Assembly: GCF_002007205.1 (NCBI RefSeq)
Contig: NZ_LAZS01000012.1
Coordinates: forward strand, 310,001-374,000
Length of the DNA stretch: 64,000 nt
Origin: Ensifer adhaerens
GTDB lineage: Bacteria > Pseudomonadota > Alphaproteobacteria > Rhizobiales > Rhizobiaceae
Direction of reading: 5' to 3'
Shown here: in pieces, positions 1 through 64,000 of the stretch
Layout of the letters: every line of letters begins with the position of its first letter
Numbering within the stretch: the first letter of the stretch is position 1
Notes under the pieces: model-generated
Told to the model about the DNA's origin: nothing
Database searches by the model: none
The model's input: the letters and a program-made list of their open reading frames with translations, nothing else
Position numbers and translations under genes: made by a program

Positions 1-2
1 AA

Positions 3-899
3 AGCGGCCACGACGCTGCGCGCGCCGGCGGGCTGCTAGCCTCCGCCTCGGTGATCGGACCGATCATCCCGCCGTCGATCGGCTTTATTCTCTACGGCGT
101 CGTTGGCGGCGTCTCTATCACCAAGCTCTTTCTCGCCGGCATCTTCCCGGGGCTGATGATAGCCGCGGCCCTTTGCATCACCTGGCTAATCGTTGCCCGC
201 AAGGAGCAGTTCGAGTTGCCGCCAAGGCAGAGCGGGGCCGTGCGGCTGAAGGCGCTCGTTGACAGCATCTGGGCCCTCATGCTGCCCATAATCATCATCG
301 TTGGCCTGAAGTTCGGGGTCTTCACGCCAACCGAAGCAGGCGTGGTTGCTGCCGTCTACTCGCTTTTCGTCGCCATGGTCGTCTATCGCGAACTGCCGCC
401 AGCACAGCTCTTTCACGTCTTCGTGTCGGCGGCAAAGATCACCTCGGTCGTCATGTTCCTGGTCGCCTGTGCCGCGGTATCCGCCTGGCTGATCACCGTT
501 GCCGACGTTCCGGGCGCGCTTGCCTCGCTCATCGAACCGCTGATGGACAACCAGACGCTTCTCTTGCTTGCGATCATGGTCCTGATCGTGCTCGTCGGCA
601 CGGCGATGGATATGACGCCGACCATCCTCGTGATGACGCCGGTGCTGATGCCCATCATCAAGCAGGCAGGCATTGACCCGGTCTACTTCGGCGTCCTGTT
701 CATCATCAACAATTCGATCGGCCTCATCACCCCGCCGGTCGGCACGGTGCTGAACGTTATCTGCGGCGTCTCCAAACTGTCGATGGAAGACCTGATGAAG
801 GGCGTGCTGCCCTTCCTGATCGCCGAATTGATCGTCCTGTTCCTGCTCGTCCTGTTCCCCGCCCTGGTGACCGTTCCGGTTACCTGGTTCGGGCACTGA
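3..899 (+). CDS. dctM: TRAP transporter large permease, DctM family (5' truncated)
   Basis: This is the C-terminal part (about 298 residues) of the 12-helix membrane subunit of a tripartite ATP-independent periplasmic transporter, which imports organic acids using an ion gradient. The reading frame is open from base 3, so the start lies outside the window. The motif ASVIGPIIPPS and the later GLITPPVGTVLNV are the paired pore-loop signatures of the DctM family, and several long hydrophobic helices follow each other to the end (VVMFLVACAAVSAWLI, LIVLFLLVLFPALV). The solute receptor dctP starts 58 bases downstream and quinate/shikimate enzymes follow, so the cargo is probably quinate, shikimate or a related ring acid. 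The small DctQ subunit must lie upstream. The family is certain; the substrate is inferred. Confidence 0.93.
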   Translation, partial: SGHDAARAGGLLASASVIGPIIPPSIGFILYGVVGGVSITKLFLAGIFPGLMIAAALCITWLIVARKEQFELPPRQSGAVRLKALVDSIWALMLPIIIIVGLKFGVFTPTEAGVVAAVYSLFVAMVVYRELPPAQLFHVFVSAAKITSVVMFLVACAAVSAWLITVADVPGALASLIEPLMDNQTLLLLAIMVLIVLVGTAMDMTPTILVMTPVLMPIIKQAGIDPVYFGVLFIINNSIGLITPPVGTVLNVICGVSKLSMEDLMKGVLPFLIAELIVLFLLVLFPALVTVPVTWFGH

Positions 900-957
900 G
901 GAAACTTCACGCTTCAACACGGCCGGCGGAAATACCGGCCCAATCTGGGAGGAGAAC

Positions 958-1971
958 ATGTTGAAACTCACGAAACTGGCCCTGGGGCTTGCTCTGCCGC
1001 TCGTCTTGCTGACGGCAGGCCCGACGCTCGCGGAAATACGCGACCAGACGATCAAGTTCGCATCGGCCAACAACAAGGGTCACCCACAGGTGACAGGCAT
1101 GGAGAAGTTTGCCGAACTCGTGAAGGACAAGAGCGGCGGCAAGATCGAGGTCAAGCTCTTCCCCGGCGGCACGCTCGGCGGCGATGTCCAGACCGTCTCT
1201 GCGCTGCAGGGCGGAGTCATCGAAATGACGGTGCTGAACGCCGGCATCCTTGCCAACAACGTCAAGCAGTTCGGCGCCGTCGACCTTCCCTTCCTCTTCG
1301 ACAGCGGTGCCGAGGCGGACAAGGTGATGGACGGCGCCTTCGGTGACAGCCTCCTCAAGCTGTTGCCTGATACCGGCCTTGTCGGCCTCGGCTACTGGGA
1401 GCTCGGCTTCCGTAATCTCACCAACAACCGCCATCCGGTGACGAAGCTTGAGGACATCAAGGGCCTGAAGATCCGCACGATCCAGTCCCCGATCCCGATC
1501 GAGCTCTTCAACACGCTCGGCGCGAACGCCGTGCCGCTGCCCTATACCGAACTCTATACGGCGCTCGAGACCGGAACGGTCGACGGCCAGGAAAACCCCG
1601 CCGCGAACATCCTGAACGCCAAGTTCTACGAAGTGCAGAAGTACATGACGCTGACCCGCCACCAGTACAATCCGCAGATCGTGCTCGTCAGCAAGAAGTT
1701 CTGGGATGGCCTGAACGACGAGGAGAAGACCGTGCTGCAGACGGCGGCGACCGAAGCGCGTGACTATCAGCGCAAGGTTTCGCGCGAAGCGGACGCGGCA
1801 GCCCTTGAGGAAATCCGCAAGACCGGCATGGAAGTCAGCGAATTCAGCCCCGAGGAGACACAGAAGCTGCGTGATGCCGTCAAGCCGGTGATCGAGAAGT
1901 TCAGCGCCGAGATCGGCACGGAGACGGTGCAGGCGCTGTTTAAGGAGATCGGCGCCGCCCGCGGCCAGTAA
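958..1971 (+). CDS. dctP: TRAP transporter solute receptor, DctP family
   Basis: This periplasmic receptor of 337 residues binds the cargo and delivers it to DctM. A clear signal peptide spans residues 1 to about 25 (LALGLALPLVLLTAGPTLA followed by EIRDQ). The fold signatures include GGTLGGDVQTVSALQGG near residue 75, the helix-breaking LKIRTIQSPIP with the arginine that pairs with the substrate carboxylate, and the dimer-region motif ALETGTVDGQENP near residue 205. A strong ribosome site (GGGAGGAG) lies three bases before the ATG. It belongs to an operon with dctM upstream and the shikimate dehydrogenase and dehydratase genes downstream, which suggests a quinate/shikimate-type carboxylate as ligand. 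Length is normal for the family. Confidence 0.93.
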   Translation: MLKLTKLALGLALPLVLLTAGPTLAEIRDQTIKFASANNKGHPQVTGMEKFAELVKDKSGGKIEVKLFPGGTLGGDVQTVSALQGGVIEMTVLNAGILANNVKQFGAVDLPFLFDSGAEADKVMDGAFGDSLLKLLPDTGLVGLGYWELGFRNLTNNRHPVTKLEDIKGLKIRTIQSPIPIELFNTLGANAVPLPYTELYTALETGTVDGQENPAANILNAKFYEVQKYMTLTRHQYNPQIVLVSKKFWDGLNDEEKTVLQTAATEARDYQRKVSREADAAALEEIRKTGMEVSEFSPEETQKLRDAVKPVIEKFSAEIGTETVQALFKEIGAARGQ

Positions 1972-1983
1972 CAGCGCGAAGAC

Positions 1984-2013
1984 TCGGCCCGCCCGCAAGG
2001 CACGGCGGGCCGA
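1984..2013 (+). other. Intercistronic GC-rich hairpin
   Basis: A perfect 10-base inverted repeat (TCGGCCCGCC and its complement) with a 10-base loop lies between dctP and the shikimate dehydrogenase gene. No run of T follows, so it is not a standard terminator. Such hairpins behind binding-protein genes often protect the upstream mRNA and raise receptor over enzyme output; that role is inferred here. Confidence 0.6.
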
Positions 2014-2056
2014 AGGCGGCCGCCCGTTGCGGGCTTTGAGGATGGAAACCCAAACC

Positions 2057-2917
2057 ATGACCGAAACGCTTGTAAGACCCTTGAAGGCCGGTCTGATCGG
2101 CGCGGGCATTCAGGCGTCGCTGACCCCGGCGATGCACATGACCGAAGGCGCAGCTCAGGGGCTTCGCTATGCGTACGACCTGATCGACCTTCGCGAAATC
2201 GACGCGACGGAAAACGACCTGCCGCGCCTGCTTGCCGATGCTGAACGGCAGGGGTTTGCAGGCGTCAACATCACCCATCCGTGCAAGCAGGCAGTCATTG
2301 CACATCTCGATGAACTGGCACCTGACGCGCAGCGGCTTGGCGCCGTTAACACTGTCGTGTTCAGGGGAGGGCGGCGCCATGGCCACAACACCGACTGGTG
2401 GGGTTTTGCCGAAGGTTTCAGGCTAGGGCTGCCGGATGCCGACCTTTCCTTTGCCGTGCAGCTTGGGGCAGGCGGCGCGGGCGTCGCGACGGCTTATGCA
2501 GCACTTTCGCTTGGGCTGAAGCGCCTTGCTGTTTTCGACCGCGAGCCGGAGCGGGCGCAGGCGCTCGCCGAAATGCTGACCGCCCTGTTTCCGAAGGCGG
2601 ATATCTCGGCCGGCACGGACCTCCCCGATGCAATGCGATCGGCGTCGGGGCTCATCCACGCGACGCCGACCGGTATGGCGAATTATCCGGGGCTGCCGCT
2701 TAGCGCCGACCTTCTCGATCCGCGCCACTGGGTCGCCGAGATCGTCTACTTCCCGCTCGAAACGGCCCTGCTTGCGGAAGCGAGGCGACGCGGGTGCCGC
2801 ACGCTCGACGGTGGAGGAATGGCGGTCTTCCAGGCGGTCGGCGCCTTTCGCTTGTTCACCGGGCTCGAGCCGGATGCGGCGCGGATGCTCGACCATTTCA
2901 AGGCGATGACCGGCTGA
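2057..2917 (+). CDS. Quinate/shikimate dehydrogenase (AroE family)
   Basis: A 286-residue NAD(P)-dependent dehydrogenase of the shikimate dehydrogenase family. The substrate site is recognisable as NITHPCKQ with the catalytic lysine at about K77 and HNTDWWGF with the aspartate at about D113; the dinucleotide loop is LGAGGAGVA. The context (TRAP importer before it, QuiC-type dehydratase after it) indicates a catabolic role, oxidising shikimate or quinate to the 3-dehydro compound, rather than aromatic amino acid synthesis. An in-frame ATG at 2042 would add five residues but has its AGG directly abutting it, and a codon at 2027 is also possible; 2057 was chosen because the conserved sequence starts right after it. 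Which of the two substrates it prefers cannot be read from sequence. Confidence 0.88.
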   Translation: MTETLVRPLKAGLIGAGIQASLTPAMHMTEGAAQGLRYAYDLIDLREIDATENDLPRLLADAERQGFAGVNITHPCKQAVIAHLDELAPDAQRLGAVNTVVFRGGRRHGHNTDWWGFAEGFRLGLPDADLSFAVQLGAGGAGVATAYAALSLGLKRLAVFDREPERAQALAEMLTALFPKADISAGTDLPDAMRSASGLIHATPTGMANYPGLPLSADLLDPRHWVAEIVYFPLETALLAEARRRGCRTLDGGGMAVFQAVGAFRLFTGLEPDAARMLDHFKAMTG

Positions 2918-2945
2918 CGCCGAAAACTCCAGCGAGGAACGAACG

Positions 2946-4835
2946 ATGAAGACCTCGATAGCAACGGTTTCTCTCAGCGGCGATCTCAAGGACAAACTGC
3001 GTGCCATCGCCAAGGCGGGCTTTGCCGGTGTCGAAATCTTCGAGAACGATTTCCTCGCCTTTGACGAGAGCCCGCGCGAAGTCGGACGGATGGTGCGCGA
3101 CTTCGGCCTGGAGATCAGTCTCTTCCAACCGTTCCGTGATTTCGAGGGCATGCCGGAGCCGCTGAGAGCCCGGACGTTCGACCGCGCCGAGCGCAAGTTC
3201 GACCTGATGCAAGAGCTTGGCACCGACCTGGTCCTTGTCTGCTCCAATGTCTCGCCGGCTGCCGTCGGTGGCATCGACAGGGCGGCCGCCGACTTTCGCG
3301 AACTCGGAGAACGGGCCGCGAAGCGGAATTTACGCGTCGGTTACGAGGCGCTCGCCTGGGGGCGTCATATCAGCGATCATCGTGATGCCTGGGAAATCGT
3401 CCGGCGTGCCGATCATCCGAACATCGGGCTGATCCTCGACAGCTTTCATACGCTGTCGCGCAAGATCGAGATCAATTCGATCCGCTCGATCCCGAAGGAG
3501 AAGATCTTCATCGTGCAGCTGGCCGACGCCCCGCTGATCGATATGGATCTGCTCTACTGGAGCCGGCACTTCCGCAACATGCCGGGCGAGGGTGACCTGC
3601 CGGTGACCGACTTTACCCGCGCGGTGGCGGCAACCGGCTATGACGGCTATCTGTCGCTCGAAATCTTCAACGACCAGTTTCGTGGCGGCAATGCCAATGC
3701 GATTGCCGTCGACGGATATCGTTCGTTGATCTATCTCGGGGACCAGGTCAAACGCGCCGAACCGGAGATCCGTTTGCCGGTTCCCATGATGCCCCCACGC
3801 GTGGACGTGAAGGGGGTAGCGTTCGTGGAGTTCAGTGCCTCGGACGAAGAAGCAGGCGAGCTCGAAGCGCTACTCGTTTCGATCGGGTTCAAAAAGGCCG
3901 CGCAGCACCGGACGAAGCAGGTGGTGGTTTACCGCCAGGGTGCAATCAATCTGGTGGTCAACACCGAGCGGGAGGGCTTCGCCAGCGCTTCCTATCTGGT
4001 ACACGGCACCTCCGCCTATGCCTTCGGCCTCATGGTGGATGATGCGGCCGCGACTGTGGAGAGGGCGCGGGCGCTTGGCGCCGAACCTTTCGAGCAGCCG
4101 GTCGGCCCAGGGGAACTCCTGGTTCCGGCGATCCACGGTGTAGGTGGGGGGCTCATCTATTTCCTGGATGAAAAATCCGAACTCTCCAGGATCTGGGAGA
4201 TCGAATTCGATCCGGTGCGAGACGAAGGTTCGTCCGTGCCGGCTGGATTGTCCGCCATCGATCACATCGCTCAGACCGTCAAATACGAGGAGATGCTGAC
4301 ATGGCTGCTCTTTTACTCATCGCTTCTGGATGTGCATAAAACGCCGATGGTGGACATCATCGATCCAGCCGGCATCGTTCGCAGCCAGGTCGTGGAAAAC
4401 GACGCGGGTACGCTGCGGCTGACGCTGAACGGGGCGGAGAACCGCAATACGCTGGCCGGCCGCTTCATCACCGAAACCTTCGGCTCCGGCGTACAACATC
4501 TGGCTTTTACCACTGAAGATATCTTCGCGACGGCGCAGGCCTTGCGGAAAAACGGCTTCAACGCACTGCCGATCTCACCGAACTACTACGACGACGTCGA
4601 AGCGCGCTTCGGTCTCGATGCGGAAGTTCTCGAGCGACTGAAGTCCGAAAATATTCTCTATGACTGCGATGATGGCGGCGAGTATTTCCAGCTCTACAGT
4701 CCAACCTTTGGCGAAGGTTTCTTCTTCGAGATCGTCGAAAGACGTGGCTATCGCGGCTATGGAGCCGCCAACGCCATCTTTCGCATCGCTGCGCTGAGAA
4801 AGCATTTGAGGCCAGACGGGCTGCCGAAGAGCTAG
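2946..4835 (+). CDS. quiC: 3-Dehydroshikimate dehydratase, two-domain QuiC type
   Basis: This 629-residue protein joins two folds. Residues 1 to about 275 form a sugar-isomerase/AP-endonuclease-2 TIM barrel (GFAGVEIFENDFLAF near the start, then LSLEIFNDQFRG), the metal-dependent dehydratase domain that converts 3-dehydroshikimate to protocatechuate. Residues about 285 to 629 resemble 4-hydroxyphenylpyruvate dioxygenase (vicinal oxygen chelate fold). The metal triad of that second domain looks intact: H440 in DHIAQT, H518 in QHLAFT and E595 in FFEIVE. Fused proteins of this size are known as QuiC in pseudomonads, where the dioxygenase-like half has no settled activity. The gene closes the TRAP-dehydrogenase operon, with 28 bases between it and its neighbour. 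A pure dioxygenase annotation, as automatic pipelines may give, would mislead. Confidence 0.88.
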   Translation: MKTSIATVSLSGDLKDKLRAIAKAGFAGVEIFENDFLAFDESPREVGRMVRDFGLEISLFQPFRDFEGMPEPLRARTFDRAERKFDLMQELGTDLVLVCSNVSPAAVGGIDRAAADFRELGERAAKRNLRVGYEALAWGRHISDHRDAWEIVRRADHPNIGLILDSFHTLSRKIEINSIRSIPKEKIFIVQLADAPLIDMDLLYWSRHFRNMPGEGDLPVTDFTRAVAATGYDGYLSLEIFNDQFRGGNANAIAVDGYRSLIYLGDQVKRAEPEIRLPVPMMPPRVDVKGVAFVEFSASDEEAGELEALLVSIGFKKAAQHRTKQVVVYRQGAINLVVNTEREGFASASYLVHGTSAYAFGLMVDDAAATVERARALGAEPFEQPVGPGELLVPAIHGVGGGLIYFLDEKSELSRIWEIEFDPVRDEGSSVPAGLSAIDHIAQTVKYEEMLTWLLFYSSLLDVHKTPMVDIIDPAGIVRSQVVENDAGTLRLTLNGAENRNTLAGRFITETFGSGVQHLAFTTEDIFATAQALRKNGFNALPISPNYYDDVEARFGLDAEVLERLKSENILYDCDDGGEYFQLYSPTFGEGFFFEIVERRGYRGYGAANAIFRIAALRKHLRPDGLPKS

Positions 4836-5153
4836 TCGCCTAGCCGATCGCTTCCACGCCGCGGCTGCTCACGAAATAGGTGCGATGGGCCTCACCCGCA
4901 CGCCCGCATTTCATCGCACGGGATCGCACGTGTCGTCGATCGGGCGGATCGGAACCATTCGCTCGAGGCCGCATTCTAGAAAGGTATCACAGATGGAGCG
5001 GACCAAGCACGCCCCCAGATTGCGCCTAGTGTCGACCAGCACTTAGCTGCTGTGCCGCCTGTCTCGCGTATCCACTTCGCATTGCGGTCGCGTCGCCAGT
5101 TGCCGTCGATGGTGGATGGGATGGGAGATGAAGTAGGTGCGACCGTCAAAGTC
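4836..5153. other. Gene-free interval of about 320 bases
   Basis: No coding sequence with family resemblance was found on either strand between the quiC-like stop and the RlpA-like start. No T-tailed hairpin was recognised. Open frames here are short and lack a plausible ribosome site. Part of it could belong to a longer RlpA-like leader if one of the upstream starts (5052, 5109 or 5121) is used. Confidence 0.4.
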
Positions 5154-6071
5154 ATGCGCTGGTTGGCGATCGGGATGTTCTGTACGTGCGGCGGCGCCTG
5201 CACCACCACATCAACGCCCGACATGAACAGGATGAAGGCGTACTCTCCCGCCACGCTGCATCGCGTCGATGCCAGCGTGAGAGTTGCTTCCGGCAAAAAA
5301 GCATCAAGGCGTGCCGGCCAGTATGTCGTCGGTAAGCCCTATGTGGTCAAAGGCAAGCGTTACTATCCGAAGGAGGAGCCGAGCTACGATCGAAGCGGCG
5401 TTGCCTCCTGGTACGGTCGGGTGTTTCAAGGGCGTCGGACCGCAAATGGCGAGACTTACGATGCGGGTCGCCTTTCCGCCGCGCATCCGACGCTGCCCTT
5501 GCCCAGCTATGTGCGGGTGACCAATCTCGAAAACGGATCGTCGCTCATCTTGCGTGTCAATGATCGTGGCCCTTACCACAAAGGGCGTACGATCGATGTT
5601 TCCAGCAAGGCAGCAGACATGCTGGATCTGAAGCGCCGCGGTACAGCTTCCGTCCGTGTGCAATATGTAGGGCGCGCAGCCCTGGGCGGAGATGACATGG
5701 CGTTTCTCATGTCCTCACTTCTGCGGAAGGACCAGGGTCTCCCCGGCACCAAGCGGCCAATCGGCGTGCAAGTCGCCGGCAACCCCGCGGACGGCAACTC
5801 TGTCGAACGCAACGCCCCGTTCGTCGAGGCGAAGATGACAAATGTGCCCCGGGCTTTCGGGCCACGCGCGTTCGAGTTCGCTGGCACGGCAAGTCTTCCT
5901 GGCGGAGTGGCGATTTATCCCGAATGCTGCTTGAACAGGGAGCGCGCCCTGGATGGATATGTCCAGCAGGCGTTTCTCCCGGCAGCTTTCGATCGCAAGA
6001 GCCGGATCACCGGGATGACGGGCGGACGCCGCCCTCGGCAAGGCGGCAAGCGGCCGGGAGGCCTTGCTTAA
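5154..6071 (+). CDS. RlpA-like septal ring lytic transglycosylase, putative lipoprotein
   Basis: A cell-wall protein of about 305 residues with the RlpA double-psi beta-barrel between residues 80 and 180 (GVASWYGRVFQGRRTANGE, RVNDRGPYHKGRTIDVS). RlpA enzymes cut glycan strands lacking stem peptides. The two catalytic residues appear as H111 (AAHPTL) and D137 (NDRGPY); their 26-residue spacing equals that of H131/D157 in the Pseudomonas aeruginosa enzyme, from memory. No C-terminal SPOR domain is visible; the last 110 residues are low-complexity. The start at 5154 gives a short basic, hydrophobic leader (MRWLAIGMFC) ending in a cysteine-rich stretch that could be a weak lipobox; starts at 5052 and 5121 are open alternatives with acidic leaders. 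It appears monocistronic. Confidence 0.78.
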   Translation: MRWLAIGMFCTCGGACTTTSTPDMNRMKAYSPATLHRVDASVRVASGKKASRRAGQYVVGKPYVVKGKRYYPKEEPSYDRSGVASWYGRVFQGRRTANGETYDAGRLSAAHPTLPLPSYVRVTNLENGSSLILRVNDRGPYHKGRTIDVSSKAADMLDLKRRGTASVRVQYVGRAALGGDDMAFLMSSLLRKDQGLPGTKRPIGVQVAGNPADGNSVERNAPFVEAKMTNVPRAFGPRAFEFAGTASLPGGVAIYPECCLNRERALDGYVQQAFLPAAFDRKSRITGMTGGRRPRQGGKRPGGLA

Positions 6072-6122
6072 GACGCCTTTTGCCGAAGACGAAAATGGCA
6101 ACAGCTTTGGATCGATTGTCGC

Positions 6123-6416
6123 CTACCAGCGCGCGCGAAGGCCACCCGTTGCAGAAAGACCCAAATACAGGCCGATGCAAAATCCGATGAGCCCGGCGGT
6201 ACTGACGATTGTCGTTGCTGTTCCGGGATTTTCCCGTGCGGCCACTATGGCGCCTTGTCCCTGCTGTCGGACAGTCTGGACTGCGCTCCTGGCAAATTGA
6301 GATGCGTCTTCGGCCGCAGAATTGACCTGCGCACCCACAGCTTGCTTCACTTCCGCGATCTGCGATCGCAATTCGGCGATTTGATCTTCAATCGATTGCT
6401 GGCTAACGCTGATCAT
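6123..6416 (-). CDS. Small membrane-anchored coiled-coil protein, ElaB/YqjD-like
   Basis: A 97-residue protein with a helical, heptad-rich N-terminal half (QQSIEDQIAELRSQIAEVKQ), a middle rich in alanine and glutamine, and a single hydrophobic C-terminal segment (TIVSTAGLIGFCIGLYLGL) preceded by ARENPGTA. This layout, including the REN-P stretch before the anchor, resembles the DUF883/ElaB/YqjD proteins that tether stationary-phase ribosomes to the inner membrane. The start was set at 6416 because AGGTG lies six bases before this ATG, while the longer frame to 6515 adds an unlikely cysteine-rich leader. Function is inferred from architecture only. Confidence 0.65.
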   Translation of the reverse strand: MISVSQQSIEDQIAELRSQIAEVKQAVGAQVNSAAEDASQFARSAVQTVRQQGQGAIVAARENPGTATTIVSTAGLIGFCIGLYLGLSATGGLRARW

Positions 6417-6657
6417 CTTGCACCTATTGGGTTTGTGAACGCAAAACCGCTTCACTGCGAGAATGTTCCTGCAACTGGGATCGCTGCCTGTCCCTGAATT
6501 GCTGAAGTGCGGCAAGCACGGTATTGGTCTCGCGTTTGCGCAACGCCTGTTCCCGGGCAGGGGTCACGAAGAGCGAGTGTTGAGAGCGAAGGTGGACACG
6601 AGGAGTACGCCCAGAGTTAACCCGTCCTCAATTTCCGGCGGGCAGGAACGCGTCCTG
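6417..6657. other. Intergenic interval, nothing recognised
   Basis: About 240 bases lie between the corA stop and the start of the small membrane protein, both on the minus strand. It should hold the promoter of the small protein. No family-like reading frame, repeat or clear terminator was seen. Confidence 0.35.
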
Positions 6658-7623
6658 TTATAGCCAGCCAGACCTCTTGAAACGCCAGTAGAGTATCGAG
6701 CAAAGCGTCGCAATCACGCCGAGGACGGCGAAATAGCCATAGCGCGTCGCAAGCTCCGGCATGTTTTCGAAGTTCATGCCATAGATACCGGCAATGGCAG
6801 TCGGTACCGCGAGAATTGCTGCCCAGGCGGCTAGCTGCCGTGTAATTGTGCCTTGTCGCTGCTGTTCCAGCAGATTGGAGGCTTCAAATACCGACGTCAT
6901 GATCTCGCGAAGCCCGCCGACCAGACCTTCCACGCGCCTGACGTGGTCGTAAACGTCCTTGAAGAACGGTTTGGCATTATCGTCGATACAGGGGAGTTCA
7001 AGGTGGGTGAGTTTTCCCGCCACTTCCCCCATCGGTCCGAGCACGCGCTGGAAGCGGATCACGTGACGACGCATGCGGAAGATGCGTCTGATCTGCTCAG
7101 GCTGCAGGAACGACACGAGGACGTGTTTCTCGAGGTCCAGAACCTTGTCCTCGAGCGTTTCGACCACCGGCAGGTAACCGTCGACGACGAAGTCGATAAT
7201 GCCGTGGAGAACATAATCAGGACCGTGTTCAAGAAGCTTCGGGGATTGTTCGAGCTGCAGGCGCAGTTCCTTGTGCGAGCGGGCAGATCCATGGCGGACG
7301 GAAATCAGGTGGTGCTTTCCCACGAATATGCAGGTTTCACCGTATGTAATCTTGTCGCCCTCGAGGTGGGCCGTCTTGACGATGACAAACAACTGGTCGC
7401 CGTAAATGTCTACTTTCGGCACCTGATTGCCGTTGAGAGCGTCCTCAACCGCGAGGGAATGCAGGCCGAACATCGCCTGGAGACTAGCCATCTCGTCAGC
7501 GGTGGGGTCAGTCAAGCCGATCCACGCGAACTCATCGCCGGAAGCCTCGAACGGCTTGGCAGTGAGCGGTACTTCTTCTGCGCGCTTGCCAGAACGATAG
7601 AGATAGGAGGCGACGACTGGCAT
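6658..7623 (-). CDS. corA: CorA-family magnesium/cobalt transporter
   Basis: A 321-residue inner-membrane divalent-cation channel. The selectivity signature GMN is present at residues 282-284 in the context YGMNFENMPEL, followed by the second transmembrane helix (FAVLGVIATLCSILYW) and a basic tail (RFKRSGWL). The large cytosolic funnel domain occupies residues 1 to about 255 and ends in the long stalk helix (LREIMTSVFEASNLLEQQRQ). The reading frame stays open upstream to 8022, but translation from the ATG at 7623 (MPVVASYLYRSG) gives the normal family length, and the upstream extension has no CorA similarity. Magnesium is the default substrate of the family; cobalt or nickel transport is possible. 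Confidence 0.93.
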   Translation of the reverse strand: MPVVASYLYRSGKRAEEVPLTAKPFEASGDEFAWIGLTDPTADEMASLQAMFGLHSLAVEDALNGNQVPKVDIYGDQLFVIVKTAHLEGDKITYGETCIFVGKHHLISVRHGSARSHKELRLQLEQSPKLLEHGPDYVLHGIIDFVVDGYLPVVETLEDKVLDLEKHVLVSFLQPEQIRRIFRMRRHVIRFQRVLGPMGEVAGKLTHLELPCIDDNAKPFFKDVYDHVRRVEGLVGGLREIMTSVFEASNLLEQQRQGTITRQLAAWAAILAVPTAIAGIYGMNFENMPELATRYGYFAVLGVIATLCSILYWRFKRSGWL

Positions 7624-8042
7624 TATCTGTTTTTCCAAGGTTGCGTTGGCTGCGGGCGAAGCGCGTGAACGGCTCTTAGATCGCGACTTTCTGGCCGAAC
7701 TCGACGACCCGATTAGCAGGCAGCTTGAAGGAGGACAATGCGTCGATGCCGAGGCGAGGAAACTATATGACGTATCACGGAAAGTCAGGCAGAAGGCACT
7801 GGCGAGTATTCCGCGTGATGCGCTTCCACAGCCCCGCCTGGGCGCGTAAGGAAACCTGAGCAACCCATGGAGAGGGGCAATGGGTTGGGAGGTGGCGGCG
7901 GCTGTCAACGGCGACCAAAGCCAGAACAGATGCGAGGGTAAGATGATTGTGCGGACACCCTCACACGGCAATGATTTGTCGGCCTCTATGTTATCCACCC
8001 CGTGTAGATTAGCTCTACTCATCTAAACGGAGCGATCTGGTC
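7624..8042. other. Divergent intergenic region of about 420 bases
   Basis: This region separates corA (minus) from the unrecognised gene at 8043 (plus) and must hold both promoters. The open frames inside it (for example 7646-7849 on the plus strand and the upstream extension of corA) lack family resemblance. No known riboswitch could be recognised by eye, although a magnesium-responsive leader would be reasonable before corA. Confidence 0.4.
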
Positions 8043-8957
8043 ATGACGAAGCTTGAGAAGGTACGCGACCTCGACATTGTTGCGAACTCATCTTTCCGTT
8101 CCTCGCATTTGAGCGCCGCAAGTGGGCTCGTATGCCTTGATGCGGCGCTGTATGTGATCGCGGATGATGAGCTGCATCTAGGAGTGTTCCCGGTTCGCGG
8201 CTCAGGGCCGGGTCACTTGATCCGCTTGTTCGACGGCGAATTGCCGCAGACGAAAAGCGATCGAAAGAAGCGCAAGCCTGATTTGGAAGCGCTGACCTTT
8301 ATCCCGTCATGCACCGCTTTTTCATTTGGCGCCCTGTTGGCAATTGGCTCAGGATCACGGCCTACGCGCAAGCGAGGCGTCTTGCTCCGTCTCGATGCGC
8401 AAGGCGCGGTCGTCGCGCCTTCGAAAAGCGTCGATCTTTCATTCATTCTCGATCCGCTCGCGAAGGAATTCGGTGAACTCAACATCGAGGGCGCGGCGAT
8501 TGTCGGTCAAGAACTGCGGTTGCTGCAGCGTGGCAACAAACGTCCTCATGACAACGCCATCGTTTCCTATCCGCTGTCTGCGGTGTTGGACGCGCTTGAA
8601 AACAATCGAGGTGATCCACTGGCACCCAGCGCGGTCGATCGATTCGATTTGGGCGCCATTGGCGGAACTCCGTTCGGCTTTACCGATGCCGCATCCCTTC
8701 CCAGTGGCGAGATGATTTTCAGTGCTGTCGCCGAGAATACCGAAAATGCCTACCTCGACGGTCCGTGTCTCGGTGCTGGCATTGGCATCATCGGCGAGCG
8801 GGGAGAACTCCTTGCCTTTGATCATCTCGAGTACCCGCACAAGATAGAAGGCATACATGCCAGACAGGAAGGCGACGTCGTGAAGCTTCTGCTTGTGACC
8901 GATGCCGACAACCCCGATATCCCTGCGGGCTTGTTTTCAGGACATGTCGTCCGGTAG
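8043..8957 (+). CDS. Uncharacterised protein, possible beta-propeller
   Basis: This 304-residue protein was not assigned to a family with confidence. It has no signal peptide or membrane segment. Repeated beta-strand stretches (ALYVIADDELHLGVFPV, GALLAIGSGSRPTRKRGVLL, ELRLLQRGNKRPHDNAIV, MIFSAVAENTENAYLDGP, VKLLLVTDADNPDIPAG) with small turns suggest a beta-propeller or esterase/phytase-like fold, and the conserved-looking LQRGNKRPHDN and HKIEGIHA segments could be ligand sites. A ribosome site (CGGAG) precedes the ATG by about nine bases. It stands alone between divergent corA and the end of the SGNH hydrolase gene. Coding is well supported by length and composition; function is unknown. Confidence 0.7.
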   Translation: MTKLEKVRDLDIVANSSFRSSHLSAASGLVCLDAALYVIADDELHLGVFPVRGSGPGHLIRLFDGELPQTKSDRKKRKPDLEALTFIPSCTAFSFGALLAIGSGSRPTRKRGVLLRLDAQGAVVAPSKSVDLSFILDPLAKEFGELNIEGAAIVGQELRLLQRGNKRPHDNAIVSYPLSAVLDALENNRGDPLAPSAVDRFDLGAIGGTPFGFTDAASLPSGEMIFSAVAENTENAYLDGPCLGAGIGIIGERGELLAFDHLEYPHKIEGIHARQEGDVVKLLLVTDADNPDIPAGLFSGHVVR

Positions 8958-8982
8958 ATCGCTGACGGTATTTGGGCGGGCT

Positions 8983-10305
8983 TCAGGCCGTCAGAGTTCG
9001 TGAAAACTCGAACATACAAGGTGATTGGCCCAGCGGCTGCATGACCTGGCGCAACTCCGGCGTTGAGAACCGCATGCTTGCCGGCTGTCTTGACGGAACA
9101 ACCTGTAGACTGAGGCCAAGCCGGAGATTTTGCATGGCCGTTTTCAGCTTGATCGGCGGTGTCCTCAGGACGCCTGACCATGCCTCCTCTGGGAAAGGTG
9201 CGAGGTTCCCGTCGCCGAGATCGAACGGAGCCAACGCCTGTGAAACGAGACCCTCCGGCGCACCGTCTTCCAGAACGAGGGAAATGTCCCTCCAGCTGTC
9301 ATGTGCGTCGACCTCCAACTCGACACTCGCCTGCACCCAGGCGCCCGCCGGCAACGGATTGACGAAGCCGTCGGCTAGGATATCGACGAAACAGTCTCCG
9401 CCGGCCACACGGATTTCCTGCCAGTTCGCCGCTCGATCGGGCCGGGAGATGATCCGGCTTGCAACCGCCAATCCCTGAGGAACGGCCGATCCAGCGGCAA
9501 GCGTCCTGTGATCGGCAAGAAGCGGATCGGGCAGGATGTTGCCGAGCGGGTTGTTGACGGCATCGAAACGGTCGTCCTGCGCCCAGGTGCGAAGAGCGGA
9601 TGGAGCAAGGAAGCCACGTAGGTAAGCTGCCAATGCCTTGCCGACCGCATAGCCGCCGGGCACCGAAAAGTGGGTGCCGTCGTCGGAAAAGCCATCGTAA
9701 GGCGCCCCATCGACAGAACGCGGATCCGCCCAGACGGAATTCCAGTCGAAGACGTGGCAGTGCGGTCTTGTGGCTGCGAAGGCGAGGCTCTTCTGGTTGA
9801 TCCAGTGCGCCTTTGCCCGTACCGATCCGCCGGCGACCCATTTCTGCGTGCCACGCGCCAGGATCGGCAGCAGGATCACAGTCTTTCCGGCCTCAATCAG
9901 TCGATCAACGATAGCTTCGCGGATCGACTGGATAACTTCCTTTGTCTCCACCATCATGTCGTTCGTGCCGGCATCGACGACGATCAGGTCAAAATCGAGC
10001 TTCAAGACCTCTTCGAGGCGCTCTGCGATGTCCCGGGCCTTCTGGCCCGAGACGCCCGCGTTCAGTCCGCCGAAACCACGGGTGACGCCGAGCCTGCCGC
10101 TCGGCTCCCATCCGGGATATACGCGCGGATCGTGAAACACGGTGATGTCGAGCTGGCCGGCGGAGAGAACTTCCGCCCATGTCGCCCAGCCTCGGGCGCA
10201 GGAGTGGATGTGCCTGTCGCCTGCATGGTGATTCTGCTGGACAAGCGACGTGCCGATGAGAGCGACGCGCTTGCCATGGATCGGAAATCGCACTGTCATG
10301 ACCAT
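8983..10305 (-). CDS. SGNH/GDSL-family hydrolase, possible oligosaccharide O-acetylesterase
   Basis: A 440-residue serine hydrolase with all SGNH blocks: GTSL (nucleophile S20), a glycine-containing block II near GGLNAGVSG, VVDAGTNDMM with the oxyanion asparagine, and DGTHFS with the catalytic Asp and His. Residues beyond about 235 form an additional beta-rich domain that most GDSL esterases lack and that could bind carbohydrate. It is the last gene of the minus-strand lyase operon, starting one base after the SDR stop. Bacterial alginate is O-acetylated, so deacetylation of imported or extracellular oligosaccharide is an attractive role, but that is inference. No signal peptide is seen, which favours a cytoplasmic enzyme. 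A second ATG at 10299 is an equal start. Confidence 0.82.
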   Translation of the reverse strand: MVMTVRFPIHGKRVALIGTSLVQQNHHAGDRHIHSCARGWATWAEVLSAGQLDITVFHDPRVYPGWEPSGRLGVTRGFGGLNAGVSGQKARDIAERLEEVLKLDFDLIVVDAGTNDMMVETKEVIQSIREAIVDRLIEAGKTVILLPILARGTQKWVAGGSVRAKAHWINQKSLAFAATRPHCHVFDWNSVWADPRSVDGAPYDGFSDDGTHFSVPGGYAVGKALAAYLRGFLAPSALRTWAQDDRFDAVNNPLGNILPDPLLADHRTLAAGSAVPQGLAVASRIISRPDRAANWQEIRVAGGDCFVDILADGFVNPLPAGAWVQASVELEVDAHDSWRDISLVLEDGAPEGLVSQALAPFDLGDGNLAPFPEEAWSGVLRTPPIKLKTAMQNLRLGLSLQVVPSRQPASMRFSTPELRQVMQPLGQSPCMFEFSRTLTA

Positions 10306-10306
10306 A

Positions 10307-11056
10307 TCAGGAAAACAGCGTGCCGCCGTTTACATCGTAGCAGGCGCCGGTGATAAACGACGCCTCATCGGAGATCAGGAAGGCGACCAAGTTGGCGACC
10401 TCGTCCGCTCGACCTTCGCGCTTGACCGGTGTCGCCGCAGCAACACGTTCCCGCACCTCCGGCTTGGTGAATGTGTCATGGAACGTCGTGGAGATCATGC
10501 CAGGGCAAACGGAATTGACGCGGATCCTTGGTCCGAGTTCCTTTGCAAGACCACGCGTGAAGGTCATGACCGCCCCCTTCGAGGTGGCATAGGCCAACGC
10601 GCCCGGGCCGCCGCCATCGCGGCCGGCCTGTGAGGCAAAGGTGACGATCGCGCCACCGTCGGCCATCGCCGGAACGGCCGCCTTGGACGCATTGAAGAGC
10701 GAAGTGAGATTGACGTCGATTACCTGCCGGAAGAACGCCTCGTCCATGTCCTGCAAGGTCTTGCGCGCCAAAAGCCCGCCGGCGACATGCACCAGCCCAT
10801 CGAGCCGACCGAACTCCGCCACCGCCCTGTCGACGGCCGCTTGCGCATTGGCGGCCACGGTCATGTCGGCCTTGATGGCGATCGCCTTGCCACCGGAAGC
10901 CGCTATCGCCTTCACGCACTCTTCGGCGCCTGCCGCCGAGCCAAAGTAGGTGATTGCGACCTTTGCGCCGTCGCTGGCAAGCCTCTCGGCGCAGGCCTTG
11001 CCGATGTCGCGGCCGCCGCCGGTTACCAGGATGACCTTGTCCTTCAGTTCGTTCAT
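10307..11056 (-). CDS. Short-chain dehydrogenase/reductase, candidate DEH reductase
   Basis: A classical SDR of 249 residues: cofactor loop [10 protein letters not shown] near residue 12, VAGG at the NNAG position, catalytic serine in TFASQAG, YATSKG carrying Tyr and Lys, then the PG motif VCPGMIST. The C-terminal [12 protein letters not shown] is typical of the family. Its start at 11056 is fixed by AAAGGA seven bases upstream and lies 16 bases after the lyase stop; the longer frame would overlap the lyase gene. Beside a PL15 exolyase, the expected job is reduction of 4-deoxy-L-erythro-5-hexoseulose uronate (DEH), as for the SDR Atu3026 next to Atu3025 in Agrobacterium (recalled). Cofactor preference is not assigned. 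Confidence 0.85.
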
Positions 11057-11072
11057 GACATTTCCTTTCCAA

Positions 11073-13397
11073 TCAGAAGTTCTTGGGGATGACGATGCGA
11101 AGCTGGTTGTCGTCGACATCGGTGAAATAGAGGTCGGCGCTGAAGCCCTGGTCGTCGACGAAGTGAAAGACCCGCCGGGGTTCGGTTAGGGCATAGGGAA
11201 CGAGAAGCGTCACCAGGGTCTGCTTGGTGGAGGCCGGAAGCGTCGCCTCGATGTGATATTGGGTGGCCAGGCCTTCGATTTCGGCCGGATCGACGCCTTC
11301 GAAACCTTCGATCATGCGTATCTGCGGCGGTCCTGCGGTTGAAAAGACGAACTGCCCGTAGAGTCCTGCCCGTTCGCCGGTCAGACGAAAACTGTTGCCG
11401 CCCACGTCCAGCGGATGGGCGGAGTGGAACAGCCATTTGAGGGGCTGTGGTTCGGCGCATTCGACGCGATCGACGATGACGAGAAAGTCGCTGCTGGTGA
11501 AATGGATGTCTCGCTCGACCCTCAGGACCAGCGGATTGTTCGCCCGATAGGCCGCCGTGGCATCGCCGCTGATGAAGACATGCGTCGGCTCCTCGCGCAC
11601 CGCCGTGATCCGACCTCCCGCCTTCTTGCCGATCGCCTTGTCGCCTTCGGCGTATTGCCCGCTGGCGCCTATGAGGATGGCGTTCTTGGAAATGGTCTGC
11701 CGCCGCCAGCGGCGATGCATGGTCGAGTTGAAGGCGACATAGTAGCCGCTCTGGATCGCCAGATCCTCGCCGAAGGCATAGAGCAGGAATGCGTTCTGGT
11801 CGCCGTGACTGTGGCTCAAGGAACCAAAGGGGCTGCTCTTGAACAGGAACTGGATGTGGCGGTCGGGATCGTCCATGTGTTTCTGGATCGCAACCCAGCC
11901 GATCTCCCGGAACCACTTGACCGGCGGCAGGTCGGCAGGCGCCTTTGCCTCGACTTGCGGGTAATCGTGCCGGTAGACCAGGTCGTCGAAATTGAGGTCC
12001 CACCAGCCGTAGTTATAGAATTCCATGGCGGTACCGGCGGCATCCGCCTTCAGCCGCTCGAAATACCATTGGTAATGGGCGTTGCCGGTGACGCCGGCGA
12101 ACTGGCGGACGTTGTAGCCAACCTTGAGACCGGGCGGATCGCCGAGTGTGGAGTCGTCTCCGAAGCAGGCTCGCTTCGTACCCGGCGCTTTCGTGTAGAG
12201 CGGAAAATCACCTGTCTTCTGGAAGAACGGGCGCCGATAGAGATCGACCTTGAGGAAGTTTCGGATGAGATTGGCGGCTTCCGTCAGATAGGCGATGCCG
12301 GTCATCCAGTAGTGTGGACCCTCCGCCCACCCGCCGTCGCTGTCGCCCCAGGGCGAATAGAGGGTGAAAAGAAATTCGACCGTATAGTCCAGCCAGCCCT
12401 CGGCTTCCTTTTCCTCACCGGCCAGCGCGATACAAGCCGCCGTGAGGGCCGCCGAAAGCGAGCGCACCGCGTGACTGTCATAGGGGAAAACATGGATGCG
12501 CGCACGCCAGATCACGTGGTCTGCGACTTCGCGTGTCCGCGCAAGGAGCACACGACGCACGCGCTCTCGCTCACCGTCATCGAGATGGTCGTATAGCCAA
12601 TCATAGCCCCAGGCGAGCGCGGTCACGACGCGGAAAGCCGCCTCGTCATTGTAGGAGCGGGCCGTTGCCCCCTGGGGGTCCCATGCCGCGACCGACATCA
12701 GCCAGTCCTTGGCCCGCGCAATCATGTCTGCGTCATCCAGGATAACGCCGGCAATCGCCAGGTGCCGGACGGCATAAATCGCTTCCTGGCAGTCGATATA
12801 CATCTGCCGCCAGAGCTTGGCGGTGCGCACATTATCCGGGTAACGTTGCGGTTCGGCGATCGGGCCCCGCGAGAGCCACGGCTCCACCGAGTTCACGTAG
12901 AAGGTCTTCCAGCCGCAGCAATCAGGATCCTCCTGCAACCGGCCGCGGAAGTTGGTGATGCCATCCGGATTGAGCCACAGGCGGGGATGGCGAAGATCCA
13001 TGGTGTCGCGCCGCGCTGTGACGCGCGGCAGAGCCGTCTCGGGAAGGCCCGGCTTGAGCGTGAATTCACGCACGCTGCTCCAATCGGAGGCGAGACGCTT
13101 TGCGGTGTCGTCCCAGAGAGCAAACGACCAGCAGTAGGAACCGGGTTCGAGCACTGTATCCGGGGTGAAGAAGTTCCAGGCGATGTTGTCGAAGACCAGC
13201 GTCCGCTCGGGCGCAAAGCCCGCATCGCTGGAGATCCGCACCACGTAGCGCGCATCGTCGTTCAGGGCCGGCAGCCAGCTGAAACGGGGCGGGTTTTCGA
13301 CAGAGCTTTCGCCGGCCGGCTGATAGCCGATCGTCAGGGTCCCCGGTTTTGGCTCATCGAGATATTGCAGGCGGGGTGCTTCAGCGGTTTTGGGCAT
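11073..13397 (-). CDS. PL15-type exolytic alginate/oligouronate lyase (heparinase II/III-like)
   Basis: A 774-residue polysaccharide lyase: N-terminal beta domain (to about 130), central alpha/alpha toroid (about 150-480) and C-terminal antiparallel beta-sandwich. The active-site residues I recall for Agrobacterium Atu3025 (Arg199, His311, Tyr365, His531) all map here with a constant shift of two: R197 (KLWRQM), H309 (YDSHAVRS), Y363 (GPHYWMTG) and H529 (SLSHSHGDQ). Such enzymes release monomeric unsaturated uronate from alginate chains or oligomers. There is no signal peptide, so it should act on imported oligomers. The start at 13397 has AAGGACG ten bases upstream; the longer frame to 13487 overlaps the binding-protein gene. 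A related substrate such as another polyuronate cannot be excluded. Confidence 0.88.
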
Positions 13398-13461
13398 CGA
13401 AATGACGTCCTTTGAATACGTGATAGAGGCGGGCGCGACCCGGTCGCGCCCGATAATCGGG

Positions 13462-15030
13462 TCAGTTCTTTCCGTATTGGCGGTCATAGGCCGCCTGCAT
13501 CACCTCGGTGACCTTGGCGTAGCCGAGTTGGTCGAGGCGGGCGACGTAGCCGTCCCAGGAGGCATCGACATCCTGGGCTCCGAGGACCCAGGTCTGCTGC
13601 ATTTCCATCATGTAGGTGAGAAGGCTCGGCCAGTACTTGTCGTAAACGGCGCGCTCGTCGCTGTTCATCGAGACGCCGGTAAACTCAGGCTGAAGAAGGT
13701 CTGGTTCCTTCTCGTACATGGCGATCCCGTCGAGAGCCATCTTGTTCGTCCATTGCTCCTCGGAGGCATAGGCGGCCCAATAGCCACGCGGCACGCCGGC
13801 GCCGATTTCCCACATCTGGGCGTTCACCGGCTTGGAGTTGTGAAGGACGGTCTGCGTGTAGACGGGCTTGCCGTCGACCATGTCGTAGGTCTCGCCCTCG
13901 ATGCCCCAGTTCGACAGGATCCGGCCCTTTTCGGAGAACCAGAAGTCGAAGTACTTGATCGTCTCGACCGGGTGCTGGTTCGAATAGGAGATCGCCCAGC
14001 CTGCCGGCTGAACGGTCGCACGCCGGCTGTCCTCGAAGCGCTTCCCGGACACGGTCTTCGGCGGCAGCATCGGCGCGAAGTCGATGCCTGGAACGCTGTC
14101 CTTCAGGGCGTCGGTGTAGTTGGACGTGCTTGCGAACCAGTCGTGCGTCATGCCCCCGATATTGTTGCCGAGCATGTATTCACGTACGCGCGCGCCGCGG
14201 GTGAACACCTCCGTGTCGATCAGGCCTTCCTTGAACCATTGCGCAACTTTGGAAATGCCGGTCCGGTAGTTCGGTGTCGTCCAGGGATGTACCACATTGC
14301 CGTCTTCGATCATGAAGTCGCCGTAGCGTTCCGAGCCTGACACGCGGGCATCCCACATGTTGATCAGGCGGACTGCTTCGATCGGCTCGCGCGCGAAGTA
14401 GGGAACTTCATCCTTCTTGCCGTTCCCGTTCGGGTCCTTCTCGCGGAAAGCCTTGAGAACGGTGTAGAGCTCGTCGACGTTTTCCGGAACCTTCAGGCCC
14501 AGCTTGTCGAGCCAGTCCCGGCGGATGAACCAGGCGCGCGAGAATTCGCCCTCGGGCACATAGGGGATGAAGTAGATGTGACCGTCAGGTGCGCTGATTG
14601 CCTGGCGCACGATCGGATGCTCGTCAAAGAACTTCCTGAGGTTGGGGGCGTTCTGCTCGATCAGGTCATCCAGCGGCATGAAGGCGCCCTCCATGCCATA
14701 GCGAATGAAGTCGTCCTTCAGCCCGCCGGTGACGTCGCCGCCAACGATGTCCGGCAGGTTGCCCGAGGCCATCAGCAAGTTGAACGCATCCCGGCTGCTG
14801 CTGGTCGCAAGCGAGGCGACATTCTTCACGTGGATCCCGGTCCATTCGGCCGCCTTCTTCTCGACGGGCCAGTCTTCCGTGTAGACGTATTTGTCACGGA
14901 AATGGAAATGGATCGTCAGCTCGAGCGGGTCGTCCGTAATCTTCGTCGAAGCGTCTTGCGCATAGACAGGGCCCGATTGCAGCAACGCACAGGTGGCAAG
15001 CAGCGCCAACGTGTCTCGAATATATCTCAT
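13462..15030 (-). CDS. Carbohydrate ABC transporter substrate-binding protein, LipO/AlgQ-like
   Basis: A 522-residue periplasmic binding protein with a standard signal peptide (LALLATCALLQSGPVYA before QDAS). The large size, the DPNGNGKKDEVPYF stretch near residue 205, which looks like an EF-hand-type calcium loop (DxNxNxxxxE), and the partner permeases place it with the family of the alginate-binding proteins AlgQ1/AlgQ2 of Sphingomonas, which also carry a calcium site. The first conserved block (HVKNVASLATSSSRDAFNLL) is the usual lobe-1 region. It lies between the permease genes and the lyase on the same strand. The likely cargo is an alginate-like oligosaccharide; this follows from context. 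Confidence 0.88.
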   Translation of the reverse strand: MRYIRDTLALLATCALLQSGPVYAQDASTKITDDPLELTIHFHFRDKYVYTEDWPVEKKAAEWTGIHVKNVASLATSSSRDAFNLLMASGNLPDIVGGDVTGGLKDDFIRYGMEGAFMPLDDLIEQNAPNLRKFFDEHPIVRQAISAPDGHIYFIPYVPEGEFSRAWFIRRDWLDKLGLKVPENVDELYTVLKAFREKDPNGNGKKDEVPYFAREPIEAVRLINMWDARVSGSERYGDFMIEDGNVVHPWTTPNYRTGISKVAQWFKEGLIDTEVFTRGARVREYMLGNNIGGMTHDWFASTSNYTDALKDSVPGIDFAPMLPPKTVSGKRFEDSRRATVQPAGWAISYSNQHPVETIKYFDFWFSEKGRILSNWGIEGETYDMVDGKPVYTQTVLHNSKPVNAQMWEIGAGVPRGYWAAYASEEQWTNKMALDGIAMYEKEPDLLQPEFTGVSMNSDERAVYDKYWPSLLTYMMEMQQTWVLGAQDVDASWDGYVARLDQLGYAKVTEVMQAAYDRQYGKN

Positions 15031-15069
15031 TCCATTCTCCTCCTTAAACAGAACTTACTGAGACGGCCG

Positions 15070-15951
15070 TTATTCCTTCACTCCGCCAAGGGTGATGCCC
15101 TTGTTGAAGTATTTCTGGATGCTTGGATAAATGAGCAGCACCGGAATGATCGAAGCGATCATGATCGCCGCAGTGACGGTCTCGAACGAGTAACGAGATG
15201 TCAAAAGGCTGCTTGCGAACTCGTCGTTGGCGGTAAGATCGACGATGATCCGCTTGAGGTAGAGCTGAAGCGGGATCTTCTCCTCGCCGCGCAACAGCAC
15301 CATGGCCCAGAAGTAGCTGTTCCACCTCGAAACGATGCAGAACAGCGCGACCGTGATGATCGCCGGTTTGGACAAGGGAATGAAAACCTTCCAAAGCAGC
15401 TGGAACTCGCTGGCGCCATCCATCTTGGCGGCTTCCTCGAAGGACTTTGGTACGGCCTCGAAGAAGTTGCGCAGCAGGATGACGTTGAAGGCATTGCAGG
15501 CGAAACCGATGATGATGCCCAACCGCGAGTCGAGCAGCCCGAGATCTCGCATGTTGAGGAAGAACGGGATCATCCCGGCGTTGAACCACAGGGTGAACGC
15601 GACCATCATGTTGAGGATCTTGCGCCCCCTTAGCCGGGCACGCGACAAGGCATAGGCGCCGGGGATCATGATCGCGAGGCTGACTGCCGTGCCGCCGAAG
15701 GTGTAGATGAAGGTATTGCCGTAGGCGATCCAGAAGAGCCGATCCGAAAGAACGAACTCGTAGGCCGCAAGTGTCAGGTCCTTCGGCAACAGCACGACCT
15801 GACCCGAGGTGACCGCAGCACCCGAAGAGATCGATACCGACAGGATGTAGATGAACGGGTAGAGCGTCGAGAGGACGAAGAGCCCGATCAGGGTTGCGTT
15901 CGCATATCCGAAGATCCGGTCGCCGCGGGAATAGAGATTGAAGCTGGCCAT
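15070..15951 (-). CDS. Carbohydrate ABC transporter permease, LplC/AraQ type
   Basis: A 293-residue inner-membrane subunit with about six helices beginning with FGYANATLIGLFVLSTLYPFI. The cytoplasmic loop that docks the ATPase is EEAAKMDGASEFQLLWKVFIPLSKP, a good EAA motif. The C-terminus YFNKGITLGGVKE is typical of LplC-like proteins. The start at 15951 (MASFNLYS) lies five bases after the stop of the partner permease; the open frame continues upstream but only as the other frame of that gene. It pairs with the next gene to form the translocation channel for the oligosaccharide. Confidence 0.9.
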   Translation of the reverse strand: MASFNLYSRGDRIFGYANATLIGLFVLSTLYPFIYILSVSISSGAAVTSGQVVLLPKDLTLAAYEFVLSDRLFWIAYGNTFIYTFGGTAVSLAIMIPGAYALSRARLRGRKILNMMVAFTLWFNAGMIPFFLNMRDLGLLDSRLGIIIGFACNAFNVILLRNFFEAVPKSFEEAAKMDGASEFQLLWKVFIPLSKPAIITVALFCIVSRWNSYFWAMVLLRGEEKIPLQLYLKRIIVDLTANDEFASSLLTSRYSFETVTAAIMIASIIPVLLIYPSIQKYFNKGITLGGVKE

Positions 15952-15956
15952 GACGA

Positions 15957-16886
15957 TCACCAGAGCGAGGTTGTCGAAACCTTCCGGCTGATCCGGTTGG
16001 CTGCGAAGACGAGAGCGAAGGCGATGACCGCATTGAAGAGGCCGGCGGCGGTGGCAAGGTCGTACTGCGTACCCTGGAGACCCGTCCGGTAGACGTAGGT
16101 CGAGACCACGTCGGCGGTGCGGTAGGTTGCCGGCTGGTAGAGCAGGATGATGTATTCGAACCCGACCTCGACGAGGTTGCCGATGCGGATGATCAGCATG
16201 ATGATGATTGTCGGAAGGATGCATGGAAGCGTGATGCGCCACATCATCTGCCAGCGCGATGCGCCATCGACCCGGGCCGATTCATAGAGCGTCGGGCTGA
16301 TGCCGGCGATCGCCGCGAGATAGACGATCGATTCGAAGCCTGCTTCCTTCCAGATGTTCGATCCGATGAAAACGGTGCGGAACCATTCCGGCTGGGTGAG
16401 GAAGTAGACCCGCTCGAGGCCGAGGCTCGACAGGATGAGGTTGACCACGCCTGTCGTGGGAGACAGCAGGTTGATCACGATGCCCGCGACGATCACCACC
16501 GAGATGAAGTGGGGCAGATAGACGATCGTCTGGGAGAACCTGCGCCCCAATTCGCTCTGAAGCTCGTTGAACATGATGGCGAGTACGATCGGCACCGGGA
16601 AGGCGAAGATCAGCCCGAGGCCGCTGATGGTGATCGTATTGAGGAATGCGCGGATGAAGATCTGGTCGCCAAGCAGGGTGCGAAAATTCTCAAGACCCAC
16701 CCAAGGGCTTCCGGCGATACCGCGGAACGGGCTGAAATCCTTGAACGCAATCTGCAGCCCTTCCATGGGCTTGTAGAGGAAGAGCATAAACCAAAGGAGC
16801 ATCGGAAGGATAAGCAGGTAAAGCTGCCAGTCTTTCCGGAGGTCCTCGCCAAGACGCTTGAAATATCCAGCGATCATCGATGTCAT
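15957..16886 (-). CDS. Carbohydrate ABC transporter permease, LplB type
   Basis: A permease of 309 residues, the LplB/AlgM1-like partner of the preceding entry. Helices are evident (LYLLILPMLLWFMLFLY, GLIFAFPVPIVLAIMF, IISVVIVAGIVINLL-like segments), and the EAA loop reads LYESARVDGASRWQMMWRIT. The LplB hallmark YKPMEGLQIAFKDFSPFRGI follows the first helix. Two starts nine bases apart (16886 and 16877) are both served by the GAGGCGAGG stretch; 16886 was taken. The gene begins seven bases after the ATPase stop, in the same transcript. Confidence 0.9.
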   Translation of the reverse strand: MTSMIAGYFKRLGEDLRKDWQLYLLILPMLLWFMLFLYKPMEGLQIAFKDFSPFRGIAGSPWVGLENFRTLLGDQIFIRAFLNTITISGLGLIFAFPVPIVLAIMFNELQSELGRRFSQTIVYLPHFISVVIVAGIVINLLSPTTGVVNLILSSLGLERVYFLTQPEWFRTVFIGSNIWKEAGFESIVYLAAIAGISPTLYESARVDGASRWQMMWRITLPCILPTIIIMLIIRIGNLVEVGFEYIILLYQPATYRTADVVSTYVYRTGLQGTQYDLATAAGLFNAVIAFALVFAANRISRKVSTTSLW

Positions 16887-16893
16887 CCTCGCC

Positions 16894-18009
16894 TCACGCA
16901 TGACCGTTGACGGCTTTGCCGCTCTCGGCATCGAAGACATGAAGACGGCCCACCGGTATCTGCAGCCTGCCGATCTGCGAGAGCGCCTCGACATCGGCCG
17001 GCGTTTCGATCTTGGCGACGATCGGCTGGCCGGAAATCCTGGTATGCAGCAGAGCCTCCGACCCAAGCGGCTCGACGAGGTCGACCGTCGCGGCGATTTC
17101 CTGGACATCCCCGCTCGCTTCCTTGCTGACCGCGACGTGCTCGGGCCGGAGGCCGACTAGGATACGTTGATCGGCGCGCAGGGATGTGCCGATTGCCTTC
17201 GGTAATCTGAGGAGGGCGGCTTCCGCGTCGGCAGCGTCTATGCGCGCCTTCGGTTCACCGTCCACGGAGACGACTGTTGCGCGCAGCAGGTTCATGGGTG
17301 GTGAACCGAGGAAGCTCGCAACGAAGGCATTGGCCGGCTTGAGGAAAAGCTCCATCGGTGTGCCGACCTGTTCGACGCGGCCGCCGTTCATGACGACGAT
17401 GCGGTCTGCCAGCGTCATCGCCTCGATCTGGTCGTGGGTGACGTAGATGCTGGTGACGCCCATGCGTTTGTGAAGCCGCTTGATCTCCGCGCGCATCTGG
17501 GTGCGAAGCTTGGCATCGAGGTTCGACAAAGGTTCGTCGAACAGAAAGACTTGCGGCTTGCGGACGATCGCCCGTCCCATGGCGACACGCTGCCGCTGGC
17601 CACCTGACAAGTCCGCGGGCTTGCGTGCAAGGTAGGGGGTGAGGTCGAGGATAGCCGCCGCTTCCTTGACGGCCGCCTCGATCACGTCCTTCTTCTCTCG
17701 CCGCACCCGCAGGCCGAACGCGATGTTTTCAGCGACATTGAGGTGGGGATAGAGTGCATAGTTCTGGAACACCATCGCTACGTCGCGGTCCTTTGGCGCG
17801 ACCCGGTTGACGAGCCGCCCGCCGATCGAGACCGTTCCGCCGGAAATCTCCTCGAGGCCCGCCACCATCCGCAAGGTCGTTGACTTGCCGCATCCCGACG
17901 GCCCGACGAGGACGACGAACTCCCCGCGTTCGACATTCAGGTTTACAGAGTGCACGACTTCGAGTGCGCCGTAGCGTTTCACTACGTCGTTCAATTCCAC
18001 TGCAGACAT
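16894..18009 (-). CDS. ABC transporter ATP-binding protein, UgpC/MsmK type
   Basis: This 371-residue ATPase energises the oligosaccharide importer. Walker A is GPSGCGKST (near residue 36), the signature is LSGGQRQR, Walker B is VFLFDEP, and the switch histidine is in YVTHDQ. A TOBE regulatory domain fills residues 240-371 (VGLRPEHV is its core motif). The order ATPase, two permeases, binding protein is that of maltose/alginate-type systems. It follows the GntR gene by 28 bases and is probably co-transcribed with it. Confidence 0.93.
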   Translation of the reverse strand: MSAVELNDVVKRYGALEVVHSVNLNVERGEFVVLVGPSGCGKSTTLRMVAGLEEISGGTVSIGGRLVNRVAPKDRDVAMVFQNYALYPHLNVAENIAFGLRVRREKKDVIEAAVKEAAAILDLTPYLARKPADLSGGQRQRVAMGRAIVRKPQVFLFDEPLSNLDAKLRTQMRAEIKRLHKRMGVTSIYVTHDQIEAMTLADRIVVMNGGRVEQVGTPMELFLKPANAFVASFLGSPPMNLLRATVVSVDGEPKARIDAADAEAALLRLPKAIGTSLRADQRILVGLRPEHVAVSKEASGDVQEIAATVDLVEPLGSEALLHTRISGQPIVAKIETPADVEALSQIGRLQIPVGRLHVFDAESGKAVNGHA

Positions 18010-18037
18010 TTCAGTTTTCCTCCCGACGGCGCCTTCC

Positions 18038-18820
18038 TCAGGTCAGGCTGCGCCGTGGTTTCCGTTTTTCTGTTGTGGTTGCATTGATCGATTCGATGTA
18101 GCTCCACAGCTTCGGATCGCGTGAAAGCTCTGTGATCTTGGCCTCGAGGGAGCCAAGGTGCCGGGTCATCGCAGCCACCGCTTCATCCGGAGATGCGGCT
18201 CTTATCGCATCGATGATGTCGCGGTGTTCGTGGATGACCTCGCCGGTCCTGCGCACGCCGAACACCATCTTCAGATGGCGCATCCGGTCAATCTCGCCCT
18301 TGGCCTGATTGACGAAGGCCCAGACGCCGCTGAGCCGTGCCGTCGAAAAGATCGCGCGGTGGAAATCTTCGTCCAGCTCAAAGAAGCGCGTGTAGTCCTC
18401 GTTTGCGACAGCCTCGACCTGCTGGTTGAGAGAGAGTTCCAACCGCCCAAGATCTTCCAGCGTATGCCGCTTGGCGGCCTCTGCCGCTGCGCCGGACTCG
18501 AGGCGAAAACGAATGAAGCAGGCCTCGATGTAGCGCTGCACCTCGATCGTCGCGACAAAGGTGCCGCCCTGCGGAACGACCTTGACCAAACCCTCCTCGG
18601 ATAGCCGGATGATCGCTTCACGCACCGGGGTCTTGGAGACGTTGAGGATCGCGGCCACTTCCTTTTCCGGCAACGCCCGTCCGGGTAGAAGCCTGACTTC
18701 GACGATCAATTGTCGAAGCAGCCGATAGACCTTGGCCGTGGTGTTGCCCGGCCCCTCCTTCGGAAACGAGCGAAGCAATTCTTCCAGGGGCAAGGCGGGA
18801 ATTTCGATAGTATGAGACAT
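18038..18820 (-). CDS. GntR-family (FadR/FCD) transcriptional regulator of the lyase operon
   Basis: A 260-residue regulator with an N-terminal winged helix (KEVAAILNVSKTPVREAIIRL, about residues 52-72) and a C-terminal FCD ligand domain (residues 105-235) holding the usual acidic and histidine positions that bind a metal and a carboxylate ligand (FELDEDFHRAIF, VIHEHRDIIDAI). As the first gene of the lyase/ABC operon it most likely represses it until a uronate or DEH-like ligand binds. An inverted repeat of ATGAGACAT begins at its own start codon and recurs 45 bases upstream, a candidate autoregulatory operator. Confidence 0.9.
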   Translation of the reverse strand: MSHTIEIPALPLEELLRSFPKEGPGNTTAKVYRLLRQLIVEVRLLPGRALPEKEVAAILNVSKTPVREAIIRLSEEGLVKVVPQGGTFVATIEVQRYIEACFIRFRLESGAAAEAAKRHTLEDLGRLELSLNQQVEAVANEDYTRFFELDEDFHRAIFSTARLSGVWAFVNQAKGEIDRMRHLKMVFGVRRTGEVIHEHRDIIDAIRAASPDEAVAAMTRHLGSLEAKITELSRDPKLWSYIESINATTTEKRKPRRSLT

Positions 18821-18865
18821 ATCTCTTCACAAACTGATATCTTAGTTGAGAGAGTGATGTCTCAT
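18812..18865. promoter_or_regulatory. Inverted repeat at the gntR start, candidate operator pair
   Basis: ATGAGACAT at 18812-18820 and its exact complement ATGTCTCAT at 18857-18865 face each other; extending inwards, 13 of 15 positions agree (ATGAGACAT-NN-CTCT). The left copy coincides with the start codon and first two codons of the regulator, the right one lies in the promoter region. Spacing of 45 bases centre to centre would place two dimers on nearly the same helix face. The binding protein is inferred. Confidence 0.5.
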
Positions 18866-19226
18866 CCCCCGCTTGTCAAGGCGAAATCTGAGTTCAAGAT
18901 TTTGGCCCGGCTCTTGCGCAATCAGAATTGGCTAGCAGCGCGCTCCTTCAATCGCCTTGCGCGAGTGTGTCTATGTGCGCGATTCAGAGGGAAACGTGCT
19001 CGGGCTTGAACAAACACGTCACGGCCGCTGTTGGCGCGGAATTCGCCAGGGTTCTTCGTCCCACCGCAGCCGCTGTCCAACAATCGCTGATGCTTTTCCC
19101 GAACAAGGCGCAGGGATAACAATAGTCATTCCAGGCGCTCAAGGCCGCACATCAAGCCAAGTTCGGCCGCCTGGGCGGCTTTCGTCAGTTTGATAGGTGT
19201 CGAGGCTTAGCCGGAGAACCAAACGG
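18866..19226. other. Interval between the amine cluster and the lyase operon
   Basis: About 360 bases separate the last gene of the FAD-oxidoreductase operon from the gntR promoter. Apart from the VOC-like remnant no gene is supported. No clear T-tailed hairpin was found, so the end of the upstream transcript is not defined. Confidence 0.4.
18957..19016 (+). pseudogene. Tail of a glyoxalase/VOC-family gene (remnant)
   Basis: The plus strand encodes ECVYVRDSEGNVLGLEQT, a very typical C-terminal strand of glyoxalase/bleomycin-resistance (VOC) proteins, where YVRDPEGNVIEL is the norm. No matching N-terminal part is visible upstream and the frame continues into unrelated residues. It lies in the 400-base interval between two minus-strand operons. 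The stretch is short, so chance resemblance is possible. Confidence 0.35.
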
Positions 19227-19469
19227 CTACGCATCACCGGTGGCTTCCAACCGGATCAGCCAATCAAATCCGACCTGGTAGCGCCGTAGAACTGCAGCGG
19301 GGTCCTCGGCATCGAGACGAGAGCAAATCCGGTAAACCTCGAGCGTCTCTGCGGTCATCAGGCCCTGCTGGTAGAAGAACACGGCCGCGGCGTAGCGGGC
19401 GCGGCCGGACCACTCTGCACCGGCCGGCAGCCTGATCATCTCCCAGTGCCGCTTCGTCTCGTCATCCAT
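19227..19469 (-). CDS. Small uncharacterised protein co-encoded with GcvT-like protein
   Basis: An 80-residue soluble protein rich in aromatic and charged residues (HWEMIRLPAGAEWSGRARYAAAV at the front, VLRRYQVGFDWLIRLEA at the end). I do not recognise a family. It starts ten bases after the GcvT-like stop with TGAGG as ribosome site, so it is translated as the fourth gene of the operon. Its size and position suggest an accessory subunit, for example a partner of the aminomethyltransferase-like or oxidoreductase proteins; that is conjecture. Confidence 0.6.
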   Translation of the reverse strand: MDDETKRHWEMIRLPAGAEWSGRARYAAAVFFYQQGLMTAETLEVYRICSRLDAEDPAAVLRRYQVGFDWLIRLEATGDA

Positions 19470-19479
19470 GCCGTTTGCC

Positions 19480-20703
19480 TCAGAAACGGCCCGGCGGGTT
19501 GGCCGAGCGGCGATCGAGCTTGACGAAGGGTCGGGCGACGATGCGCGCCCGCTTCATCAGCTTCTGATACTGCAGTTCCCGCAGCGCGTATATCTCGACC
19601 CAGAGATCATCGACAATGCGGCTGCCGTAAGGACGCGAAAGGGTGGCGATGGCGATATTCCGCTTGGCAAGCGGCGACCAGATCGCAGCGGTGACGAGCC
19701 CGACCTCCTTCTTGCCGCGATGGTAGACGATGGCTCCCTCCGCGGGGATGTTGCCTTCGATCTCGAGGCCGATGAGGATGTGCTTCAAGCTGTTCTTCTC
19801 ACGGGCGCGGAAGATCGCGTCGCGGCCGTTGAAATAGGGCTTTTCCGCATCCACCAGCCAGTCGAGGCCGATCTCGTCCGGCAAACGCTCGCGGTCTGCC
19901 CGAAGGGCCGCCTCCGCCGTGATGAAATCGGCATTGGCGACGATGAAGCCCGCTTCGATCCTGGCGCGGTTGAGCGCGTCGTAGCCGATCGCCTTCAGGC
20001 CGAAGCCGGTGCCGGCCGCCCACAGCCGGTCCCAGAGGCTCAGCGCGTGCTTGGCATCGACGAAGAGTTCGTAGCCGAGATCGCCGGTAAAGCCGGTGCG
20101 CGAGATGGTAACCGTGCCGTCGAGATGCGGGAAAGCGGAGAGCTGGAAGGGTTTCAAAGCCTCGACGCCGGCAAAGCCTGCGGCTTCGAGAACGGCAAAG
20201 GACGTTGGGCCCTGCAAGGCGACCGCTGCGATCTCATCGGTCTCTTCTGCGATCTCGACGGCAAAGCCCGCGGCGCTGTCGACAAGCCACGGCAGGTGCC
20301 GCTCCTGGCAGCAGAGGCGAAAGTCGTTTAGCCCCAGTCGAAAGAGCGTGCCGTCATCGAGCACATGGCCGTGGTCGTCGCACCAGGCGGTGTAGTGCAC
20401 GCGGCCAAGGCCGAGCTTGGCGACATTGCGCAGCGTCAGCCGGTTGAGGTAGCGCTCGGCATCCGCTCCGCGGATACGGTATTTCACCATAGGCGAGATG
20501 TCGAAGAGGGCCGCCGTCGAGCGGATCGCGAAATATTCGAGTTCGGTGTCGAAGATCGAGTGCGGCGCCTTGTAGCCGGCCCAACTGTACCAGTCGTTGG
20601 TCTCGCTCAGAGCGGCAAGCCGCGCGTGAAAGGGCGTCTCCAGCCGCGGCGTCTGGATATGGCCTTGGGCTGCGCGGCGAAGGGCGGTCAGATGCATCAT
20701 CAT
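19480..20703 (-). CDS. GcvT-like aminomethyltransferase-family protein
   Basis: A 407-residue folate-binding protein of the glycine-cleavage T / YgfZ / dimethylglycine-oxidase C-domain family. Diagnostic stretches are ALFDISPMVKYRIRGADA (residues 65-85), ISRTGFTGDLGYELFV near 200 and LNRARIEAGFIV near 245. Free-standing members take a one-carbon unit from a demethylation reaction to tetrahydrofolate. Its ATG overlaps the stop of the upstream FAD oxidoreductase by four bases (ATGA), so the two are translationally coupled. Together with the Rieske oxygenase and the oxidoreductases this supports breakdown of an N-methylated compound. It is not the housekeeping GcvT, which would sit with gcvH and gcvP. 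Confidence 0.85.
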   Translation of the reverse strand: MMMHLTALRRAAQGHIQTPRLETPFHARLAALSETNDWYSWAGYKAPHSIFDTELEYFAIRSTAALFDISPMVKYRIRGADAERYLNRLTLRNVAKLGLGRVHYTAWCDDHGHVLDDGTLFRLGLNDFRLCCQERHLPWLVDSAAGFAVEIAEETDEIAAVALQGPTSFAVLEAAGFAGVEALKPFQLSAFPHLDGTVTISRTGFTGDLGYELFVDAKHALSLWDRLWAAGTGFGLKAIGYDALNRARIEAGFIVANADFITAEAALRADRERLPDEIGLDWLVDAEKPYFNGRDAIFRAREKNSLKHILIGLEIEGNIPAEGAIVYHRGKKEVGLVTAAIWSPLAKRNIAIATLSRPYGSRIVDDLWVEIYALRELQYQKLMKRARIVARPFVKLDRRSANPPGRF

Positions 20704-22253
20704 GCGCGTTTCTCCGAAATGACCTTGCGTGCTGCAAGCAGGCCGGGCAGGCCCGAGATGCCACCCCCCGGATGCGAGCCGGCGCTCGCGAGATAAAGGC
20801 CGCGGAGTGGCGTCGCGTAGCCGGACGCCGCGTTGACGGGGCGGTTGACGAGAAGCTGGTCCGCCTGGAGTTCGCCGTGATGCCAGTGTCCGCCCGGCAG
20901 GTTGTAGCGCTCCTCGATATCGGCGGGTGTCAGCAGGCTGACGGCGACGATGCTGTCGCCAAGACCCGGCGCGTAGCGTTCCAGCGTCTCAAGCACGATT
21001 TTCTGGAAGGCCGGTTTGCCTTTCTCCCAACCGTCGGCCAGCGCATAGGGGGCAAACTCGACGAGGGCCGAGAGGGTACAGCCGCCGGAAGGTGCAAGCG
21101 ATGGATCGCTCAGGCTCGGCAGCGTGATCTCCATCACGGGGTCGTTGGAGAACTGGCCGTATTTCGCCGGATTGAAGGCCTCTTCGACGTGGTCGACCGA
21201 CCGGGCGATCACCAGACGGCCGCTGAGATCGGCGGCAGCCGCGCCGGGAAACTCCGGCACGCGCTCGAGCGCCAGGTCGAGCTTCGCGACGTTGCCTCTC
21301 GAGCGGATGTTGCCGATGGCACGGCGGAAACCCGTGCCGATCTCGGCCGGATCAGTAAGGCTCAGGAAAGTCGACTTCGGATGGATTGCCGAGACGACCG
21401 CGCCCGCCTCAAGCGTTTCGCCCGAGGAAAGCACGATGCCGGTTGCGCGACCGCGATCGGCGATGATGCGTGCGACCGGTGTACCGGTCCTGATCGTGAC
21501 ACCCGCGTGGATCGCTGCAGCCTCGAAGGCGGCAGCCGCCGATCGCCCGCCACTGTTGGCGACGACTTGCGCACCGGTGACGCCCCGCATTTCGCCCGTC
21601 AGGCGATAGTAGAGGCCGAGCAAAGAGGTCGGCGAACGGGGCCCGAGATGGATGCCGAGCGTGGCGTCGAAGGCAAGCAGCGCCTTCAGCCGGTCGTCGG
21701 TCAGATATTCGTCGGCGGTATCGGCGACATTCATCAGGAGCATGCGCAGGAAGTCTCGGCTCTCTTCACGCCCCTTGCGCAGGAGCCCGAGTCCGGCGCC
21801 GGCCAGCGTCGCGAAGTCGGCAAGCGCCATCTCGCCGATTTCCGGCGGGCGCCGCCTGAGGAAGCGCTTCAGGATCGTCGCCTGGAAAACCAGCTTGCCG
21901 CGCAGCTCTTTGAAACGTTTTGCTTCCTCTTGCGAGACGCCGTCGATCACTTCGCCGTAGCCGCCGCGCAGCACTGCATGGCGACCTGTCGGCGAGAGCA
22001 CGACGGTCGGCGCCGGCTCGCTGCGCCTGTCATCGAGTGAAAGGGCCGCGGCCACTTCCGGGTCGAGCCGGTTGACGATGTGGGCAAGGCCGGGGCTGGA
22101 AAAGCCCGGGTGGAAGTCATAGCCGCGCGCCACGCCGCCGAGCGCGTCGTTCGCTTCGACGAGCAGGACCTTGCGGCCGGAGCGAGCCAGGAAGGTGGCG
22201 GCGGTCAGGCCATTGTGGCCGCCGCCGATGACGATGGCATCAAATGACGTCAT
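20700..22253 (-). CDS. FAD-dependent oxidoreductase, phytoene-desaturase-like (second copy)
   Basis: A 517-residue flavoprotein of the phytoene dehydrogenase/amine oxidase superfamily (COG1233-like). The FAD-binding Rossmann motif is IVIGGGHNGLTAATFLARSG at the N-terminus with the ribose-binding acid in LLVEANDALGG. The C-terminal FAD motif is GLYLASAGSHPGGGISGLPG. Carotenoid genes are absent, so desaturation of carotenoids is unlikely; oxidation of an amine or alkyl chain is more in keeping with the GcvT-like, Rieske and aminotransferase neighbours. It overlaps the upstream homologue by 14 bases and the GcvT-like gene by four. The pair probably arose by duplication and may form a heteromer. 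Confidence 0.85.
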   Translation of the reverse strand: MTSFDAIVIGGGHNGLTAATFLARSGRKVLLVEANDALGGVARGYDFHPGFSSPGLAHIVNRLDPEVAAALSLDDRRSEPAPTVVLSPTGRHAVLRGGYGEVIDGVSQEEAKRFKELRGKLVFQATILKRFLRRRPPEIGEMALADFATLAGAGLGLLRKGREESRDFLRMLLMNVADTADEYLTDDRLKALLAFDATLGIHLGPRSPTSLLGLYYRLTGEMRGVTGAQVVANSGGRSAAAAFEAAAIHAGVTIRTGTPVARIIADRGRATGIVLSSGETLEAGAVVSAIHPKSTFLSLTDPAEIGTGFRRAIGNIRSRGNVAKLDLALERVPEFPGAAAADLSGRLVIARSVDHVEEAFNPAKYGQFSNDPVMEITLPSLSDPSLAPSGGCTLSALVEFAPYALADGWEKGKPAFQKIVLETLERYAPGLGDSIVAVSLLTPADIEERYNLPGGHWHHGELQADQLLVNRPVNAASGYATPLRGLYLASAGSHPGGGISGLPGLLAARKVISEKRA

Positions 22254-23862
22254 GGGCGAGGCTCATCTTGTTTGAGGGCGTGTGGCGCAGGTCGCGCAGG
22301 ATTTCGGCGGCGGCATTGCGGCCGGGTGCTCCCATGACGCCGCCGCCCGGATGAGTCGATGAGCCGCAGATATAAAGTCCGCGCACGGGGCTGCGATACT
22401 GCGCGTAGCCGGGAACCGGACGGTTGAAGAGCAACTGGTCGAAGGTGAGTTCGCCCTGGAAGATGTTGCCTTCCGTCAGCCCCACCTCCTGTTCGATCTC
22501 GCGCGGCGTGCGCACCTCCATGTGCAGGATGCGCTCGCGGAAGCCCGGCGAATAGTCGCTGATCTGTTTGATCACCGTCTCGGCGAAGGCGTCACGATCG
22601 GCGTCGGTCCAGTCCCGGCCCTCCACTTTCGGCGGACAGTACTGCACGAAGCAGGACACGAAGTGTTTGCCGGGCGGTGCCATCGTCGGATCGAGTGTCG
22701 TCGGGATCATCATGTCGACGAAGGGGTCGGCCGACCAGCGCCCGGCCTTCCAGTCGTCATAGGCGCGTTCCATCCGTTCGACGCTGTCGGTGAAATGCAG
22801 GTCGCCGCGGATGCAGGCAGAACCCGCCGGCAGCGCCGGGAATTCCGGCAGGCTGTCGAGCGCGATGTTGAGCTTGCCGGAGGAGCCGCGCATCTTGAAG
22901 TGGCGAACACGGTGGACGAAGCGCTCGGGCAGGGCATCCTCGTCGACGAGCTTCAGGAAGGTGCGTTTGACGTCGGCGTTGGAGACGACGAGATTGCCGA
23001 GCACTTCCTCGCCATCGGCAAGCACAGCACCCTGGGCGCGGTCGCCACGGGTCAACACCTTGCTGACATCGGCGCCGGTGCGGATCGTGCCGCCTGAGGC
23101 CTGAAACGAGGAGGCGAGCGCCTTGGTGACCGCACCCATGCCGCCGCGGGCATAACCCCAGGCGCCGACCGAGCCGTCGACTTCGCCCATATAGTGATGC
23201 AGAAGCACATAGGCCGTGCCCGGCGACATCGGCCCGAGCGCCGTACCGATGATGCCAGAAAGAGCCAGATAGGCCTTGATCACGTCGGTCTCGAAATATT
23301 CGTCGAGGAAATTGGCGATCGACATCGTCCAAAAGCGCAGGGTCGCCGCCATCTCGGCGGCCGAGAATTCGCCGAACTTCTTCGCGAGATAGATCAATTC
23401 GGAAATGTCACGCGGCTTGAAGCTGAACGGATCAGGCGCGGTGCGCATCAGAAGCGGCTGGATGAACCGGCACTGGCGGGTGACGCCGCGGGCGTAGCGC
23501 TCATAGGCCTCGGCATCGCGCTTGGAATAACGCGCGAATTCGCGGCGGTGGGAATCGTGATCGCGATAGGAGGCGAGATAATCGCCGTCGCGGGTAAAGA
23601 CCGCGCCGCCTTCGTAGGAGATGACCTGCAGTCCGTGTTTGGGCAGTTCGAGATCACGCATGATCTCCGGGCGAAAGAGTGAACAGACGTAGGAACAGTT
23701 CGAATAGAGGAAGCCGGGAGTGAGCTCGCGGCTGGTCGCAGCACCCCCAACCCAATCATTCTTTTCAAGCACGACGACATTCAGCCCGGCGCGCTGCAGA
23801 TAGCAGGCGGCGACCAGGCCGTTATGTCCTCCTCCGATCATCACCACGTCGTATTTTTTCAT
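22240..23862 (-). CDS. FAD-dependent oxidoreductase, phytoene-desaturase-like (first copy)
   Basis: A 540-residue paralogue of the preceding flavoprotein. N-terminal FAD motif VMIGGGHNGLVAACYLQRAG, acid in VVLEKNDWVGGAATS, C-terminal motif GLYICGSSTHPGGGVMGAPG. It differs from its partner by inserted stretches such as CSLFRPEIMRDLELPKHGL. The start at 23862 has AAGGGGAG five bases upstream; the nominal frame runs to 23886. It is the first gene of a four-gene minus-strand operon whose promoter carries one of three shared palindromes (23922-23944). Substrate is unknown. Confidence 0.86.
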   Translation of the reverse strand: MKKYDVVMIGGGHNGLVAACYLQRAGLNVVVLEKNDWVGGAATSRELTPGFLYSNCSYVCSLFRPEIMRDLELPKHGLQVISYEGGAVFTRDGDYLASYRDHDSHRREFARYSKRDAEAYERYARGVTRQCRFIQPLLMRTAPDPFSFKPRDISELIYLAKKFGEFSAAEMAATLRFWTMSIANFLDEYFETDVIKAYLALSGIIGTALGPMSPGTAYVLLHHYMGEVDGSVGAWGYARGGMGAVTKALASSFQASGGTIRTGADVSKVLTRGDRAQGAVLADGEEVLGNLVVSNADVKRTFLKLVDEDALPERFVHRVRHFKMRGSSGKLNIALDSLPEFPALPAGSACIRGDLHFTDSVERMERAYDDWKAGRWSADPFVDMMIPTTLDPTMAPPGKHFVSCFVQYCPPKVEGRDWTDADRDAFAETVIKQISDYSPGFRERILHMEVRTPREIEQEVGLTEGNIFQGELTFDQLLFNRPVPGYAQYRSPVRGLYICGSSTHPGGGVMGAPGRNAAAEILRDLRHTPSNKMSLAHDVI

Positions 23863-23921
23863 GTGGCTCCCCTTGTCGTTGATCAAAAAATGACACGGAA
23901 AGCAGAATGTTGTCCATCCAT

Positions 23922-23944
23922 TTTGAATGAGCGTTCAGCAAATA
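23922..23944 (+). promoter_or_regulatory. BetI-like operator A (divergent FAD-operon / methyltransferase promoter)
   Basis: The plus strand reads TTGAATGA-G-CGTTCAGC followed by AAATA. It agrees at 19 of 20 positions with the box before the Rieske gene (minus strand) and partly with the box before the permease and aminotransferase genes. The core TGAAYGNNCRTTCA is an imperfect palindrome like those bound by TetR-type BetI repressors. The TetR gene starts 0.9 kb away in the plus-strand operon served by this region. Confidence 0.7.
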
Positions 23945-24007
23945 TGTTGCAATCCTCTGATAATGCGATAGGATTTTTAGCAAGGGTTGATATGGCCAGG
24001 AGTTTGG

Positions 24008-24817
24008 ATGTCGTCGGTCGATCAAGAAACGGGACACGCCGTCGAATACGACGATACGGCCATCCGTTTTCTCGAGGTGCTGTGGGGTGAGGGGTACCTC
24101 TCGCCGGGCGGTCCCGAAGAGGTCGACCGTGTACTTCTCGGGCTCGATCTTTCGGGCAAGCGCATCCTTGACTTCGGCTGCGGCGCCGGCGGCGTGACAT
24201 TGCATATCGCCAAAACCTATCGTCCGGCGGCGATCACCGGTTTCGACGTTGAGGCGCCGGTCATCGCACATGCGCGGGAGGCGGCGGAGCGCGCAGGGGC
24301 CGTGGGCGTCTCTTTCATCCAGTCGCCACCGGGACCGCTGCCCTTCATGGACGGCAGCTTCGACGTCGTTTTTTCCAAGGACGCGCTCGTTCATGTGCCC
24401 GACAAGAGGGCGCTGTTTCGCGAGATCTTTCGCGTGCTTTCGCCCGGCGGCATCTTTGCCGCTTCCGACTGGTTGATTGCGCATGACGACGAGCCCTCGG
24501 ACGACATGAAGGCCTATCTTGCGGCCGAGGGCCTGAGCTTCGGTATGGCTTCGGCGGCAACCTATCTCGCCGCGATGACGGCGGCCGGCTTCACCGCGAC
24601 GCACGCGGAAAACCGCAATGCGTGGTATCGCGACGTGGCGCGGGAGGAGTTTTCACGCCTTAAGGGAGCCTTGCATTCAGCCGCCGTGGCAGCGGTCGGA
24701 GAAGCCTATGTGGCCAAGAATATCCGGACTTGGACGGCCATGCAGAAGGTGCTTGACAGCGGAGAGCATTGTCCCACTCATCTGCGTGGCATCAAGCCGA
24801 TGCGGCGTGGGGCATGA
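24008..24817 (+). CDS. SAM-dependent N-methyltransferase candidate (PMT/dimethylglycine-methyltransferase-like)
   Basis: A 269-residue class I methyltransferase. Motif I is [13 protein letters not shown] (near residue 50), the acidic end of strand 2 is TGFDVEAP, motif IV/post-IV reads [19 protein letters not shown] and motif VI is [16 protein letters not shown]. The [12 protein letters not shown] stretch strongly recalls phosphoethanolamine and glycine/sarcosine N-methyltransferases, where the acidic residue after the serine contacts the amine. AGGAG six bases before the ATG fixes the start; a TTG at 23987 is a weak alternative. It leads a plus-strand operon with the TetR regulator and a binding protein. 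Its presence in what otherwise looks like a demethylating cluster is odd and may indicate methyl-group shuffling. Confidence 0.8.
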
Positions 24818-24818
24818 C

Positions 24819-25517
24819 ATGCATCTGCGCCTGAAGAAGAACGAGACGGCGGTACGGATGAAACTCACCCCTGAAGTGCAGGAAGCGGCGGAAGGCGAAA
24901 AGCGCGGCCGCAAGGCCTCGAAGGAAACCCGGCGGCAACAGTTGATCGAAGCGACGATCGATTCGCTGGCAAAACGCGGTTATTCGGAAACGACGCTCGC
25001 CGACGTTGCCGATGGCGCCAGCCTGTCGCGTGGCATCGTCAACTTCCATTTCGAGAGCAAGGAAAAGCTCTTGATCGCCACGCTGCAATACATGGCCGAC
25101 GAATATGCCGCCAATTGGGGGGCAGCGCTCGAAAAGGCCGGCGACAAGGCTGCGGCGCAGCTCTGGGCCCTCGTTGCCTGCGATTTCGATCGCAAGATCT
25201 GCACCAAGCGCAAACTTGCGGCCTGGTGTGCCTTCTGGGGCGAGGCGAAGTCGCGGCCGACCTACCAGGCGCTCTGCGGCGCGCGCGACGTGAAGTACCA
25301 GGAGATCTTCCTGGCGCTTTGCCACACGCTCAAGGACGAGGGCGGTTACGCCTATGAACCCGAGGGTATGACGCTGGCACTCTGCGCATCGATGGAAGGG
25401 CTGTGGCTGCGGCTGATGATGGGCGATGGCCTGACGCGCGAAAAGGCGCACGCGGCAGCTGTCGAATATTTGCTCGTCGCCTTTCCCAGGCATTTCACCC
25501 GGGAAGGGCCGAAATAG
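24819..25517 (+). CDS. TetR/AcrR-family regulator, BetI-like
   Basis: A 232-residue repressor-type protein with a charged leader and a TetR helix-turn-helix at about residues 35-80 (RRQQLIEATIDSLAKRGYSE, TTLADVADGASLSRGIVNFH, FHFESKEKLLIATL). The IEATIDSLAKRG and GIVNFHF elements are closest to BetI, the choline-responsive repressor, and the C-terminal domain is of the same length. The ATG follows the methyltransferase stop by one base; an ATG at 24858 would trim 13 residues. It is the natural candidate to bind the three palindromes at 23.9, 29.7 and 32.5 kb. The ligand is probably a cationic amine. Confidence 0.87.
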   Translation: MHLRLKKNETAVRMKLTPEVQEAAEGEKRGRKASKETRRQQLIEATIDSLAKRGYSETTLADVADGASLSRGIVNFHFESKEKLLIATLQYMADEYAANWGAALEKAGDKAAAQLWALVACDFDRKICTKRKLAAWCAFWGEAKSRPTYQALCGARDVKYQEIFLALCHTLKDEGGYAYEPEGMTLALCASMEGLWLRLMMGDGLTREKAHAAAVEYLLVAFPRHFTREGPK

Positions 25518-25557
25518 GGAACGATAACGCCGGAATGGCCGAATGGAGGAGGTTGGC

Positions 25558-26640
25558 ATGACATTGGTGAACGCGTGCAGGCAAATCTTGGGAGGCGCCT
25601 TCATCGCCTCGCTCGTCTCAACCACCGCCCTGCCGGCGCTTGCCGCCGAAAATCTCACGATCTTCGATTGGTCCGGCTATGAGGACCCGGCATTCCACCC
25701 GTCCTACACCGCCAAGCACGGCGACGAGCCCGACTTCAGCTTCTTTGGCGATGAGGAAGAAGCCTTTCAGAAACTCCGTTCCGGCTTCAAGGCCGACCTT
25801 GCCCATCCTTGTTCGCAGAGTGTCGCGAAGTGGCGCGAGGCAGGGCTGATCGAGCCGCTCGATACCTCGAAGCTCACCTTCTGGAACGATATCGACCCGG
25901 GTATCGCGGCGATGAAGGGGCTGATGACGACGCCGGATGGCAAGGCCTGGCTGCTTCCCTTCGAGTGGGGCAACACGGTTCTGACCTATCGCACCGACAC
26001 TGTGAAAGAAGACGAGGTCAAATCGCTCAAGGCCTTTGCCGATCCGAAGTTCAAGGACCGGGTTTCGATCGGCGACAATGTCGATGACGCCTACGCGCTG
26101 GCGAGCCTTGCCATCGGCGTCAAGGACTGGACGACGATGACGGACGAGCAGTTCAAGCAGGCCTCTGACTTCCTGCGCGAGGTGCACAAAAACGTGCGTC
26201 TCTACTGGACCGACAACACCGACCTGAGCCAGGCGATCGCCAGCGGCGAGGTCGATCTCGCCTGGGCCTGGAACGAGACGGCGACGACGCTTCAGGCCGA
26301 TGGTGTTCCGGCCGCGATCAAGAAGGATACATCAGAGGGGCTTTCGACCTGGGTCTGCGGCTATGTCCGGCTCAAGGGCGGGCGGGCGCCGGTCGAGGAA
26401 CAATATGACTACCTGAATTCAATCACCGATCCGGCGATCACGTCCTACATGGTCGAGTCCTGGGGCTACGGTCATGCGAACGCCCGCGGCATGGCGCAGG
26501 TCGATCCGAAGATCCTTGCCGACAAGGGTTATGCCGACGTCTCGAAATTCCTCGCCAACACGCTGTTCCAGTCACCGATGCCGATCGAGCTGCGCCAGCG
26601 CATGATCGCCGAATTCGAGAAGATCAAGTCGGGCTATTGA
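25558..26640 (+). CDS. ABC transporter substrate-binding protein, spermidine/putrescine (PotD) type
   Basis: A 360-residue periplasmic protein with a signal peptide ending at LPALAAEN. Family marks are LTIFDWSGYEDPAF directly after it, the DEEEAFQKL region, WLLPFEWGNTVLTYRTD near residue 140 and WAWNETATTL near 235; the tryptophan and acidic residues of such sites form a cage for cationic amines. An excellent ribosome site (GGAGGAGG) sits five bases before the ATG, which lies inside the longer nominal frame from 25543. It is transcribed with methyltransferase and TetR, facing the ATPase and permease genes of the same importer. The ligand is probably a quaternary ammonium or polyamine compound. 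Confidence 0.9.
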   Translation: MTLVNACRQILGGAFIASLVSTTALPALAAENLTIFDWSGYEDPAFHPSYTAKHGDEPDFSFFGDEEEAFQKLRSGFKADLAHPCSQSVAKWREAGLIEPLDTSKLTFWNDIDPGIAAMKGLMTTPDGKAWLLPFEWGNTVLTYRTDTVKEDEVKSLKAFADPKFKDRVSIGDNVDDAYALASLAIGVKDWTTMTDEQFKQASDFLREVHKNVRLYWTDNTDLSQAIASGEVDLAWAWNETATTLQADGVPAAIKKDTSEGLSTWVCGYVRLKGGRAPVEEQYDYLNSITDPAITSYMVESWGYGHANARGMAQVDPKILADKGYADVSKFLANTLFQSPMPIELRQRMIAEFEKIKSGY

Positions 26641-26686
26641 GCAGGGAATGGGGCGGGTCGTGGTTCACGGCTCGCCTAAACCTTTG

Positions 26687-27775
26687 TCAGTCGGCAACGG
26701 CGACCAGCGCGTCCGGATCGTAAGCAAGCCGCACCGTATCGCCGACCGGAATGTCGTCGGCGCCGAAATTGTTGGTTTCCGAAACCGAGAGCGGCTGCTC
26801 GAGGCCGGGAATGTCGACGATCAAGTGGGTGATTTCTCCGAAATAGTGGCGGTCGACGACCTTGCCGGCGACCTCGAAGTCGGAGTGGGCATCGTCCCAG
26901 AGAACGCGCAGCCGCTCCGGCCGGATGCCGATCGTCGCCGCGCCGTTGCGCGCGACGAAGCCGAGCGGCTTGTCGACCGTGACGCCGCCGAAACGCGGGG
27001 TCTCGACGGAGATACGGGTCGCCGTCTCGTTGGTGACGCGGGCCTTCATGAAATTCATGCCGCCGAGGAAATCCGCGACCTGCCGCGTGTTCGGGCGCTG
27101 GTAGATTTCCTTGGGTGTCGCCACTTGCGCGATCTGGCCGCCGAACATCACGGCGATGCGGTCGGAAAGCGCCAACGCCTCATATTGATCGTGAGTGACG
27201 AGGATAAAGGTAATGCCGACGGCGCGCTGCAGCGTGCGCAGCTCCACCTGCATTTCCTCGCGCAGCTTCTTGTCGAGCGCCGACAGCGGCTCATCGAGCA
27301 GCAGAACCTTCGGGCGCATCACCAGCGCGCGCGCCAGGGCAACGCGCTGGCGCTGGCCGCCTGAAAGCTCATGCGCCCGGCGCTTGCCGAGATGGCCAAG
27401 CCGGACCTGTTCGAGGGCAGCGGCGACGCGCCGGCGCTCCTCGGCGGCATCGAGCTTCAGCCGCTTCAGGCCATAGGCGACATTCTCCTCGACATTAAGA
27501 TGCGGGAAGATCGCATAGTTCTGGAAGACCATATTGGTCGGCCGGCGGTTCGGCGGCACGCCGATCACCGATTGCCCGTCGATGCGGATGTCGCCTTCGG
27601 TTGGCGTGTCGAAGCCGGCGATCGAGCGCAGGAGCGTGGTCTTGCCGCAGCCGGAAGGGCCGAGCAGCGAGAAGAATTCGCCGGCGGCGATGTCGAGCGA
27701 GACATTATCGAGCGCCTTGTAGATGCCGTAGAACTTGTTGACGCCTTCAATCGCGATCATCGGTTTATCAGGCAT
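26687..27775 (-). CDS. ABC transporter ATP-binding protein, PotA type
   Basis: A 362-residue ATPase with Walker A GPSGCGKTT, signature LSGGQRQR, Walker B VLLLDEP and switch VTHDQYEAL. The C-terminal TOBE domain includes TIGIRPERLRV. The Q-loop FQNYAIFPHL is typical of polyamine systems. It ends 46 bases from the stop of the convergent binding-protein gene, and its start overlaps the PotC-type gene by eight bases. Confidence 0.92.
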   Translation of the reverse strand: MPDKPMIAIEGVNKFYGIYKALDNVSLDIAAGEFFSLLGPSGCGKTTLLRSIAGFDTPTEGDIRIDGQSVIGVPPNRRPTNMVFQNYAIFPHLNVEENVAYGLKRLKLDAAEERRRVAAALEQVRLGHLGKRRAHELSGGQRQRVALARALVMRPKVLLLDEPLSALDKKLREEMQVELRTLQRAVGITFILVTHDQYEALALSDRIAVMFGGQIAQVATPKEIYQRPNTRQVADFLGGMNFMKARVTNETATRISVETPRFGGVTVDKPLGFVARNGAATIGIRPERLRVLWDDAHSDFEVAGKVVDRHYFGEITHLIVDIPGLEQPLSVSETNNFGADDIPVGDTVRLAYDPDALVAVAD

Positions 27776-28592
27776 GCTGCGCTCCCTGTGCCCTGAGCCT
27801 GTGTTCGGCGCGGCGGCGTATGATTTCCGAAAGTGTAAGAAGCAGGATCGAGATCAGGAGCATCAAGCTGCCGAGTGCGAGCACGCCCGGTAGTTTGGCG
27901 GCAAAGCGCAACTGGCCCCAGATGTAGACCGGCAGTGTCGGTTCGGTACCCGACAGGAAGAAGGCGAGGATGAATTCGTCGAGCGACACCGTGAAGGAGA
28001 CGAGCAGGCTCGAGACGATTGCCGGTGCGACGACCGGCAGCGTCACCCGGCGAAAGGTGCCGATCGCCGTTTCTCCGAGATCGAGCGAGGCTTCCTCCAG
28101 CGACCGGTCGAAACCGTCGAAGCCGGATATCAATACCGACATCGCATAGGGCAGGCAGAAGATCACCTGGCCGAGGATGACGGTGACGAGCGAGAGCTCA
28201 AGCCCGAGCTGCAAGAGCACCATCAGCAGCGAGACTGCCACGATGATTTCAGGCAGAAACAGCGGCGCCATGATGAGACCCGTGGCCGGCTTCTTGCCGC
28301 GGAAGCGATAGCGGGTCAGTGCGCGGGCAGCGCAGATGCCGAGGATCGTGCTGAGAAGTGCTACGGAAATGCCGACGATCAGGCTGTTGCGTGCCGCTTC
28401 CAGCATCGCCGAATTGCCCCAGAGCGAGGCGTACCATTTGGTGGTGAAGCCTGCGAGCGGGAAGGTTGTGGTCGAGGCGTTGTTGAACGAGAAGATCGGC
28501 AAAAGCAGGATCGGGAAATAGAGGAACAGCAGGTAGAGGCCGACATAGGCGGGCAACCAGCGCGATTTCGGAATACCGTGACGTCCGCTCAT
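27768..28592 (-). CDS. ABC transporter permease, PotC type
   Basis: A 274-residue membrane subunit. Five or six hydrophobic helices are visible, starting with VGLYLLFLYFPILLLPIF and ending with GVLALGSLMLLISILLLTL. The EAA loop is LEEASLDLGETAIGTFRRVT. The motif SFNNASTTTFPLAGFTTKWY after helix 1 is characteristic of PotC-like proteins. It overlaps both neighbours (eight bases downstream, four upstream), so the three genes are coupled. Confidence 0.91.
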   Translation of the reverse strand: MSGRHGIPKSRWLPAYVGLYLLFLYFPILLLPIFSFNNASTTTFPLAGFTTKWYASLWGNSAMLEAARNSLIVGISVALLSTILGICAARALTRYRFRGKKPATGLIMAPLFLPEIIVAVSLLMVLLQLGLELSLVTVILGQVIFCLPYAMSVLISGFDGFDRSLEEASLDLGETAIGTFRRVTLPVVAPAIVSSLLVSFTVSLDEFILAFFLSGTEPTLPVYIWGQLRFAAKLPGVLALGSLMLLISILLLTLSEIIRRRAEHRLRAQGAQHA

Positions 28593-29518
28593 TTGGTCAC
28601 CTTCACCAGCAGCTGGAGTGCCAGAACGACAAGCCCTGCCATCGCCGAGACGACGACCATGGTCGTGACCGAAAGGGCGGCGCCGAGCGGCCAGTTGGCC
28701 CCCTTGCCGAACTGCGCCTGGATGGCGGTCGCGATCATCACCCCGTCCTTGCCGCCGACGAGTTTTGGCGTGACGTAGTCGCCGACCGTGGGGATCATGA
28801 CAATGAGAAAGGCGGAGATGACGCCCGGCAGCGACAGGGGCAGGGTGACGCGCAAGAAGCTCATCAGCTTGTTGTCACCGAGATCGTGCGCCGCCTCGAT
28901 CAGCGAGCGATCGACCTTTTCCAGCGACACGTAGATCGGCAGGATCGCGAACGCCGCCCAGCTGTGAACCAGCGTGATAACGACGGCGTTGGAGTTATAG
29001 AGCAACGTCGTCAACGGCTTGTCGATGAGGCCGATCGACAGCAGTCCCGTATTCATTACACCGCCATAGCCGAGGATGACTTTCCACGACATCACACGCA
29101 GCAGGTAGCTTGTCCAGCAGGGCACGGTGATCAGGAATAGCCAGAGGTTCTTGTGCACCCCGCCATGGAAGGAGATGAACCAGGCGATCGGATAGGAGAC
29201 GGTGACGGTCACCACGCTCACGACCAGCGAGATGACCAGCGAGCGGAGGAGCAGGTCCTGGTAGATCGGCTCGCCAAGCGCAGTGCGGTAATTCTGAAGG
29301 GTAAAGGTGCGGTCGATCGTCAGATAATCCTGGGTCCAGAAGCTGTAGGCGATGACGATCAGGACGGGCAGGAAGAGCAGTGCAAGCGCGTAAAGCAATG
29401 TCGGTGAGATCAGGGCGAGGCCGCTTGCCTCTTCGCTGGCGATCCAGCGTGTTCGGCTTTTCGGTGGATCTGCGGGCCGATGCTCCACCCCCGTGCCCGA
29501 CAGAACCGCCATCAGCAT
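28589..29518 (-). CDS. ABC transporter permease, PotB type
   Basis: A permease of about 309 residues, partner of the PotC-type protein. Helix 1 is TLLYALALLFLPVLIVIAYS; the EAA loop is LIEAAHDLGDNKLMSFLRVTLP. The FWTQDYLTIDRTFTLQNY segment is usual for PotB. The frame is open to a GTG at 29548 without a ribosome site; the ATG at 29518, preceded by GAGGA, was preferred, and one at 29512 is also possible. It is the first gene of the importer operon, and the shared palindrome B lies 150 bases upstream. Confidence 0.9.
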   Translation of the reverse strand: MLMAVLSGTGVEHRPADPPKSRTRWIASEEASGLALISPTLLYALALLFLPVLIVIAYSFWTQDYLTIDRTFTLQNYRTALGEPIYQDLLLRSLVISLVVSVVTVTVSYPIAWFISFHGGVHKNLWLFLITVPCWTSYLLRVMSWKVILGYGGVMNTGLLSIGLIDKPLTTLLYNSNAVVITLVHSWAAFAILPIYVSLEKVDRSLIEAAHDLGDNKLMSFLRVTLPLSLPGVISAFLIVMIPTVGDYVTPKLVGGKDGVMIATAIQAQFGKGANWPLGAALSVTTMVVVSAMAGLVVLALQLLVKVTK

Positions 29519-29667
29519 GTCCTCGCGCAACGTGTTGAGCGTGGACACTGGAAATGCAGCGATCGCTTCATTCTATCCATCCCGTGGCGGTTTCCGCCTT
29601 TTCGTGTTCCCTCAAATTAGCAAAACGCAAATCGGGATTGAACGCAAGCGGAATTTCTGCAATATTG

Positions 29668-29690
29668 ATTGAACAGCCATTCAATAAAAT
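29668..29690 (-). promoter_or_regulatory. BetI-like operator B (divergent ABC / aminotransferase promoter)
   Basis: Read on the minus strand, TATTGAATG-GCT-GTTCA matches the other two cluster boxes at the flanking half-sites (TATTGAATG and GTTCA) with a changed centre. It lies midway between the PotB-type gene (minus) and the aminotransferase gene (plus), where it could control both. Confidence 0.6.
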
Positions 29691-29757
29691 AGTTCTTTGT
29701 CAATCTTTATCAATTGGTTGAGTGGCGAAATGGATCGGATTTATGGGAGATTCCGTG

Positions 29758-31170
29758 ATGGCCGCGAAGCTCGATTCAGCAGTTGTGCCCAACCGCGACG
29801 CGGATGAAAACGCCAAGCTTGCAGCGCGTCATCTCGTCCAGCCCTGGCCGGTCGCCGGCAGCATCGGCGCCGAATCGCGCGGGGCGATCGAAAGCGGCGA
29901 CGGGATCTACGTGACCGATGGCGAGGGACGCCGCCTGATCGATGGCCCCGCCGGCATGTGGTGCGTCAATGTCGGGCATCGCCGGGCGGAACTGGCTCAG
30001 GTGCTGCATGACCAGGCGCTGGCGCTGTCCTACAATTCTCCCTGGTACACGACGAGCACGCCTTCGGTGCAGCTTGCCGGACGGCTGGCGGCGCATGCGC
30101 CCGGCGATCTCGGCCATGTGTTCTACACGACCGGCGGGTCGTCGGCGGTGGAGACGGCGCTGCGCTTCATGCAGTTCATGAACAATGTGCGCGGCCGATC
30201 GGAGAAGAAACTGATCGTCTCGCGTCAGGGCGGCTATCACGGTTCCACCTATCTCTCGGCTTCGCTCAACGGACGGCCGCGCGACCACGACTGGATGGAC
30301 AGCGCTTCGGACCAGGTGATCAAGCTCACCTGTCCCAATCCCTTCCGCCGTCCTGCGGGCCAGAGCGAAGCCGAGTTCTGCGATTTCCTCGTGGCAGAGT
30401 TCCGCGCGGTGATCACGGAGCGCGGCGCGGAGAAAATCGGGGCCTTCATTGCCGAGCCGGTCATGGCGTCGGGCGGGGTTATCGTGCCGCCGGCAGGCTA
30501 TCTCCAGCGCATGCGCACCCTATGCGCTGAGAGCGACATTCTCTTCATCGCCGATGAGGTGGTGACGGCCTTCGGCCGGCTCGGCGAGGTCTTCGCTTCG
30601 AAGGCGGTGTTCGGCATCGAGCCCGACATGATCACCTTCGCCAAAGGGGTGACGTCAGGCTATTTCCCGCTCGGCGGCGTGATGATCTCGTCGCGGCTTC
30701 TGGAAACATTGCGCCAGTCCAATCATTCCGACGCCATGTTTGCCCACGGCCTCACCTATTCGAGCCACCCGATCGGCTGCGCGGTGGCGCTCAGAAATCT
30801 CGACATTCTGGAAGATGGGCTGCTCGATCATGCGCGCGCCATCTCCGGTCATTTCCAGAGCGCGCTGAAGCGGCTCGAGGCGCTGCCGCTCGTCGGCGAG
30901 GCCCGCGGCCTGGGGCTGATGGCCTGCGTCGAGTGTGTGGCCGATCGGGTCAGCAACAATCCGCTGATGCTTGATCTCGAAGTGGGCAAGCGCATCGACC
31001 GGCACTGCCAGGAACTTGGCCTGCTCGTGCGACCGCTGATCAACATGTGCGTGATGTCGCCGCCACTGACGATCACGACCGGCCAGATCGACGACATGGC
31101 CGAGATCCTTGATGTCAGCATTCGCCGGACGATGGACGAACTGGTGCGTGAGGGGCTCTGGAAGGGGTAG
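29758..31170 (+). CDS. Class III (omega) aminotransferase
   Basis: A 470-residue PLP enzyme of the beta-alanine/GABA:pyruvate transaminase group. The PLP lysine is K296 in TFAKGVTSGYFPLGG; the aspartate that pairs with the pyridine nitrogen is in LFIADEVVTAFGR; the phosphate-binding TTGGSSAVETALR and YHGSTYLSASL are intact. Ribosome site GGGAGA lies seven bases before the ATG at 29758; two upstream in-frame codons (29722, 29743) are less likely. It is transcribed alone from the promoter shared with the importer and ends at a palindromic repeat and a T-tailed hairpin. In the cluster it should deaminate the primary amine left after demethylation or chain cleavage, giving an aldehyde; substrate unproven. 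Confidence 0.89.
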   Translation: MAAKLDSAVVPNRDADENAKLAARHLVQPWPVAGSIGAESRGAIESGDGIYVTDGEGRRLIDGPAGMWCVNVGHRRAELAQVLHDQALALSYNSPWYTTSTPSVQLAGRLAAHAPGDLGHVFYTTGGSSAVETALRFMQFMNNVRGRSEKKLIVSRQGGYHGSTYLSASLNGRPRDHDWMDSASDQVIKLTCPNPFRRPAGQSEAEFCDFLVAEFRAVITERGAEKIGAFIAEPVMASGGVIVPPAGYLQRMRTLCAESDILFIADEVVTAFGRLGEVFASKAVFGIEPDMITFAKGVTSGYFPLGGVMISSRLLETLRQSNHSDAMFAHGLTYSSHPIGCAVALRNLDILEDGLLDHARAISGHFQSALKRLEALPLVGEARGLGLMACVECVADRVSNNPLMLDLEVGKRIDRHCQELGLLVRPLINMCVMSPPLTITTGQIDDMAEILDVSIRRTMDELVREGLWKG

Positions 31171-31183
31171 GAGCCCCAACATG

Positions 31184-31238
31184 TTAGAGCGGGATGCGAG
31201 CGGAAAACCGCGCACACTTTTCCTCCTCCCGCTCTTAA
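31184..31238. repeat. Rhizobial intergenic palindromic repeat
   Basis: AGAGCGGGA at 31186-31194 and TCCCGCTCT at 31227-31235 bracket an interior reading GAGCGGAAAACCGC then CACACTTTTCCTC. This arrangement is a familiar repeated palindrome between genes of Rhizobium, Agrobacterium and Sinorhizobium (from memory). Only one copy was noticed in the window. It may fold in the 3' end of the aminotransferase transcript. Confidence 0.6.
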
Positions 31239-31249
31239 AAATGCCTCGG

Positions 31250-31273
31250 CCCCGCCAGCATTCCCCGGCGGGG
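31250..31273. other. GC-rich hairpin upstream of the terminator
   Basis: CCCCGCC (31250-31256) pairs with GGCGGGG (31267-31273) around a ten-base loop. There is no T run directly after it. It stands between the palindromic repeat and the terminator, in a stretch of 150 bases that is almost entirely self-complementary. Confidence 0.45.
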
Positions 31274-31282
31274 GCGATTTCA

Positions 31283-31310
31283 GGGCCGGATGATCTCCGG
31301 CCCTTCTTTT
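31283..31310 (+). terminator. Rho-independent terminator of the aminotransferase gene
   Basis: GGGCCGGA and TCCGGCCC form an eight-base stem around a five-base loop and are followed by TTCTTTT. The T run on the plus strand makes it a terminator for the aminotransferase transcript. The convergent Rieske gene ends ten bases beyond, so the same stem may also stop that transcript less efficiently. Confidence 0.85.
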
Positions 31311-31319
31311 TGTCTCTGT

Positions 31320-32516
31320 TCAGCGCGCCGCCAATGTCGCGTTGACCGTCGCCATTTCTTCCTCGCGCGGCGCCTGCTCAAGCGTCATGACCGGCAGCAC
31401 AGCGCGCAAGTGATCATGGTGGGTGCGTACGCCATATTCGAGATCCGACAGATAGAACCCACCGAAGGCTTTCGAGGTCATGGATTCATTTGACCAGATC
31501 GTCAGTTGCACATCCTCGGCCTGGGTGTCTCGGTCGATGCGGAAGGCGAGGTAGCGGGCGAGCCGCTGCTGGCGCGTTTCATCGGGATAGCGGTAGATCG
31601 CGCCGCGCAGTAGCGTCTTGCCGGTCGAAAGCGGGAATTCCTGATAGAACTGTACGCTTTCGGGCGTCACCGCGATGACCGCGTTCGGAAACAGGCCGAA
31701 ATAGATCCAGGCCTTGCGCAGTCGTTCCGGCAGATGCGTCGCTTCTGGTGCGATCTGTACGTATTGCCTTACGCTCCAGCGCCGCCCGGCATGCGGATTG
31801 TAGGTCGCAAAGGAGCGGCAGAGCCCCTTGACGAAGGGTTCGTCGTAATAGGTCGAGCCATAGAGATCCTGCAGCGCCGGGTGGGCCATGGCGACGTGAT
31901 AACCTTCGTTGTCAACGTCGCGCACGGACTTCCAGTTGACCGGGCTGTCCTGCGTCCAGATGCCATAGGTCGGTACCATGGTCTCGGTCCCGTACTGCCC
32001 GAGTTCATCGGCAAAAGGCTGCATGAGCTCGGCGACCGCGGGCTGCGGACCGGGACGAAAGCGGATGAAGACAAATCCCATCCACACCTCGAGCTCCAGC
32101 GGGATCAGCCCGAAGGCCTGTTTGTCGAGCGGCGGGAAGGAGCGCGGCCGCGCAGCACCGCGCAGCGTTCCGTCGAGATTGTAGACCCAGCCGTGGAACG
32201 GACAGACGAGCGCATTGCGGCAGGTTCCTTTGTCGTCGGCAACGACCCGCGAGCCGCGATGGCGGCAGATGTTGTGAAAGCCGCGGAGCGTACCGTCCTG
32301 GCCGCGCAGGATCAGTGCGCGTTCGCCAACGACATCCATGGCGATGTAGTTGCCGGGTTCCGGCACATCGGAGACATGGCAGGCGATCTGCCAATGCTGT
32401 CGGAAGACGTGTTCCTTCTCCAGCTCCAGCAGGGCGTCGCTGTGGTAGCACCACCCGGGCAGCCCACGGCGATCCCAGTTGTTTGGAATGGAAATGTCGC
32501 GGACCAACTCGTTCAT
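31320..32516 (-). CDS. Rieske non-heme iron oxygenase, alpha subunit (GbcA/Stc2-like)
   Basis: A 398-residue ring-hydroxylase-type oxygenase. The Rieske cluster ligands are C84/H86 (ICRHRG) and C105/H108 (CPFHGW). The mononuclear iron histidines are H207 and H212 in NEGYHVAMAHP, and the bridging acid is just before them (DVDNEG). Enzymes of this type without a beta subunit include glycine-betaine, carnitine and stachydrine oxygenases that remove N-methyl groups or split C-N bonds. No reductase gene is present in the cluster, so electrons must come from a partner encoded elsewhere. The ATG at 32516 has GGAG six bases upstream; an ATG at 32528 and a TTG at 32537 and beyond are alternatives. It is monocistronic, with palindrome C at its promoter. 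Confidence 0.88.
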   Translation of the reverse strand: MNELVRDISIPNNWDRRGLPGWCYHSDALLELEKEHVFRQHWQIACHVSDVPEPGNYIAMDVVGERALILRGQDGTLRGFHNICRHRGSRVVADDKGTCRNALVCPFHGWVYNLDGTLRGAARPRSFPPLDKQAFGLIPLELEVWMGFVFIRFRPGPQPAVAELMQPFADELGQYGTETMVPTYGIWTQDSPVNWKSVRDVDNEGYHVAMAHPALQDLYGSTYYDEPFVKGLCRSFATYNPHAGRRWSVRQYVQIAPEATHLPERLRKAWIYFGLFPNAVIAVTPESVQFYQEFPLSTGKTLLRGAIYRYPDETRQQRLARYLAFRIDRDTQAEDVQLTIWSNESMTSKAFGGFYLSDLEYGVRTHHDHLRAVLPVMTLEQAPREEEMATVNATLAAR

Positions 32517-32532
32517 CACGGTCTCCATTTTT

Positions 32533-32554
32533 GCTGAACGTTCATTCAATATAT
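32533..32554 (-). promoter_or_regulatory. BetI-like operator C (Rieske oxygenase promoter)
   Basis: On the minus strand the sequence reads TTGAATGA-A-CGTTCAGC, identical to box A except at one position. It contains the perfect ten-base palindrome TGAACGTTCA (32535-32544). It lies 20 bases before the Rieske ATG, where a bound repressor would block RNA polymerase or the transcript start. Confidence 0.72.
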
Positions 32555-32815
32555 CCAGCTATTGCGATGAAGGGAAGACCTAAGGGCCTCTTCACCGTCG
32601 TCGAAGGAAGACCTGGGAAAGGCCGATGAGATAGAGCACGGTTCCGTTCCATCGATCGAGGGTGAGTAACCAGAACCGGCAGGAATGGAACAAGCGATGG
32701 AACCGCAGGATCGGCAAGCGTTGCGGGAATGCTCACTTGTGCGCCTGGCGGTGCGACATGAGGCGGCGATCTTCGTATCTGCCCATGCAGCCGAAGCCCG
32801 CCATGCGGGCTTGTC
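32555..32815. other. Intergenic interval before the LacI regulator gene end
   Basis: This stretch of 260 bases holds the Rieske promoter and the region downstream of the LacI-type gene. Open frames of 83-98 codons on the plus strand have no family character. No clear terminator hairpin was seen. Confidence 0.35.
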
Positions 32816-33871
32816 TCACAACATCGTACTTTCGCGGACCTGCAGCTCGAAGCCCAGGTCGACGATCGGCGATGCGATTGGCCGACCGGCAAGTCGATCC
32901 AGCACCATTTGCACCGAGTGTCGGCCGATCTCATAGCGCGGTGTGCGCACACTGGTGAGCGACGGATAGGCGACGCGCATCATGTCGAGATCGTTGAAGC
33001 CGCAGATTGCCATGCGGTGCGGCACGGCGATACCCGCCCGCTGGCATTCGAAAAGCACGCCCATGGCAAGGTCGTCATTGTTGCAGAAGACCGCGTCAAG
33101 ATCGGCGACCTTTGCCAGCGCATCGGCAAGCAGCTGCCCACCGAGCGACACGCGCGACGGTGTCAGCGTCGTGGTTACCAGCTTGGGATCAAAGAGCTGT
33201 GCGGCTTCCAGAGCCGAGCGGTAACCGGCGAGGCGACGCTGCGAGCGCGGATCCATGCGCGCGCCAATGAAGCCTATCCGCCGATACCCAGCCTCGATCA
33301 GATGGCTGGTCGCTACCTTGCCGCCATCGAAGTGAGAAAAGCCAACCAGCATATCGACCGGATCGTCGCCATATTCCATGATCTGCACGATGGGGCAATC
33401 CGCGCTCTCGAGCAGTTGGCGGGTCGCCTCGGTCTGGTCGATGCCGGACACGATCAGCGCCGATGGCCGCTGGCTCAAAAACATCCGGATCAACCGTTCC
33501 TCTTCCCTCGGCGAATAGTGGGTATTGCCCATCTGTATCTGCAGCGGACCGTCGCCGAGCCCGTCATAGATGCCTCGTAAGGTGTCGGCAAAAACGATGT
33601 TCGTCAGCGACGGCACGAGAACGCCGATCACGTCGGCCCGCGCGGACGCGAGCGCGCGCGCATTGGGGTCGGGCGCATAGCCGAGTTGGGCCACCGCCGT
33701 ATCGATCTCTGCGCGCAGTTCGGCCGAAACCTGCGACGGATAGCGCAGCGCGCGGGAGACAGTGATCGCAGCGACGCCGGCCAGCTTTGCGACGTCGGCG
33801 ATTGTCGGCCTGCCACTGCCGCGCCGGCTTGCCTTTCGGCCCTGGTCCCTGGAAGTGATATCGTCGGTCAC
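32816..33871 (-). CDS. LacI-family transcriptional regulator
   Basis: A 351-residue regulator. The DNA-binding domain is PTIADVAKLAGVAAITVSRAL (residues 22-42), followed by the hinge helix DPNARALASARADVIGV. The periplasmic-binding-like core has the usual VPSLTNIVF opening and the VFCNNDDLAMGVLFEC dimer segment. An arginine-rich leader precedes the domain. Its start overlaps the tautomerase stop by four bases. It probably controls both the lactonase-tautomerase-lacI operon and the opposite sugar ABC operon through the two palindromes at 35.06 and 35.19 kb. Confidence 0.92.
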   Translation of the reverse strand: MTDDITSRDQGRKASRRGSGRPTIADVAKLAGVAAITVSRALRYPSQVSAELRAEIDTAVAQLGYAPDPNARALASARADVIGVLVPSLTNIVFADTLRGIYDGLGDGPLQIQMGNTHYSPREEERLIRMFLSQRPSALIVSGIDQTEATRQLLESADCPIVQIMEYGDDPVDMLVGFSHFDGGKVATSHLIEAGYRRIGFIGARMDPRSQRRLAGYRSALEAAQLFDPKLVTTTLTPSRVSLGGQLLADALAKVADLDAVFCNNDDLAMGVLFECQRAGIAVPHRMAICGFNDLDMMRVAYPSLTSVRTPRYEIGRHSVQMVLDRLAGRPIASPIVDLGFELQVRESTML

Positions 33872-34092
33872 GTCGGCTCCTGCTGGCTGCGTGAGCGAAG
33901 AGTTTCGACATCGGTGTTGCCGACATACCAGTTCCTGGCCTCCACCTCATCGAAGACGACGGAGATGTCGCACTCAGGCAATCCTGTTGCCTCGGCAATC
34001 GCCGCCACGACCTTGCTGCTGATTTCCGCCTTCTTGGCCGCAGGATCATCGGCGAGGGTCTCGCGCACGATGGCGATCCGCACGAACGGCAT
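33868..34092 (-). CDS. Tautomerase-family protein (4-oxalocrotonate tautomerase-like)
   Basis: A 74-residue single-domain protein. After removal of the initiator Met it starts with proline (MPFVRIAI), the catalytic base of the 4-oxalocrotonate tautomerase superfamily; the helix AEISSKVVAAIAEATG and the strand DISVVFDEVEARNWYVG complete one beta-alpha-beta unit. GGAGG lies six bases before the ATG. It sits between the lactonase and LacI genes, where keto-enol tautomerisation of a sugar-acid intermediate is a plausible job. Tautomerases are usual in aromatic meta-cleavage operons, so its place in a sugar locus is notable. Confidence 0.85.
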   Translation of the reverse strand: MPFVRIAIVRETLADDPAAKKAEISSKVVAAIAEATGLPECDISVVFDEVEARNWYVGNTDVETLRSRSQQEPT

Positions 34093-34107
34093 GGCTGGCC
34101 TCCTGCC

Positions 34108-35019
34108 TCAGTAGAGTTTTGCGCCGTTGACCATCAGCCGAACCGCATAAAGCGAGCTGGTGGCACAGATGTAGAGGATGTTCCGCTTCGCGCCGCCGAA
34201 CACGCAGTTGGCGGTATTCTCCGGCACTCTGACCTTGCCGAGCAGAGTGCCGTCCGGGTGGTAGCAATGGATGCCGTCCCGGGCGCTCGTCCAGATCCGC
34301 CCCTCGTCGTCCAGGCGGAACCCGTCAAAGAGGCCCGCGGTGCAATCGGCAAAGACCCGCCCGCCCGATACCGCGCCCGCCTCGTTCACATCGAAGACGC
34401 GCATCTGCGCCGGGAGGTCGGGTCCGTGCGTCCGGCCGGTGTCGACGACGTAGAGCTTTTTTTCGTCAAGCGAGAATGCGAGCCCATTCGGGCGCACCAT
34501 GTCGGTGATGACCGCGGCAACCGTGCCCGTAGCCGGGTCGACACGGTAGACGTGGCAGGCGCCGATTTCGCTTTCGGCCCTGTGTCCCTCGTAATCGCTT
34601 TCGATGCCGTAGGCCGGATCGGTAAACCAGATCGATCCGTCCGACTGTACGACGACGTCGTTCGGCGAGTTGAGGCGCTTGCCGTTCCAGCGGTCCGCGA
34701 CAGTGACGATGCTCCCGTCATGTTCGGTGCGGCTGACACGGCGGCCGCCGTGCTCACAGGTCACCAGACGACCATCCCGGTCGGTGGTATTGCCGTTTGC
34801 GAAGTTCGACGGTTGGCGAAAGATGCTCACATGCCCGTCGGTCTCGTCATAACGCAGCATCCTGTCATTGGGGATATCCGACCAGACCAGATAGCGCCCG
34901 GCTGCGAAATAGGCGGGCCCCTCAGCCCAGCGACACCCCGTATAGAGCTGCTCCACTCGGGCGCTCTGGTTGACCAGGCGGGCAAAGCGCTGGTCCACGA
35001 TCTCGAAATCCTCGGTCAT
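34108..35019 (-). CDS. SMP-30/gluconolactonase-family sugar lactonase
   Basis: A 303-residue six-bladed beta-propeller hydrolase. Metal ligands are suggested by E in RWAEGPAYF near residue 32, N in KRLNSPNDVVV near 115 and D in LYVVDTGRTHG and AGLFDGFRLDD; these four positions hold the calcium or zinc in SMP-30 proteins. The enzyme should open an aldonolactone made after sugar oxidation. The ATG at 35019 has AGGATACCC in front (AGGA at proper spacing); the nominal frame starts 12 bases earlier. It is the first gene of the minus-strand operon and faces the sugar ABC operon across 350 bases. Confidence 0.9.
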   Translation of the reverse strand: MTEDFEIVDQRFARLVNQSARVEQLYTGCRWAEGPAYFAAGRYLVWSDIPNDRMLRYDETDGHVSIFRQPSNFANGNTTDRDGRLVTCEHGGRRVSRTEHDGSIVTVADRWNGKRLNSPNDVVVQSDGSIWFTDPAYGIESDYEGHRAESEIGACHVYRVDPATGTVAAVITDMVRPNGLAFSLDEKKLYVVDTGRTHGPDLPAQMRVFDVNEAGAVSGGRVFADCTAGLFDGFRLDDEGRIWTSARDGIHCYHPDGTLLGKVRVPENTANCVFGGAKRNILYICATSSLYAVRLMVNGAKLY

Positions 35020-35061
35020 GGGTATCCTCATGCGGCAACGATCGCACTCTGAACGGGCTCG

Positions 35062-35079
35062 TATGATAGCGCTATCATA
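35062..35079. promoter_or_regulatory. LacI-type operator 1
   Basis: TATGATAGCGCTATCATA is a perfect 18-base palindrome with the central CG and flanking TAGCGCTA usual for LacI-family sites. It lies 43 bases upstream of the lactonase start on the minus strand, placing it in that operon's promoter. Confidence 0.8.
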
Positions 35080-35190
35080 ACGGAAGGGAATAGGCTTCCT
35101 GCTTCGATGTCGAACCTTTGCCGAATTTCACTTGAAAACCGGGAGATTCGGTTCTCGGTAATCCGCAAATGTTACTTTACAATTATTTGT

Positions 35191-35202
35191 GGTAGCGCTA
35201 CC
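35191..35202. promoter_or_regulatory. LacI-type operator 2
   Basis: GGTAGCGCTACC is a perfect 12-base palindrome sharing the TAGCGCTA core with operator 1. It lies about 170 bases before the binding-protein gene of the plus-strand ABC operon and 129 bases from operator 1, a spacing that would allow looping. Confidence 0.75.
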
Positions 35203-35370
35203 TAATTAAGAGACAACGGTGTTTTCGGGAGGAGACCAGAGCGCCTCGTCAATGGTGAAAGCAGGCATCCAGCGTGCCGGTGCCAGAGAAGTTCGTGCCG
35301 TTCCAGAGGGAAGAAGTTCACTCTCGAACCGGAGAACAAAATCAGTGGCGCGCCAATGGGAGGAATGTCG

Positions 35371-36495
35371 ATGGTGAAGTCACTCGCTGGCGGCATCGTT
35401 GCTGCCACTGCCTTTTTCATGTTGGGATCGGCCGGCTACGCAGATCCGGAAGTGGTTTCAGGACCTGCGGCGGAACCGGAATGTTTTGCGCCTTGGTCGG
35501 CGGACACCAAATTCTTCAAGTTTCCGAAAAAGGACGGCCCATACCGCATCGCTCTTGCGAACGGCTACATCGCCAACACCTGGCGTATCCAGATGGTTCA
35601 GACGGCCAAGGCCTATGCCGCTCAGCCCGATGTCGCAGCCAAGCTGAAGGAGTTCAAGGTCGTATCGACAGGTGAGGATGTGCCCGCCCAGATCTCGGCG
35701 ATCAACAACTTCATCGATTCCGGCTATGACGCCATCGTCGTCAACGCTCAGAACCCGACGGCATTCGCGCCCGTCATCAAGCGGGCGAAGGAGGCGGGCG
35801 TGGTGCTCGTTGCCTTCGACAACATCCTCGACACCGAGGACGCGATCAACGTCAACGTCGACCAGAAGGGGCTCGGGCAACTGTGGGGCGACTGGCTCGT
35901 CAAACATCTGCCTGATGGCGGCAAGGTACTCGAGGTGCGCGGCGTGGCCGGTACTTCTGTTGACACCGACCGGCACGACGGCATCCATGAGAAACTCAAG
36001 GCGTCGGGCAAGAAGTTCGAGGTCGTCGAGGTCATGGGCAAATGGGACGACGGCGTTGCCCAGAAGGTGACCGCGGATGCGATCGCGACCAGCGGTCCGT
36101 TCGACGGCGTTACCGGACAGGGCGGCGATACGGGCATCGTCCAGGCGATGATCGACGCCAAGCATCCCTTCGTGCCGTTCGGCGGCGAAACCGAAAACGG
36201 GTTTCGCAAGTTCTGCGCAGCACATGCTGCCGACGGCCTGAAATGCTCGTCGGCCGGAACCGGACCGGCCCAGGTGGCCGTTGCCATCAAGACGGCGATC
36301 GCCGCGCTCGAGGGACAGGTGGTGCCGCAGTCGGTCAAGTTGCCGTTGGCCATTGTCGAAGATCCGAATTTCAAGGAGGGCCAGGACTACTTCCAGTCCG
36401 AATCCGACAATTTCTTCGTCGGCAATTCCTTCCCGACCTGCGGCATCAATTTCTCCGCCCAGGAGATCATGAAGCAGAGCAAGGAAAACCAATAG
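35371..36495 (+). CDS. Sugar ABC transporter substrate-binding protein, RbsB type
   Basis: A 374-residue periplasmic protein of the ribose/galactose-binding class with a signal peptide ending near GSAGYADP. Recognisable parts are the strand IALANGYIANTWRIQM at about 60, DAIVVNAQNPTAFAPVIKRA near 115, VVLVAFDN and the hinge GVTGQGGDTGIVQAM. It contains two C-terminal cysteines (KFCAAH, TCGINF) that could form a disulphide. The ATG at 35371 has GGAGGA six bases upstream; two earlier in-frame ATGs are too close to that site. The cargo is a sugar or sugar acid handled by the neighbouring lactonase; identity unknown. Confidence 0.92.
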   Translation: MVKSLAGGIVAATAFFMLGSAGYADPEVVSGPAAEPECFAPWSADTKFFKFPKKDGPYRIALANGYIANTWRIQMVQTAKAYAAQPDVAAKLKEFKVVSTGEDVPAQISAINNFIDSGYDAIVVNAQNPTAFAPVIKRAKEAGVVLVAFDNILDTEDAINVNVDQKGLGQLWGDWLVKHLPDGGKVLEVRGVAGTSVDTDRHDGIHEKLKASGKKFEVVEVMGKWDDGVAQKVTADAIATSGPFDGVTGQGGDTGIVQAMIDAKHPFVPFGGETENGFRKFCAAHAADGLKCSSAGTGPAQVAVAIKTAIAALEGQVVPQSVKLPLAIVEDPNFKEGQDYFQSESDNFFVGNSFPTCGINFSAQEIMKQSKENQ

Positions 36496-36570
36496 GTCGA
36501 TAAGGAACGGGCACCGCAGGCAGCTAGGCGTGCGGTGCCCGTCGTCCGTAACGGTTTCCCGGAGTGCGCA

Positions 36571-38112
36571 ATGGAAAATGGCGGACCGCTCTTTCGCATG
36601 GAGGGAATATCGAAGCGCTATGGTGGGGTTCGCGCGCTTGAAAATGCCGGACTGTCGGTCAGGGCAGGGGCCATCCACGCAGTACTCGGCGAGAATGGCG
36701 CCGGAAAGTCGACGCTCATCAAGATCATGGCCGGCGTCGTGGCTGCGGACGACGGCCAGATGACGCTCGGCGGGCAGCCGGTGAAATTCGCTTCGCCGGC
36801 TGCCGCCAACGCCGCGGGGATTGCCTGCGTCTTCCAGGAGTTGTCCTTGATCCCGGAACTCAGCGTTGCCGACAATATCGTCATCTCCAATCCGCCGACG
36901 CGGTTCGGCATGATCGACCGCAAGGCCCAGAGGCGCCTGGCAGAGGAGGCGCTGGCGCGCGCCGGTGCCGCCGACATCCATCCTCTGGCGCTGGTCAAGG
37001 ATCTGCCGCTGTCGCGCAAGCAGATCGTCGAGATTGCCAAGGCGCTGGCCCGCAAGCCGCGCATCCTCATCCTCGACGAGGCGACATCGGCGCTGACTGC
37101 GGCCGATGTTTCGAAGGTTTTTGCAGTGCTGAAGCGATTGCGTGCGGAAGGGCTTGCGCTTGTCTACATCTCGCATCGGATGAACGAGATCGCGGAACTT
37201 GCGGACGACTGCACGGTGTTTCGCAACGGCAGCAAGGTCGCGAGCTACGCGGCGGGCTCCAAGAGTGATGGCGAAGTCATCGAGATGATGATCGGCCGTG
37301 AATATCACAGCGTCTACCCTGCGAAGCCGAGCCGGCTTGCACAAACCGCGCCAGTGCTTGAAACACGAAATCTGTCCTGGGCGGACCGGCTCCACGACAT
37401 CTCGTTTTCGCTCCGCTCGGGCGAAATCGTCGGTCTTGGCGGGTTGGACGGGCAGGGGCAGCGGGATCTGCTTCTGGCGCTATTCGGCGTCTTGCGCGGG
37501 CTGCGGGGCACGATTCTTATCGACGGCAGCCCTATCAGCATCAGCAGCCCCGCGCAGGCGCGCCGGCGCGGCGTCGGCATGGCGCTCATCCCCGAGGACC
37601 GTAAGACCGAGGGGCTGATGCTGCCGATGACGGTGCGCGACAATCTCTCGCTTGCGTCGCTCGACCGGCTGACGCGCGGCGGGATCATCGACAGCGCGAA
37701 AGAGGAGAGCGCGGTCAATCAGATGATGACGCTGCTCGCCATCAAGGCGGGGAATATCGATGCGCCCGTCGGTGCGCTCTCCGGCGGCAACCAGCAGAAG
37801 GTCGTCATCGCGAAATGGCTGATGCGGCAGCCACGCATCGTCCTCCTTAACGATCCTACACGCGGCATCGACGTGGGAACCAAGCAGGAGATCTATCTGC
37901 TCTTGCGGCGCCTGGCTGACGCGGGCGCGGCCATCCTGTTCTATTCGACCGACTACGCCGAGTTGATCGGCTGCTGCGATCGGGTTCTCGTGCTTTATGA
38001 CGGGGCGGTGAAACGGGAACTGGTGGGAGCTGAGATAACGGAGCGCGCCCTGATCGCGAGCGCGCTAAACATCCCGTCCGCGGAACCAACCCATCAGGAG
38101 CCCGCGCAATGA
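36571..38112 (+). CDS. Sugar ABC transporter ATP-binding protein, RbsA type (tandem)
   Basis: A 513-residue protein with two fused nucleotide-binding domains. Domain 1 has Walker A GENGAGKST and signature-like PLSRKQIVEIAKAL with Walker B LILDEAT. Domain 2 has a degenerate Walker A (GLDGQGQR) as is normal for RbsA/MglA, signature LSGGNQQK and LLNDPTRGIDVG. CCGGAG lies six bases before the ATG at 36571. It is followed with a four-base overlap by the first permease. Confidence 0.93.
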   Translation: MENGGPLFRMEGISKRYGGVRALENAGLSVRAGAIHAVLGENGAGKSTLIKIMAGVVAADDGQMTLGGQPVKFASPAAANAAGIACVFQELSLIPELSVADNIVISNPPTRFGMIDRKAQRRLAEEALARAGAADIHPLALVKDLPLSRKQIVEIAKALARKPRILILDEATSALTAADVSKVFAVLKRLRAEGLALVYISHRMNEIAELADDCTVFRNGSKVASYAAGSKSDGEVIEMMIGREYHSVYPAKPSRLAQTAPVLETRNLSWADRLHDISFSLRSGEIVGLGGLDGQGQRDLLLALFGVLRGLRGTILIDGSPISISSPAQARRRGVGMALIPEDRKTEGLMLPMTVRDNLSLASLDRLTRGGIIDSAKEESAVNQMMTLLAIKAGNIDAPVGALSGGNQQKVVIAKWLMRQPRIVLLNDPTRGIDVGTKQEIYLLLRRLADAGAAILFYSTDYAELIGCCDRVLVLYDGAVKRELVGAEITERALIASALNIPSAEPTHQEPAQ

Positions 38113-39089
38113 ACGACTGGCAGTACCGACTGGCCGAGCACCGGGGTGCGCTGACTGCGGTTGCGGTCTTCGTGGTGATGTTCATCATCTACACGGCAAA
38201 CCATCCGGCTGGCTTAACAGCCAACGTCATCCAGACGGCCGCCAACAAGGGGGTGCTGCTCGCCTTTGTCGCGATGGCCCAAACCATGGTGGTGATAACC
38301 GCGGGCATCGACCTTTCCGTCGGCATGATCTTCCTTCTCACCAACTGCCTGGCCTCATGGCTGGTCGTGGGCTCGCCGCTCGAAACGACCTTCGGCATCG
38401 TTGTCGTCCTCGCCGTCGGGGCGCTCTGCGGCGCAATCAATGGAGCCATCGTCATATACGGGCGGCTGCAGCCGATCGTGGCGACGATTGCGACCGGGGC
38501 GATCTATTTCGGCTTGGCCCTGCTGCTGCGACCTTTTCCGGGTGGGTCCGTGAACGAGGGCCTGGCGGACGCCCTGACAGGACGTATATTCGGGATCGTC
38601 CCGGCGAGCCTTGTGGCACTCGCGGCGGTGGTTGTCTTGATATGGGTGCCCTTCAGCCGGTCGGTCTATGGCCGGGCGGCCTATGCCGCCGGTTCTTCCG
38701 AAACTGCGGCTTACATGTCTGGCATGCCGATCCGGCGCGGCAAGCTGCTTGCCTATACGCTCTCGGGCCTGGTCGCCGCCCTCGGCGGGCTGTTCCTCAC
38801 TTTTTTTACGTATACTGGTGACGCGGCTTTTGCCAGCGGCAACGCCTACACGCTGTTCTCGATCGCCGCCGTGGTGCTGGGAGGCGTTTCACTGTTCGGC
38901 GGCAAAGGCAGCGCCATCGGTGCCGTCTTTGGCGCGCTGGCGTTCCGCACGATCGGCGACCTTTTGTTCGTTTTCGATCTCGACCCGCTCTGGCAACCGC
39001 TGTTCCAAGGGCTGATCCTGCTTGCGGCCATCAGCCTCGGCGCTCTGGCCCTTTTCCGCGTGCGCAATAGATTGGAGTGGTTCCTGTGA
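38109..39089 (+). CDS. Sugar ABC transporter permease, RbsC type (first)
   Basis: A 326-residue membrane subunit with eight to ten helices. The RbsC-family motif TAGIDLSVGMIFLLTN is at about residue 60 and GVSLFGGKGSAIGAVFGAL near 265. The ATG overlaps the RbsA-type stop (ATGA). RbsC proteins normally act as homodimers, yet a second, different permease follows directly, so a heterodimeric channel is likely. Confidence 0.92.
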   Translation: MNDWQYRLAEHRGALTAVAVFVVMFIIYTANHPAGLTANVIQTAANKGVLLAFVAMAQTMVVITAGIDLSVGMIFLLTNCLASWLVVGSPLETTFGIVVVLAVGALCGAINGAIVIYGRLQPIVATIATGAIYFGLALLLRPFPGGSVNEGLADALTGRIFGIVPASLVALAAVVVLIWVPFSRSVYGRAAYAAGSSETAAYMSGMPIRRGKLLAYTLSGLVAALGGLFLTFFTYTGDAAFASGNAYTLFSIAAVVLGGVSLFGGKGSAIGAVFGALAFRTIGDLLFVFDLDPLWQPLFQGLILLAAISLGALALFRVRNRLEWFL

Positions 39090-40072
39090 GCGAGACGGCG
39101 ATGACGCGCGCAAATGGACGCAAGCCGAACTTCCTGCGCAAACTCGATCCGGCGGTGGTCACCGCGTTCGGCTGCATCCTGCTGCTGCTTGTCCTTGGCA
39201 GCTTCTATTCGCGCAGCTTCCTGTCACCGGAGTATCTGCTGCAGCAATTGAAGGTGGCATCCTTCCTCGGCATCATCGCCACTGGCATGATGCTTGTGAT
39301 CCTGCTCGGGCAGATCGACCTTTCCGTGCCGTGGGCCGTTGCAACAGGCGCGATGATGGCCTGCGCGGCCGCCGCCTACGGCCCGGTAGGCACTGCACTT
39401 GCGATCCCTTTCGGCATCCTTTGCGGCATCGGTATCGGGCTCGTCAACGGTGTCGGGGTGGCATATCTGCGCATACCCTCGATGATCGTGACGCTGGCGA
39501 CGAATGCCGTCGCTCAAGGGGTGATGGTGGTCTACACAGGCGGCTTCTCGCCGCAGGATTCGGCCACCGCGGCCATGCGCTACCTCTCCACCGGCGCCTT
39601 GATCCCCGGTATCCCAAATGTCGTCTTCATCTGGGCTCTGGTCGGCACGGTGATGGTCTTCCTGCTGCGCCGGACGGGCTTCGGTCGGGCCGTCTACGGC
39701 ATCGGCAATCGCGAACGGGCGGCCTATCTTTCAGGGATCAATACCCGCCGCATCGTGATGATCGCCTTCGCCGCATCGGGCGGGCTCTCGGCCTTCGGCG
39801 GCGTCCTGCTGGCAGGCTATGCCTCCAAGGCCTCGCAATCCATGGGCGATGCCTACCTTCTTCCTGCCATAGCGGCCGTGGTGCTCGGCGGCACCTCGAT
39901 CCTCGGCGGGCGGGGATCCTATCTCGGCACGGTTGCCGGGGTCATCCTCATCACGCTGCTGCAATCGATCCTTTCCGTCACGCAGATGCCCGAGGCCGGG
40001 CGCCAGATCATCTACGGCGTGGTGATCATACTCATGCTCCTGCTCTATGGTCGCGCACCAGCCAGCCGTTAA
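39086..40072 (+). CDS. Sugar ABC transporter permease, RbsC type (second)
   Basis: A 328-residue paralogue of the previous permease, with ILLGQIDLSVPWAVATGAMM near residue 75 in place of the AGIDLSVG motif and GGTSILGGRGSYLGTVAGVI near 270. The GTG at 39086 overlaps the upstream TGA as GTGA and has GGAG eight bases before it; the ATG at 39101 is a less likely start. It closes the operon. Confidence 0.91.
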   Translation: MSETAMTRANGRKPNFLRKLDPAVVTAFGCILLLLVLGSFYSRSFLSPEYLLQQLKVASFLGIIATGMMLVILLGQIDLSVPWAVATGAMMACAAAAYGPVGTALAIPFGILCGIGIGLVNGVGVAYLRIPSMIVTLATNAVAQGVMVVYTGGFSPQDSATAAMRYLSTGALIPGIPNVVFIWALVGTVMVFLLRRTGFGRAVYGIGNRERAAYLSGINTRRIVMIAFAASGGLSAFGGVLLAGYASKASQSMGDAYLLPAIAAVVLGGTSILGGRGSYLGTVAGVILITLLQSILSVTQMPEAGRQIIYGVVIILMLLLYGRAPASR

Positions 40073-40268
40073 GCTTGCGGAGAACAGGGACATGCGATGC
40101 GGCGAGAGCCCGGCAAGCGCCTTGCCCGGACAATCGGCACGCAGAACCGCACATCTTCCTCGGCCGTTCGCGGGATATCCGGCAGAGCGTGGAAGTTTTG
40201 GGTATGGTGACGGTCTCCAGTTTTTAAGACAGTCCGTGAGAGGTGATCCATGCTGTGAAGCTGACGAT
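40073..40268. other. Intergenic interval between convergent operons
   Basis: About 195 bases lie between the second permease and the stop of the LysR gene. No gene, clear terminator or repeat was recognised. Confidence 0.35.
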
Positions 40269-41144
40269 TCACGCCGCCGCTTTGGCTAGCCTGCGCGCGA
40301 TGTCGAAGAAGGCGCTGACGAGCTTGCCGTTGCTACGCTCGCGCAGACAGATCAGCGCTTCGTCCATCAGCATTTCCGGTGCATCGATCCGGATGGGAAC
40401 GAGACGATTGTCCTGGCCGAATTCGGCGGAGGAGACGAAGCCGACCCCGCCGCCGGCCGCCACGATCTCGCGCACGGCCTCGCGGCCTTCGGCTTCGATG
40501 AGAGGCGTGAGCGGCACGCCGCATTGTTCGGCCATCGCTTCCAGCTTCTGCCGGGTCTTGGAGCCCTGCTCGCGCATGACGAGCGGGTGCCCTGCGAGCT
40601 CGGAGAAAGTAACCGTTTTCCGGCTCGCGAGCGGATAGTCGCGGCTGGCAAAGGCGATGATCGGCGTGGAGTTGAGCTTCAGGACGTCGAAATCGCTTGA
40701 TTGCGGGATTTCGCCGAGAACGCCGATATCCGCCTCGTAGGCGTGCAGGCTGGTAATGACGGTCTCGGTGTTGCCGGAATCGATCGAGACCTGCACCGTC
40801 GGGTAGGTGCGCCGGAACGCGGCCAGGATATGCAGCAGATGGTGTGCGGCGTCCGCCACGATCCGTAGCTTGCCGGCCCGGAGCGCGCGCGATTCCGAAA
40901 GAAGGTCCAGCGCCTGCTGTTCGACGTCGAACATCCGGCGGGTCACTTCCAAGAGCTGCTGGCCCGCCTGGGTCAGCGTGACCTGCTTCTTGTTCCGGTT
41001 GAAGAGCAGGACGTCATATTCCTCCTCGAGCTTGCGCACCTGATCGGAGACCGCAGGCTGGGTGAGGAACAGTGCTTCCGCGGCGCGTGAAAAACCGCCG
41101 TGGATGGCCACGTTGTGGAAGGCGCGAAGCTGGACATAGCGCAT
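40269..41144 (-). CDS. LysR-family regulator of the 2-aminoethylphosphonate locus
   Basis: A 291-residue regulator with the N-terminal helix-turn-helix (GGFSRAAEALFLTQPAVSDQVRK split over residues 17-39) and a two-lobed ligand domain from about 90. It is divergent from the Na/Pi transporter and the phnWAY genes and is the only regulator in the locus. LysR regulators beside phnW are known in proteobacteria where aminoethylphosphonate degradation is induced by substrate rather than by phosphate starvation. The palindrome at 41165-41179 fits a LysR T-N11-A box. Confidence 0.9.
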   Translation of the reverse strand: MRYVQLRAFHNVAIHGGFSRAAEALFLTQPAVSDQVRKLEEEYDVLLFNRNKKQVTLTQAGQQLLEVTRRMFDVEQQALDLLSESRALRAGKLRIVADAAHHLLHILAAFRRTYPTVQVSIDSGNTETVITSLHAYEADIGVLGEIPQSSDFDVLKLNSTPIIAFASRDYPLASRKTVTFSELAGHPLVMREQGSKTRQKLEAMAEQCGVPLTPLIEAEGREAVREIVAAGGGVGFVSSAEFGQDNRLVPIRIDAPEMLMDEALICLRERSNGKLVSAFFDIARRLAKAAA

Positions 41145-41164
41145 CCGTACGACGCCTCCTGATA

Positions 41165-41179
41165 ATAGATTTGATCTAT
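41165..41179. promoter_or_regulatory. Candidate LysR box
   Basis: ATAGAT-TTG-ATCTAT is a perfect interrupted palindrome containing the T-N11-A pattern of LysR sites. It is 21 bases upstream of the LysR start and about 85 bases upstream of the transporter gene. Related half-sites (ATAGATTGAT at 42933 and GAACGAT at 41194, 42949 and 47188) occur before the other transcripts of the locus. Confidence 0.55.
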
Positions 41180-41262
41180 GGTTTTATTAAAACGAACGAT
41201 TTGATTTATGTAAAGCGGCATCGGATAGTTTTCGGATTCCATCCTTTTTACGGAGTGCGCGC

Positions 41263-42915
41263 ATGAACCTCCCGGCTGTCGCCCTCGAACTTGCCGCTGC
41301 CACCGTGCTTCTGCTCTACGCCGTCAGTCTCGTGAAAAAGGGCGTCGAAGCGGCGGCGGGCGACATCGTCGCGCGAACGGTTGGTGGCGCCGGCGGCAGG
41401 CCGCGCGCCGCCGCCTGCGGCTGCGCCGTGGCGATTGCCCTGCAGAGTTCGACGGCCGTCGCCATGCTCGCCGCCGGCTTCGCCGTCAGTGGCGCATTGG
41501 CGCTCGACATCGGTCTCGCGGTGCTTCTGGGAGCCGATCTTGGTTCGGCCCTCGTCGTCAAGATCCTGTCGTTCGATCTGCACTGGCTGGCGCCGCTGCT
41601 GATAGCGGCAGGTGGTCTCGCGCATCTGAAGGCATCGAGCCGCAAGACGGTCGAAGGCGGGCGCGCCGTGCTTGGCATCGGTCTATTGCTTCTGTCGCTG
41701 CAGATGATTGGCCATGCAACGCAGCCGCTGGCGCAAAGCCCGCTTTTGCCGTCTGTCGTCGCCTTCATCGGCCAGGACGCGCTGACGGTGATGATCCTCG
41801 CGGCGCTCTTCACCTGGGCGCTGCATTCCAGCGTGGCGGCGATCCTCTTGATCTTGACCTTTGCCGCGAAGGGCATTGTGCCTGTCGACGTCGGCATTCC
41901 CCTGGTTCTCGGCGTCAATGTCGGCGGCGGGTTGATCGCGTTGTGGCTGACGCGCGGTCTGCCGGTCGAAGGCCGCCGCCTGCCGCTTGGCAATCTTCTC
42001 TTTCGAGCCCTGTTCGGCGCAACGATCTTCGGCCTCTTCTCGGTGCATGCCCCGTTTGACTGGCTTCCCGGCGAGACGGTGGCCGCGGAACTTGTCAACC
42101 TGCATGTGCTCTTCAATACTGCGCTTGTCGTCGTCGGGACGGTTTTCTGCGGCGCGATGGCGCGCCTCCTTCGCTTGCTTGCGCCCGATGCCGCCGGCGC
42201 GGGCGATCACTCGATACATTTCAGCGCTCTTGACCCTGCGCTAATCGACAAGCCTGCGCAGGCGCTCGCGGCGGCAGCGCGCGAAGTGTTGCACATGGGC
42301 AATCTCATCGCCCGCATGCTCGAGCCCATCATGGCGGTCATCCAGTCGCCGACCCCACAGGCGGTAAAGACGCTGCGCGGCATCGACGGCGATATCCATC
42401 GGGCACATAGCGAGATCAAGCTCTACATCGCCGCCGTCAACCGCGGCATTCTCACCGACGATCAGTCGCGGCGCGGCATCGAGCTTACCGAGGCTGCGAT
42501 CCACCTGGAGTATGCCGGAGACGTCGTCGCGAAGAGCCTCCTGCAGATGGCGGAGGAAAGACTGGAAGGAGCCGGTGCGTTCTCGCAGGAGGGCTGGCGC
42601 GAGCTTACCCTTTTGCATGAGTCGGTGTCTTCCAACGTCCGGCTTGCGGCCAATCTCCTCGTCTCACCCGATCCGGTGATCGCCCGCGAAATGGTGCGGC
42701 AGAAGGAACATGTGCGTCGGCTCGTGGAGGAGAGCAGCAAGAGCCATCTGGAGCGGCTTCGCCAAGGGGTGGCCGCCAGCATCCTATCGAGCGACATGCA
42801 CCTGGAGATCGTGCGGGCGCTGAAGGAGGTCAATTCGCTGGTGACGACGATGGCCTATCCGCGCCTGCGCGAGAGCGGGGACCTCTTGGAAAGCCGGCTG
42901 GTGCCGGCCGCCTAG
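41263..42915 (+). CDS. Na/Pi cotransporter-family protein with PhoU-like domain
   Basis: A 550-residue protein of the NptA/PNaS family. The first half has two inverted repeats with the signature QSS-type loops: ALQSSTAVAMLAAGFAVSG near residue 65 and WALHSSVAAILLILTFAAKG near 185. Residues from about 345 form helical bundles like PhoU (REVLHMGNLIARMLEP and later segments). Such proteins can move phosphate in either direction; in Vibrio and other bacteria PhoU-tailed members are thought to export excess phosphate (recalled). Being the first gene after the LysR promoter of a phosphonate-degrading locus, phosphate efflux is the attractive reading. Confidence 0.88.
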   Translation: MNLPAVALELAAATVLLLYAVSLVKKGVEAAAGDIVARTVGGAGGRPRAAACGCAVAIALQSSTAVAMLAAGFAVSGALALDIGLAVLLGADLGSALVVKILSFDLHWLAPLLIAAGGLAHLKASSRKTVEGGRAVLGIGLLLLSLQMIGHATQPLAQSPLLPSVVAFIGQDALTVMILAALFTWALHSSVAAILLILTFAAKGIVPVDVGIPLVLGVNVGGGLIALWLTRGLPVEGRRLPLGNLLFRALFGATIFGLFSVHAPFDWLPGETVAAELVNLHVLFNTALVVVGTVFCGAMARLLRLLAPDAAGAGDHSIHFSALDPALIDKPAQALAAAAREVLHMGNLIARMLEPIMAVIQSPTPQAVKTLRGIDGDIHRAHSEIKLYIAAVNRGILTDDQSRRGIELTEAAIHLEYAGDVVAKSLLQMAEERLEGAGAFSQEGWRELTLLHESVSSNVRLAANLLVSPDPVIAREMVRQKEHVRRLVEESSKSHLERLRQGVAASILSSDMHLEIVRALKEVNSLVTTMAYPRLRESGDLLESRLVPAA

Positions 42916-43017
42916 AAGCATAAGTAGAAACGATAGATTGATACAAAAGAACGATTTTACAGATATATGTTTCCGCCCCATTGTCGTTCTCGAACACGCC
43001 AACCGCGAGGACGGACA

Positions 43018-44220
43018 ATGCCAAACACCGCTTCTGACAGAACCATCGCGCCCCTGGAAACGCCGAGGCTCGGCGAGCCCTATCTGCTCACGCCCGGCCC
43101 GCTGACGACGGCCTACGTGGTCAAGGAAGCCATGCTCAGGGACTGGGGTTCCTGGGATGGCGACTTCCGGGCGATGACGGCCAAGCTCCGAAGCGAACTG
43201 CTCGACATCGCCGGTGACACCAAGGGCGAGTTCGATTGCGTGCCGATGCAGGGCAGTGGCTCGTTCTCGGTGGAGGCGATGCTTGGCAGCTTCGTTCCGA
43301 AGGACGGCAAGGTACTGGTGCTGATGAACGGCGCCTATGGCAAGCGCATCGCCCAGTCGCTCACCTATCTCGGCCGCGACCACGTGACCATCGACAAGGG
43401 CGATTACATGCCGCCGCGCGGACCGGAAGTCGCCGCCGCTCTCGATGCAGACCCGGCCATAAGCCATGTCGTCGTCGTTCATTGCGAGACCAGTTCCGGC
43501 ATTCTCAATCCGCTGAAGGAAATCTCTGACACCGTCTATTCCCGTGGCCGCAAGTTGCTCGTCGATTCCATGAGCGCGTTTGGGGCCGTGCCCGCCGGCG
43601 TCAATGACTTCCGCTACGAGGCGATCGTCTCCTCGGCCAACAAATGCATCGAGGGTGTTCCCGGCTTCGGCTTCGTCATCGCCCGCAAGAGCGAGCTTGA
43701 GGCCGCCAAGGGGCGCAGCCATTCGCTCAGCCTCGATGTGCACGCCCAGTGGGACTACATGAACAAGACCGGCCAGTGGCGCTTCACGCCGCCGACCCAC
43801 GTGGTCGCGGCCTTCCTGGAGGCCTTGCGTCTGCACCGGGAGGAGGGCGGAGTTGCCGGCCGCGGAGCCCGCTATGCCCGCAACCGCGACGTTATGGTGG
43901 CCGGCATGCGCGAGGCAGGCTTCGAGACGCTGCTTGCCGACCAATGGCTGTCGCCGATCATCGTCACCTTCTTCAGTCCGGCCCATCCGGCCTTCGCCTT
44001 CGATCGCTTCTACGACCTGATGAAGGAGAAGGGATTCATCATCTATCCGGGCAAGCTGACCGTGGTCGACAGTTTCCGCGTCGGCTGCATTGGCCGCATG
44101 GACGAGCATGTCATGCGCCGCGTGGTCGAGGCCGCCCGCAGTTCCCTGACTGAAATGGGTGTCGACAGCGCCGCTCCCCCGGCCGTCGCCCTTGAAGAAC
44201 GCCGCCGTCTCGCTGCCTGA
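43018..44220 (+). CDS. phnW: 2-Aminoethylphosphonate:pyruvate transaminase
   Basis: A 400-residue PLP enzyme that converts 2-aminoethylphosphonate and pyruvate to phosphonoacetaldehyde and alanine. Strong marks are LLTPGPLTTAYVVKEAML near the start, CVPMQGSGSFSVEAML (phosphate-binding loop), the PLP-contact region LLVDSMSAFG and the Schiff-base lysine K209 in SSANKCIEG, then IYPGKLT near the end. It begins 102 bases after the Na/Pi gene. The C-terminal tail beyond about 380 is slightly longer than in Salmonella PhnW. PhnA and PhnY follow in the same operon. Confidence 0.96.
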   Translation: MPNTASDRTIAPLETPRLGEPYLLTPGPLTTAYVVKEAMLRDWGSWDGDFRAMTAKLRSELLDIAGDTKGEFDCVPMQGSGSFSVEAMLGSFVPKDGKVLVLMNGAYGKRIAQSLTYLGRDHVTIDKGDYMPPRGPEVAAALDADPAISHVVVVHCETSSGILNPLKEISDTVYSRGRKLLVDSMSAFGAVPAGVNDFRYEAIVSSANKCIEGVPGFGFVIARKSELEAAKGRSHSLSLDVHAQWDYMNKTGQWRFTPPTHVVAAFLEALRLHREEGGVAGRGARYARNRDVMVAGMREAGFETLLADQWLSPIIVTFFSPAHPAFAFDRFYDLMKEKGFIIYPGKLTVVDSFRVGCIGRMDEHVMRRVVEAARSSLTEMGVDSAAPPAVALEERRRLAA

Positions 44221-44235
44221 ACAAAGGAAATTCCA

Positions 44236-45498
44236 ATGAACCAGATGTCCAAGATCACCGTCACCGCCAACCGCCGCACCTATCCCTGGCCGAAGGTTCC
44301 GGCCATCGCCATCTGCCTCGACGGCTGCGAGCCCGCCTATCTCGATGAAGCAATCAAGGCCGGGCTGATGCCGACGCTCGAGCGCATCCGCAAGACCGGG
44401 ACGGAGCGCACGGCGCTCAGCGTCATCCCGAGCTTCACCAATCCGAACAACCTTTCGATCGCTACCGGCCGGCCGCCGGCGATCCACGGCATCTGCGGCA
44501 ACTATCTCTACGAACCGCAGACAGGCAACGAAGTGATGATGAACGACCCGCGCTTCCTGCGCGCGCCGACGATCTTCAAGGCATTCTACGATGCCGGCGC
44601 GAAGGTGGCCGTGGTTACGGCAAAGGACAAGCTGCGGGCGCTGCTCGGCCACGGCCTCAAGTTCGACGAGGGCAGGGCGGTCTGCTTCTCCTCGGAAAAG
44701 TCCGACAAGACGACCAAGGCGGAAAACGGTCTCGACAATGCTTCGGCCTGGCTTGGCCGCCCCGTGCCGGAAGTCTATTCGGCCGATCTCTCCGAGTTCG
44801 TCTTTGCCGCCGGCGTCAAACTGCTCAAGGAATTCCGGCCCGATGTCATGTACCTGACGACGACGGATTACGTGCAGCACAAATATGCGCCCGGCGTGCC
44901 GCAGGCGAATTCCTTCTATGAGATGTTCGACAAGTATTTGACCGAACTTGACGGACTTGGCGCGGCGATCATCGTTACCGCCGACCACGGCATGAAGCCG
45001 AAGCACAAGACGGATGGTTCGCCTGACGTCGTTTACGTCCAGGACCTGCTCGACGAATGGCTCGGCAAGGACGCCGCGCGCGTCATCCTGCCGATCACCG
45101 ACCCCTATGTCGTGCATCATGGCGCGCTCGGTTCCTTTGCCACCGCCTATCTGCCTGAGGGCGCCGACAAGGAGGAGATCATCGAGCGGCTGCAGGCGAT
45201 CGAAGGCATCGACGTCGTGCTCTCCCGCCCGGAAGCCTGCGTGCGCTTCGAACTGCCGGACGACCGCATCGGCGACCTCGTGCTGATCTCGACCGAAAAC
45301 AAGACGCTCGGCACCAGCGAGCATCGCCACGATCTGGCAGCACTCAACGAGCCGCTGCGCTCGCATGGGGGCCTGACGGAACAGGCGGTGCCGTTCATCG
45401 CCAATCGCAAGCTTCCCGAACTCCTGACGGCCAGCACACTGCGCAATTTCGACGCGTTCTTCTACGCGCTTGTCGCAGCGGCGCAAGTTGCGCATTGA
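44236..45498 (+). CDS. phnA: Phosphonoacetate hydrolase
   Basis: A 420-residue alkaline-phosphatase-superfamily enzyme that splits phosphonoacetate into acetate and phosphate using two metals. The nucleophile is T68 in PSFTNPNN, the position recalled for the S. meliloti enzyme. Metal ligands are suggested by D29 (ICLDGCEP), [13 protein letters not shown] near 210 (Asp and His), [10 protein letters not shown] near 250 and the late HRHDL or SHGG region. It starts 15 bases after phnW with an AAAGGAAATTCC-type ribosome site. This is the true phosphonoacetate hydrolase, not the unrelated E. coli yjdM protein also once called PhnA. Confidence 0.95.
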
Positions 45499-45508
45499 GG
45501 AGGACGCG

Positions 45509-46963
45509 ATGACCAAGGTGGAAACGGCATTTGCAATTCGCCACGAGCCGATGCGGATCGCCGGCAAGGCGGTCGATACCGAGGGGCGCATCGAGGTGCG
45601 CTATCCCTTCAACGATGCGGTCATCGGCACGGTGCCTGCGGGCAGCGCCGAGCATGCCCGCAAGGCCTTCGAGATCGCGGCGGCTTATCAGCCGAAGCTG
45701 ACGCGTTACGAGCGCCAGCGCATCCTGCTGAAGGCCGCGGACCTGCTCGTTGCCCGCAAGGAGGAGATCTCCGATCTGATCACGTTGGAGCTCGGGATCT
45801 CCAAGCAGGATTCTCTCTACGAGGTCGGTCGCGCCTTCGACGTGCTGACGCTGTCGGGGCAGATGTGCATCCATGACGATGGCGAGATCTTCTCCTGCGA
45901 CCTCACTCCACACGGCAAGGCGCGCAAGATCTTCACCATGCGCGAACCGCTCAACGCCATTTCGGCGATCACACCGTTCAACCATCCGCTCAACATGGTG
46001 GCGCACAAGGTGGCGCCGGCGGTTGCGACGAACAATTGCGTCGTCCTGAAGCCGACCGAGTTGACGCCGATGACGGCGCTTGTCTTCGCCGACATTCTCT
46101 ATGAGGCCGGCCTTCCGCCGGAGATGCTCTCCGTCGTCACCGGCTGGCCCGCCGATATCGGCATGGAGATGATCACCAATCCGAACTTCGACCTCATTAC
46201 CTTTACCGGCAGCGTGCCGGTCGGAAAGCTGATCGCCGCGCATGCTCACTACAAGAGACAGATCCTGGAACTGGGCGGCAATGACCCGCTGATCATCCTC
46301 AACGATCTCTCGGACGCCGATCTCGCCAGGGCAGCAGATCTCGCCGTTGCCGGTGCGACGAAGAATTCCGGCCAGCGCTGCACGGCGGTGAAGCGCATCC
46401 TTTGCCAGGAGAGCGTCGCCGACCGTTTCGTGCCGCTGGTGCTGGAGCGGGCGAAGAAGCTGAAGTTCGGCGACCCCATGGATCGCGCTACCGAACTCGG
46501 TACCGTCGTTCACGCCCGTGCGGCGGAAATCTTCGAGGGTCGTGTGCACAAGGCGGCGGAAGAAGGGGCGGAAATCCTCTACGATCCCGGCCGTAAGGGC
46601 GCCCTGTTGCCGCCGATCGTGATCGACCGGGTTGCCCATTCGAGCGAACTGGTGATGGAAGAAACCTTCGCGCCGATCATACCGATCGTGCGCGCCCCCG
46701 ATGACGATGACGCGCTGATCGCGCTGTCGAATTCGACCGCCTTCGGGCTTTCGTCCGGGGTCTGCACCAACGACTTCCGGCGGATGCAGAAATACATCGC
46801 CGGGCTCAAGGTCGGCACCGTCAACATCTGGGAAGTGCCGGGCTACCGCATCGAGATGAGCCCCTTCGGTGGCATCAAGGATTCCGGCAACGGCTACAAG
46901 GAAGGCGTCATCGAGGCGATGAAGAGCTTTACCAATGTCAAGACTTTCTCCTTGCCATGGTGA
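45509..46963 (+). CDS. phnY: Phosphonoacetaldehyde dehydrogenase
   Basis: A 484-residue aldehyde dehydrogenase oxidising phosphonoacetaldehyde to phosphonoacetate with NAD. The catalytic cysteine is C291 ([11 protein letters not shown]), the same number as recalled for S. meliloti PhnY; the general base is in [10 protein letters not shown], and [11 protein letters not shown] binds the cofactor. GAGGAGG lies six bases before the ATG at 45509. With PhnW and PhnA it completes the three-step route aminoethylphosphonate to phosphonoacetaldehyde to phosphonoacetate to acetate plus phosphate. A T-tailed hairpin follows within 35 bases. Confidence 0.95.
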
Positions 46964-46997
46964 TTTGAAGCGTTTCCCCCGCTGATTCACCTCCCTA

Positions 46998-47025
46998 GGA
47001 GCCGCTGTGTCGGCTCCCTTTTTTT
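46998..47025 (+). terminator. Rho-independent terminator after phnY
   Basis: GGAGCCG and CGGCTCC form a seven-base stem with loop CTGTGT, followed by C and seven T. It ends the phnWAY transcript and separates it from the importer genes, which therefore need their own promoter in the 300 bases that follow. Confidence 0.92.
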
Positions 47026-47326
47026 GTTGGCGGATGCCAGATCTCCTGGATCCGTCCGCTCGACGGTGAGCCCTTTGCCTTCACACGCGGCAGGTCAATT
47101 CCTGTTCGACCAAAAGCGCCGATGCTTTAGCCATGAGACTGCGGATTTGCCCGGTTTTGCGGCAATTGATCCATAGTTTTTATCTTCTGAACGATAAGAA
47201 TAATAAATTTTACTTACTGGAAACCGCTGCGCAGAATGTTTCCCGAAGCCGATCACAAAAGGGAAACGACAAGATTTTCCGCCGCGCTTCCCCGGTTTTA
47301 CCAGGTCTTCAGAGGAGAACTTGAAC
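47026..47326. promoter_or_regulatory. Leader/promoter region of the phosphonate importer operon
   Basis: This 300-base stretch is AT-rich around 47170-47215 compared with its surroundings, as expected for a promoter. It contains TTATC-N8-GATAA (47179-47196 region) with the GAACGAT element also found before the Na/Pi gene and phnW. No gene is supported; the small frames on either strand have no family character. Confidence 0.45.
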
Positions 47327-48349
47327 ATGAACAGTCGCATGCTCCTTATGCTTGCCGGCGCCGCTTCCGCGTTGTTTCCCGCGATCGCTACCGCTGAAAC
47401 CCAGCTCACCGTCTACACCGCCGTCGAAGCCGTCGACCTCGACCGCTACAAGGCGACCTTCGAGAAGGCCCATCCGGACATCAAGATCAACTGGGTGCGC
47501 GATTCCACCGGCGTCATGACCGCCAAGCTCCTTGCCGAGAAGGACAATCCGCAGGCCGACGTCGTCTGGGGGCTCGCCGCCACCTCGCTGCTTCTGCTCA
47601 AGACCGAAGGCATGCTGGAGCCCTACCAGCCGAAGGGCGTCGAGGCGCTCGACCCGAAATTCGTCGACCAGGACACGCCGCCAAGCTGGGTCGGCATGGA
47701 CGCCTATGTTGCCGCCCTTTGCTACAACACGGTCGAGGGCGAAAAGCTCGGCCTCAAGCCGCCGACGAGCTGGAAAGACCTGACGAACCCCGAATACAAG
47801 GGCCACGTGGTGATGCCGAACCCGGCATCCTCGGGCACCGGTTTCCTCGACGTCTCCGGCTGGATGCAGATGTGGGGTGACGAGAAGGCCTGGGACTTCA
47901 TGGACAAGCTCCACCAGAACATCTCTGCCTACACGCATTCCGGCTCCAAGCCGTGCAAGATGGCGGGCGCCGGCGAAGCCGTCATCGGCGTGTCCTTCGA
48001 GTTTCCGGGCGCCAAGGCCAAGAGTGCCGGCGCACCGATCGACATCATCTTCCCCGCGGAAGGCTCGGGCTGGGAGGCTGAAGCCACGGCGATCATCGCC
48101 GGCACGGCAAACCTCGAAGCCGCAAAGACGCTCGTCGACTGGTCGGTCACCAAGGAAGCGAACGAAATGTACAATGCCGGCTATGCCGTCGTTGCCTATC
48201 CGGGCGTCGCCAAGCAGGTCGAGCACCTGCCCGACGACATCGCCTCCAGGATGATCGTCAACGACTTCGAGTGGGCCGCAAACAACCGCTCTGACATCCT
48301 CAAGGAATGGCAGAAGCGTTACGACGCCAAGTCTGAACCGAAGAGCTGA
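47327..48349 (+). CDS. phnS: 2-Aminoethylphosphonate ABC transporter substrate-binding protein
   Basis: A 340-residue periplasmic protein of the iron/thiamine/aminoethylphosphonate-binding class with signal peptide MLLMLAGAASALFPAIATA. Typical stretches are LTVYTAVEAVDLDRYKATFE after the signal, WVRDSTGVMTAKLLAEKDNP and DVVWGLAATSLLLLKTEGML, then VMPNPASSGTGFLDVSGWMQ which forms the anion pocket. GAGGAG precedes the ATG at 47327 by nine bases. The ATPase and permease of the same importer follow after a hairpin. Substrate assignment rests on similarity to PhnS-like proteins plus the phnWAY context. Confidence 0.92.
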   Translation: MNSRMLLMLAGAASALFPAIATAETQLTVYTAVEAVDLDRYKATFEKAHPDIKINWVRDSTGVMTAKLLAEKDNPQADVVWGLAATSLLLLKTEGMLEPYQPKGVEALDPKFVDQDTPPSWVGMDAYVAALCYNTVEGEKLGLKPPTSWKDLTNPEYKGHVVMPNPASSGTGFLDVSGWMQMWGDEKAWDFMDKLHQNISAYTHSGSKPCKMAGAGEAVIGVSFEFPGAKAKSAGAPIDIIFPAEGSGWEAEATAIIAGTANLEAAKTLVDWSVTKEANEMYNAGYAVVAYPGVAKQVEHLPDDIASRMIVNDFEWAANNRSDILKEWQKRYDAKSEPKS

Positions 48350-48360
48350 GCCTGATCGGC

Positions 48361-48388
48361 CGGGCGTAGCGCCTTCGCGCTGCGCCCG
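48361..48388 (+). other. Strong intercistronic hairpin after the binding-protein gene
   Basis: CGGGCGTAGCGC pairs with GCGCTGCGCCCG (one G-U pair) around a four-base CTTC loop. No T tract follows. Its place right behind the binding-protein gene fits a 3' stabilising stem that keeps receptor mRNA more abundant than the ATPase/permease message. Confidence 0.65.
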
Positions 48389-48435
48389 ATCGCATTTCTC
48401 GGAAAGAAAATCCCTCAAGCCAGCGGAGCTTGCAG

Positions 48436-49611
48436 ATGAGGCATGCCCTGTCGATCGAACCGACGCCCACCAGCCGTCAGCACTTCGCCGATGATCCGGC
48501 CGCGGAGCCGGCTCCCTATTTGCAGATCTCGGATCTCTGGAAAACCTATGGCGATTTCGTCGCGCTGCGCGACATTTCGCTGTCGATTGCGCGGGGCGAG
48601 TTCGTCTGTTTTCTGGGCCCGTCGGGATGCGGCAAGACAACGCTGCTGAGAGCAATCGCTGGCCTCGATCTGCAGACGCAGGGCACCATCCTGCAGGACG
48701 GTCGCAACATCTCGACGCTGCCCGCTTCCAGCCGCGACTATGGCATCGTCTTCCAGTCCTACGCGCTCTTTCCCAATCTGACGATCGAGCAGAACATCGC
48801 CTTTGGCTTGGAAAACACCGGTCGGTCGAAGGCGGGGGTAGCCTCCCGTGTCGCCGAGCTGCTGGAAATGGTCGGCCTGTCGGCGCATGGCAAGAAGTAT
48901 CCTGCCCAGCTTTCCGGCGGCCAGCAGCAACGTATCGCGCTTGCACGCGCCATCGCCATCTCCCCGGGGCTGCTGCTGCTCGACGAGCCGCTTTCCGCGC
49001 TCGACGCCAAAGTCCGTGTGCATCTCCGCCATGAGATCAAGGCGCTGCAAAGAAAGCTCGGCGTTACCACCATCATGGTGACGCACGACCAGGAGGAGGC
49101 GCTCGCCATGGCCGATCGTATTGTCGTCATGAACCACGGCGTCATCGAGCAGGTCGGATCGCCCACCGAAATCTACCGCCATCCAGAAACACTGTTCGTC
49201 GCCGACTTCATCGGCGAGACCAACCAATTTCCGGCGCGCGTGCTTGGGGATGGTGAGGTCGAGATCGGCCATTCGGCCTTCTGTTGTTCGACCGAGGAAT
49301 TTTCCGCCGGGCATGCCGCAACGGCTGTTGTCCGCCCGGTCGACATTATCCCGCACGGCGCCGATGCCCATGCCGCCAACGCCATCGATCGGCCGGCGAC
49401 GCCGCAGAACCTGATCGACGCCGAAGTGCAGGAGATGGAATTCCTCGGCATGTTCTGGCGCACGCGCCTGACGGCGCCACGCCTTGGCGAGCGCACGCTT
49501 GTCGCCGATTTCTCGGTCAACGCCGTCAGGCGTCTCAGGATCGAAACGGGCGGCGCCATCCAGGTGGAAATCCCACGGGATCGTCTTCTGCTCTATCCAA
49601 GGGGTGCGTGA
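48436..49611 (+). CDS. phnT: 2-Aminoethylphosphonate ABC transporter ATP-binding protein
   Basis: A 391-residue ATPase: Walker A GPSGCGKTT, Q-loop FQSYALFPNL, signature LSGGQQQR, Walker B LLLLDEP, switch VTHDQEEAL, and a TOBE domain from about 250 (VVRPVDIIPHG). The first 30 residues before YLQISDLWKTYGDF are an unstructured leader, longer than in most relatives. It ends two bases before the fused permease gene. Family is certain; the substrate follows from neighbours. Confidence 0.92.
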   Translation: MRHALSIEPTPTSRQHFADDPAAEPAPYLQISDLWKTYGDFVALRDISLSIARGEFVCFLGPSGCGKTTLLRAIAGLDLQTQGTILQDGRNISTLPASSRDYGIVFQSYALFPNLTIEQNIAFGLENTGRSKAGVASRVAELLEMVGLSAHGKKYPAQLSGGQQQRIALARAIAISPGLLLLDEPLSALDAKVRVHLRHEIKALQRKLGVTTIMVTHDQEEALAMADRIVVMNHGVIEQVGSPTEIYRHPETLFVADFIGETNQFPARVLGDGEVEIGHSAFCCSTEEFSAGHAATAVVRPVDIIPHGADAHAANAIDRPATPQNLIDAEVQEMEFLGMFWRTRLTAPRLGERTLVADFSVNAVRRLRIETGGAIQVEIPRDRLLLYPRGA

Positions 49612-49613
49612 CG

Positions 49614-51629
49614 ATGAACATGGTCCTCGAAGCGCCGCATCTTCCCCCGATCGGCAAGCGTCTGCGCCAGGAAGCCTCGCGGGACGACCGCATCAAGCTC
49701 GGCTTCATGGCGGTCATCGGGCTCTATCTGGTCGTCGCCCTCGGCGCGCCGCTCTTCGTCATGCTGTCGAAGTCGCTTTCGACCTATAGGTTCGAGCTTT
49801 CGGCCTTCGAGTTCCAGGTGAGCGACGAAGCGGGGGCGAACTGGGGGGCGATCGTCAATGCCGCGGATCTCAACCGGCAGCTCGAGGCGCTGACGGAAGC
49901 CGAGCTTCCGAGCAGTTCCGACGGACGCCTCGCGGTGACCAAGTTCTTTCCGGACTTCAAATTCCGCAGTCCCGTCCACTACCGCATTCGTGGAACGACG
50001 GACGACGCGGCCTTCCTGGTCGGCTCCGCCCTGGAAAAGGGGACGGAGTGGCGTGAATACGATTCCGGCACCTTCCGGCGCGTCGTGCTGCGGCCCGCGC
50101 GCACTTTGGGCGTTGAGAACTTCACGACTTATTTTGCGACACCGGCCCTGGCGCAGTCGATCTACAATTCCGTGCTGATGGCGGTGATCAGCACGGCGTT
50201 CACCATCTCGATCGCCTTTGCGCTCGCCTATGGTCTGACGCGCAGCTGCATGCCGCTCAAGGCTCTGTTCCGCGGCATTCTGGCGATCCCGATCCTTGTG
50301 CCGTCGCTGCTGCCGGGCATTGCGCTCGTCTATCTCTTCGGCAACCAGGGCATCTTCAGGGATTGGCTGCTTGGCTATTCGATCTACGGTCCGATCGGCA
50401 TCGTCATCGGCTCGATCTTCTTCACGCTGCCGCATGCCTTTCTGATCATCCTGACGGCGCTCTCCGTTGCCGACGCGAGGCATTACGAGGCGGCCGCCTC
50501 GCTCAAGGCCAGTAAGTGGCGGACTTTCACGACCGTTACGGTGCCCGGCGCGCGCTTTGGCATCGTCTCGGCTGCCTTCGTCGTCTTCACGCTCGTCATC
50601 ACCGACTTCGGCCTGCCCAAGGTGATCGGCGGGCAATACGGCATGCTGGCCGTCGATATCTACAAGCAGGTGATCGGCCAGCAGAACTTCGAGATGGGCG
50701 CGGTCGTTTCCGTCATTCTGCTGGTGCCGGCGGTGCTTGCCTTTTACGTCGACCGGCACATGCAGAAGCGGCAGGTGGCGTTGCTCTCAGCGCGCGCCGT
50801 GCCCTATCAGCCGAAGCCCAATGCCCGTATGGACGGGTTGTGCTTCGCCTTCGCCTGCCTCGTCAGTCTCTTCATCCTCGGCATGATCGCGATGTGCCAG
50901 ATCGCGGCGGTGGTGAAGTTCTGGCCCTACGACCTGACGCTGACGGCCAAGAACTTCGCCTTTGACCTGATGGACGGCGGCGGCTGGGCGGCTTACGGCA
51001 ATTCGATCCGGCTCGCGCTTCTGACAGCGCTCTTCGGTTCGATAGTCGTCTTCGCCGGCGCTTACATGGTCGAGAAGGCCGACGGCTTTCGCCTCGGTCG
51101 CGGCGTCTTCCACTTCCTGGCGATGATGCCGATGGCCGTGCCCGGCATGGTGCTCGGACTTGCCTATATCTTCTTCTTCAACAACCCGGCCAATCCGCTA
51201 CACCCGATCTACGGCACGATGACGATCCTCGTCGTCTCGACGGTGACGCACTTCTATACCGTCGCGCATCTGACGGCGCTGACGGCACTGAAGCAGATGG
51301 ACCCGGAATTCGAATCGGTGGCCGCCTCGCTCAAGCAGCCGTTCCACCGGCTGTTCTTCCGGGTCACGGTGCCGGTCTGCCTTCCGGCGATCCTCAACAT
51401 CGCGATCTATCTCTTCGTCAACGCGATGACGACGGTCTCGGCGGTGGTCTTCCTCTACTCGACGGATACGAAGCTTGCCTCGGTCGCGGTGCTCAACATG
51501 GACGATGCGGGTGACATTGCGCCGGCTGCGGCCATGGGCATGATGATCTTCTACACCAATGTCGCGGCGAAGCTCGTCCATGCGCTGATCGCGCGCGGCC
51601 TGCTCGCCCGGACCCAGGCCTGGCGCTAA
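49614..51629 (+). CDS. Fused ABC transporter permease for 2-aminoethylphosphonate (PhnU-PhnV-like)
   Basis: A 671-residue protein holding two permease units in one chain, like FbpB-type iron permeases. Unit one starts with GLYLVVALGAPLFVMLSKSL (helix at about 35-55); after it comes an unusual non-membrane stretch of about 100 residues (about 60-165), then five or six helices with EAA loop YEAAASLKASKWRTFTTVT. Unit two starts near FAFACLVSLFILGMIAM (about 410) and has EAA loop FESVAASLKQPFHRLFF. PhnU and PhnV are separate proteins in Salmonella. The ATG at 49614 has AAGGGG nine bases before it; GTG 49608 and ATG 49620 are alternatives. The open frame further upstream is the other frame of the ATPase gene. 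Confidence 0.9.
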   Translation: MNMVLEAPHLPPIGKRLRQEASRDDRIKLGFMAVIGLYLVVALGAPLFVMLSKSLSTYRFELSAFEFQVSDEAGANWGAIVNAADLNRQLEALTEAELPSSSDGRLAVTKFFPDFKFRSPVHYRIRGTTDDAAFLVGSALEKGTEWREYDSGTFRRVVLRPARTLGVENFTTYFATPALAQSIYNSVLMAVISTAFTISIAFALAYGLTRSCMPLKALFRGILAIPILVPSLLPGIALVYLFGNQGIFRDWLLGYSIYGPIGIVIGSIFFTLPHAFLIILTALSVADARHYEAAASLKASKWRTFTTVTVPGARFGIVSAAFVVFTLVITDFGLPKVIGGQYGMLAVDIYKQVIGQQNFEMGAVVSVILLVPAVLAFYVDRHMQKRQVALLSARAVPYQPKPNARMDGLCFAFACLVSLFILGMIAMCQIAAVVKFWPYDLTLTAKNFAFDLMDGGGWAAYGNSIRLALLTALFGSIVVFAGAYMVEKADGFRLGRGVFHFLAMMPMAVPGMVLGLAYIFFFNNPANPLHPIYGTMTILVVSTVTHFYTVAHLTALTALKQMDPEFESVAASLKQPFHRLFFRVTVPVCLPAILNIAIYLFVNAMTTVSAVVFLYSTDTKLASVAVLNMDDAGDIAPAAAMGMMIFYTNVAAKLVHALIARGLLARTQAWR

Positions 51630-51655
51630 CCCGTTTCCAGATGGGCAAATTGTTT

Positions 51656-51683
51656 CGCCTCCCTTCGCCGCCGAAGGGAGGCG
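51656..51683. terminator. Convergent-gene hairpin, possible bidirectional terminator
   Basis: CGCCTCCCTTCG and its exact complement form a 12-base stem with a four-base loop between the permease stop (plus) and the AraC-type gene stop (minus). No long T run follows on either strand (only TTG on the minus side after AAA), so termination strength is uncertain. Confidence 0.6.
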
Positions 51684-51703
51684 CCGCTTGCTCGACGGCA
51701 ATC

Positions 51704-52741
51704 CTAAGCTACCCGAGGCTCTTCCATCGTCGCCCTGCGATCGTTTCCGGCGCGCTGGCGTTCCATCTCGGCAAGACGCGTGCGTTGCGGCGTAAGCCCA
51801 TAGCGCTCGCGGTAGGTGCGGGAAAAATGCGACGCGGTGGAAAAGCCGCAGGCGACCGCGATCTCGATGACCTGAAGGGATGAGGTGATGAGCAGCAGAT
51901 GGGCGCGCTCCAGCCTGAGGTCGAGATAATAGCGTGCCGGCGTGCGGCCCATTTCCTTGCGAAACAGGCGCTCGATCTGGCGCCGCGACAGGCCGGTCGA
52001 AGGCGACATGTCGGCAAGCTTCACCGGCTCGGTGAGATTGGCCTCCATCTGCTTGATGATCCGGATCAGCAAAGGGTTGTCGATGCCAAGGCGTGCCTGC
52101 AGCGGCAGGCGCTGGCGCTCGCCTGTCTCGCGAAGCCGCTCGCAGAGCGCCGCCTCGCAGATGCGGTTGACAACATCAGGGCCGAGGTCCGCTTCGATGA
52201 TGCGCAGGAACATGTCGAAGGGCGCATTGCCGCCGGCACAGGTGTAAAGGTTGCCGTCGATCTCGAAGGCGGTCTGGCGCGCCCCGGCAATGAAGAACCT
52301 TTCGGAGAAATCCGGAAAATGCTCCCAGTGGACCGCGCAGCGACGCTCGTCGAGCAGGCCTGCGCGCGCCAGACAGTAGACGCCGCCAGCAAGCCCTGCG
52401 AGGCGCAGCTGATTGCGGGCGCATAACCGAAGCCAGGCCTCCAGAGCCCGGTCGGCGGGCGGTTTCGTGCGGCTGCCGCAGACGACGACGAACCCTGGCT
52501 GTTCGCCCCGGTGGTACCGGCCGCGCTCATCCGAAAGAGATCCGGCCGCAGCAAGGCGTGTGCCGCAGGATGAGACGGCGGATGAGGCATTCGCCGTTAC
52601 AACGTGCCAGTGATAGACCCGGCGCCCGGCCACGTCATTGGCAAGGCGCAGCGCTTCGGTCGCTGCGGAAAAGCCATGCAGCGCAAAACCATCGAGCAGA
52701 TAGAAGGTGAAGTGGCGGACCCGCGCGGTTGCCTGCTGCAT
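51704..52741 (-). CDS. GlxA-type AraC-family regulator with DJ-1/PfpI domain
   Basis: A 345-residue regulator. Residues 1 to about 190 form a DJ-1/PfpI-like amidotransferase domain (FTFYLLDGFALHGFSAATE, FVVVCGSRTKPP, LAGLAGGVYCLARAGLL) and the C-terminal 100 residues hold two AraC helix-turn-helices (KLADMSPSTGLSRRQIERLF, VIEIAVACGFSTASHFSRTY). This is the architecture of GbdR, CdhR and ArgR-type activators that sense betaines, carnitine or amino acids. The start at 52741 is supported by AGGAAGAG just before it; the nominal frame runs 72 codons further with no DJ-1 similarity. Divergent from the DeoR gene and the dimethylglycine dehydrogenase-like gene, it may activate the latter. Confidence 0.88.
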   Translation of the reverse strand: MQQATARVRHFTFYLLDGFALHGFSAATEALRLANDVAGRRVYHWHVVTANASSAVSSCGTRLAAAGSLSDERGRYHRGEQPGFVVVCGSRTKPPADRALEAWLRLCARNQLRLAGLAGGVYCLARAGLLDERRCAVHWEHFPDFSERFFIAGARQTAFEIDGNLYTCAGGNAPFDMFLRIIEADLGPDVVNRICEAALCERLRETGERQRLPLQARLGIDNPLLIRIIKQMEANLTEPVKLADMSPSTGLSRRQIERLFRKEMGRTPARYYLDLRLERAHLLLITSSLQVIEIAVACGFSTASHFSRTYRERYGLTPQRTRLAEMERQRAGNDRRATMEEPRVA

Positions 52742-52955
52742 TATCTCTTCCTGATCATGAAAGGTCGTGACGTGTTGCGAGATTGATGGAATAGTTACAT
52801 TATGCAACATAATGAACCGTTGCCAAGCCGATTTCAGCGGCTGCGGAGGAAAATTCTCTGTATTCTCGCGTGAAATGCCGGTTATTACCAACCGGGCGAG
52901 TGGCGAACCTGTGGCGCGGCTTGTCAAATGGACAAAAATGAACACAGTTGGTTCC
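52742..52955. promoter_or_regulatory. Divergent promoter region of araC-type and deoR-type genes
   Basis: This 210-base region contains TAGTTACATTATGCAACATAATG near 52792-52814, in which TTATG-N-CAACATAA forms an imperfect palindrome, and is AT-richer than the flanking genes. It could also encode a longer DeoR leader (ATG at 52938). No other feature was recognised. Confidence 0.35.
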
Positions 52956-53747
52956 ATGTCTGACTCTCAAAGCACAAGAGCGCTCGCCCCGCGCCGACAT
53001 GGCGAAATCCTCAGGCGTCTCGCGGCCGACGGCACCGTGGGCATCACCGAGCTTGCGGACTTCTTCGACGTGTCGCGCCAGACGATAAGGCGCGACCTGA
53101 AGCTGCTTGCCGATCGCGGCCAGCTTGATCTTGTCCATGGCGGCGCCACCCTGTTCGAGCCGACCGAGGCGGCCTTTGTCGAGCGGCGCGAGGAAAATGC
53201 CGCGCCGAAGGCGGCGATCGGGCGGGCGGCGGCCGGCCTGGTGCGCGACGGGATGGTGATTTTCCTGGATTCCGGTACCACGACGCTGGCTGTCGCCCAC
53301 GCGTTATCAGGGCGGAGAAACCTAACGATTTGTACAACTTCGCTGTCGATCGCTCTGTTAATGTGCCGGCAGCCGCTGGTGCGGGTGCACATGCTCGGCG
53401 GCGAGATCGATCCGGACGAGGAGGCGGCTGTCGGCATCGATGCGCTTGAAGCCATCAATCACTTCCGTGTCGATGTCGCGTTCCTCGGCGGCGGCGGCCT
53501 GTCGCCGGATGGCGAGGTGACCGATTTTACCCGCAGCGGCGCCGAACAGCGCTCGCGCATGGTGACGACGGCGGCCAAAGCCTATTTCGTGCTCGACAGC
53601 TCCAAGTTCGGGCGGCTGACGCCGCTGCGCATCCCGCGCTTCGAAGTGGCCGCCGGGGTGATCGTCGATCGGCATCCGCCCGAGGCAATCCGCGAGGCGC
53701 TGGAGCGCAAAGGGCCGGTTCTGATCGTCGCCGAGCATGAAATGTAA
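52956..53747 (+). CDS. DeoR/GlpR-family transcriptional regulator
   Basis: A 263-residue repressor with the DeoR winged helix (HGEILRRLAADGTVGITELA, DFFDVSRQTIRRDLKLL, residues 14-52) and the C-terminal sugar-isomerase-like sensor (VIFLDSGTTTLAVAHAL, LGGEIDPDEEAAVG, DVAFLGGGGLSPDG). VHGGATLF joins the two. DeoR proteins sense phosphorylated sugars or glycerol-3-phosphate-like ligands. Ribosome sites are weak for both 52956 and the upstream 52938 ATG, so the start is not certain. It is followed after 78 bases by the flavoprotein gene and could share its transcript. Confidence 0.88.
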   Translation: MSDSQSTRALAPRRHGEILRRLAADGTVGITELADFFDVSRQTIRRDLKLLADRGQLDLVHGGATLFEPTEAAFVERREENAAPKAAIGRAAAGLVRDGMVIFLDSGTTTLAVAHALSGRRNLTICTTSLSIALLMCRQPLVRVHMLGGEIDPDEEAAVGIDALEAINHFRVDVAFLGGGGLSPDGEVTDFTRSGAEQRSRMVTTAAKAYFVLDSSKFGRLTPLRIPRFEVAAGVIVDRHPPEAIREALERKGPVLIVAEHEM

Positions 53748-53825
53748 TATTTTGTAACTTTTTGTCTTGTTCTTTGTCGATGTTTTGGTACCGTGTGGCC
53801 TTCCATGGTTTCGGGAGGTCGTTTC

Positions 53826-56276
53826 ATGGCGCAGGAATTTCCAACGCAGGCACAGGTCGTCATCGTCGGTGGCGGCATCATCGGTTGTTCGGTCGCCTAT
53901 CATCTGACCAAGCTCGGCTGGACCGATGTCGTTCTCCTGGAGCAGGGGCAGCTCAGCGGCGGCACCACCTGGCACGCCGCCGGTCTCGTCGGCCAGTTGC
54001 GCAGCCACGCCAACATGACGGGTCTCATCAAGTACTCGACCAAGCTCTACAGCGAGTTGGAGTCTGAGACCGGTCTTGCCACCGGCTGGAAGAATTGCGG
54101 TTCGCTTTCGGTTGCGCGCACCGAGGACCGCATGACCGTGCTGAAACGCACGGCGGCCTCGGCCCGCGCTCAAGGTGTCGAGATCGAGGTGATCTCGCCG
54201 AAGCAAGCCCAGGATCTCTGGCCGGTGATGGCCATCGACGACCTTGTCGGCGCCGTCTGGCTGCCGGGCGACGGCAAGGCCAATCCGACGGACCTGACGC
54301 AATCGCTCGCAAAGGGTGCGCGCAACCGCGGCGCCCGTGTCATCGAACGCGTCCGGGTCACCGGCATTTCGACGAAGAACGGCGCCGTCACCGGGGTGGA
54401 AACCGACCGCGGGGTGATTGCCGCCGAGATCGTCGTCAACTGCGCCGGGCAATGGGCACGCAAGGTCGGCCAGATGTGCGGCGTCACCGTGCCGCTGCAC
54501 TCGGCCGAGCATATGTATATCGTCACCGGCCGGATCGAAGGCGTGCATCCCGACCTGCCGGTCATGCGCGATCCCGACGGCTACATCTATTTCAAGGAGG
54601 AAGTCGGCGGTCTGGTCATGGGCGGCTTCGAGCCGGAGGCGAAGCCCTGGGGCATGGCCGGCATTCCCGATGATTTCGAATTCGCCCTGTTGCCTGATGA
54701 TTGGGACCAGTTCGAGATCCTGATGCACAATGCGCTGCAGCGCGTGCCGCAGCTTGCGACGTCAGAAGTGAAGAAGTTCTACAACGGCCCGGAAAGTTTT
54801 ACCCCCGACAACAATTTCATTCTCGGCGAGGCGCCTGAACTGAAGAACTTCTTTGTCGGCGCCGGCTTCAATTCCATGGGCATCGCGAGCGCCGGCGGGG
54901 CAGGGCGGGCACTGGCCGAGTGGATCGTCAACCGCGCGCCGACCATGGATCTCTGGCCCGTCGATATCCGTCGCTTTGCCGGCTTCAACAACAATCCGCG
55001 CTGGCTGCACGACCGCGTCAAGGAAACGCTCGGGCTGCACTATGCCATGCCCTGGCCAAACCGGGAGCTCGACACGGCACGGCCTTTCCGCCGTTCGCCC
55101 CTCTACGATCGCCTTGCCGCAAAGGGTGCGTGCTTCGGCTCCAAAATGGGATGGGAGCGCGCCAACTGGTTTGCCGCGGAAGGCCAGAGCCCGGTGACGG
55201 AGTACGCCTTCGGCCGGCAGAACTGGTACGACGCGGTCAAGCGCGAGATGAAGGCGACGCGCGAGGCTGCCGGCATCTTCGACCAGACCTCGTTTGCCAA
55301 GCTGCTCGTCCAGGGACGGGATGCCGCAGCGGCGCTCAATCGCATCTGCGCTGCGCAGATCGACGTGGCGGTCGGTCGTTCCGTCTATACCGGCCTGCTG
55401 AACGAACGGGGCGGCTATGAGACCGATCTGACAGTCATGCGTCTTGCTGCCGACCGTTTCCTGCTCATTACCGGATCGGCGCAGGCCGTGCACGACGCCG
55501 ATTGGATCCGCAAGAACATTGCAGCCGACACCCATGTGACGCTGACCGACGTAACCTCGGCCTACTCGGTCCTGGCTCTGATGGGGCCACGGTCGCGCGA
55601 CATTCTCTCCGGGCTCACCTCGGCCGACATATCGAATGACGGGTTTCCCTTCGGGACGATCCGGGAGATCGACGTTGGTTATGCCACAACCTTCGCCAAC
55701 CGCATGACCTATGTTGGGGAACTCGGCTGGGAACTGATCGTACCGACCGAATTCGCAGTCGGCGTCTACGAAGCGCTGCACGAGGCCGGCCGGGAATTCG
55801 GACTGACGGACTGCGGATATTATGCGCTCGAGGCCCTCAGGCTCGAGAAAGGCTACCGTGCCTGGAGCCGTGAGCTGACCCCTGATGTTACGCCCTACGA
55901 GGCCGGTCTCGCCTTCGCAGTCGCTCTCGACAAACCTGGCGGCTTCATCGGCCGCCGCGCGCTTGACGAGGCGAAGGCAAAGGGAACGCCGTCGCGCCGC
56001 ATCGTGCAGTTCACGGTGGACGATCCGGACCCGATGCTCTGGGGCGGCGAGTTGATCCTTCGCGATGGGAAACCTGTCGGAGAAGTACGCTCGGCCGCCT
56101 ATGGTCATACACTCGGGTGCTCGGTCGCGCTGGCGCTCATCGAACATCCGCCTGGAGTCGACAAGGCCTTCGTGGAGACCGGCCGCTTCGAGGTTGAACT
56201 TGCGGGCAAGCGCTTCGCGGTTACTGCACAGTTGAAGGCGGCCTATGATCCGAAGGGCCTGAGGACGAAGGCGTAG
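53826..56276 (+). CDS. Dimethylglycine/sarcosine dehydrogenase-like flavoprotein with GcvT domain
   Basis: An 816-residue enzyme with an N-terminal FAD-dependent amine dehydrogenase (residues 1 to about 385; GGGIIGCSVAYHLTKLG) and a C-terminal folate-binding GcvT module (about 430-816; AAGIFDQTSFAKLLVQG, VGYATTFANRMTYVGELGWE). H50 in TTWHAAGLVGQLR is at the place where dimethylglycine oxidase and dehydrogenase link FAD covalently. Enzymes of this plan strip methyl groups from dimethylglycine or sarcosine and pass formaldehyde to tetrahydrofolate. GGGAGG lies seven bases before the ATG at 53826; the longer frame from 53793 is less likely. With the DeoR and GbdR-like regulators next to it, methylated glycine is the best substrate guess. 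Confidence 0.87.
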   Translation: MAQEFPTQAQVVIVGGGIIGCSVAYHLTKLGWTDVVLLEQGQLSGGTTWHAAGLVGQLRSHANMTGLIKYSTKLYSELESETGLATGWKNCGSLSVARTEDRMTVLKRTAASARAQGVEIEVISPKQAQDLWPVMAIDDLVGAVWLPGDGKANPTDLTQSLAKGARNRGARVIERVRVTGISTKNGAVTGVETDRGVIAAEIVVNCAGQWARKVGQMCGVTVPLHSAEHMYIVTGRIEGVHPDLPVMRDPDGYIYFKEEVGGLVMGGFEPEAKPWGMAGIPDDFEFALLPDDWDQFEILMHNALQRVPQLATSEVKKFYNGPESFTPDNNFILGEAPELKNFFVGAGFNSMGIASAGGAGRALAEWIVNRAPTMDLWPVDIRRFAGFNNNPRWLHDRVKETLGLHYAMPWPNRELDTARPFRRSPLYDRLAAKGACFGSKMGWERANWFAAEGQSPVTEYAFGRQNWYDAVKREMKATREAAGIFDQTSFAKLLVQGRDAAAALNRICAAQIDVAVGRSVYTGLLNERGGYETDLTVMRLAADRFLLITGSAQAVHDADWIRKNIAADTHVTLTDVTSAYSVLALMGPRSRDILSGLTSADISNDGFPFGTIREIDVGYATTFANRMTYVGELGWELIVPTEFAVGVYEALHEAGREFGLTDCGYYALEALRLEKGYRAWSRELTPDVTPYEAGLAFAVALDKPGGFIGRRALDEAKAKGTPSRRIVQFTVDDPDPMLWGGELILRDGKPVGEVRSAAYGHTLGCSVALALIEHPPGVDKAFVETGRFEVELAGKRFAVTAQLKAAYDPKGLRTKA

Positions 56277-56443
56277 CTGAACATTCCGGCGTCGGCGATC
56301 CAGTCCCGGCGACGCACGGAATGCCGCCGCAGTTTTACGGCCGATTAGCTCGGTACCATTCTGCCGCTACGCGGGAACGACGGCGATCCAGACAGAACGT
56401 TATCGCCGATGTTGTGCTGAACCCACGCGCACCGATGAACAAG
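56277..56443. other. Interval holding no gene
   Basis: These 167 bases separate the flavoprotein stop from the HigA remnant. They probably include the lost 3' part of higA, but no protein-like stretch could be traced. A tRNA-like GATTAGCTCGG at 56342 does not fold into a cloverleaf. Confidence 0.3.
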
Positions 56444-56614
56444 TCAGGAAGAACGCCGGTCCGCGTTCTTCCTGCTTTGCGCCGCCATGCGTTCGATGCG
56501 GGTGCGAGAAACACTGAGCTTTTTCGCCAGCGCGCCGGCGCTCATCTTCAGAGGGAGTAGATACTCCTCTCGGCGCATTTCGCCCGGATGGACGGGCGGA
56601 AGGATGGGTGTCAT
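56444..56614 (-). pseudogene. HigA-family antitoxin, truncated
   Basis: The 56-residue frame starts like a complete HigA/VapI antitoxin: MTPILPPVHPGEMRREEYLL, then MSAGALAKKLSVSRTRIERM, which is the beginning of the HTH. It then breaks off after RTRIERMAAQ, where a normal protein of about 95 residues would continue through the second half of the helix-turn-helix and dimer helix. No continuation was found in other frames downstream, and no HigB toxin lies next to it. GGAG precedes the ATG. A remnant left by deletion or insertion is the simplest explanation. Confidence 0.72.
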
Positions 56615-56715
56615 CTCAAGCTCCCTGTCTGCGGCGAACCCCATCCTGTTCCTGCGCGGGCTTTCGCACCTGCACGCTCATGGAAAAGGCTGGTCGTCAC
56701 CAGAGAGGAGCCGGC

Positions 56716-59061
56716 CTACCCATATCGCCGGCTGCCGTTTACGTCTTTGCCGATGATCTCCCGGATGATGGTCAAGGTTTCCTTCGCCGCCTCCTTGGGC
56801 GCAAGCGCGGTATCGGCGACGTTGCTGACCAGTTTCGTCATGTCGTGATCGATGTCCTTCTCAGCCCAACGCTTGCCCTTGGCAACAGTAATATAGACCG
56901 AGTAGGCGTGATGCATTGTTCCAGGCCGTTCGCCGATGATGTGGAGAATTCCCCGGAAACTGTTGGGATCGGCGTCCCCAAAAAGCATCTCGCCGATCCT
57001 GTAGCCGGCCCGCACCCTGCCGCTCGTCACAAGAATATTCTTGTCGCTCATAGTGACGCCGGCGTCGCCGAGCAGACTGCGCATTGCCTCCAGATACGGA
57101 TGAAGATGGCCTTCGTCCATGATCGCCTTGGCGTTCAGACCGTCTGAAATGACGATCTGGCCCTTGGGCATGGCGCCTTTCCAGGATGCCCTTATCCGCT
57201 CGATTTCCTTGACCGAATCGGGGCTCAGCGTTTCGCCGGTGGTAGGGTGGGCGATGTAGTCGTTTCGGTCCTTGGAGAGGGTGCGGACCGGGACGACGCC
57301 TGGCACAGTGGCGACAAACTCCGGTGTGAGTTCGGCCCATAGAGACTGCTTGGCGTCGTCATACAGACCCCGCACTTTCGTCGCGAGCGCAGGGTTGAGA
57401 TCCCAGATCTTCTCTCCGTGGCCCGTCGCCAGGTCGACGCCTCTCGCTTCGACCGCCTTCATCATCTGCCTGCCTTCGGCGTAAACAGCTTCCTTGGCTC
57501 GCTTGTCACCTTTGGCGAGGCGGTATTGGTAGTACACCCAGAGGGGATCTCCGTAATTCGATGTATAACTGTTGTCGTTGCCGACGATGCCGATGCGCTT
57601 GTAAAACTCCCACATTGCGTCGTTGACCTTGAAGCCAAATTTCTCCCTGATGCGCACGTGGTCCTGAAATGCGGTCGTCAGATAGCTCAACATCGGGTCA
57701 TTCTTGGTGGGCAAAGCGATCAGATAAGCAGGATTGGCCGGCATGATCTGGTCCTGGCACCAATCGAGATCGTCCAGGCTGACCGTCATGTGCAGAGTTG
57801 TGCAGATATCAAGGCCGATGGTCAGCCCATGAAGCTTGCCCATGACCATGTCTTCGAGGCAGCATCGGACGAGCTGTTCGCGGCTCTTGAAGACCTCCGG
57901 TCCGATGAAGCCGGCAACGTCGTTGACATGGAGCCATGCTCCCTTGGGCTGCACCTTTGCAAGCTCGATCCCGGTCGCCCTACTGAACCCATATTTTCGA
58001 GACTCGAGCACCATCATGTCGACGCCATTGGCCACGCCGTTGGTGAATTCCGAGCCCTGCCCGGTCTCGAAGTAGAGGCCATACCTTTCCCCTGCTTTCG
58101 CGCTTGCATACTTCAGGATCTTCTCGTTGGTGATGTCGAAGATCTTGTTGCAGTCATCGGTTCCGGCGAGGCTCTGGAACACGGTCGCAACCGTTCCCGG
58201 GAAACGTTCGCTCACCTCGCCCTGGACATCGATATGGGCAAGCACACACCAGGGAATGACGTCGACCAGCTTGAAGGTATCCACGATGTCCTTGAGCGCT
58301 CGCTCCACCGTGACGACGCTGTTGACCGTGCTGTCCACCGGGTTGGTACCGATGACGATGTCACCGGTTGCATAGGAAAACGCATCGAAGACCTGCCACA
58401 TGATGTCCTCGGGGTGATCCGTTGGCGAATTCGGCTGGATGCGTGCGCCCATGTATCCTTTGGCTCCCAGCTTGGTGCCAGGCATGACGTTGAAGATTTT
58501 CTGGCTGACGGCGATCAGCTCGTCGTTGCTCATCAGTTTTGGCACACAGCCGATGGTATCGCTCGTCAGGCCGTACATGACGCCTTTGATCTCTTCTTCC
58601 GATCGGGTGAGAAGAAATTCCTTCAGCTGACCCATTGTCCAATCTTTCAGCTTTTCTTGCTGCGCCTGGTCGGTCGTCTGCCAGATCAATCGCTGCAGAT
58701 CGTCCTCAAACAGCGGGTGCCGATCCAGGTCTGCGATCTTTGTGTTCGCCAGAAGTGCCCTCGCATTGCGCCGCGTCGTGTCGTCGTGCGCACCCACTCC
58801 GATGGCCTGATCCCCCTCCTTGAAGTCGTTTGCCGCTCCAAGAACCTGCTGATAGGTTTTCTGGTCAAAGCCGCCCTTGACCCTGCTCAGATACGCAAAC
58901 ACGTCTTCCCTTGGCCCGATTTCCTCTATTGTTAGGGCTGCTTCGCCAACCGCCGCTTTCGCCGTTTGACCATAGCTTGCAAGCGCTGCAGTCCCTGCGA
59001 TTACCAGGAGATCTCGTCTGTAAAGTCCGGCATGCTGGTTGGAGAAGAAGCCTTCACTCAT
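56716..59061 (-). CDS. Fused ethanolamine ammonia-lyase (EutB-EutC) with Tat-like signal peptide
   Basis: A 781-residue single chain joining both subunits of adenosylcobalamin-dependent ethanolamine ammonia-lyase, which splits ethanolamine to acetaldehyde and ammonia. Residues about 50-495 are EutB: substrate-site residues line up as R207 and Q209 (ARIQPNSPTDHPED), N240 (GTNPVDS) and E332 (YFETGQG), shifted by 45-47 from the E. coli numbering I recall. Residues about 510-781 are EutC (VISDGLNAKAIMDEG, TSGRVRAGYRIGEMLFG, IIGERPGT). The first 36 residues carry YRRDLLVIAGTAALASYG ending TAKA, a convincing twin-arginine signal, unexpected in a cytoplasmic B12 enzyme. AAAGGA lies seven bases before the ATG. 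No EutA, EutH, EutR or acetaldehyde dehydrogenase is adjacent. Confidence 0.9.
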   Translation of the reverse strand: MSEGFFSNQHAGLYRRDLLVIAGTAALASYGQTAKAAVGEAALTIEEIGPREDVFAYLSRVKGGFDQKTYQQVLGAANDFKEGDQAIGVGAHDDTTRRNARALLANTKIADLDRHPLFEDDLQRLIWQTTDQAQQEKLKDWTMGQLKEFLLTRSEEEIKGVMYGLTSDTIGCVPKLMSNDELIAVSQKIFNVMPGTKLGAKGYMGARIQPNSPTDHPEDIMWQVFDAFSYATGDIVIGTNPVDSTVNSVVTVERALKDIVDTFKLVDVIPWCVLAHIDVQGEVSERFPGTVATVFQSLAGTDDCNKIFDITNEKILKYASAKAGERYGLYFETGQGSEFTNGVANGVDMMVLESRKYGFSRATGIELAKVQPKGAWLHVNDVAGFIGPEVFKSREQLVRCCLEDMVMGKLHGLTIGLDICTTLHMTVSLDDLDWCQDQIMPANPAYLIALPTKNDPMLSYLTTAFQDHVRIREKFGFKVNDAMWEFYKRIGIVGNDNSYTSNYGDPLWVYYQYRLAKGDKRAKEAVYAEGRQMMKAVEARGVDLATGHGEKIWDLNPALATKVRGLYDDAKQSLWAELTPEFVATVPGVVPVRTLSKDRNDYIAHPTTGETLSPDSVKEIERIRASWKGAMPKGQIVISDGLNAKAIMDEGHLHPYLEAMRSLLGDAGVTMSDKNILVTSGRVRAGYRIGEMLFGDADPNSFRGILHIIGERPGTMHHAYSVYITVAKGKRWAEKDIDHDMTKLVSNVADTALAPKEAAKETLTIIREIIGKDVNGSRRYG

Positions 59062-59322
59062 GGCTGAATCCTTTCTCAGAATGTCGATAACGGGCTCCAC
59101 GCGGGCATGGCTGCGTCATCACCGGCCGCCGAGCCATTCATCTCGAAAAGCCCCCGGCGGTGAACAGCTGCGCGCTATGGGTCCGCAGCAAGCCAGTCGG
59201 GCCGTTCTCGATCACGACGAGACGGACGTCATGACCTTGTCCGTCGTCAACGAGCGAAACGCTCCGTTGAGCAATCCTCCTGCCGGCAGGTCTAGGCGAA
59301 GAGTAGGTCGTGCACGGGTGAA

Positions 59323-59404
59323 TTAGTGAAATCGCATGACGATACGACCGTCGATCTTTCCCTCAGCCACTCGGCGGAAGATGTCGTACGACGGCCGCAT
59401 TCAT
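59323..59404 (-). pseudogene. Zinc alcohol dehydrogenase remnant (internal deletion)
   Basis: The minus strand starts with ATG and MNAAVVRHL, a common opening of zinc alcohol dehydrogenases, then within 40 bases, in another frame, reads DIFRRVAEGKIDGRIVMRFH and a stop, a common ending of the same family. The simplest reading is a gene of about 1 kb that lost nearly all of its interior, leaving fused ends. Both parts are short, so certainty is limited. It lies directly upstream of the ethanolamine ammonia-lyase gene, whose product is acetaldehyde. Confidence 0.45.
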
Positions 59405-59464
59405 TGACTTTACCATTTCCATGCCCCTTCAATTTGTATGATCGTGAAGAATGCATTTGGTGAA

Positions 59465-59644
59465 TGTTCGACCACGCTTCCAGGATCCAGTCGCGGTCCC
59501 TTATGAGACCAACCAACACCCGTCCGTCGTCAACGACAGCAAGGCCGCTGACGCGGTTTGCCGCGCGCTACGTGAGTTGGGATGGACACCGTAGCCGGGC
59601 GAAAGCCTTACGATTTTTTCCGTCACTACATCCATGACGCGCAT
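59465..59644 (-). pseudogene. CBS-domain protein remnant with frameshift
   Basis: From the ATG at 59644 the frame reads MRVMDVVTEKIVRLSPGYGV, a standard start of a CBS-domain protein. Around 59575 the family pattern jumps to a different frame: ANRVSGLAVVDDGRVLVGLI then RDRDWILEAW, the usual second half of a CBS motif. A one- or two-base change would restore continuity. The sequence after that is unrelated, so the gene is also truncated. The residual frames at 59292-59519 and 59501-59719 are these fragments, not separate genes. Confidence 0.6.
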
Positions 59645-59876
59645 ATCGATCCAACTCCCAATGGAGCTCGGTACGGTCATCAGCGACGATAAATTAAACC
59701 CGTTGCAACCGTTCGACAATCTTTTCGTTCAATTGAATCTCAGATGAAATGAGCAGTGGCCATGTCGGTTTGCAGCTTCTAGCTGAATACCGATTTCCTC
59801 CGTACGGGAGACAGGCACTGACTTGACGCTGACCCCATGGGTCGTGGTTGGTTCAACAGGTTGACGTCAACTCGGA

Positions 59877-60809
59877 TCAGCGTGGATTAAGCACACATTC
59901 AACGATGGCGCGCGCCAGCGTCTCAGCGGCGCGCGACGGCTTGTTGCGCGGATGGGCGATGTGGAACAGGTCCTCGAAGGTCATGCGGTCGGGCGCTAGT
60001 AGCCGCAGTCGGCCGTTGCGTACCCACTCGTCTGCATAGTGGTCGGGCAGGAAGCCAATGTAAGCGCCGGAGAGCAGAAGCAGTAAGGTGCCTTCCATGT
60101 GCGGCGTTGCCGCAGCCCAGTTAAAGGTCACGCCGCAGATCGTCTCGGTGAGCATGTAGGTGCGGCCGGCAAAGGATTGCGCTCCTAGCAGTTCGTCGGT
60201 GAGGGATTCGTCGGGCATGTCGAACAGCGGATGACCTTTGGCGCAATAGAGTTTCTGCACCTCGGAAAACACCGGCTGTGTGCGGAAATGCGGGGTGGCG
60301 CCGCCGACTGACGGCATCAGAACGATCTGGTAGCCGCCGTTCAACAGACCCTGGTGCAACACCTGCGGCGCGGCGACGTCAATCTCAAGATGGACACGCG
60401 GCGCCTGCCGGTGGAACGTGGCAAGCGCGCCCTGCAGATCGAGATCGCGATTGGTGATCATCGCATCCACAGTGCCGAAAGTCAGGCTGCCGGTCAGTTC
60501 CCCTTGCGCCTCGCCGACACGGCTCTGGAACTTTTCCAGCGAGCCGAAAAGATCCAGCGTCGCCTCATAAACGAGGCGCCCCTCGTCGGTCAGAAGGAAA
60601 CCGCTTCGCCCGCGGCTGCAGAGGCGTAAGCCCAGCCGCTCCTCAAGGTGGCGCATATGGGTGGAGATGGTCGCCTGCGTCATCCCGAGTGATGATTGCG
60701 CGGCGGAAAACCCCCCATGCTGCACGACGGAGGCAAAGACACGCAACAATCTCAACTCTGCATCGCCGAGCGACAGATTGAGGATGCGATGGCGAACCTT
60801 GTTGATCAT
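59877..60809 (-). CDS. LysR-family transcriptional regulator
   Basis: A 310-residue regulator. The HTH lies at about residues 35-55 (GGFSAAQSSLGMTQATISTHM), preceded by LRVFASVVQHG. The ligand domain includes GSLTFGTVDAMITNRDLDLQ and the second-lobe MLTETICGVTFNWAAATPHM. It diverges from the agmatinase-family gene with 92 bases between start codons, and is the probable activator of the plus-strand operon. The interval has ATTGATT and AATCAT elements facing each other that could be its site. Confidence 0.9.
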   Translation of the reverse strand: MINKVRHRILNLSLGDAELRLLRVFASVVQHGGFSAAQSSLGMTQATISTHMRHLEERLGLRLCSRGRSGFLLTDEGRLVYEATLDLFGSLEKFQSRVGEAQGELTGSLTFGTVDAMITNRDLDLQGALATFHRQAPRVHLEIDVAAPQVLHQGLLNGGYQIVLMPSVGGATPHFRTQPVFSEVQKLYCAKGHPLFDMPDESLTDELLGAQSFAGRTYMLTETICGVTFNWAAATPHMEGTLLLLLSGAYIGFLPDHYADEWVRNGRLRLLAPDRMTFEDLFHIAHPRNKPSRAAETLARAIVECVLNPR

Positions 60810-60901
60810 GCATTGATTAAGTCACAACTAAACATCCAATCATAGATATTTTTAAGCGTATCGACCTTCCACACACTTCCTTCATCCTGAGGAGGAGAGA
60901 C

Positions 60902-61873
60902 ATGGCGGGTAATTCCTATGAAACCGGGCGGCTGAACCTGCCGTTCGTCGGCATCTGCACCTTCGGCAAATATCCCTACCAGCCGGACTGGGATGCGATC
61001 GATGCGGATGTGGCGATTCTCGGCGCGCCGTTTGACTGCGGCACGCAATGGCGCGCCGGCACCCGCTTCGGGCCGCGGGCGATCCGCGAGGCATCGACGC
61101 TGTTTTCCTTCGGTCATGGGGGCGCCTACGATCACGAGGACGACGTCACCTACCTGCCGAGCGACAAGGTTTCGATCGTCGATATCGGCGATGCCGACAT
61201 CATCCACACCGACACGATGAAGAGCCACGCCAACATCGAATTCGGCGTGCGCAAGATCCTGGCCGCCGGTGCACTGCCGGTGGTTCTCGGTGGCGATCAC
61301 TCCGTCAACATTCCCTGCATCAACGCGTTCGACGAGGACTGCGCCAGGAATGGCCCGATCCATATCGTCCAGATCGACGCGCATCTCGACTTCGTCGACG
61401 AGCGGCACGGGGTTCGCTACGGCCACGGCAATCCCATGCGCCGGGCCGCCGAGAAGCCCTATGTCTCCGGGCTCTCGCAATTCGGCATCCGCAACGTTTC
61501 CTCGACTGCCAAGGAAGGCTACGAGGATGCGCGGTCAATGGGCTCGGATATCCTGTCCGTGCGCCAGATCCGCGCGCTCGGCACGGAGGCGGTCGCCGCC
61601 CGCGTGCCGGCCGGAGCCCGCTACTACGTCACGATCGACATCGACGGCTTCGATCCCTCGATTGCGCCGGGTACCGGCACGCCGTCCCATGGCGGCTTCA
61701 TCTATTACGAGGTGCTGGAGATCCTCTCGATACTCGCCAGGCGCGGCACCATCGTCGGCATCGACCTGGTCGAGGTTGCGCCGGACTACGACCACTCAGG
61801 CTCGACCTCGATCCTCGCCGCCCAGGTGCTGATGAACCTCATCGGCCGCGTCATGCACGCCAAGAGAGGCTGA
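60902..61873 (+). CDS. Agmatinase/ureohydrolase-family protein
   Basis: A 323-residue binuclear manganese hydrolase of the arginase fold. All metal ligands are visible: H133 (GGDHS), D159, H161 and D163 (DAHLD) and D246 and D248 (DIDGFDPS). The family hydrolyses guanidino groups and releases urea; members act on agmatine, guanidinobutyrate, guanidinopropionate or formiminoglutamate. GAGGAG lies six bases before the ATG. It leads an operon with two SDR genes and a deacetylase-like hydrolase, which is not the usual polyamine context, so the substrate is left open. The gene symbol speB was not used for that reason. Confidence 0.88.
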   Translation: MAGNSYETGRLNLPFVGICTFGKYPYQPDWDAIDADVAILGAPFDCGTQWRAGTRFGPRAIREASTLFSFGHGGAYDHEDDVTYLPSDKVSIVDIGDADIIHTDTMKSHANIEFGVRKILAAGALPVVLGGDHSVNIPCINAFDEDCARNGPIHIVQIDAHLDFVDERHGVRYGHGNPMRRAAEKPYVSGLSQFGIRNVSSTAKEGYEDARSMGSDILSVRQIRALGTEAVAARVPAGARYYVTIDIDGFDPSIAPGTGTPSHGGFIYYEVLEILSILARRGTIVGIDLVEVAPDYDHSGSTSILAAQVLMNLIGRVMHAKRG

Positions 61874-61877
61874 GACC

Positions 61878-62660
61878 ATGGGTAGTATCGCTTACGATTT
61901 TTCCGGCGAACACGTGCTGGTGACGGGCGCCAGCCGCGGCATCGGCCGCGCGGTCGCGGAGGGTTTCGCCGCCGCCGGGGCAGAGGTCACCATTCTTTCC
62001 TCCGGCCGTGGAATTCACGAGGCCGCCCGCGAGATGTCTGAACGCTTCGGCCGCAGGATCGCGGCGCTCGAATGCGATATCACCGACAGTGCTGCCGTTA
62101 AGGCGACACTCGCGCCGCTTGGTCGCATCGATGTGCTCGTCAACAATGCCGGGCTCGAGCGCATTACGCCGGTGACCGACGAAGACGACAGCGTCGAAGA
62201 CACGTTCCGACGCATCACCGACATCAACACCAACGGCACCTTCTATGTGACCCGCCATGCGTTGCCGCATATGCGCGCGGGCGCCCGCATCGTCGTCACC
62301 GCATCAATCTGGAGCCGGGTCGCCGTGCCCGAGTTCTCCGCCTATATCGCCTCCAAGCACGCCAATCTCGGTTTTACCCGCGTGATGGCCAAGGAACTCG
62401 GGGCGAAGGGCATCCGTGTCAACGCCGTCTGCCCCGGTTGGGTGCGCACCGAGGCGGCAATGCTGTCACTCAAGAACATGTCGCTGCGCACCGGCCGCCG
62501 CGAACAGGACCTGCTGGACGAGATCGTGGGAGCCCAGGTTCTGCCGGGCCTCTTGGAACCGGAAGACCTCGCTGCACCCTATCTCTTCCTCGCCTCCGAT
62601 GGTGCCAAGGACATGACGGGACAGGCGCTGATGCTCGACCGCGGCGAGGTGATGGCATGA
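61878..62660 (+). CDS. Short-chain dehydrogenase/reductase (first of pair)
   Basis: A 260-residue SDR: cofactor loop VTGASRGIGRAVAEG, LVNNAGLE, catalytic serine in VTASIWSRV, YIASKHANLGFTRVM with Tyr and Lys, VCPGWVRTEA. Strand 2 ends LSSGRG rather than in an acidic residue, which leans towards NADP. It begins four bases after the ureohydrolase stop and overlaps the next SDR by four bases. The reaction is unknown, presumably an alcohol/ketone step on the same substrate. Confidence 0.88.
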   Translation: MGSIAYDFSGEHVLVTGASRGIGRAVAEGFAAAGAEVTILSSGRGIHEAAREMSERFGRRIAALECDITDSAAVKATLAPLGRIDVLVNNAGLERITPVTDEDDSVEDTFRRITDINTNGTFYVTRHALPHMRAGARIVVTASIWSRVAVPEFSAYIASKHANLGFTRVMAKELGAKGIRVNAVCPGWVRTEAAMLSLKNMSLRTGRREQDLLDEIVGAQVLPGLLEPEDLAAPYLFLASDGAKDMTGQALMLDRGEVMA

Positions 62661-63394
62661 GCGCGCGCGTTCTTGTCACCGGCGCCTATCGCGGCATCGG
62701 CGCGGCCTGCGCACTGGCGTTTGCAGCGACGGGGGCTCGGGTTGCGCTTGCCGATATCCGCCGACCGGACGAGACCGCCGATGCCGCGACACGGGCAGGG
62801 GCCGCCGAAACCCTGACGCTTGCCTGCGATGTCTCGGACGAAGGTGCCGTTGCCGCGGTCGGCGAGGCGGTGCGGCAGCGGTTCGGCGGGCTCGACGTCG
62901 TGGTCCACTGCGCTGGTGTCATCCATGAAGCGCCGCTGCTGGAAACCCCCGTCGCCGATTTCGACCGGGTGATTGCCATCAATCTGCGCGGCAGCTTCCT
63001 TGTCGGCAAGATGGCGCTGGGTTTGATGGAGGGAACGGCCGAGCAGCCGGCGCGGCTGATCATGATCGCCTCCGACATGGCCCATTACGGCCGTGAGACC
63101 TTCTCGCCCTATGTCGCCTCCAAGCATGGCGTGCTCGGGCTTGTCCGCTCCTGGGCAAAGGAATTTGCGCCGCGCGTGCTGGTCAATGCGATCTGCCCCG
63201 GTCCGATCGATACCGAGATGCTTGGGGCGGCGAACATGAGCGCGGAATGGCGTGCCAGGGAACTGGCGATCCCGCTTGCGCGCTTCGGCAAGCCCGAGGA
63301 GATCGGCGAACTCGCACGGTTTCTCGCCGGCTCCGGCGGGCGCTACTTCACCGGCCAGGGGATCGGCAGCAACGGCGGGAGCATCATGCCATGA
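62657..63394 (+). CDS. Short-chain dehydrogenase/reductase (second of pair)
   Basis: A 245-residue SDR with VTGAYRGIGAACALA, an acidic strand-2 end (LADIRRP, favouring NAD), VVHCAGV, serine in MIASDMAHYG, YVASKHGVLGLV and ICPGPIDTEM, ending GQGIGSNGGSIMP. The start ATG overlaps the first SDR stop (ATGA); its own stop overlaps the next start in the same way. Two SDRs with different cofactor leanings in one operon suggest consecutive redox steps or an epimerisation through a keto intermediate. Confidence 0.88.
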   Translation: MSARVLVTGAYRGIGAACALAFAATGARVALADIRRPDETADAATRAGAAETLTLACDVSDEGAVAAVGEAVRQRFGGLDVVVHCAGVIHEAPLLETPVADFDRVIAINLRGSFLVGKMALGLMEGTAEQPARLIMIASDMAHYGRETFSPYVASKHGVLGLVRSWAKEFAPRVLVNAICPGPIDTEMLGAANMSAEWRARELAIPLARFGKPEEIGELARFLAGSGGRYFTGQGIGSNGGSIMP

Positions 63395-64000
63395 TCGCAA
63401 ACCTCATTCCCTGGCCAAACGGTGCGAAATGTGCCGCCTCCATCACCTTCGACATGGATGCCGACAGCCTCGTCCATATCGCCCATCCTCAAGACGGTCA
63501 CAGCCGGGTCTCGGCAATCTCGATGCTGCAATACGGGCCAAAAGTGGCGATCCCCCGCATTGTCGAGAGCTACCGGCAACTCGGCATCAAGCAGACCTTC
63601 TTCGTGCCCGCCTGGTGCATCGAGCAATACCCGCAGGCGATCGAAGCAATCCTTGAAGGTGGTCACGAGCTGGCCCATCACGGCTTCCTGCATGAGCACC
63701 CGCGCGAACTCTCGGACGAGGACGAGGCGCATTGGCTCGACCGCGGCATCGAGGTGATCATGCGGGCAAGTGGAAAGCGGCCGCGCGGCTGGCGGGCGCC
63801 GCTCTACAATTTTTCCCATCGATCCGCGGATCTGCTCGTGTCGCGCGGGTTCGACTACGACGCTTCGCTGATGGGCGACGACATTCCCTATCTGCTCGAA
63901 TGCGATGCCGGGCGCCTCGTCGAACTGCCCTCGCACTGGGGCCTCGACGACTGGCCGCAATATGTCCAGTCGATGGACCTCGATTACATGATGCCGATCC
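63391..64000 (+). CDS. Polysaccharide-deacetylase-family hydrolase, PuuE-like (3' truncated)
   Basis: The first 203 residues of a NodB-homology-domain protein. SITFDMDADS is motif 1 with the catalytic and metal aspartates, GHELAHHGFLHEHP is the metal-binding HxxxH motif 2, and RGWRAPLYNFS is motif 3. The wording FDMDADS and AHHGFLHE is closer to allantoinase/peptidoglycan-imidase PuuE-type C-N hydrolases than to true chitin deacetylases. It overlaps the SDR stop by four bases and continues beyond the window. With an agmatinase-family enzyme upstream, hydrolysis of an amide or N-acyl bond is a fair guess. Confidence 0.85.
   Translation, partial: MIANLIPWPNGAKCAASITFDMDADSLVHIAHPQDGHSRVSAISMLQYGPKVAIPRIVESYRQLGIKQTFFVPAWCIEQYPQAIEAILEGGHELAHHGFLHEHPRELSDEDEAHWLDRGIEVIMRASGKRPRGWRAPLYNFSHRSADLLVSRGFDYDASLMGDDIPYLLECDAGRLVELPSHWGLDDWPQYVQSMDLDYMMPI

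Follow-up and report, generated by a model that had tools for sequence, protein, structure and literature searches.

A fused ethanolamine ammonia-lyase with a predicted twin-arginine signal peptide in Ensifer adhaerens and its signal-bearing relatives

Introduction

Ethanolamine ammonia-lyase is a radical B12 enzyme known in cytoplasmic and shell-enclosed forms. The window analyzed here, a stretch of 64,000 nucleotides from Ensifer adhaerens (contig NZ_LAZS01000012.1, positions 310,001 to 374,000), contains a gene that raises the question of whether such an enzyme may also act outside the cytoplasm. In the original prediction, made from the letters of the DNA, the gene was read as a fusion of EutB and EutC behind a Tat-type signal peptide, and export of the folded, cofactor-loaded enzyme was envisaged. 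In this work the gene, its leader, its relatives, and its neighborhood were compared computationally with other EutB and EutC proteins.

Results

The Fused Gene

The gene is read from 59061 to 56716 on the minus strand, with an ATG at 59061, a stop codon at 56718-56716, and no internal stop; the location originally given, 56716..59061, was thus correct, and translation yielded 781 residues (Table 1). That EutB and EutC form one chain of this length was confirmed by Pfam, in which EutB (PF06751) matched residues 68-500 (E 2e-141, 472 bits, cut-off 25) and EutC (PF05985) residues 544-776 (E 7.5e-31, 107.7 bits, cut-off 25.8). The NCBIfam EutB model PRK15067 was passed with 639 bits against a cut-off of 554, whereas the EutC equivalog model gave 79.5 bits against a cut-off of 230, and the EutC part is therefore divergent. 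Ribosome-binding-like leaders comparable to that of the window gene, of the form AGAAAGGA..ATG, are present in many relatives. When the protein was used as a query against its own 6.87 Mb genome, the single match was the gene itself. The fold predicted by AlphaFold2 matches EutB plus EutC of the E. coli enzyme (3abo); the model used (mean pLDDT 71.1; four other models 55.9-62.3) has low confidence at the active-site loops and served for the overall fold only. The E. coli enzyme consists of two chains, whereas the window protein is one chain with a putative N-terminal export signal.

Table 1. Features of the fused gene and their positions in the window.
Feature	Position	Strand	Basis or remark
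Fused EutB-EutC coding sequence	56716..59061	minus	781 aa + stop; translation, Pfam, NCBIfam
Predicted Tat signal peptide, residues 1-36, cut after A-K-A	58954..59061	minus	sequence; kept in relatives
Twin-arginine codons R15 R16	59014..59019	minus	sole invariant columns before position 52 in alignment A1, 31 rows
EutB (catalytic large subunit) domain, residues 68-500	57562..58860	minus	
EutB-EutC linker, residues 501-543	57433..57561	minus	interval between Pfam matches
EutC (small subunit) domain, residues 544-776	56734..57432	minus	
R207 codon (E. coli EutB R160)	58441..58443	minus	alignment
Q209 codon (E. coli EutB Q162)	58435..58437	minus	alignment
N240 codon (E. coli EutB N193)	58342..58344	minus	alignment
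E332 codon (E. coli EutB E287)	58066..58068	minus	alignment
D418 codon (E. coli EutB D362)	57808..57810	minus	alignment
AAAGGA ribosome-binding-like site, 7 bases 5' of ATG	59069..59074	minus	read from sequence

Active Site

Residues R207, Q209, N240, and E332 of the window protein align with R160, Q162, N193, and E287 of E. coli EutB, and D418 with D362, all of which we take to be active-site positions. These five positions were identical in 40 of 40 rows of a first alignment and, together with F329, in all 111 rows (97 distinct) of a later one, so the predicted retention of R207, Q209, N240, and E332 was borne out. Glu287 of E. coli EutB is treated in PMC4413051. Identity to E. coli EutB was about 30% over the structural alignment, and in the signal-bearing proteins E. 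coli Y365 is replaced by T, S, or A and Q405 by L or M.

Leader of the Window Protein and Its Relatives

The N-terminus of the window protein reads MSEGFFSNQHAGLYRRDLLVIAGTAALASYGQTAKA followed, after the predicted cut, by AV; it holds a twin arginine at residues 15-16 (Y-R-R-D-L-L), a moderately hydrophobic core, and an A-K-A site, the cleavage site being set by eye and regular expression without a trained predictor. The 40 first-round relatives came mostly from Rhizobiales, plus delta-proteobacterial MAGs and one Verrucomicrobia MAG, and 39 of them carry a twin arginine ahead of a hydrophobic stretch; the leader of the remaining one, L031, is lost to a contig end. In alignment A1, made of the window protein and 30 of these 40 loci (31 rows), R15 and R16 were the only invariant columns before E52. 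None of 27 split EutBs carries an RR-x-hydrophobic motif in the stretch from the likely start to the domain. Of 385 genomes searched in the class, 28 had a match, and the split EutBs come from 27 of these, the 28th being the own genome. In two of the split EutBs, L064 and L066, such a motif lies 45-66 residues upstream, ahead of the likely start. Nor was a twin-arginine signal present in any of 7 fused signal-less relatives. The Tat-type features claimed for the leader are thus present, and they exceed a chance resemblance, the RR being kept in relatives and missing from the N-termini of the split EutBs examined. The host also has TatC (234.4 bits, E 3.4e-69).

Three further observations concern the fused genes themselves. 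The Tat-type signal of L022:8001-10352 includes a lipobox-like LAGC and may therefore belong to a lipoprotein. In Rhizobium sp. BK251, copies of the fused gene with identical first 75 residues sit on two contigs (L030 and L041). In another genome of the same genus as the window, the match to the fused gene (G697:C2:978756-979338) is split in two, covers only a C-terminal portion, and looks like a remnant.

Distribution and Export Routes

Genome surveys with A1, which were samples whose counts are silent on unsampled groups, found near-full-length fused proteins in 12 of 394 genomes of the own family (1549-1593 bits); the next scores there were a remnant at 283 bits and split EutBs at 248 bits or less. 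Matches above 1100 bits were obtained in 18/395 genomes in the phylum of genome G780 and in 29/277 in its class, two surveys that overlap. In the own phylum the count was 1/299, the own genome, and in the phylum of the Verrucomicrobia MAG 1/194, that MAG.

Fused, signal-bearing EutBC proteins, for which a search of databases had been suggested along with the original prediction, numbered 97 distinct sequences in this analysis. Many of those from Desulfobacterota have a plain Sec-type leader, for example MKKIIGILGLFFLMIFSLPSMGGA in L096. Under a rule of our own (RR motif, basic residues, and mean Kyte-Doolittle value over 12 residues), with thresholds set after viewing the data and assignment by motif, hydrophobicity, and eye instead of a trained predictor, 48 leaders were Tat-type, 46 Sec-type, and 3 unclear. 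Two of the unclear leaders have a hydrophobic core with few basic residues and one lies near a contig end; L109, flagged for RR in one reading of the leaders, is Sec-like under the rule. Mean core hydrophobicity was 2.03 in Tat-type and 2.56 in Sec-type leaders, a difference without independent value because the hydrophobicity limit belongs to the rule. A loose A/V/S-x-A site was found in 39 of the 48 Tat-type and 43 of the 46 Sec-type leaders, and was missing in 9 and 3, respectively.

Sec cargo crosses the membrane unfolded. Since roughly one in two signal-bearing proteins carries a Sec-type instead of a Tat-type leader, cofactor-loaded export is not a rule of the family, and the folded, cofactor-loaded passage originally envisaged is not required. 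Export is well supported by this comparison of leaders and seems to be conserved across the signal-bearing proteins, its route not being so; a change between Tat and Sec makes most sense if selection acts on export.

The cysteine content was also considered as an independent mark of export and was dropped. Past residue 52 the mean number of cysteines was 7.3 for the Tat-type (48) and Sec-type (46) proteins and 14.6 in the 7 fused signal-less ones; E. coli EutB plus EutC has 17, and a signal-less fusion of Methylocystis 7. In the EutB region the signal-bearing proteins differed from the 7 fused signal-less proteins (p 0.0016), but not from 36 split EutBs (p 0.17).

History of Fusion and Signal

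In a careful tree of the EutB region (66 rows), the 42 sampled signal-bearing rows fell on one side of a 100/100 branch, their stem, with a length of 1.63 changes per column. They adjoin the fused signal-less protein L122 (100/100), and the split EutBs and the Methylocystis fusion lie on the opposite side. A quick tree of 127 rows likewise grouped all 97 signal-bearing proteins behind a single branch (SH-aLRT 100), and the 7 fused signal-less proteins behind another (SH-aLRT 99). The latter, six from the class of G780 (L170-L175) plus L122, start at or just ahead of the EutB domain and have no hydrophobic leader. Judging from the placement of these proteins in the trees, fusion probably came earlier than the signal in the signal-bearing line.

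To explain the Tat-type leaders, the quick tree needs two or more changes on branches with good support, and in a topology test on the 66-row tree neither a single Tat clade (p-AU 0.191) nor a single Sec clade (p-AU 0.302) was rejected. The Rhizobiales rows are nested among delta-proteobacterial Tat rows in the 66-row tree, which suggests that the gene was transferred into Rhizobiales.

Methylocystis sp. MJC1 (L074:5896-8091) has a separate EutB-EutC fusion without a signal, with A at the position of the D362 aspartate and an arylsulfatase gene two genes away. It clusters with split EutBs in the trees; its branch is long and its placement unsure.

Eut Partners and Gene Neighborhoods

The lack of eutH, originally noted for the window, held for the whole genome, where EutH was not found (0/1 genome, controls positive). 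No real EutA was found in the whole genome either; a lone 26.6-bit Pfam match to EutA was rejected, the protein scoring 56.5 bits as FtsA and 28.9 as EutA. Neither a cobalamin riboswitch nor any other Rfam family matched the window, L071, or L023 at the gathering threshold.

The window gene is an orphan, the genes around it being unrelated. Those at 53793-56276 and 60902-63394, which code for two short-chain dehydrogenases, a DAO/GCV_T oxidoreductase, and an arginase-family protein, show no obvious connection with ethanolamine use; DeoR, AraC-type, and LysR regulators are further neighbors. The neighborhoods of 60 loci and the window were compared by tblastn (E 1e-8, query loci counted), the loci being the 40 of the first round, L071, L072, L073, L076, 14 with longer flanks, and 2 of genome G1284, with pairs from the same species or genome (L071/L072; L030/L041) counted apart. 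AdhP-like proteins were found at 19 loci (one weak, at 27%), GH94 proteins at 16, phosphoketolase at 14, and acetate kinase at 5. A Gcw_chp-type exported protein occurred at 10 loci, L031 among them; identity was 22-29% at six of these, and one copy lay on the opposite strand. Aldehyde:ferredoxin oxidoreductase was found at 9 loci, including the Tat locus L023 (24%, 6.4 kb away). A FecCD importer was found at 5 loci; among the 16 loci with longer flanks, made up of the 14 (two of them Tat-type) and the 2 of G1284, five have genes for FecCD and Peripla_BP_2 importers downstream. None of these eight proteins, counting a conserved one of about 265 residues, was found around the window gene by tblastn.

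This last protein (about 265-282 residues, probably membrane-spanning) is encoded downstream of Sec-type EutBC at L126:10622-11419, with homologs at L129, L130, L131, L132, L135, L136, L168, and L169 (9 loci with L126); the copy at L126 matches nothing in Pfam. An exported protein of the Gcw_chp family, encoded at L126:7297-8094 and in homologs ahead of several Sec-type EutBC genes, looks like an outer-membrane barrel and is listed in Pfam as of 'unknown function'. Near Tat-type EutBC, proteins with DUF3300 and DUF2950 occur in the flanks of L011, L024, L027, and L037, both Rhizobiales and delta-proteobacterial.

In the annotation of pSymA of S. meliloti ml56, the genes around 'eutB' are CBS, adhP, phosphoketolase, histidine phosphatase, glycosyl transferase, and a glucoamylase family protein. 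AdhP, phosphoketolase, and acetate kinase are cytoplasmic enzymes, and such neighbors in Rhizobiales could equally serve a lyase in the cytoplasm. They would suit a reading in which the N-terminus does not serve export and the enzyme remains cytoplasmic or is anchored to the inner side of the membrane by an uncleaved N-terminal helix. The same holds for the absence of even a loose A/V/S-x-A site from 12 of the 94 leaders assigned to Tat or Sec. We consider this reading improbable, as the two arginines are fixed in an otherwise variable leader, a switch between signal types makes most sense if export is under selection, and L022 has the lipobox-like LAGC in its Tat signal. The importer genes downstream of some members might instead point to an exported protein that is no longer a lyase and binds or stores corrinoid in the periplasm. 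Such a role is very improbable given the invariant catalytic positions, and the aldehyde:ferredoxin oxidoreductase or AdhP near a number of members fits a lyase that makes aldehyde.

Discussion

The fusion of EutB and EutC was already known, and in the literature covered (open-licence articles) export was not found. The single chain departs from the two-subunit arrangement of E. coli, but a fusion had been printed for Pelobacter carbinolicus in 2012, and signal-less fusions exist. According to that article, P. carbinolicus has duplicate eutBC genes, described as 'an unusual fusion', without eutA; their neighbors were called periplasmic substrate-binding and multitransmembrane proteins, and cobalamin genes lie between the two copies (PMC3543383). 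The term 'twin-arginine' is absent from its main text, where the signal-peptide passages concern other proteins. Genome G1284, presumably P. carbinolicus, has two EutBC copies about 26 kb apart, both signal-bearing fusions with Sec-type leaders, and the A1 survey gave no EutB match in it beyond these two. By reading, a solute-binding-like protein, another exported protein, a membrane protein, and cobalamin-type genes lie beside the copies. The window gene thus resembles eutBC1 and eutBC2 of P. carbinolicus in the fusion and the lack of eutA, the genome taken for that species having two signal-bearing fusions, and differs in its Tat-type leader from their Sec-type leader and large cobalamin gene cluster. 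The EutBC proteins of Desulfobacterota (L170-L175, L122) and Methylocystis (L074) have the same fusion without a signal peptide, and E. coli EutB shares about 30% identity with the window protein, in whose host neither EutH nor EutA was found. In the open-licence articles covered, no report of the export, location, or activity of a signal-bearing EutBC was found.

Taken together, the gene probably codes for a fused ethanolamine ammonia-lyase that is exported over the inner membrane by Tat and acts in the periplasm. The single chain would be exported by Tat, the fusion letting EutC travel on one signal. Once in the periplasm, the enzyme would convert ethanolamine to acetaldehyde and ammonia by the usual radical reaction, set off by an adenosylcobalamin-type cofactor. 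The two products would diffuse or be taken inward, and inside the cell the AdhP alcohol dehydrogenase, aldehyde:ferredoxin oxidoreductase, and acetate kinase encoded near a number of relatives could use the aldehyde. A periplasmic lyase would make EutH dispensable, and the data fit such a lack of need for a permease. Members with a Sec-type leader would, because of it, bind the cofactor after export, and Tat-type members could do so before or after. The sequence itself shows the fusion, the signal, and the kept catalytic residues, and neither EutH nor EutA was found; export as such, cleavage, substrate, and the site of cofactor loading are inferred. A precedent for Tat export is offered by the reductive dehalogenases (RdhA), described in PMC10624902 as corrinoid enzymes exported by Tat. 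RdhA belongs to another enzyme class, with a Co(I) centre acting on organohalides (PMC10624902), and no relatedness was seen in the tests made here. Several points speak against the proposed export and lyase function, namely the leaders without a loose A/V/S-x-A site, the orphan state of the window gene, the Y365 and Q405 differences, the poor confidence of the active-site model, and the cysteine content of the EutB region, which is unsupportive of export.

A related reading keeps the exported radical B12 lyase but assigns it another amino alcohol as substrate, placing it outside ethanolamine use in rhizobia. The low identity to E. coli EutB, the replacements at Y365 and Q405, and the long stem branch agree with this, as does the proposal by the authors that the two eutBC copies of P. 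carbinolicus have distinct substrates (PMC3543383). However, R160, Q162, N193, E287, and D362 are identical throughout the 111 rows, and the P. carbinolicus-like genome has only signal-bearing EutBs, yet strains of that species were reported in the same article to grow on ethanolamine or choline. Another substrate therefore appears unlikely, and ethanolamine stays the preferred one for the exported lyase.

For the family as a whole, we see about even chances that the signal-bearing proteins are a clade of adenosylcobalamin-dependent radical lyases outside the cytoplasm, for which the periplasm would replace the Eut microcompartment and shield the cytosol from acetaldehyde production, and which, at least in the Sec-exported members, would take their cofactor there from corrinoid in transit.

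Export of the fused lyase appears to characterize a whole clade, with relatives in bacteria of soil and sediment. In labelled S. meliloti records the protein is named plain EutB, which hides both the fusion and the predicted export. If the proposal is true, a radical B12 enzyme would gain an exported branch, in nodule bacteria including Sinorhizobium meliloti and in sediment-type anaerobes. The acquisition of cofactor by an adenosylcobalamin enzyme outside the cytoplasm, the endurance of the enzyme without the EutA reactivase, and the use of ethanolamine by bacteria without EutH would then become testable questions.
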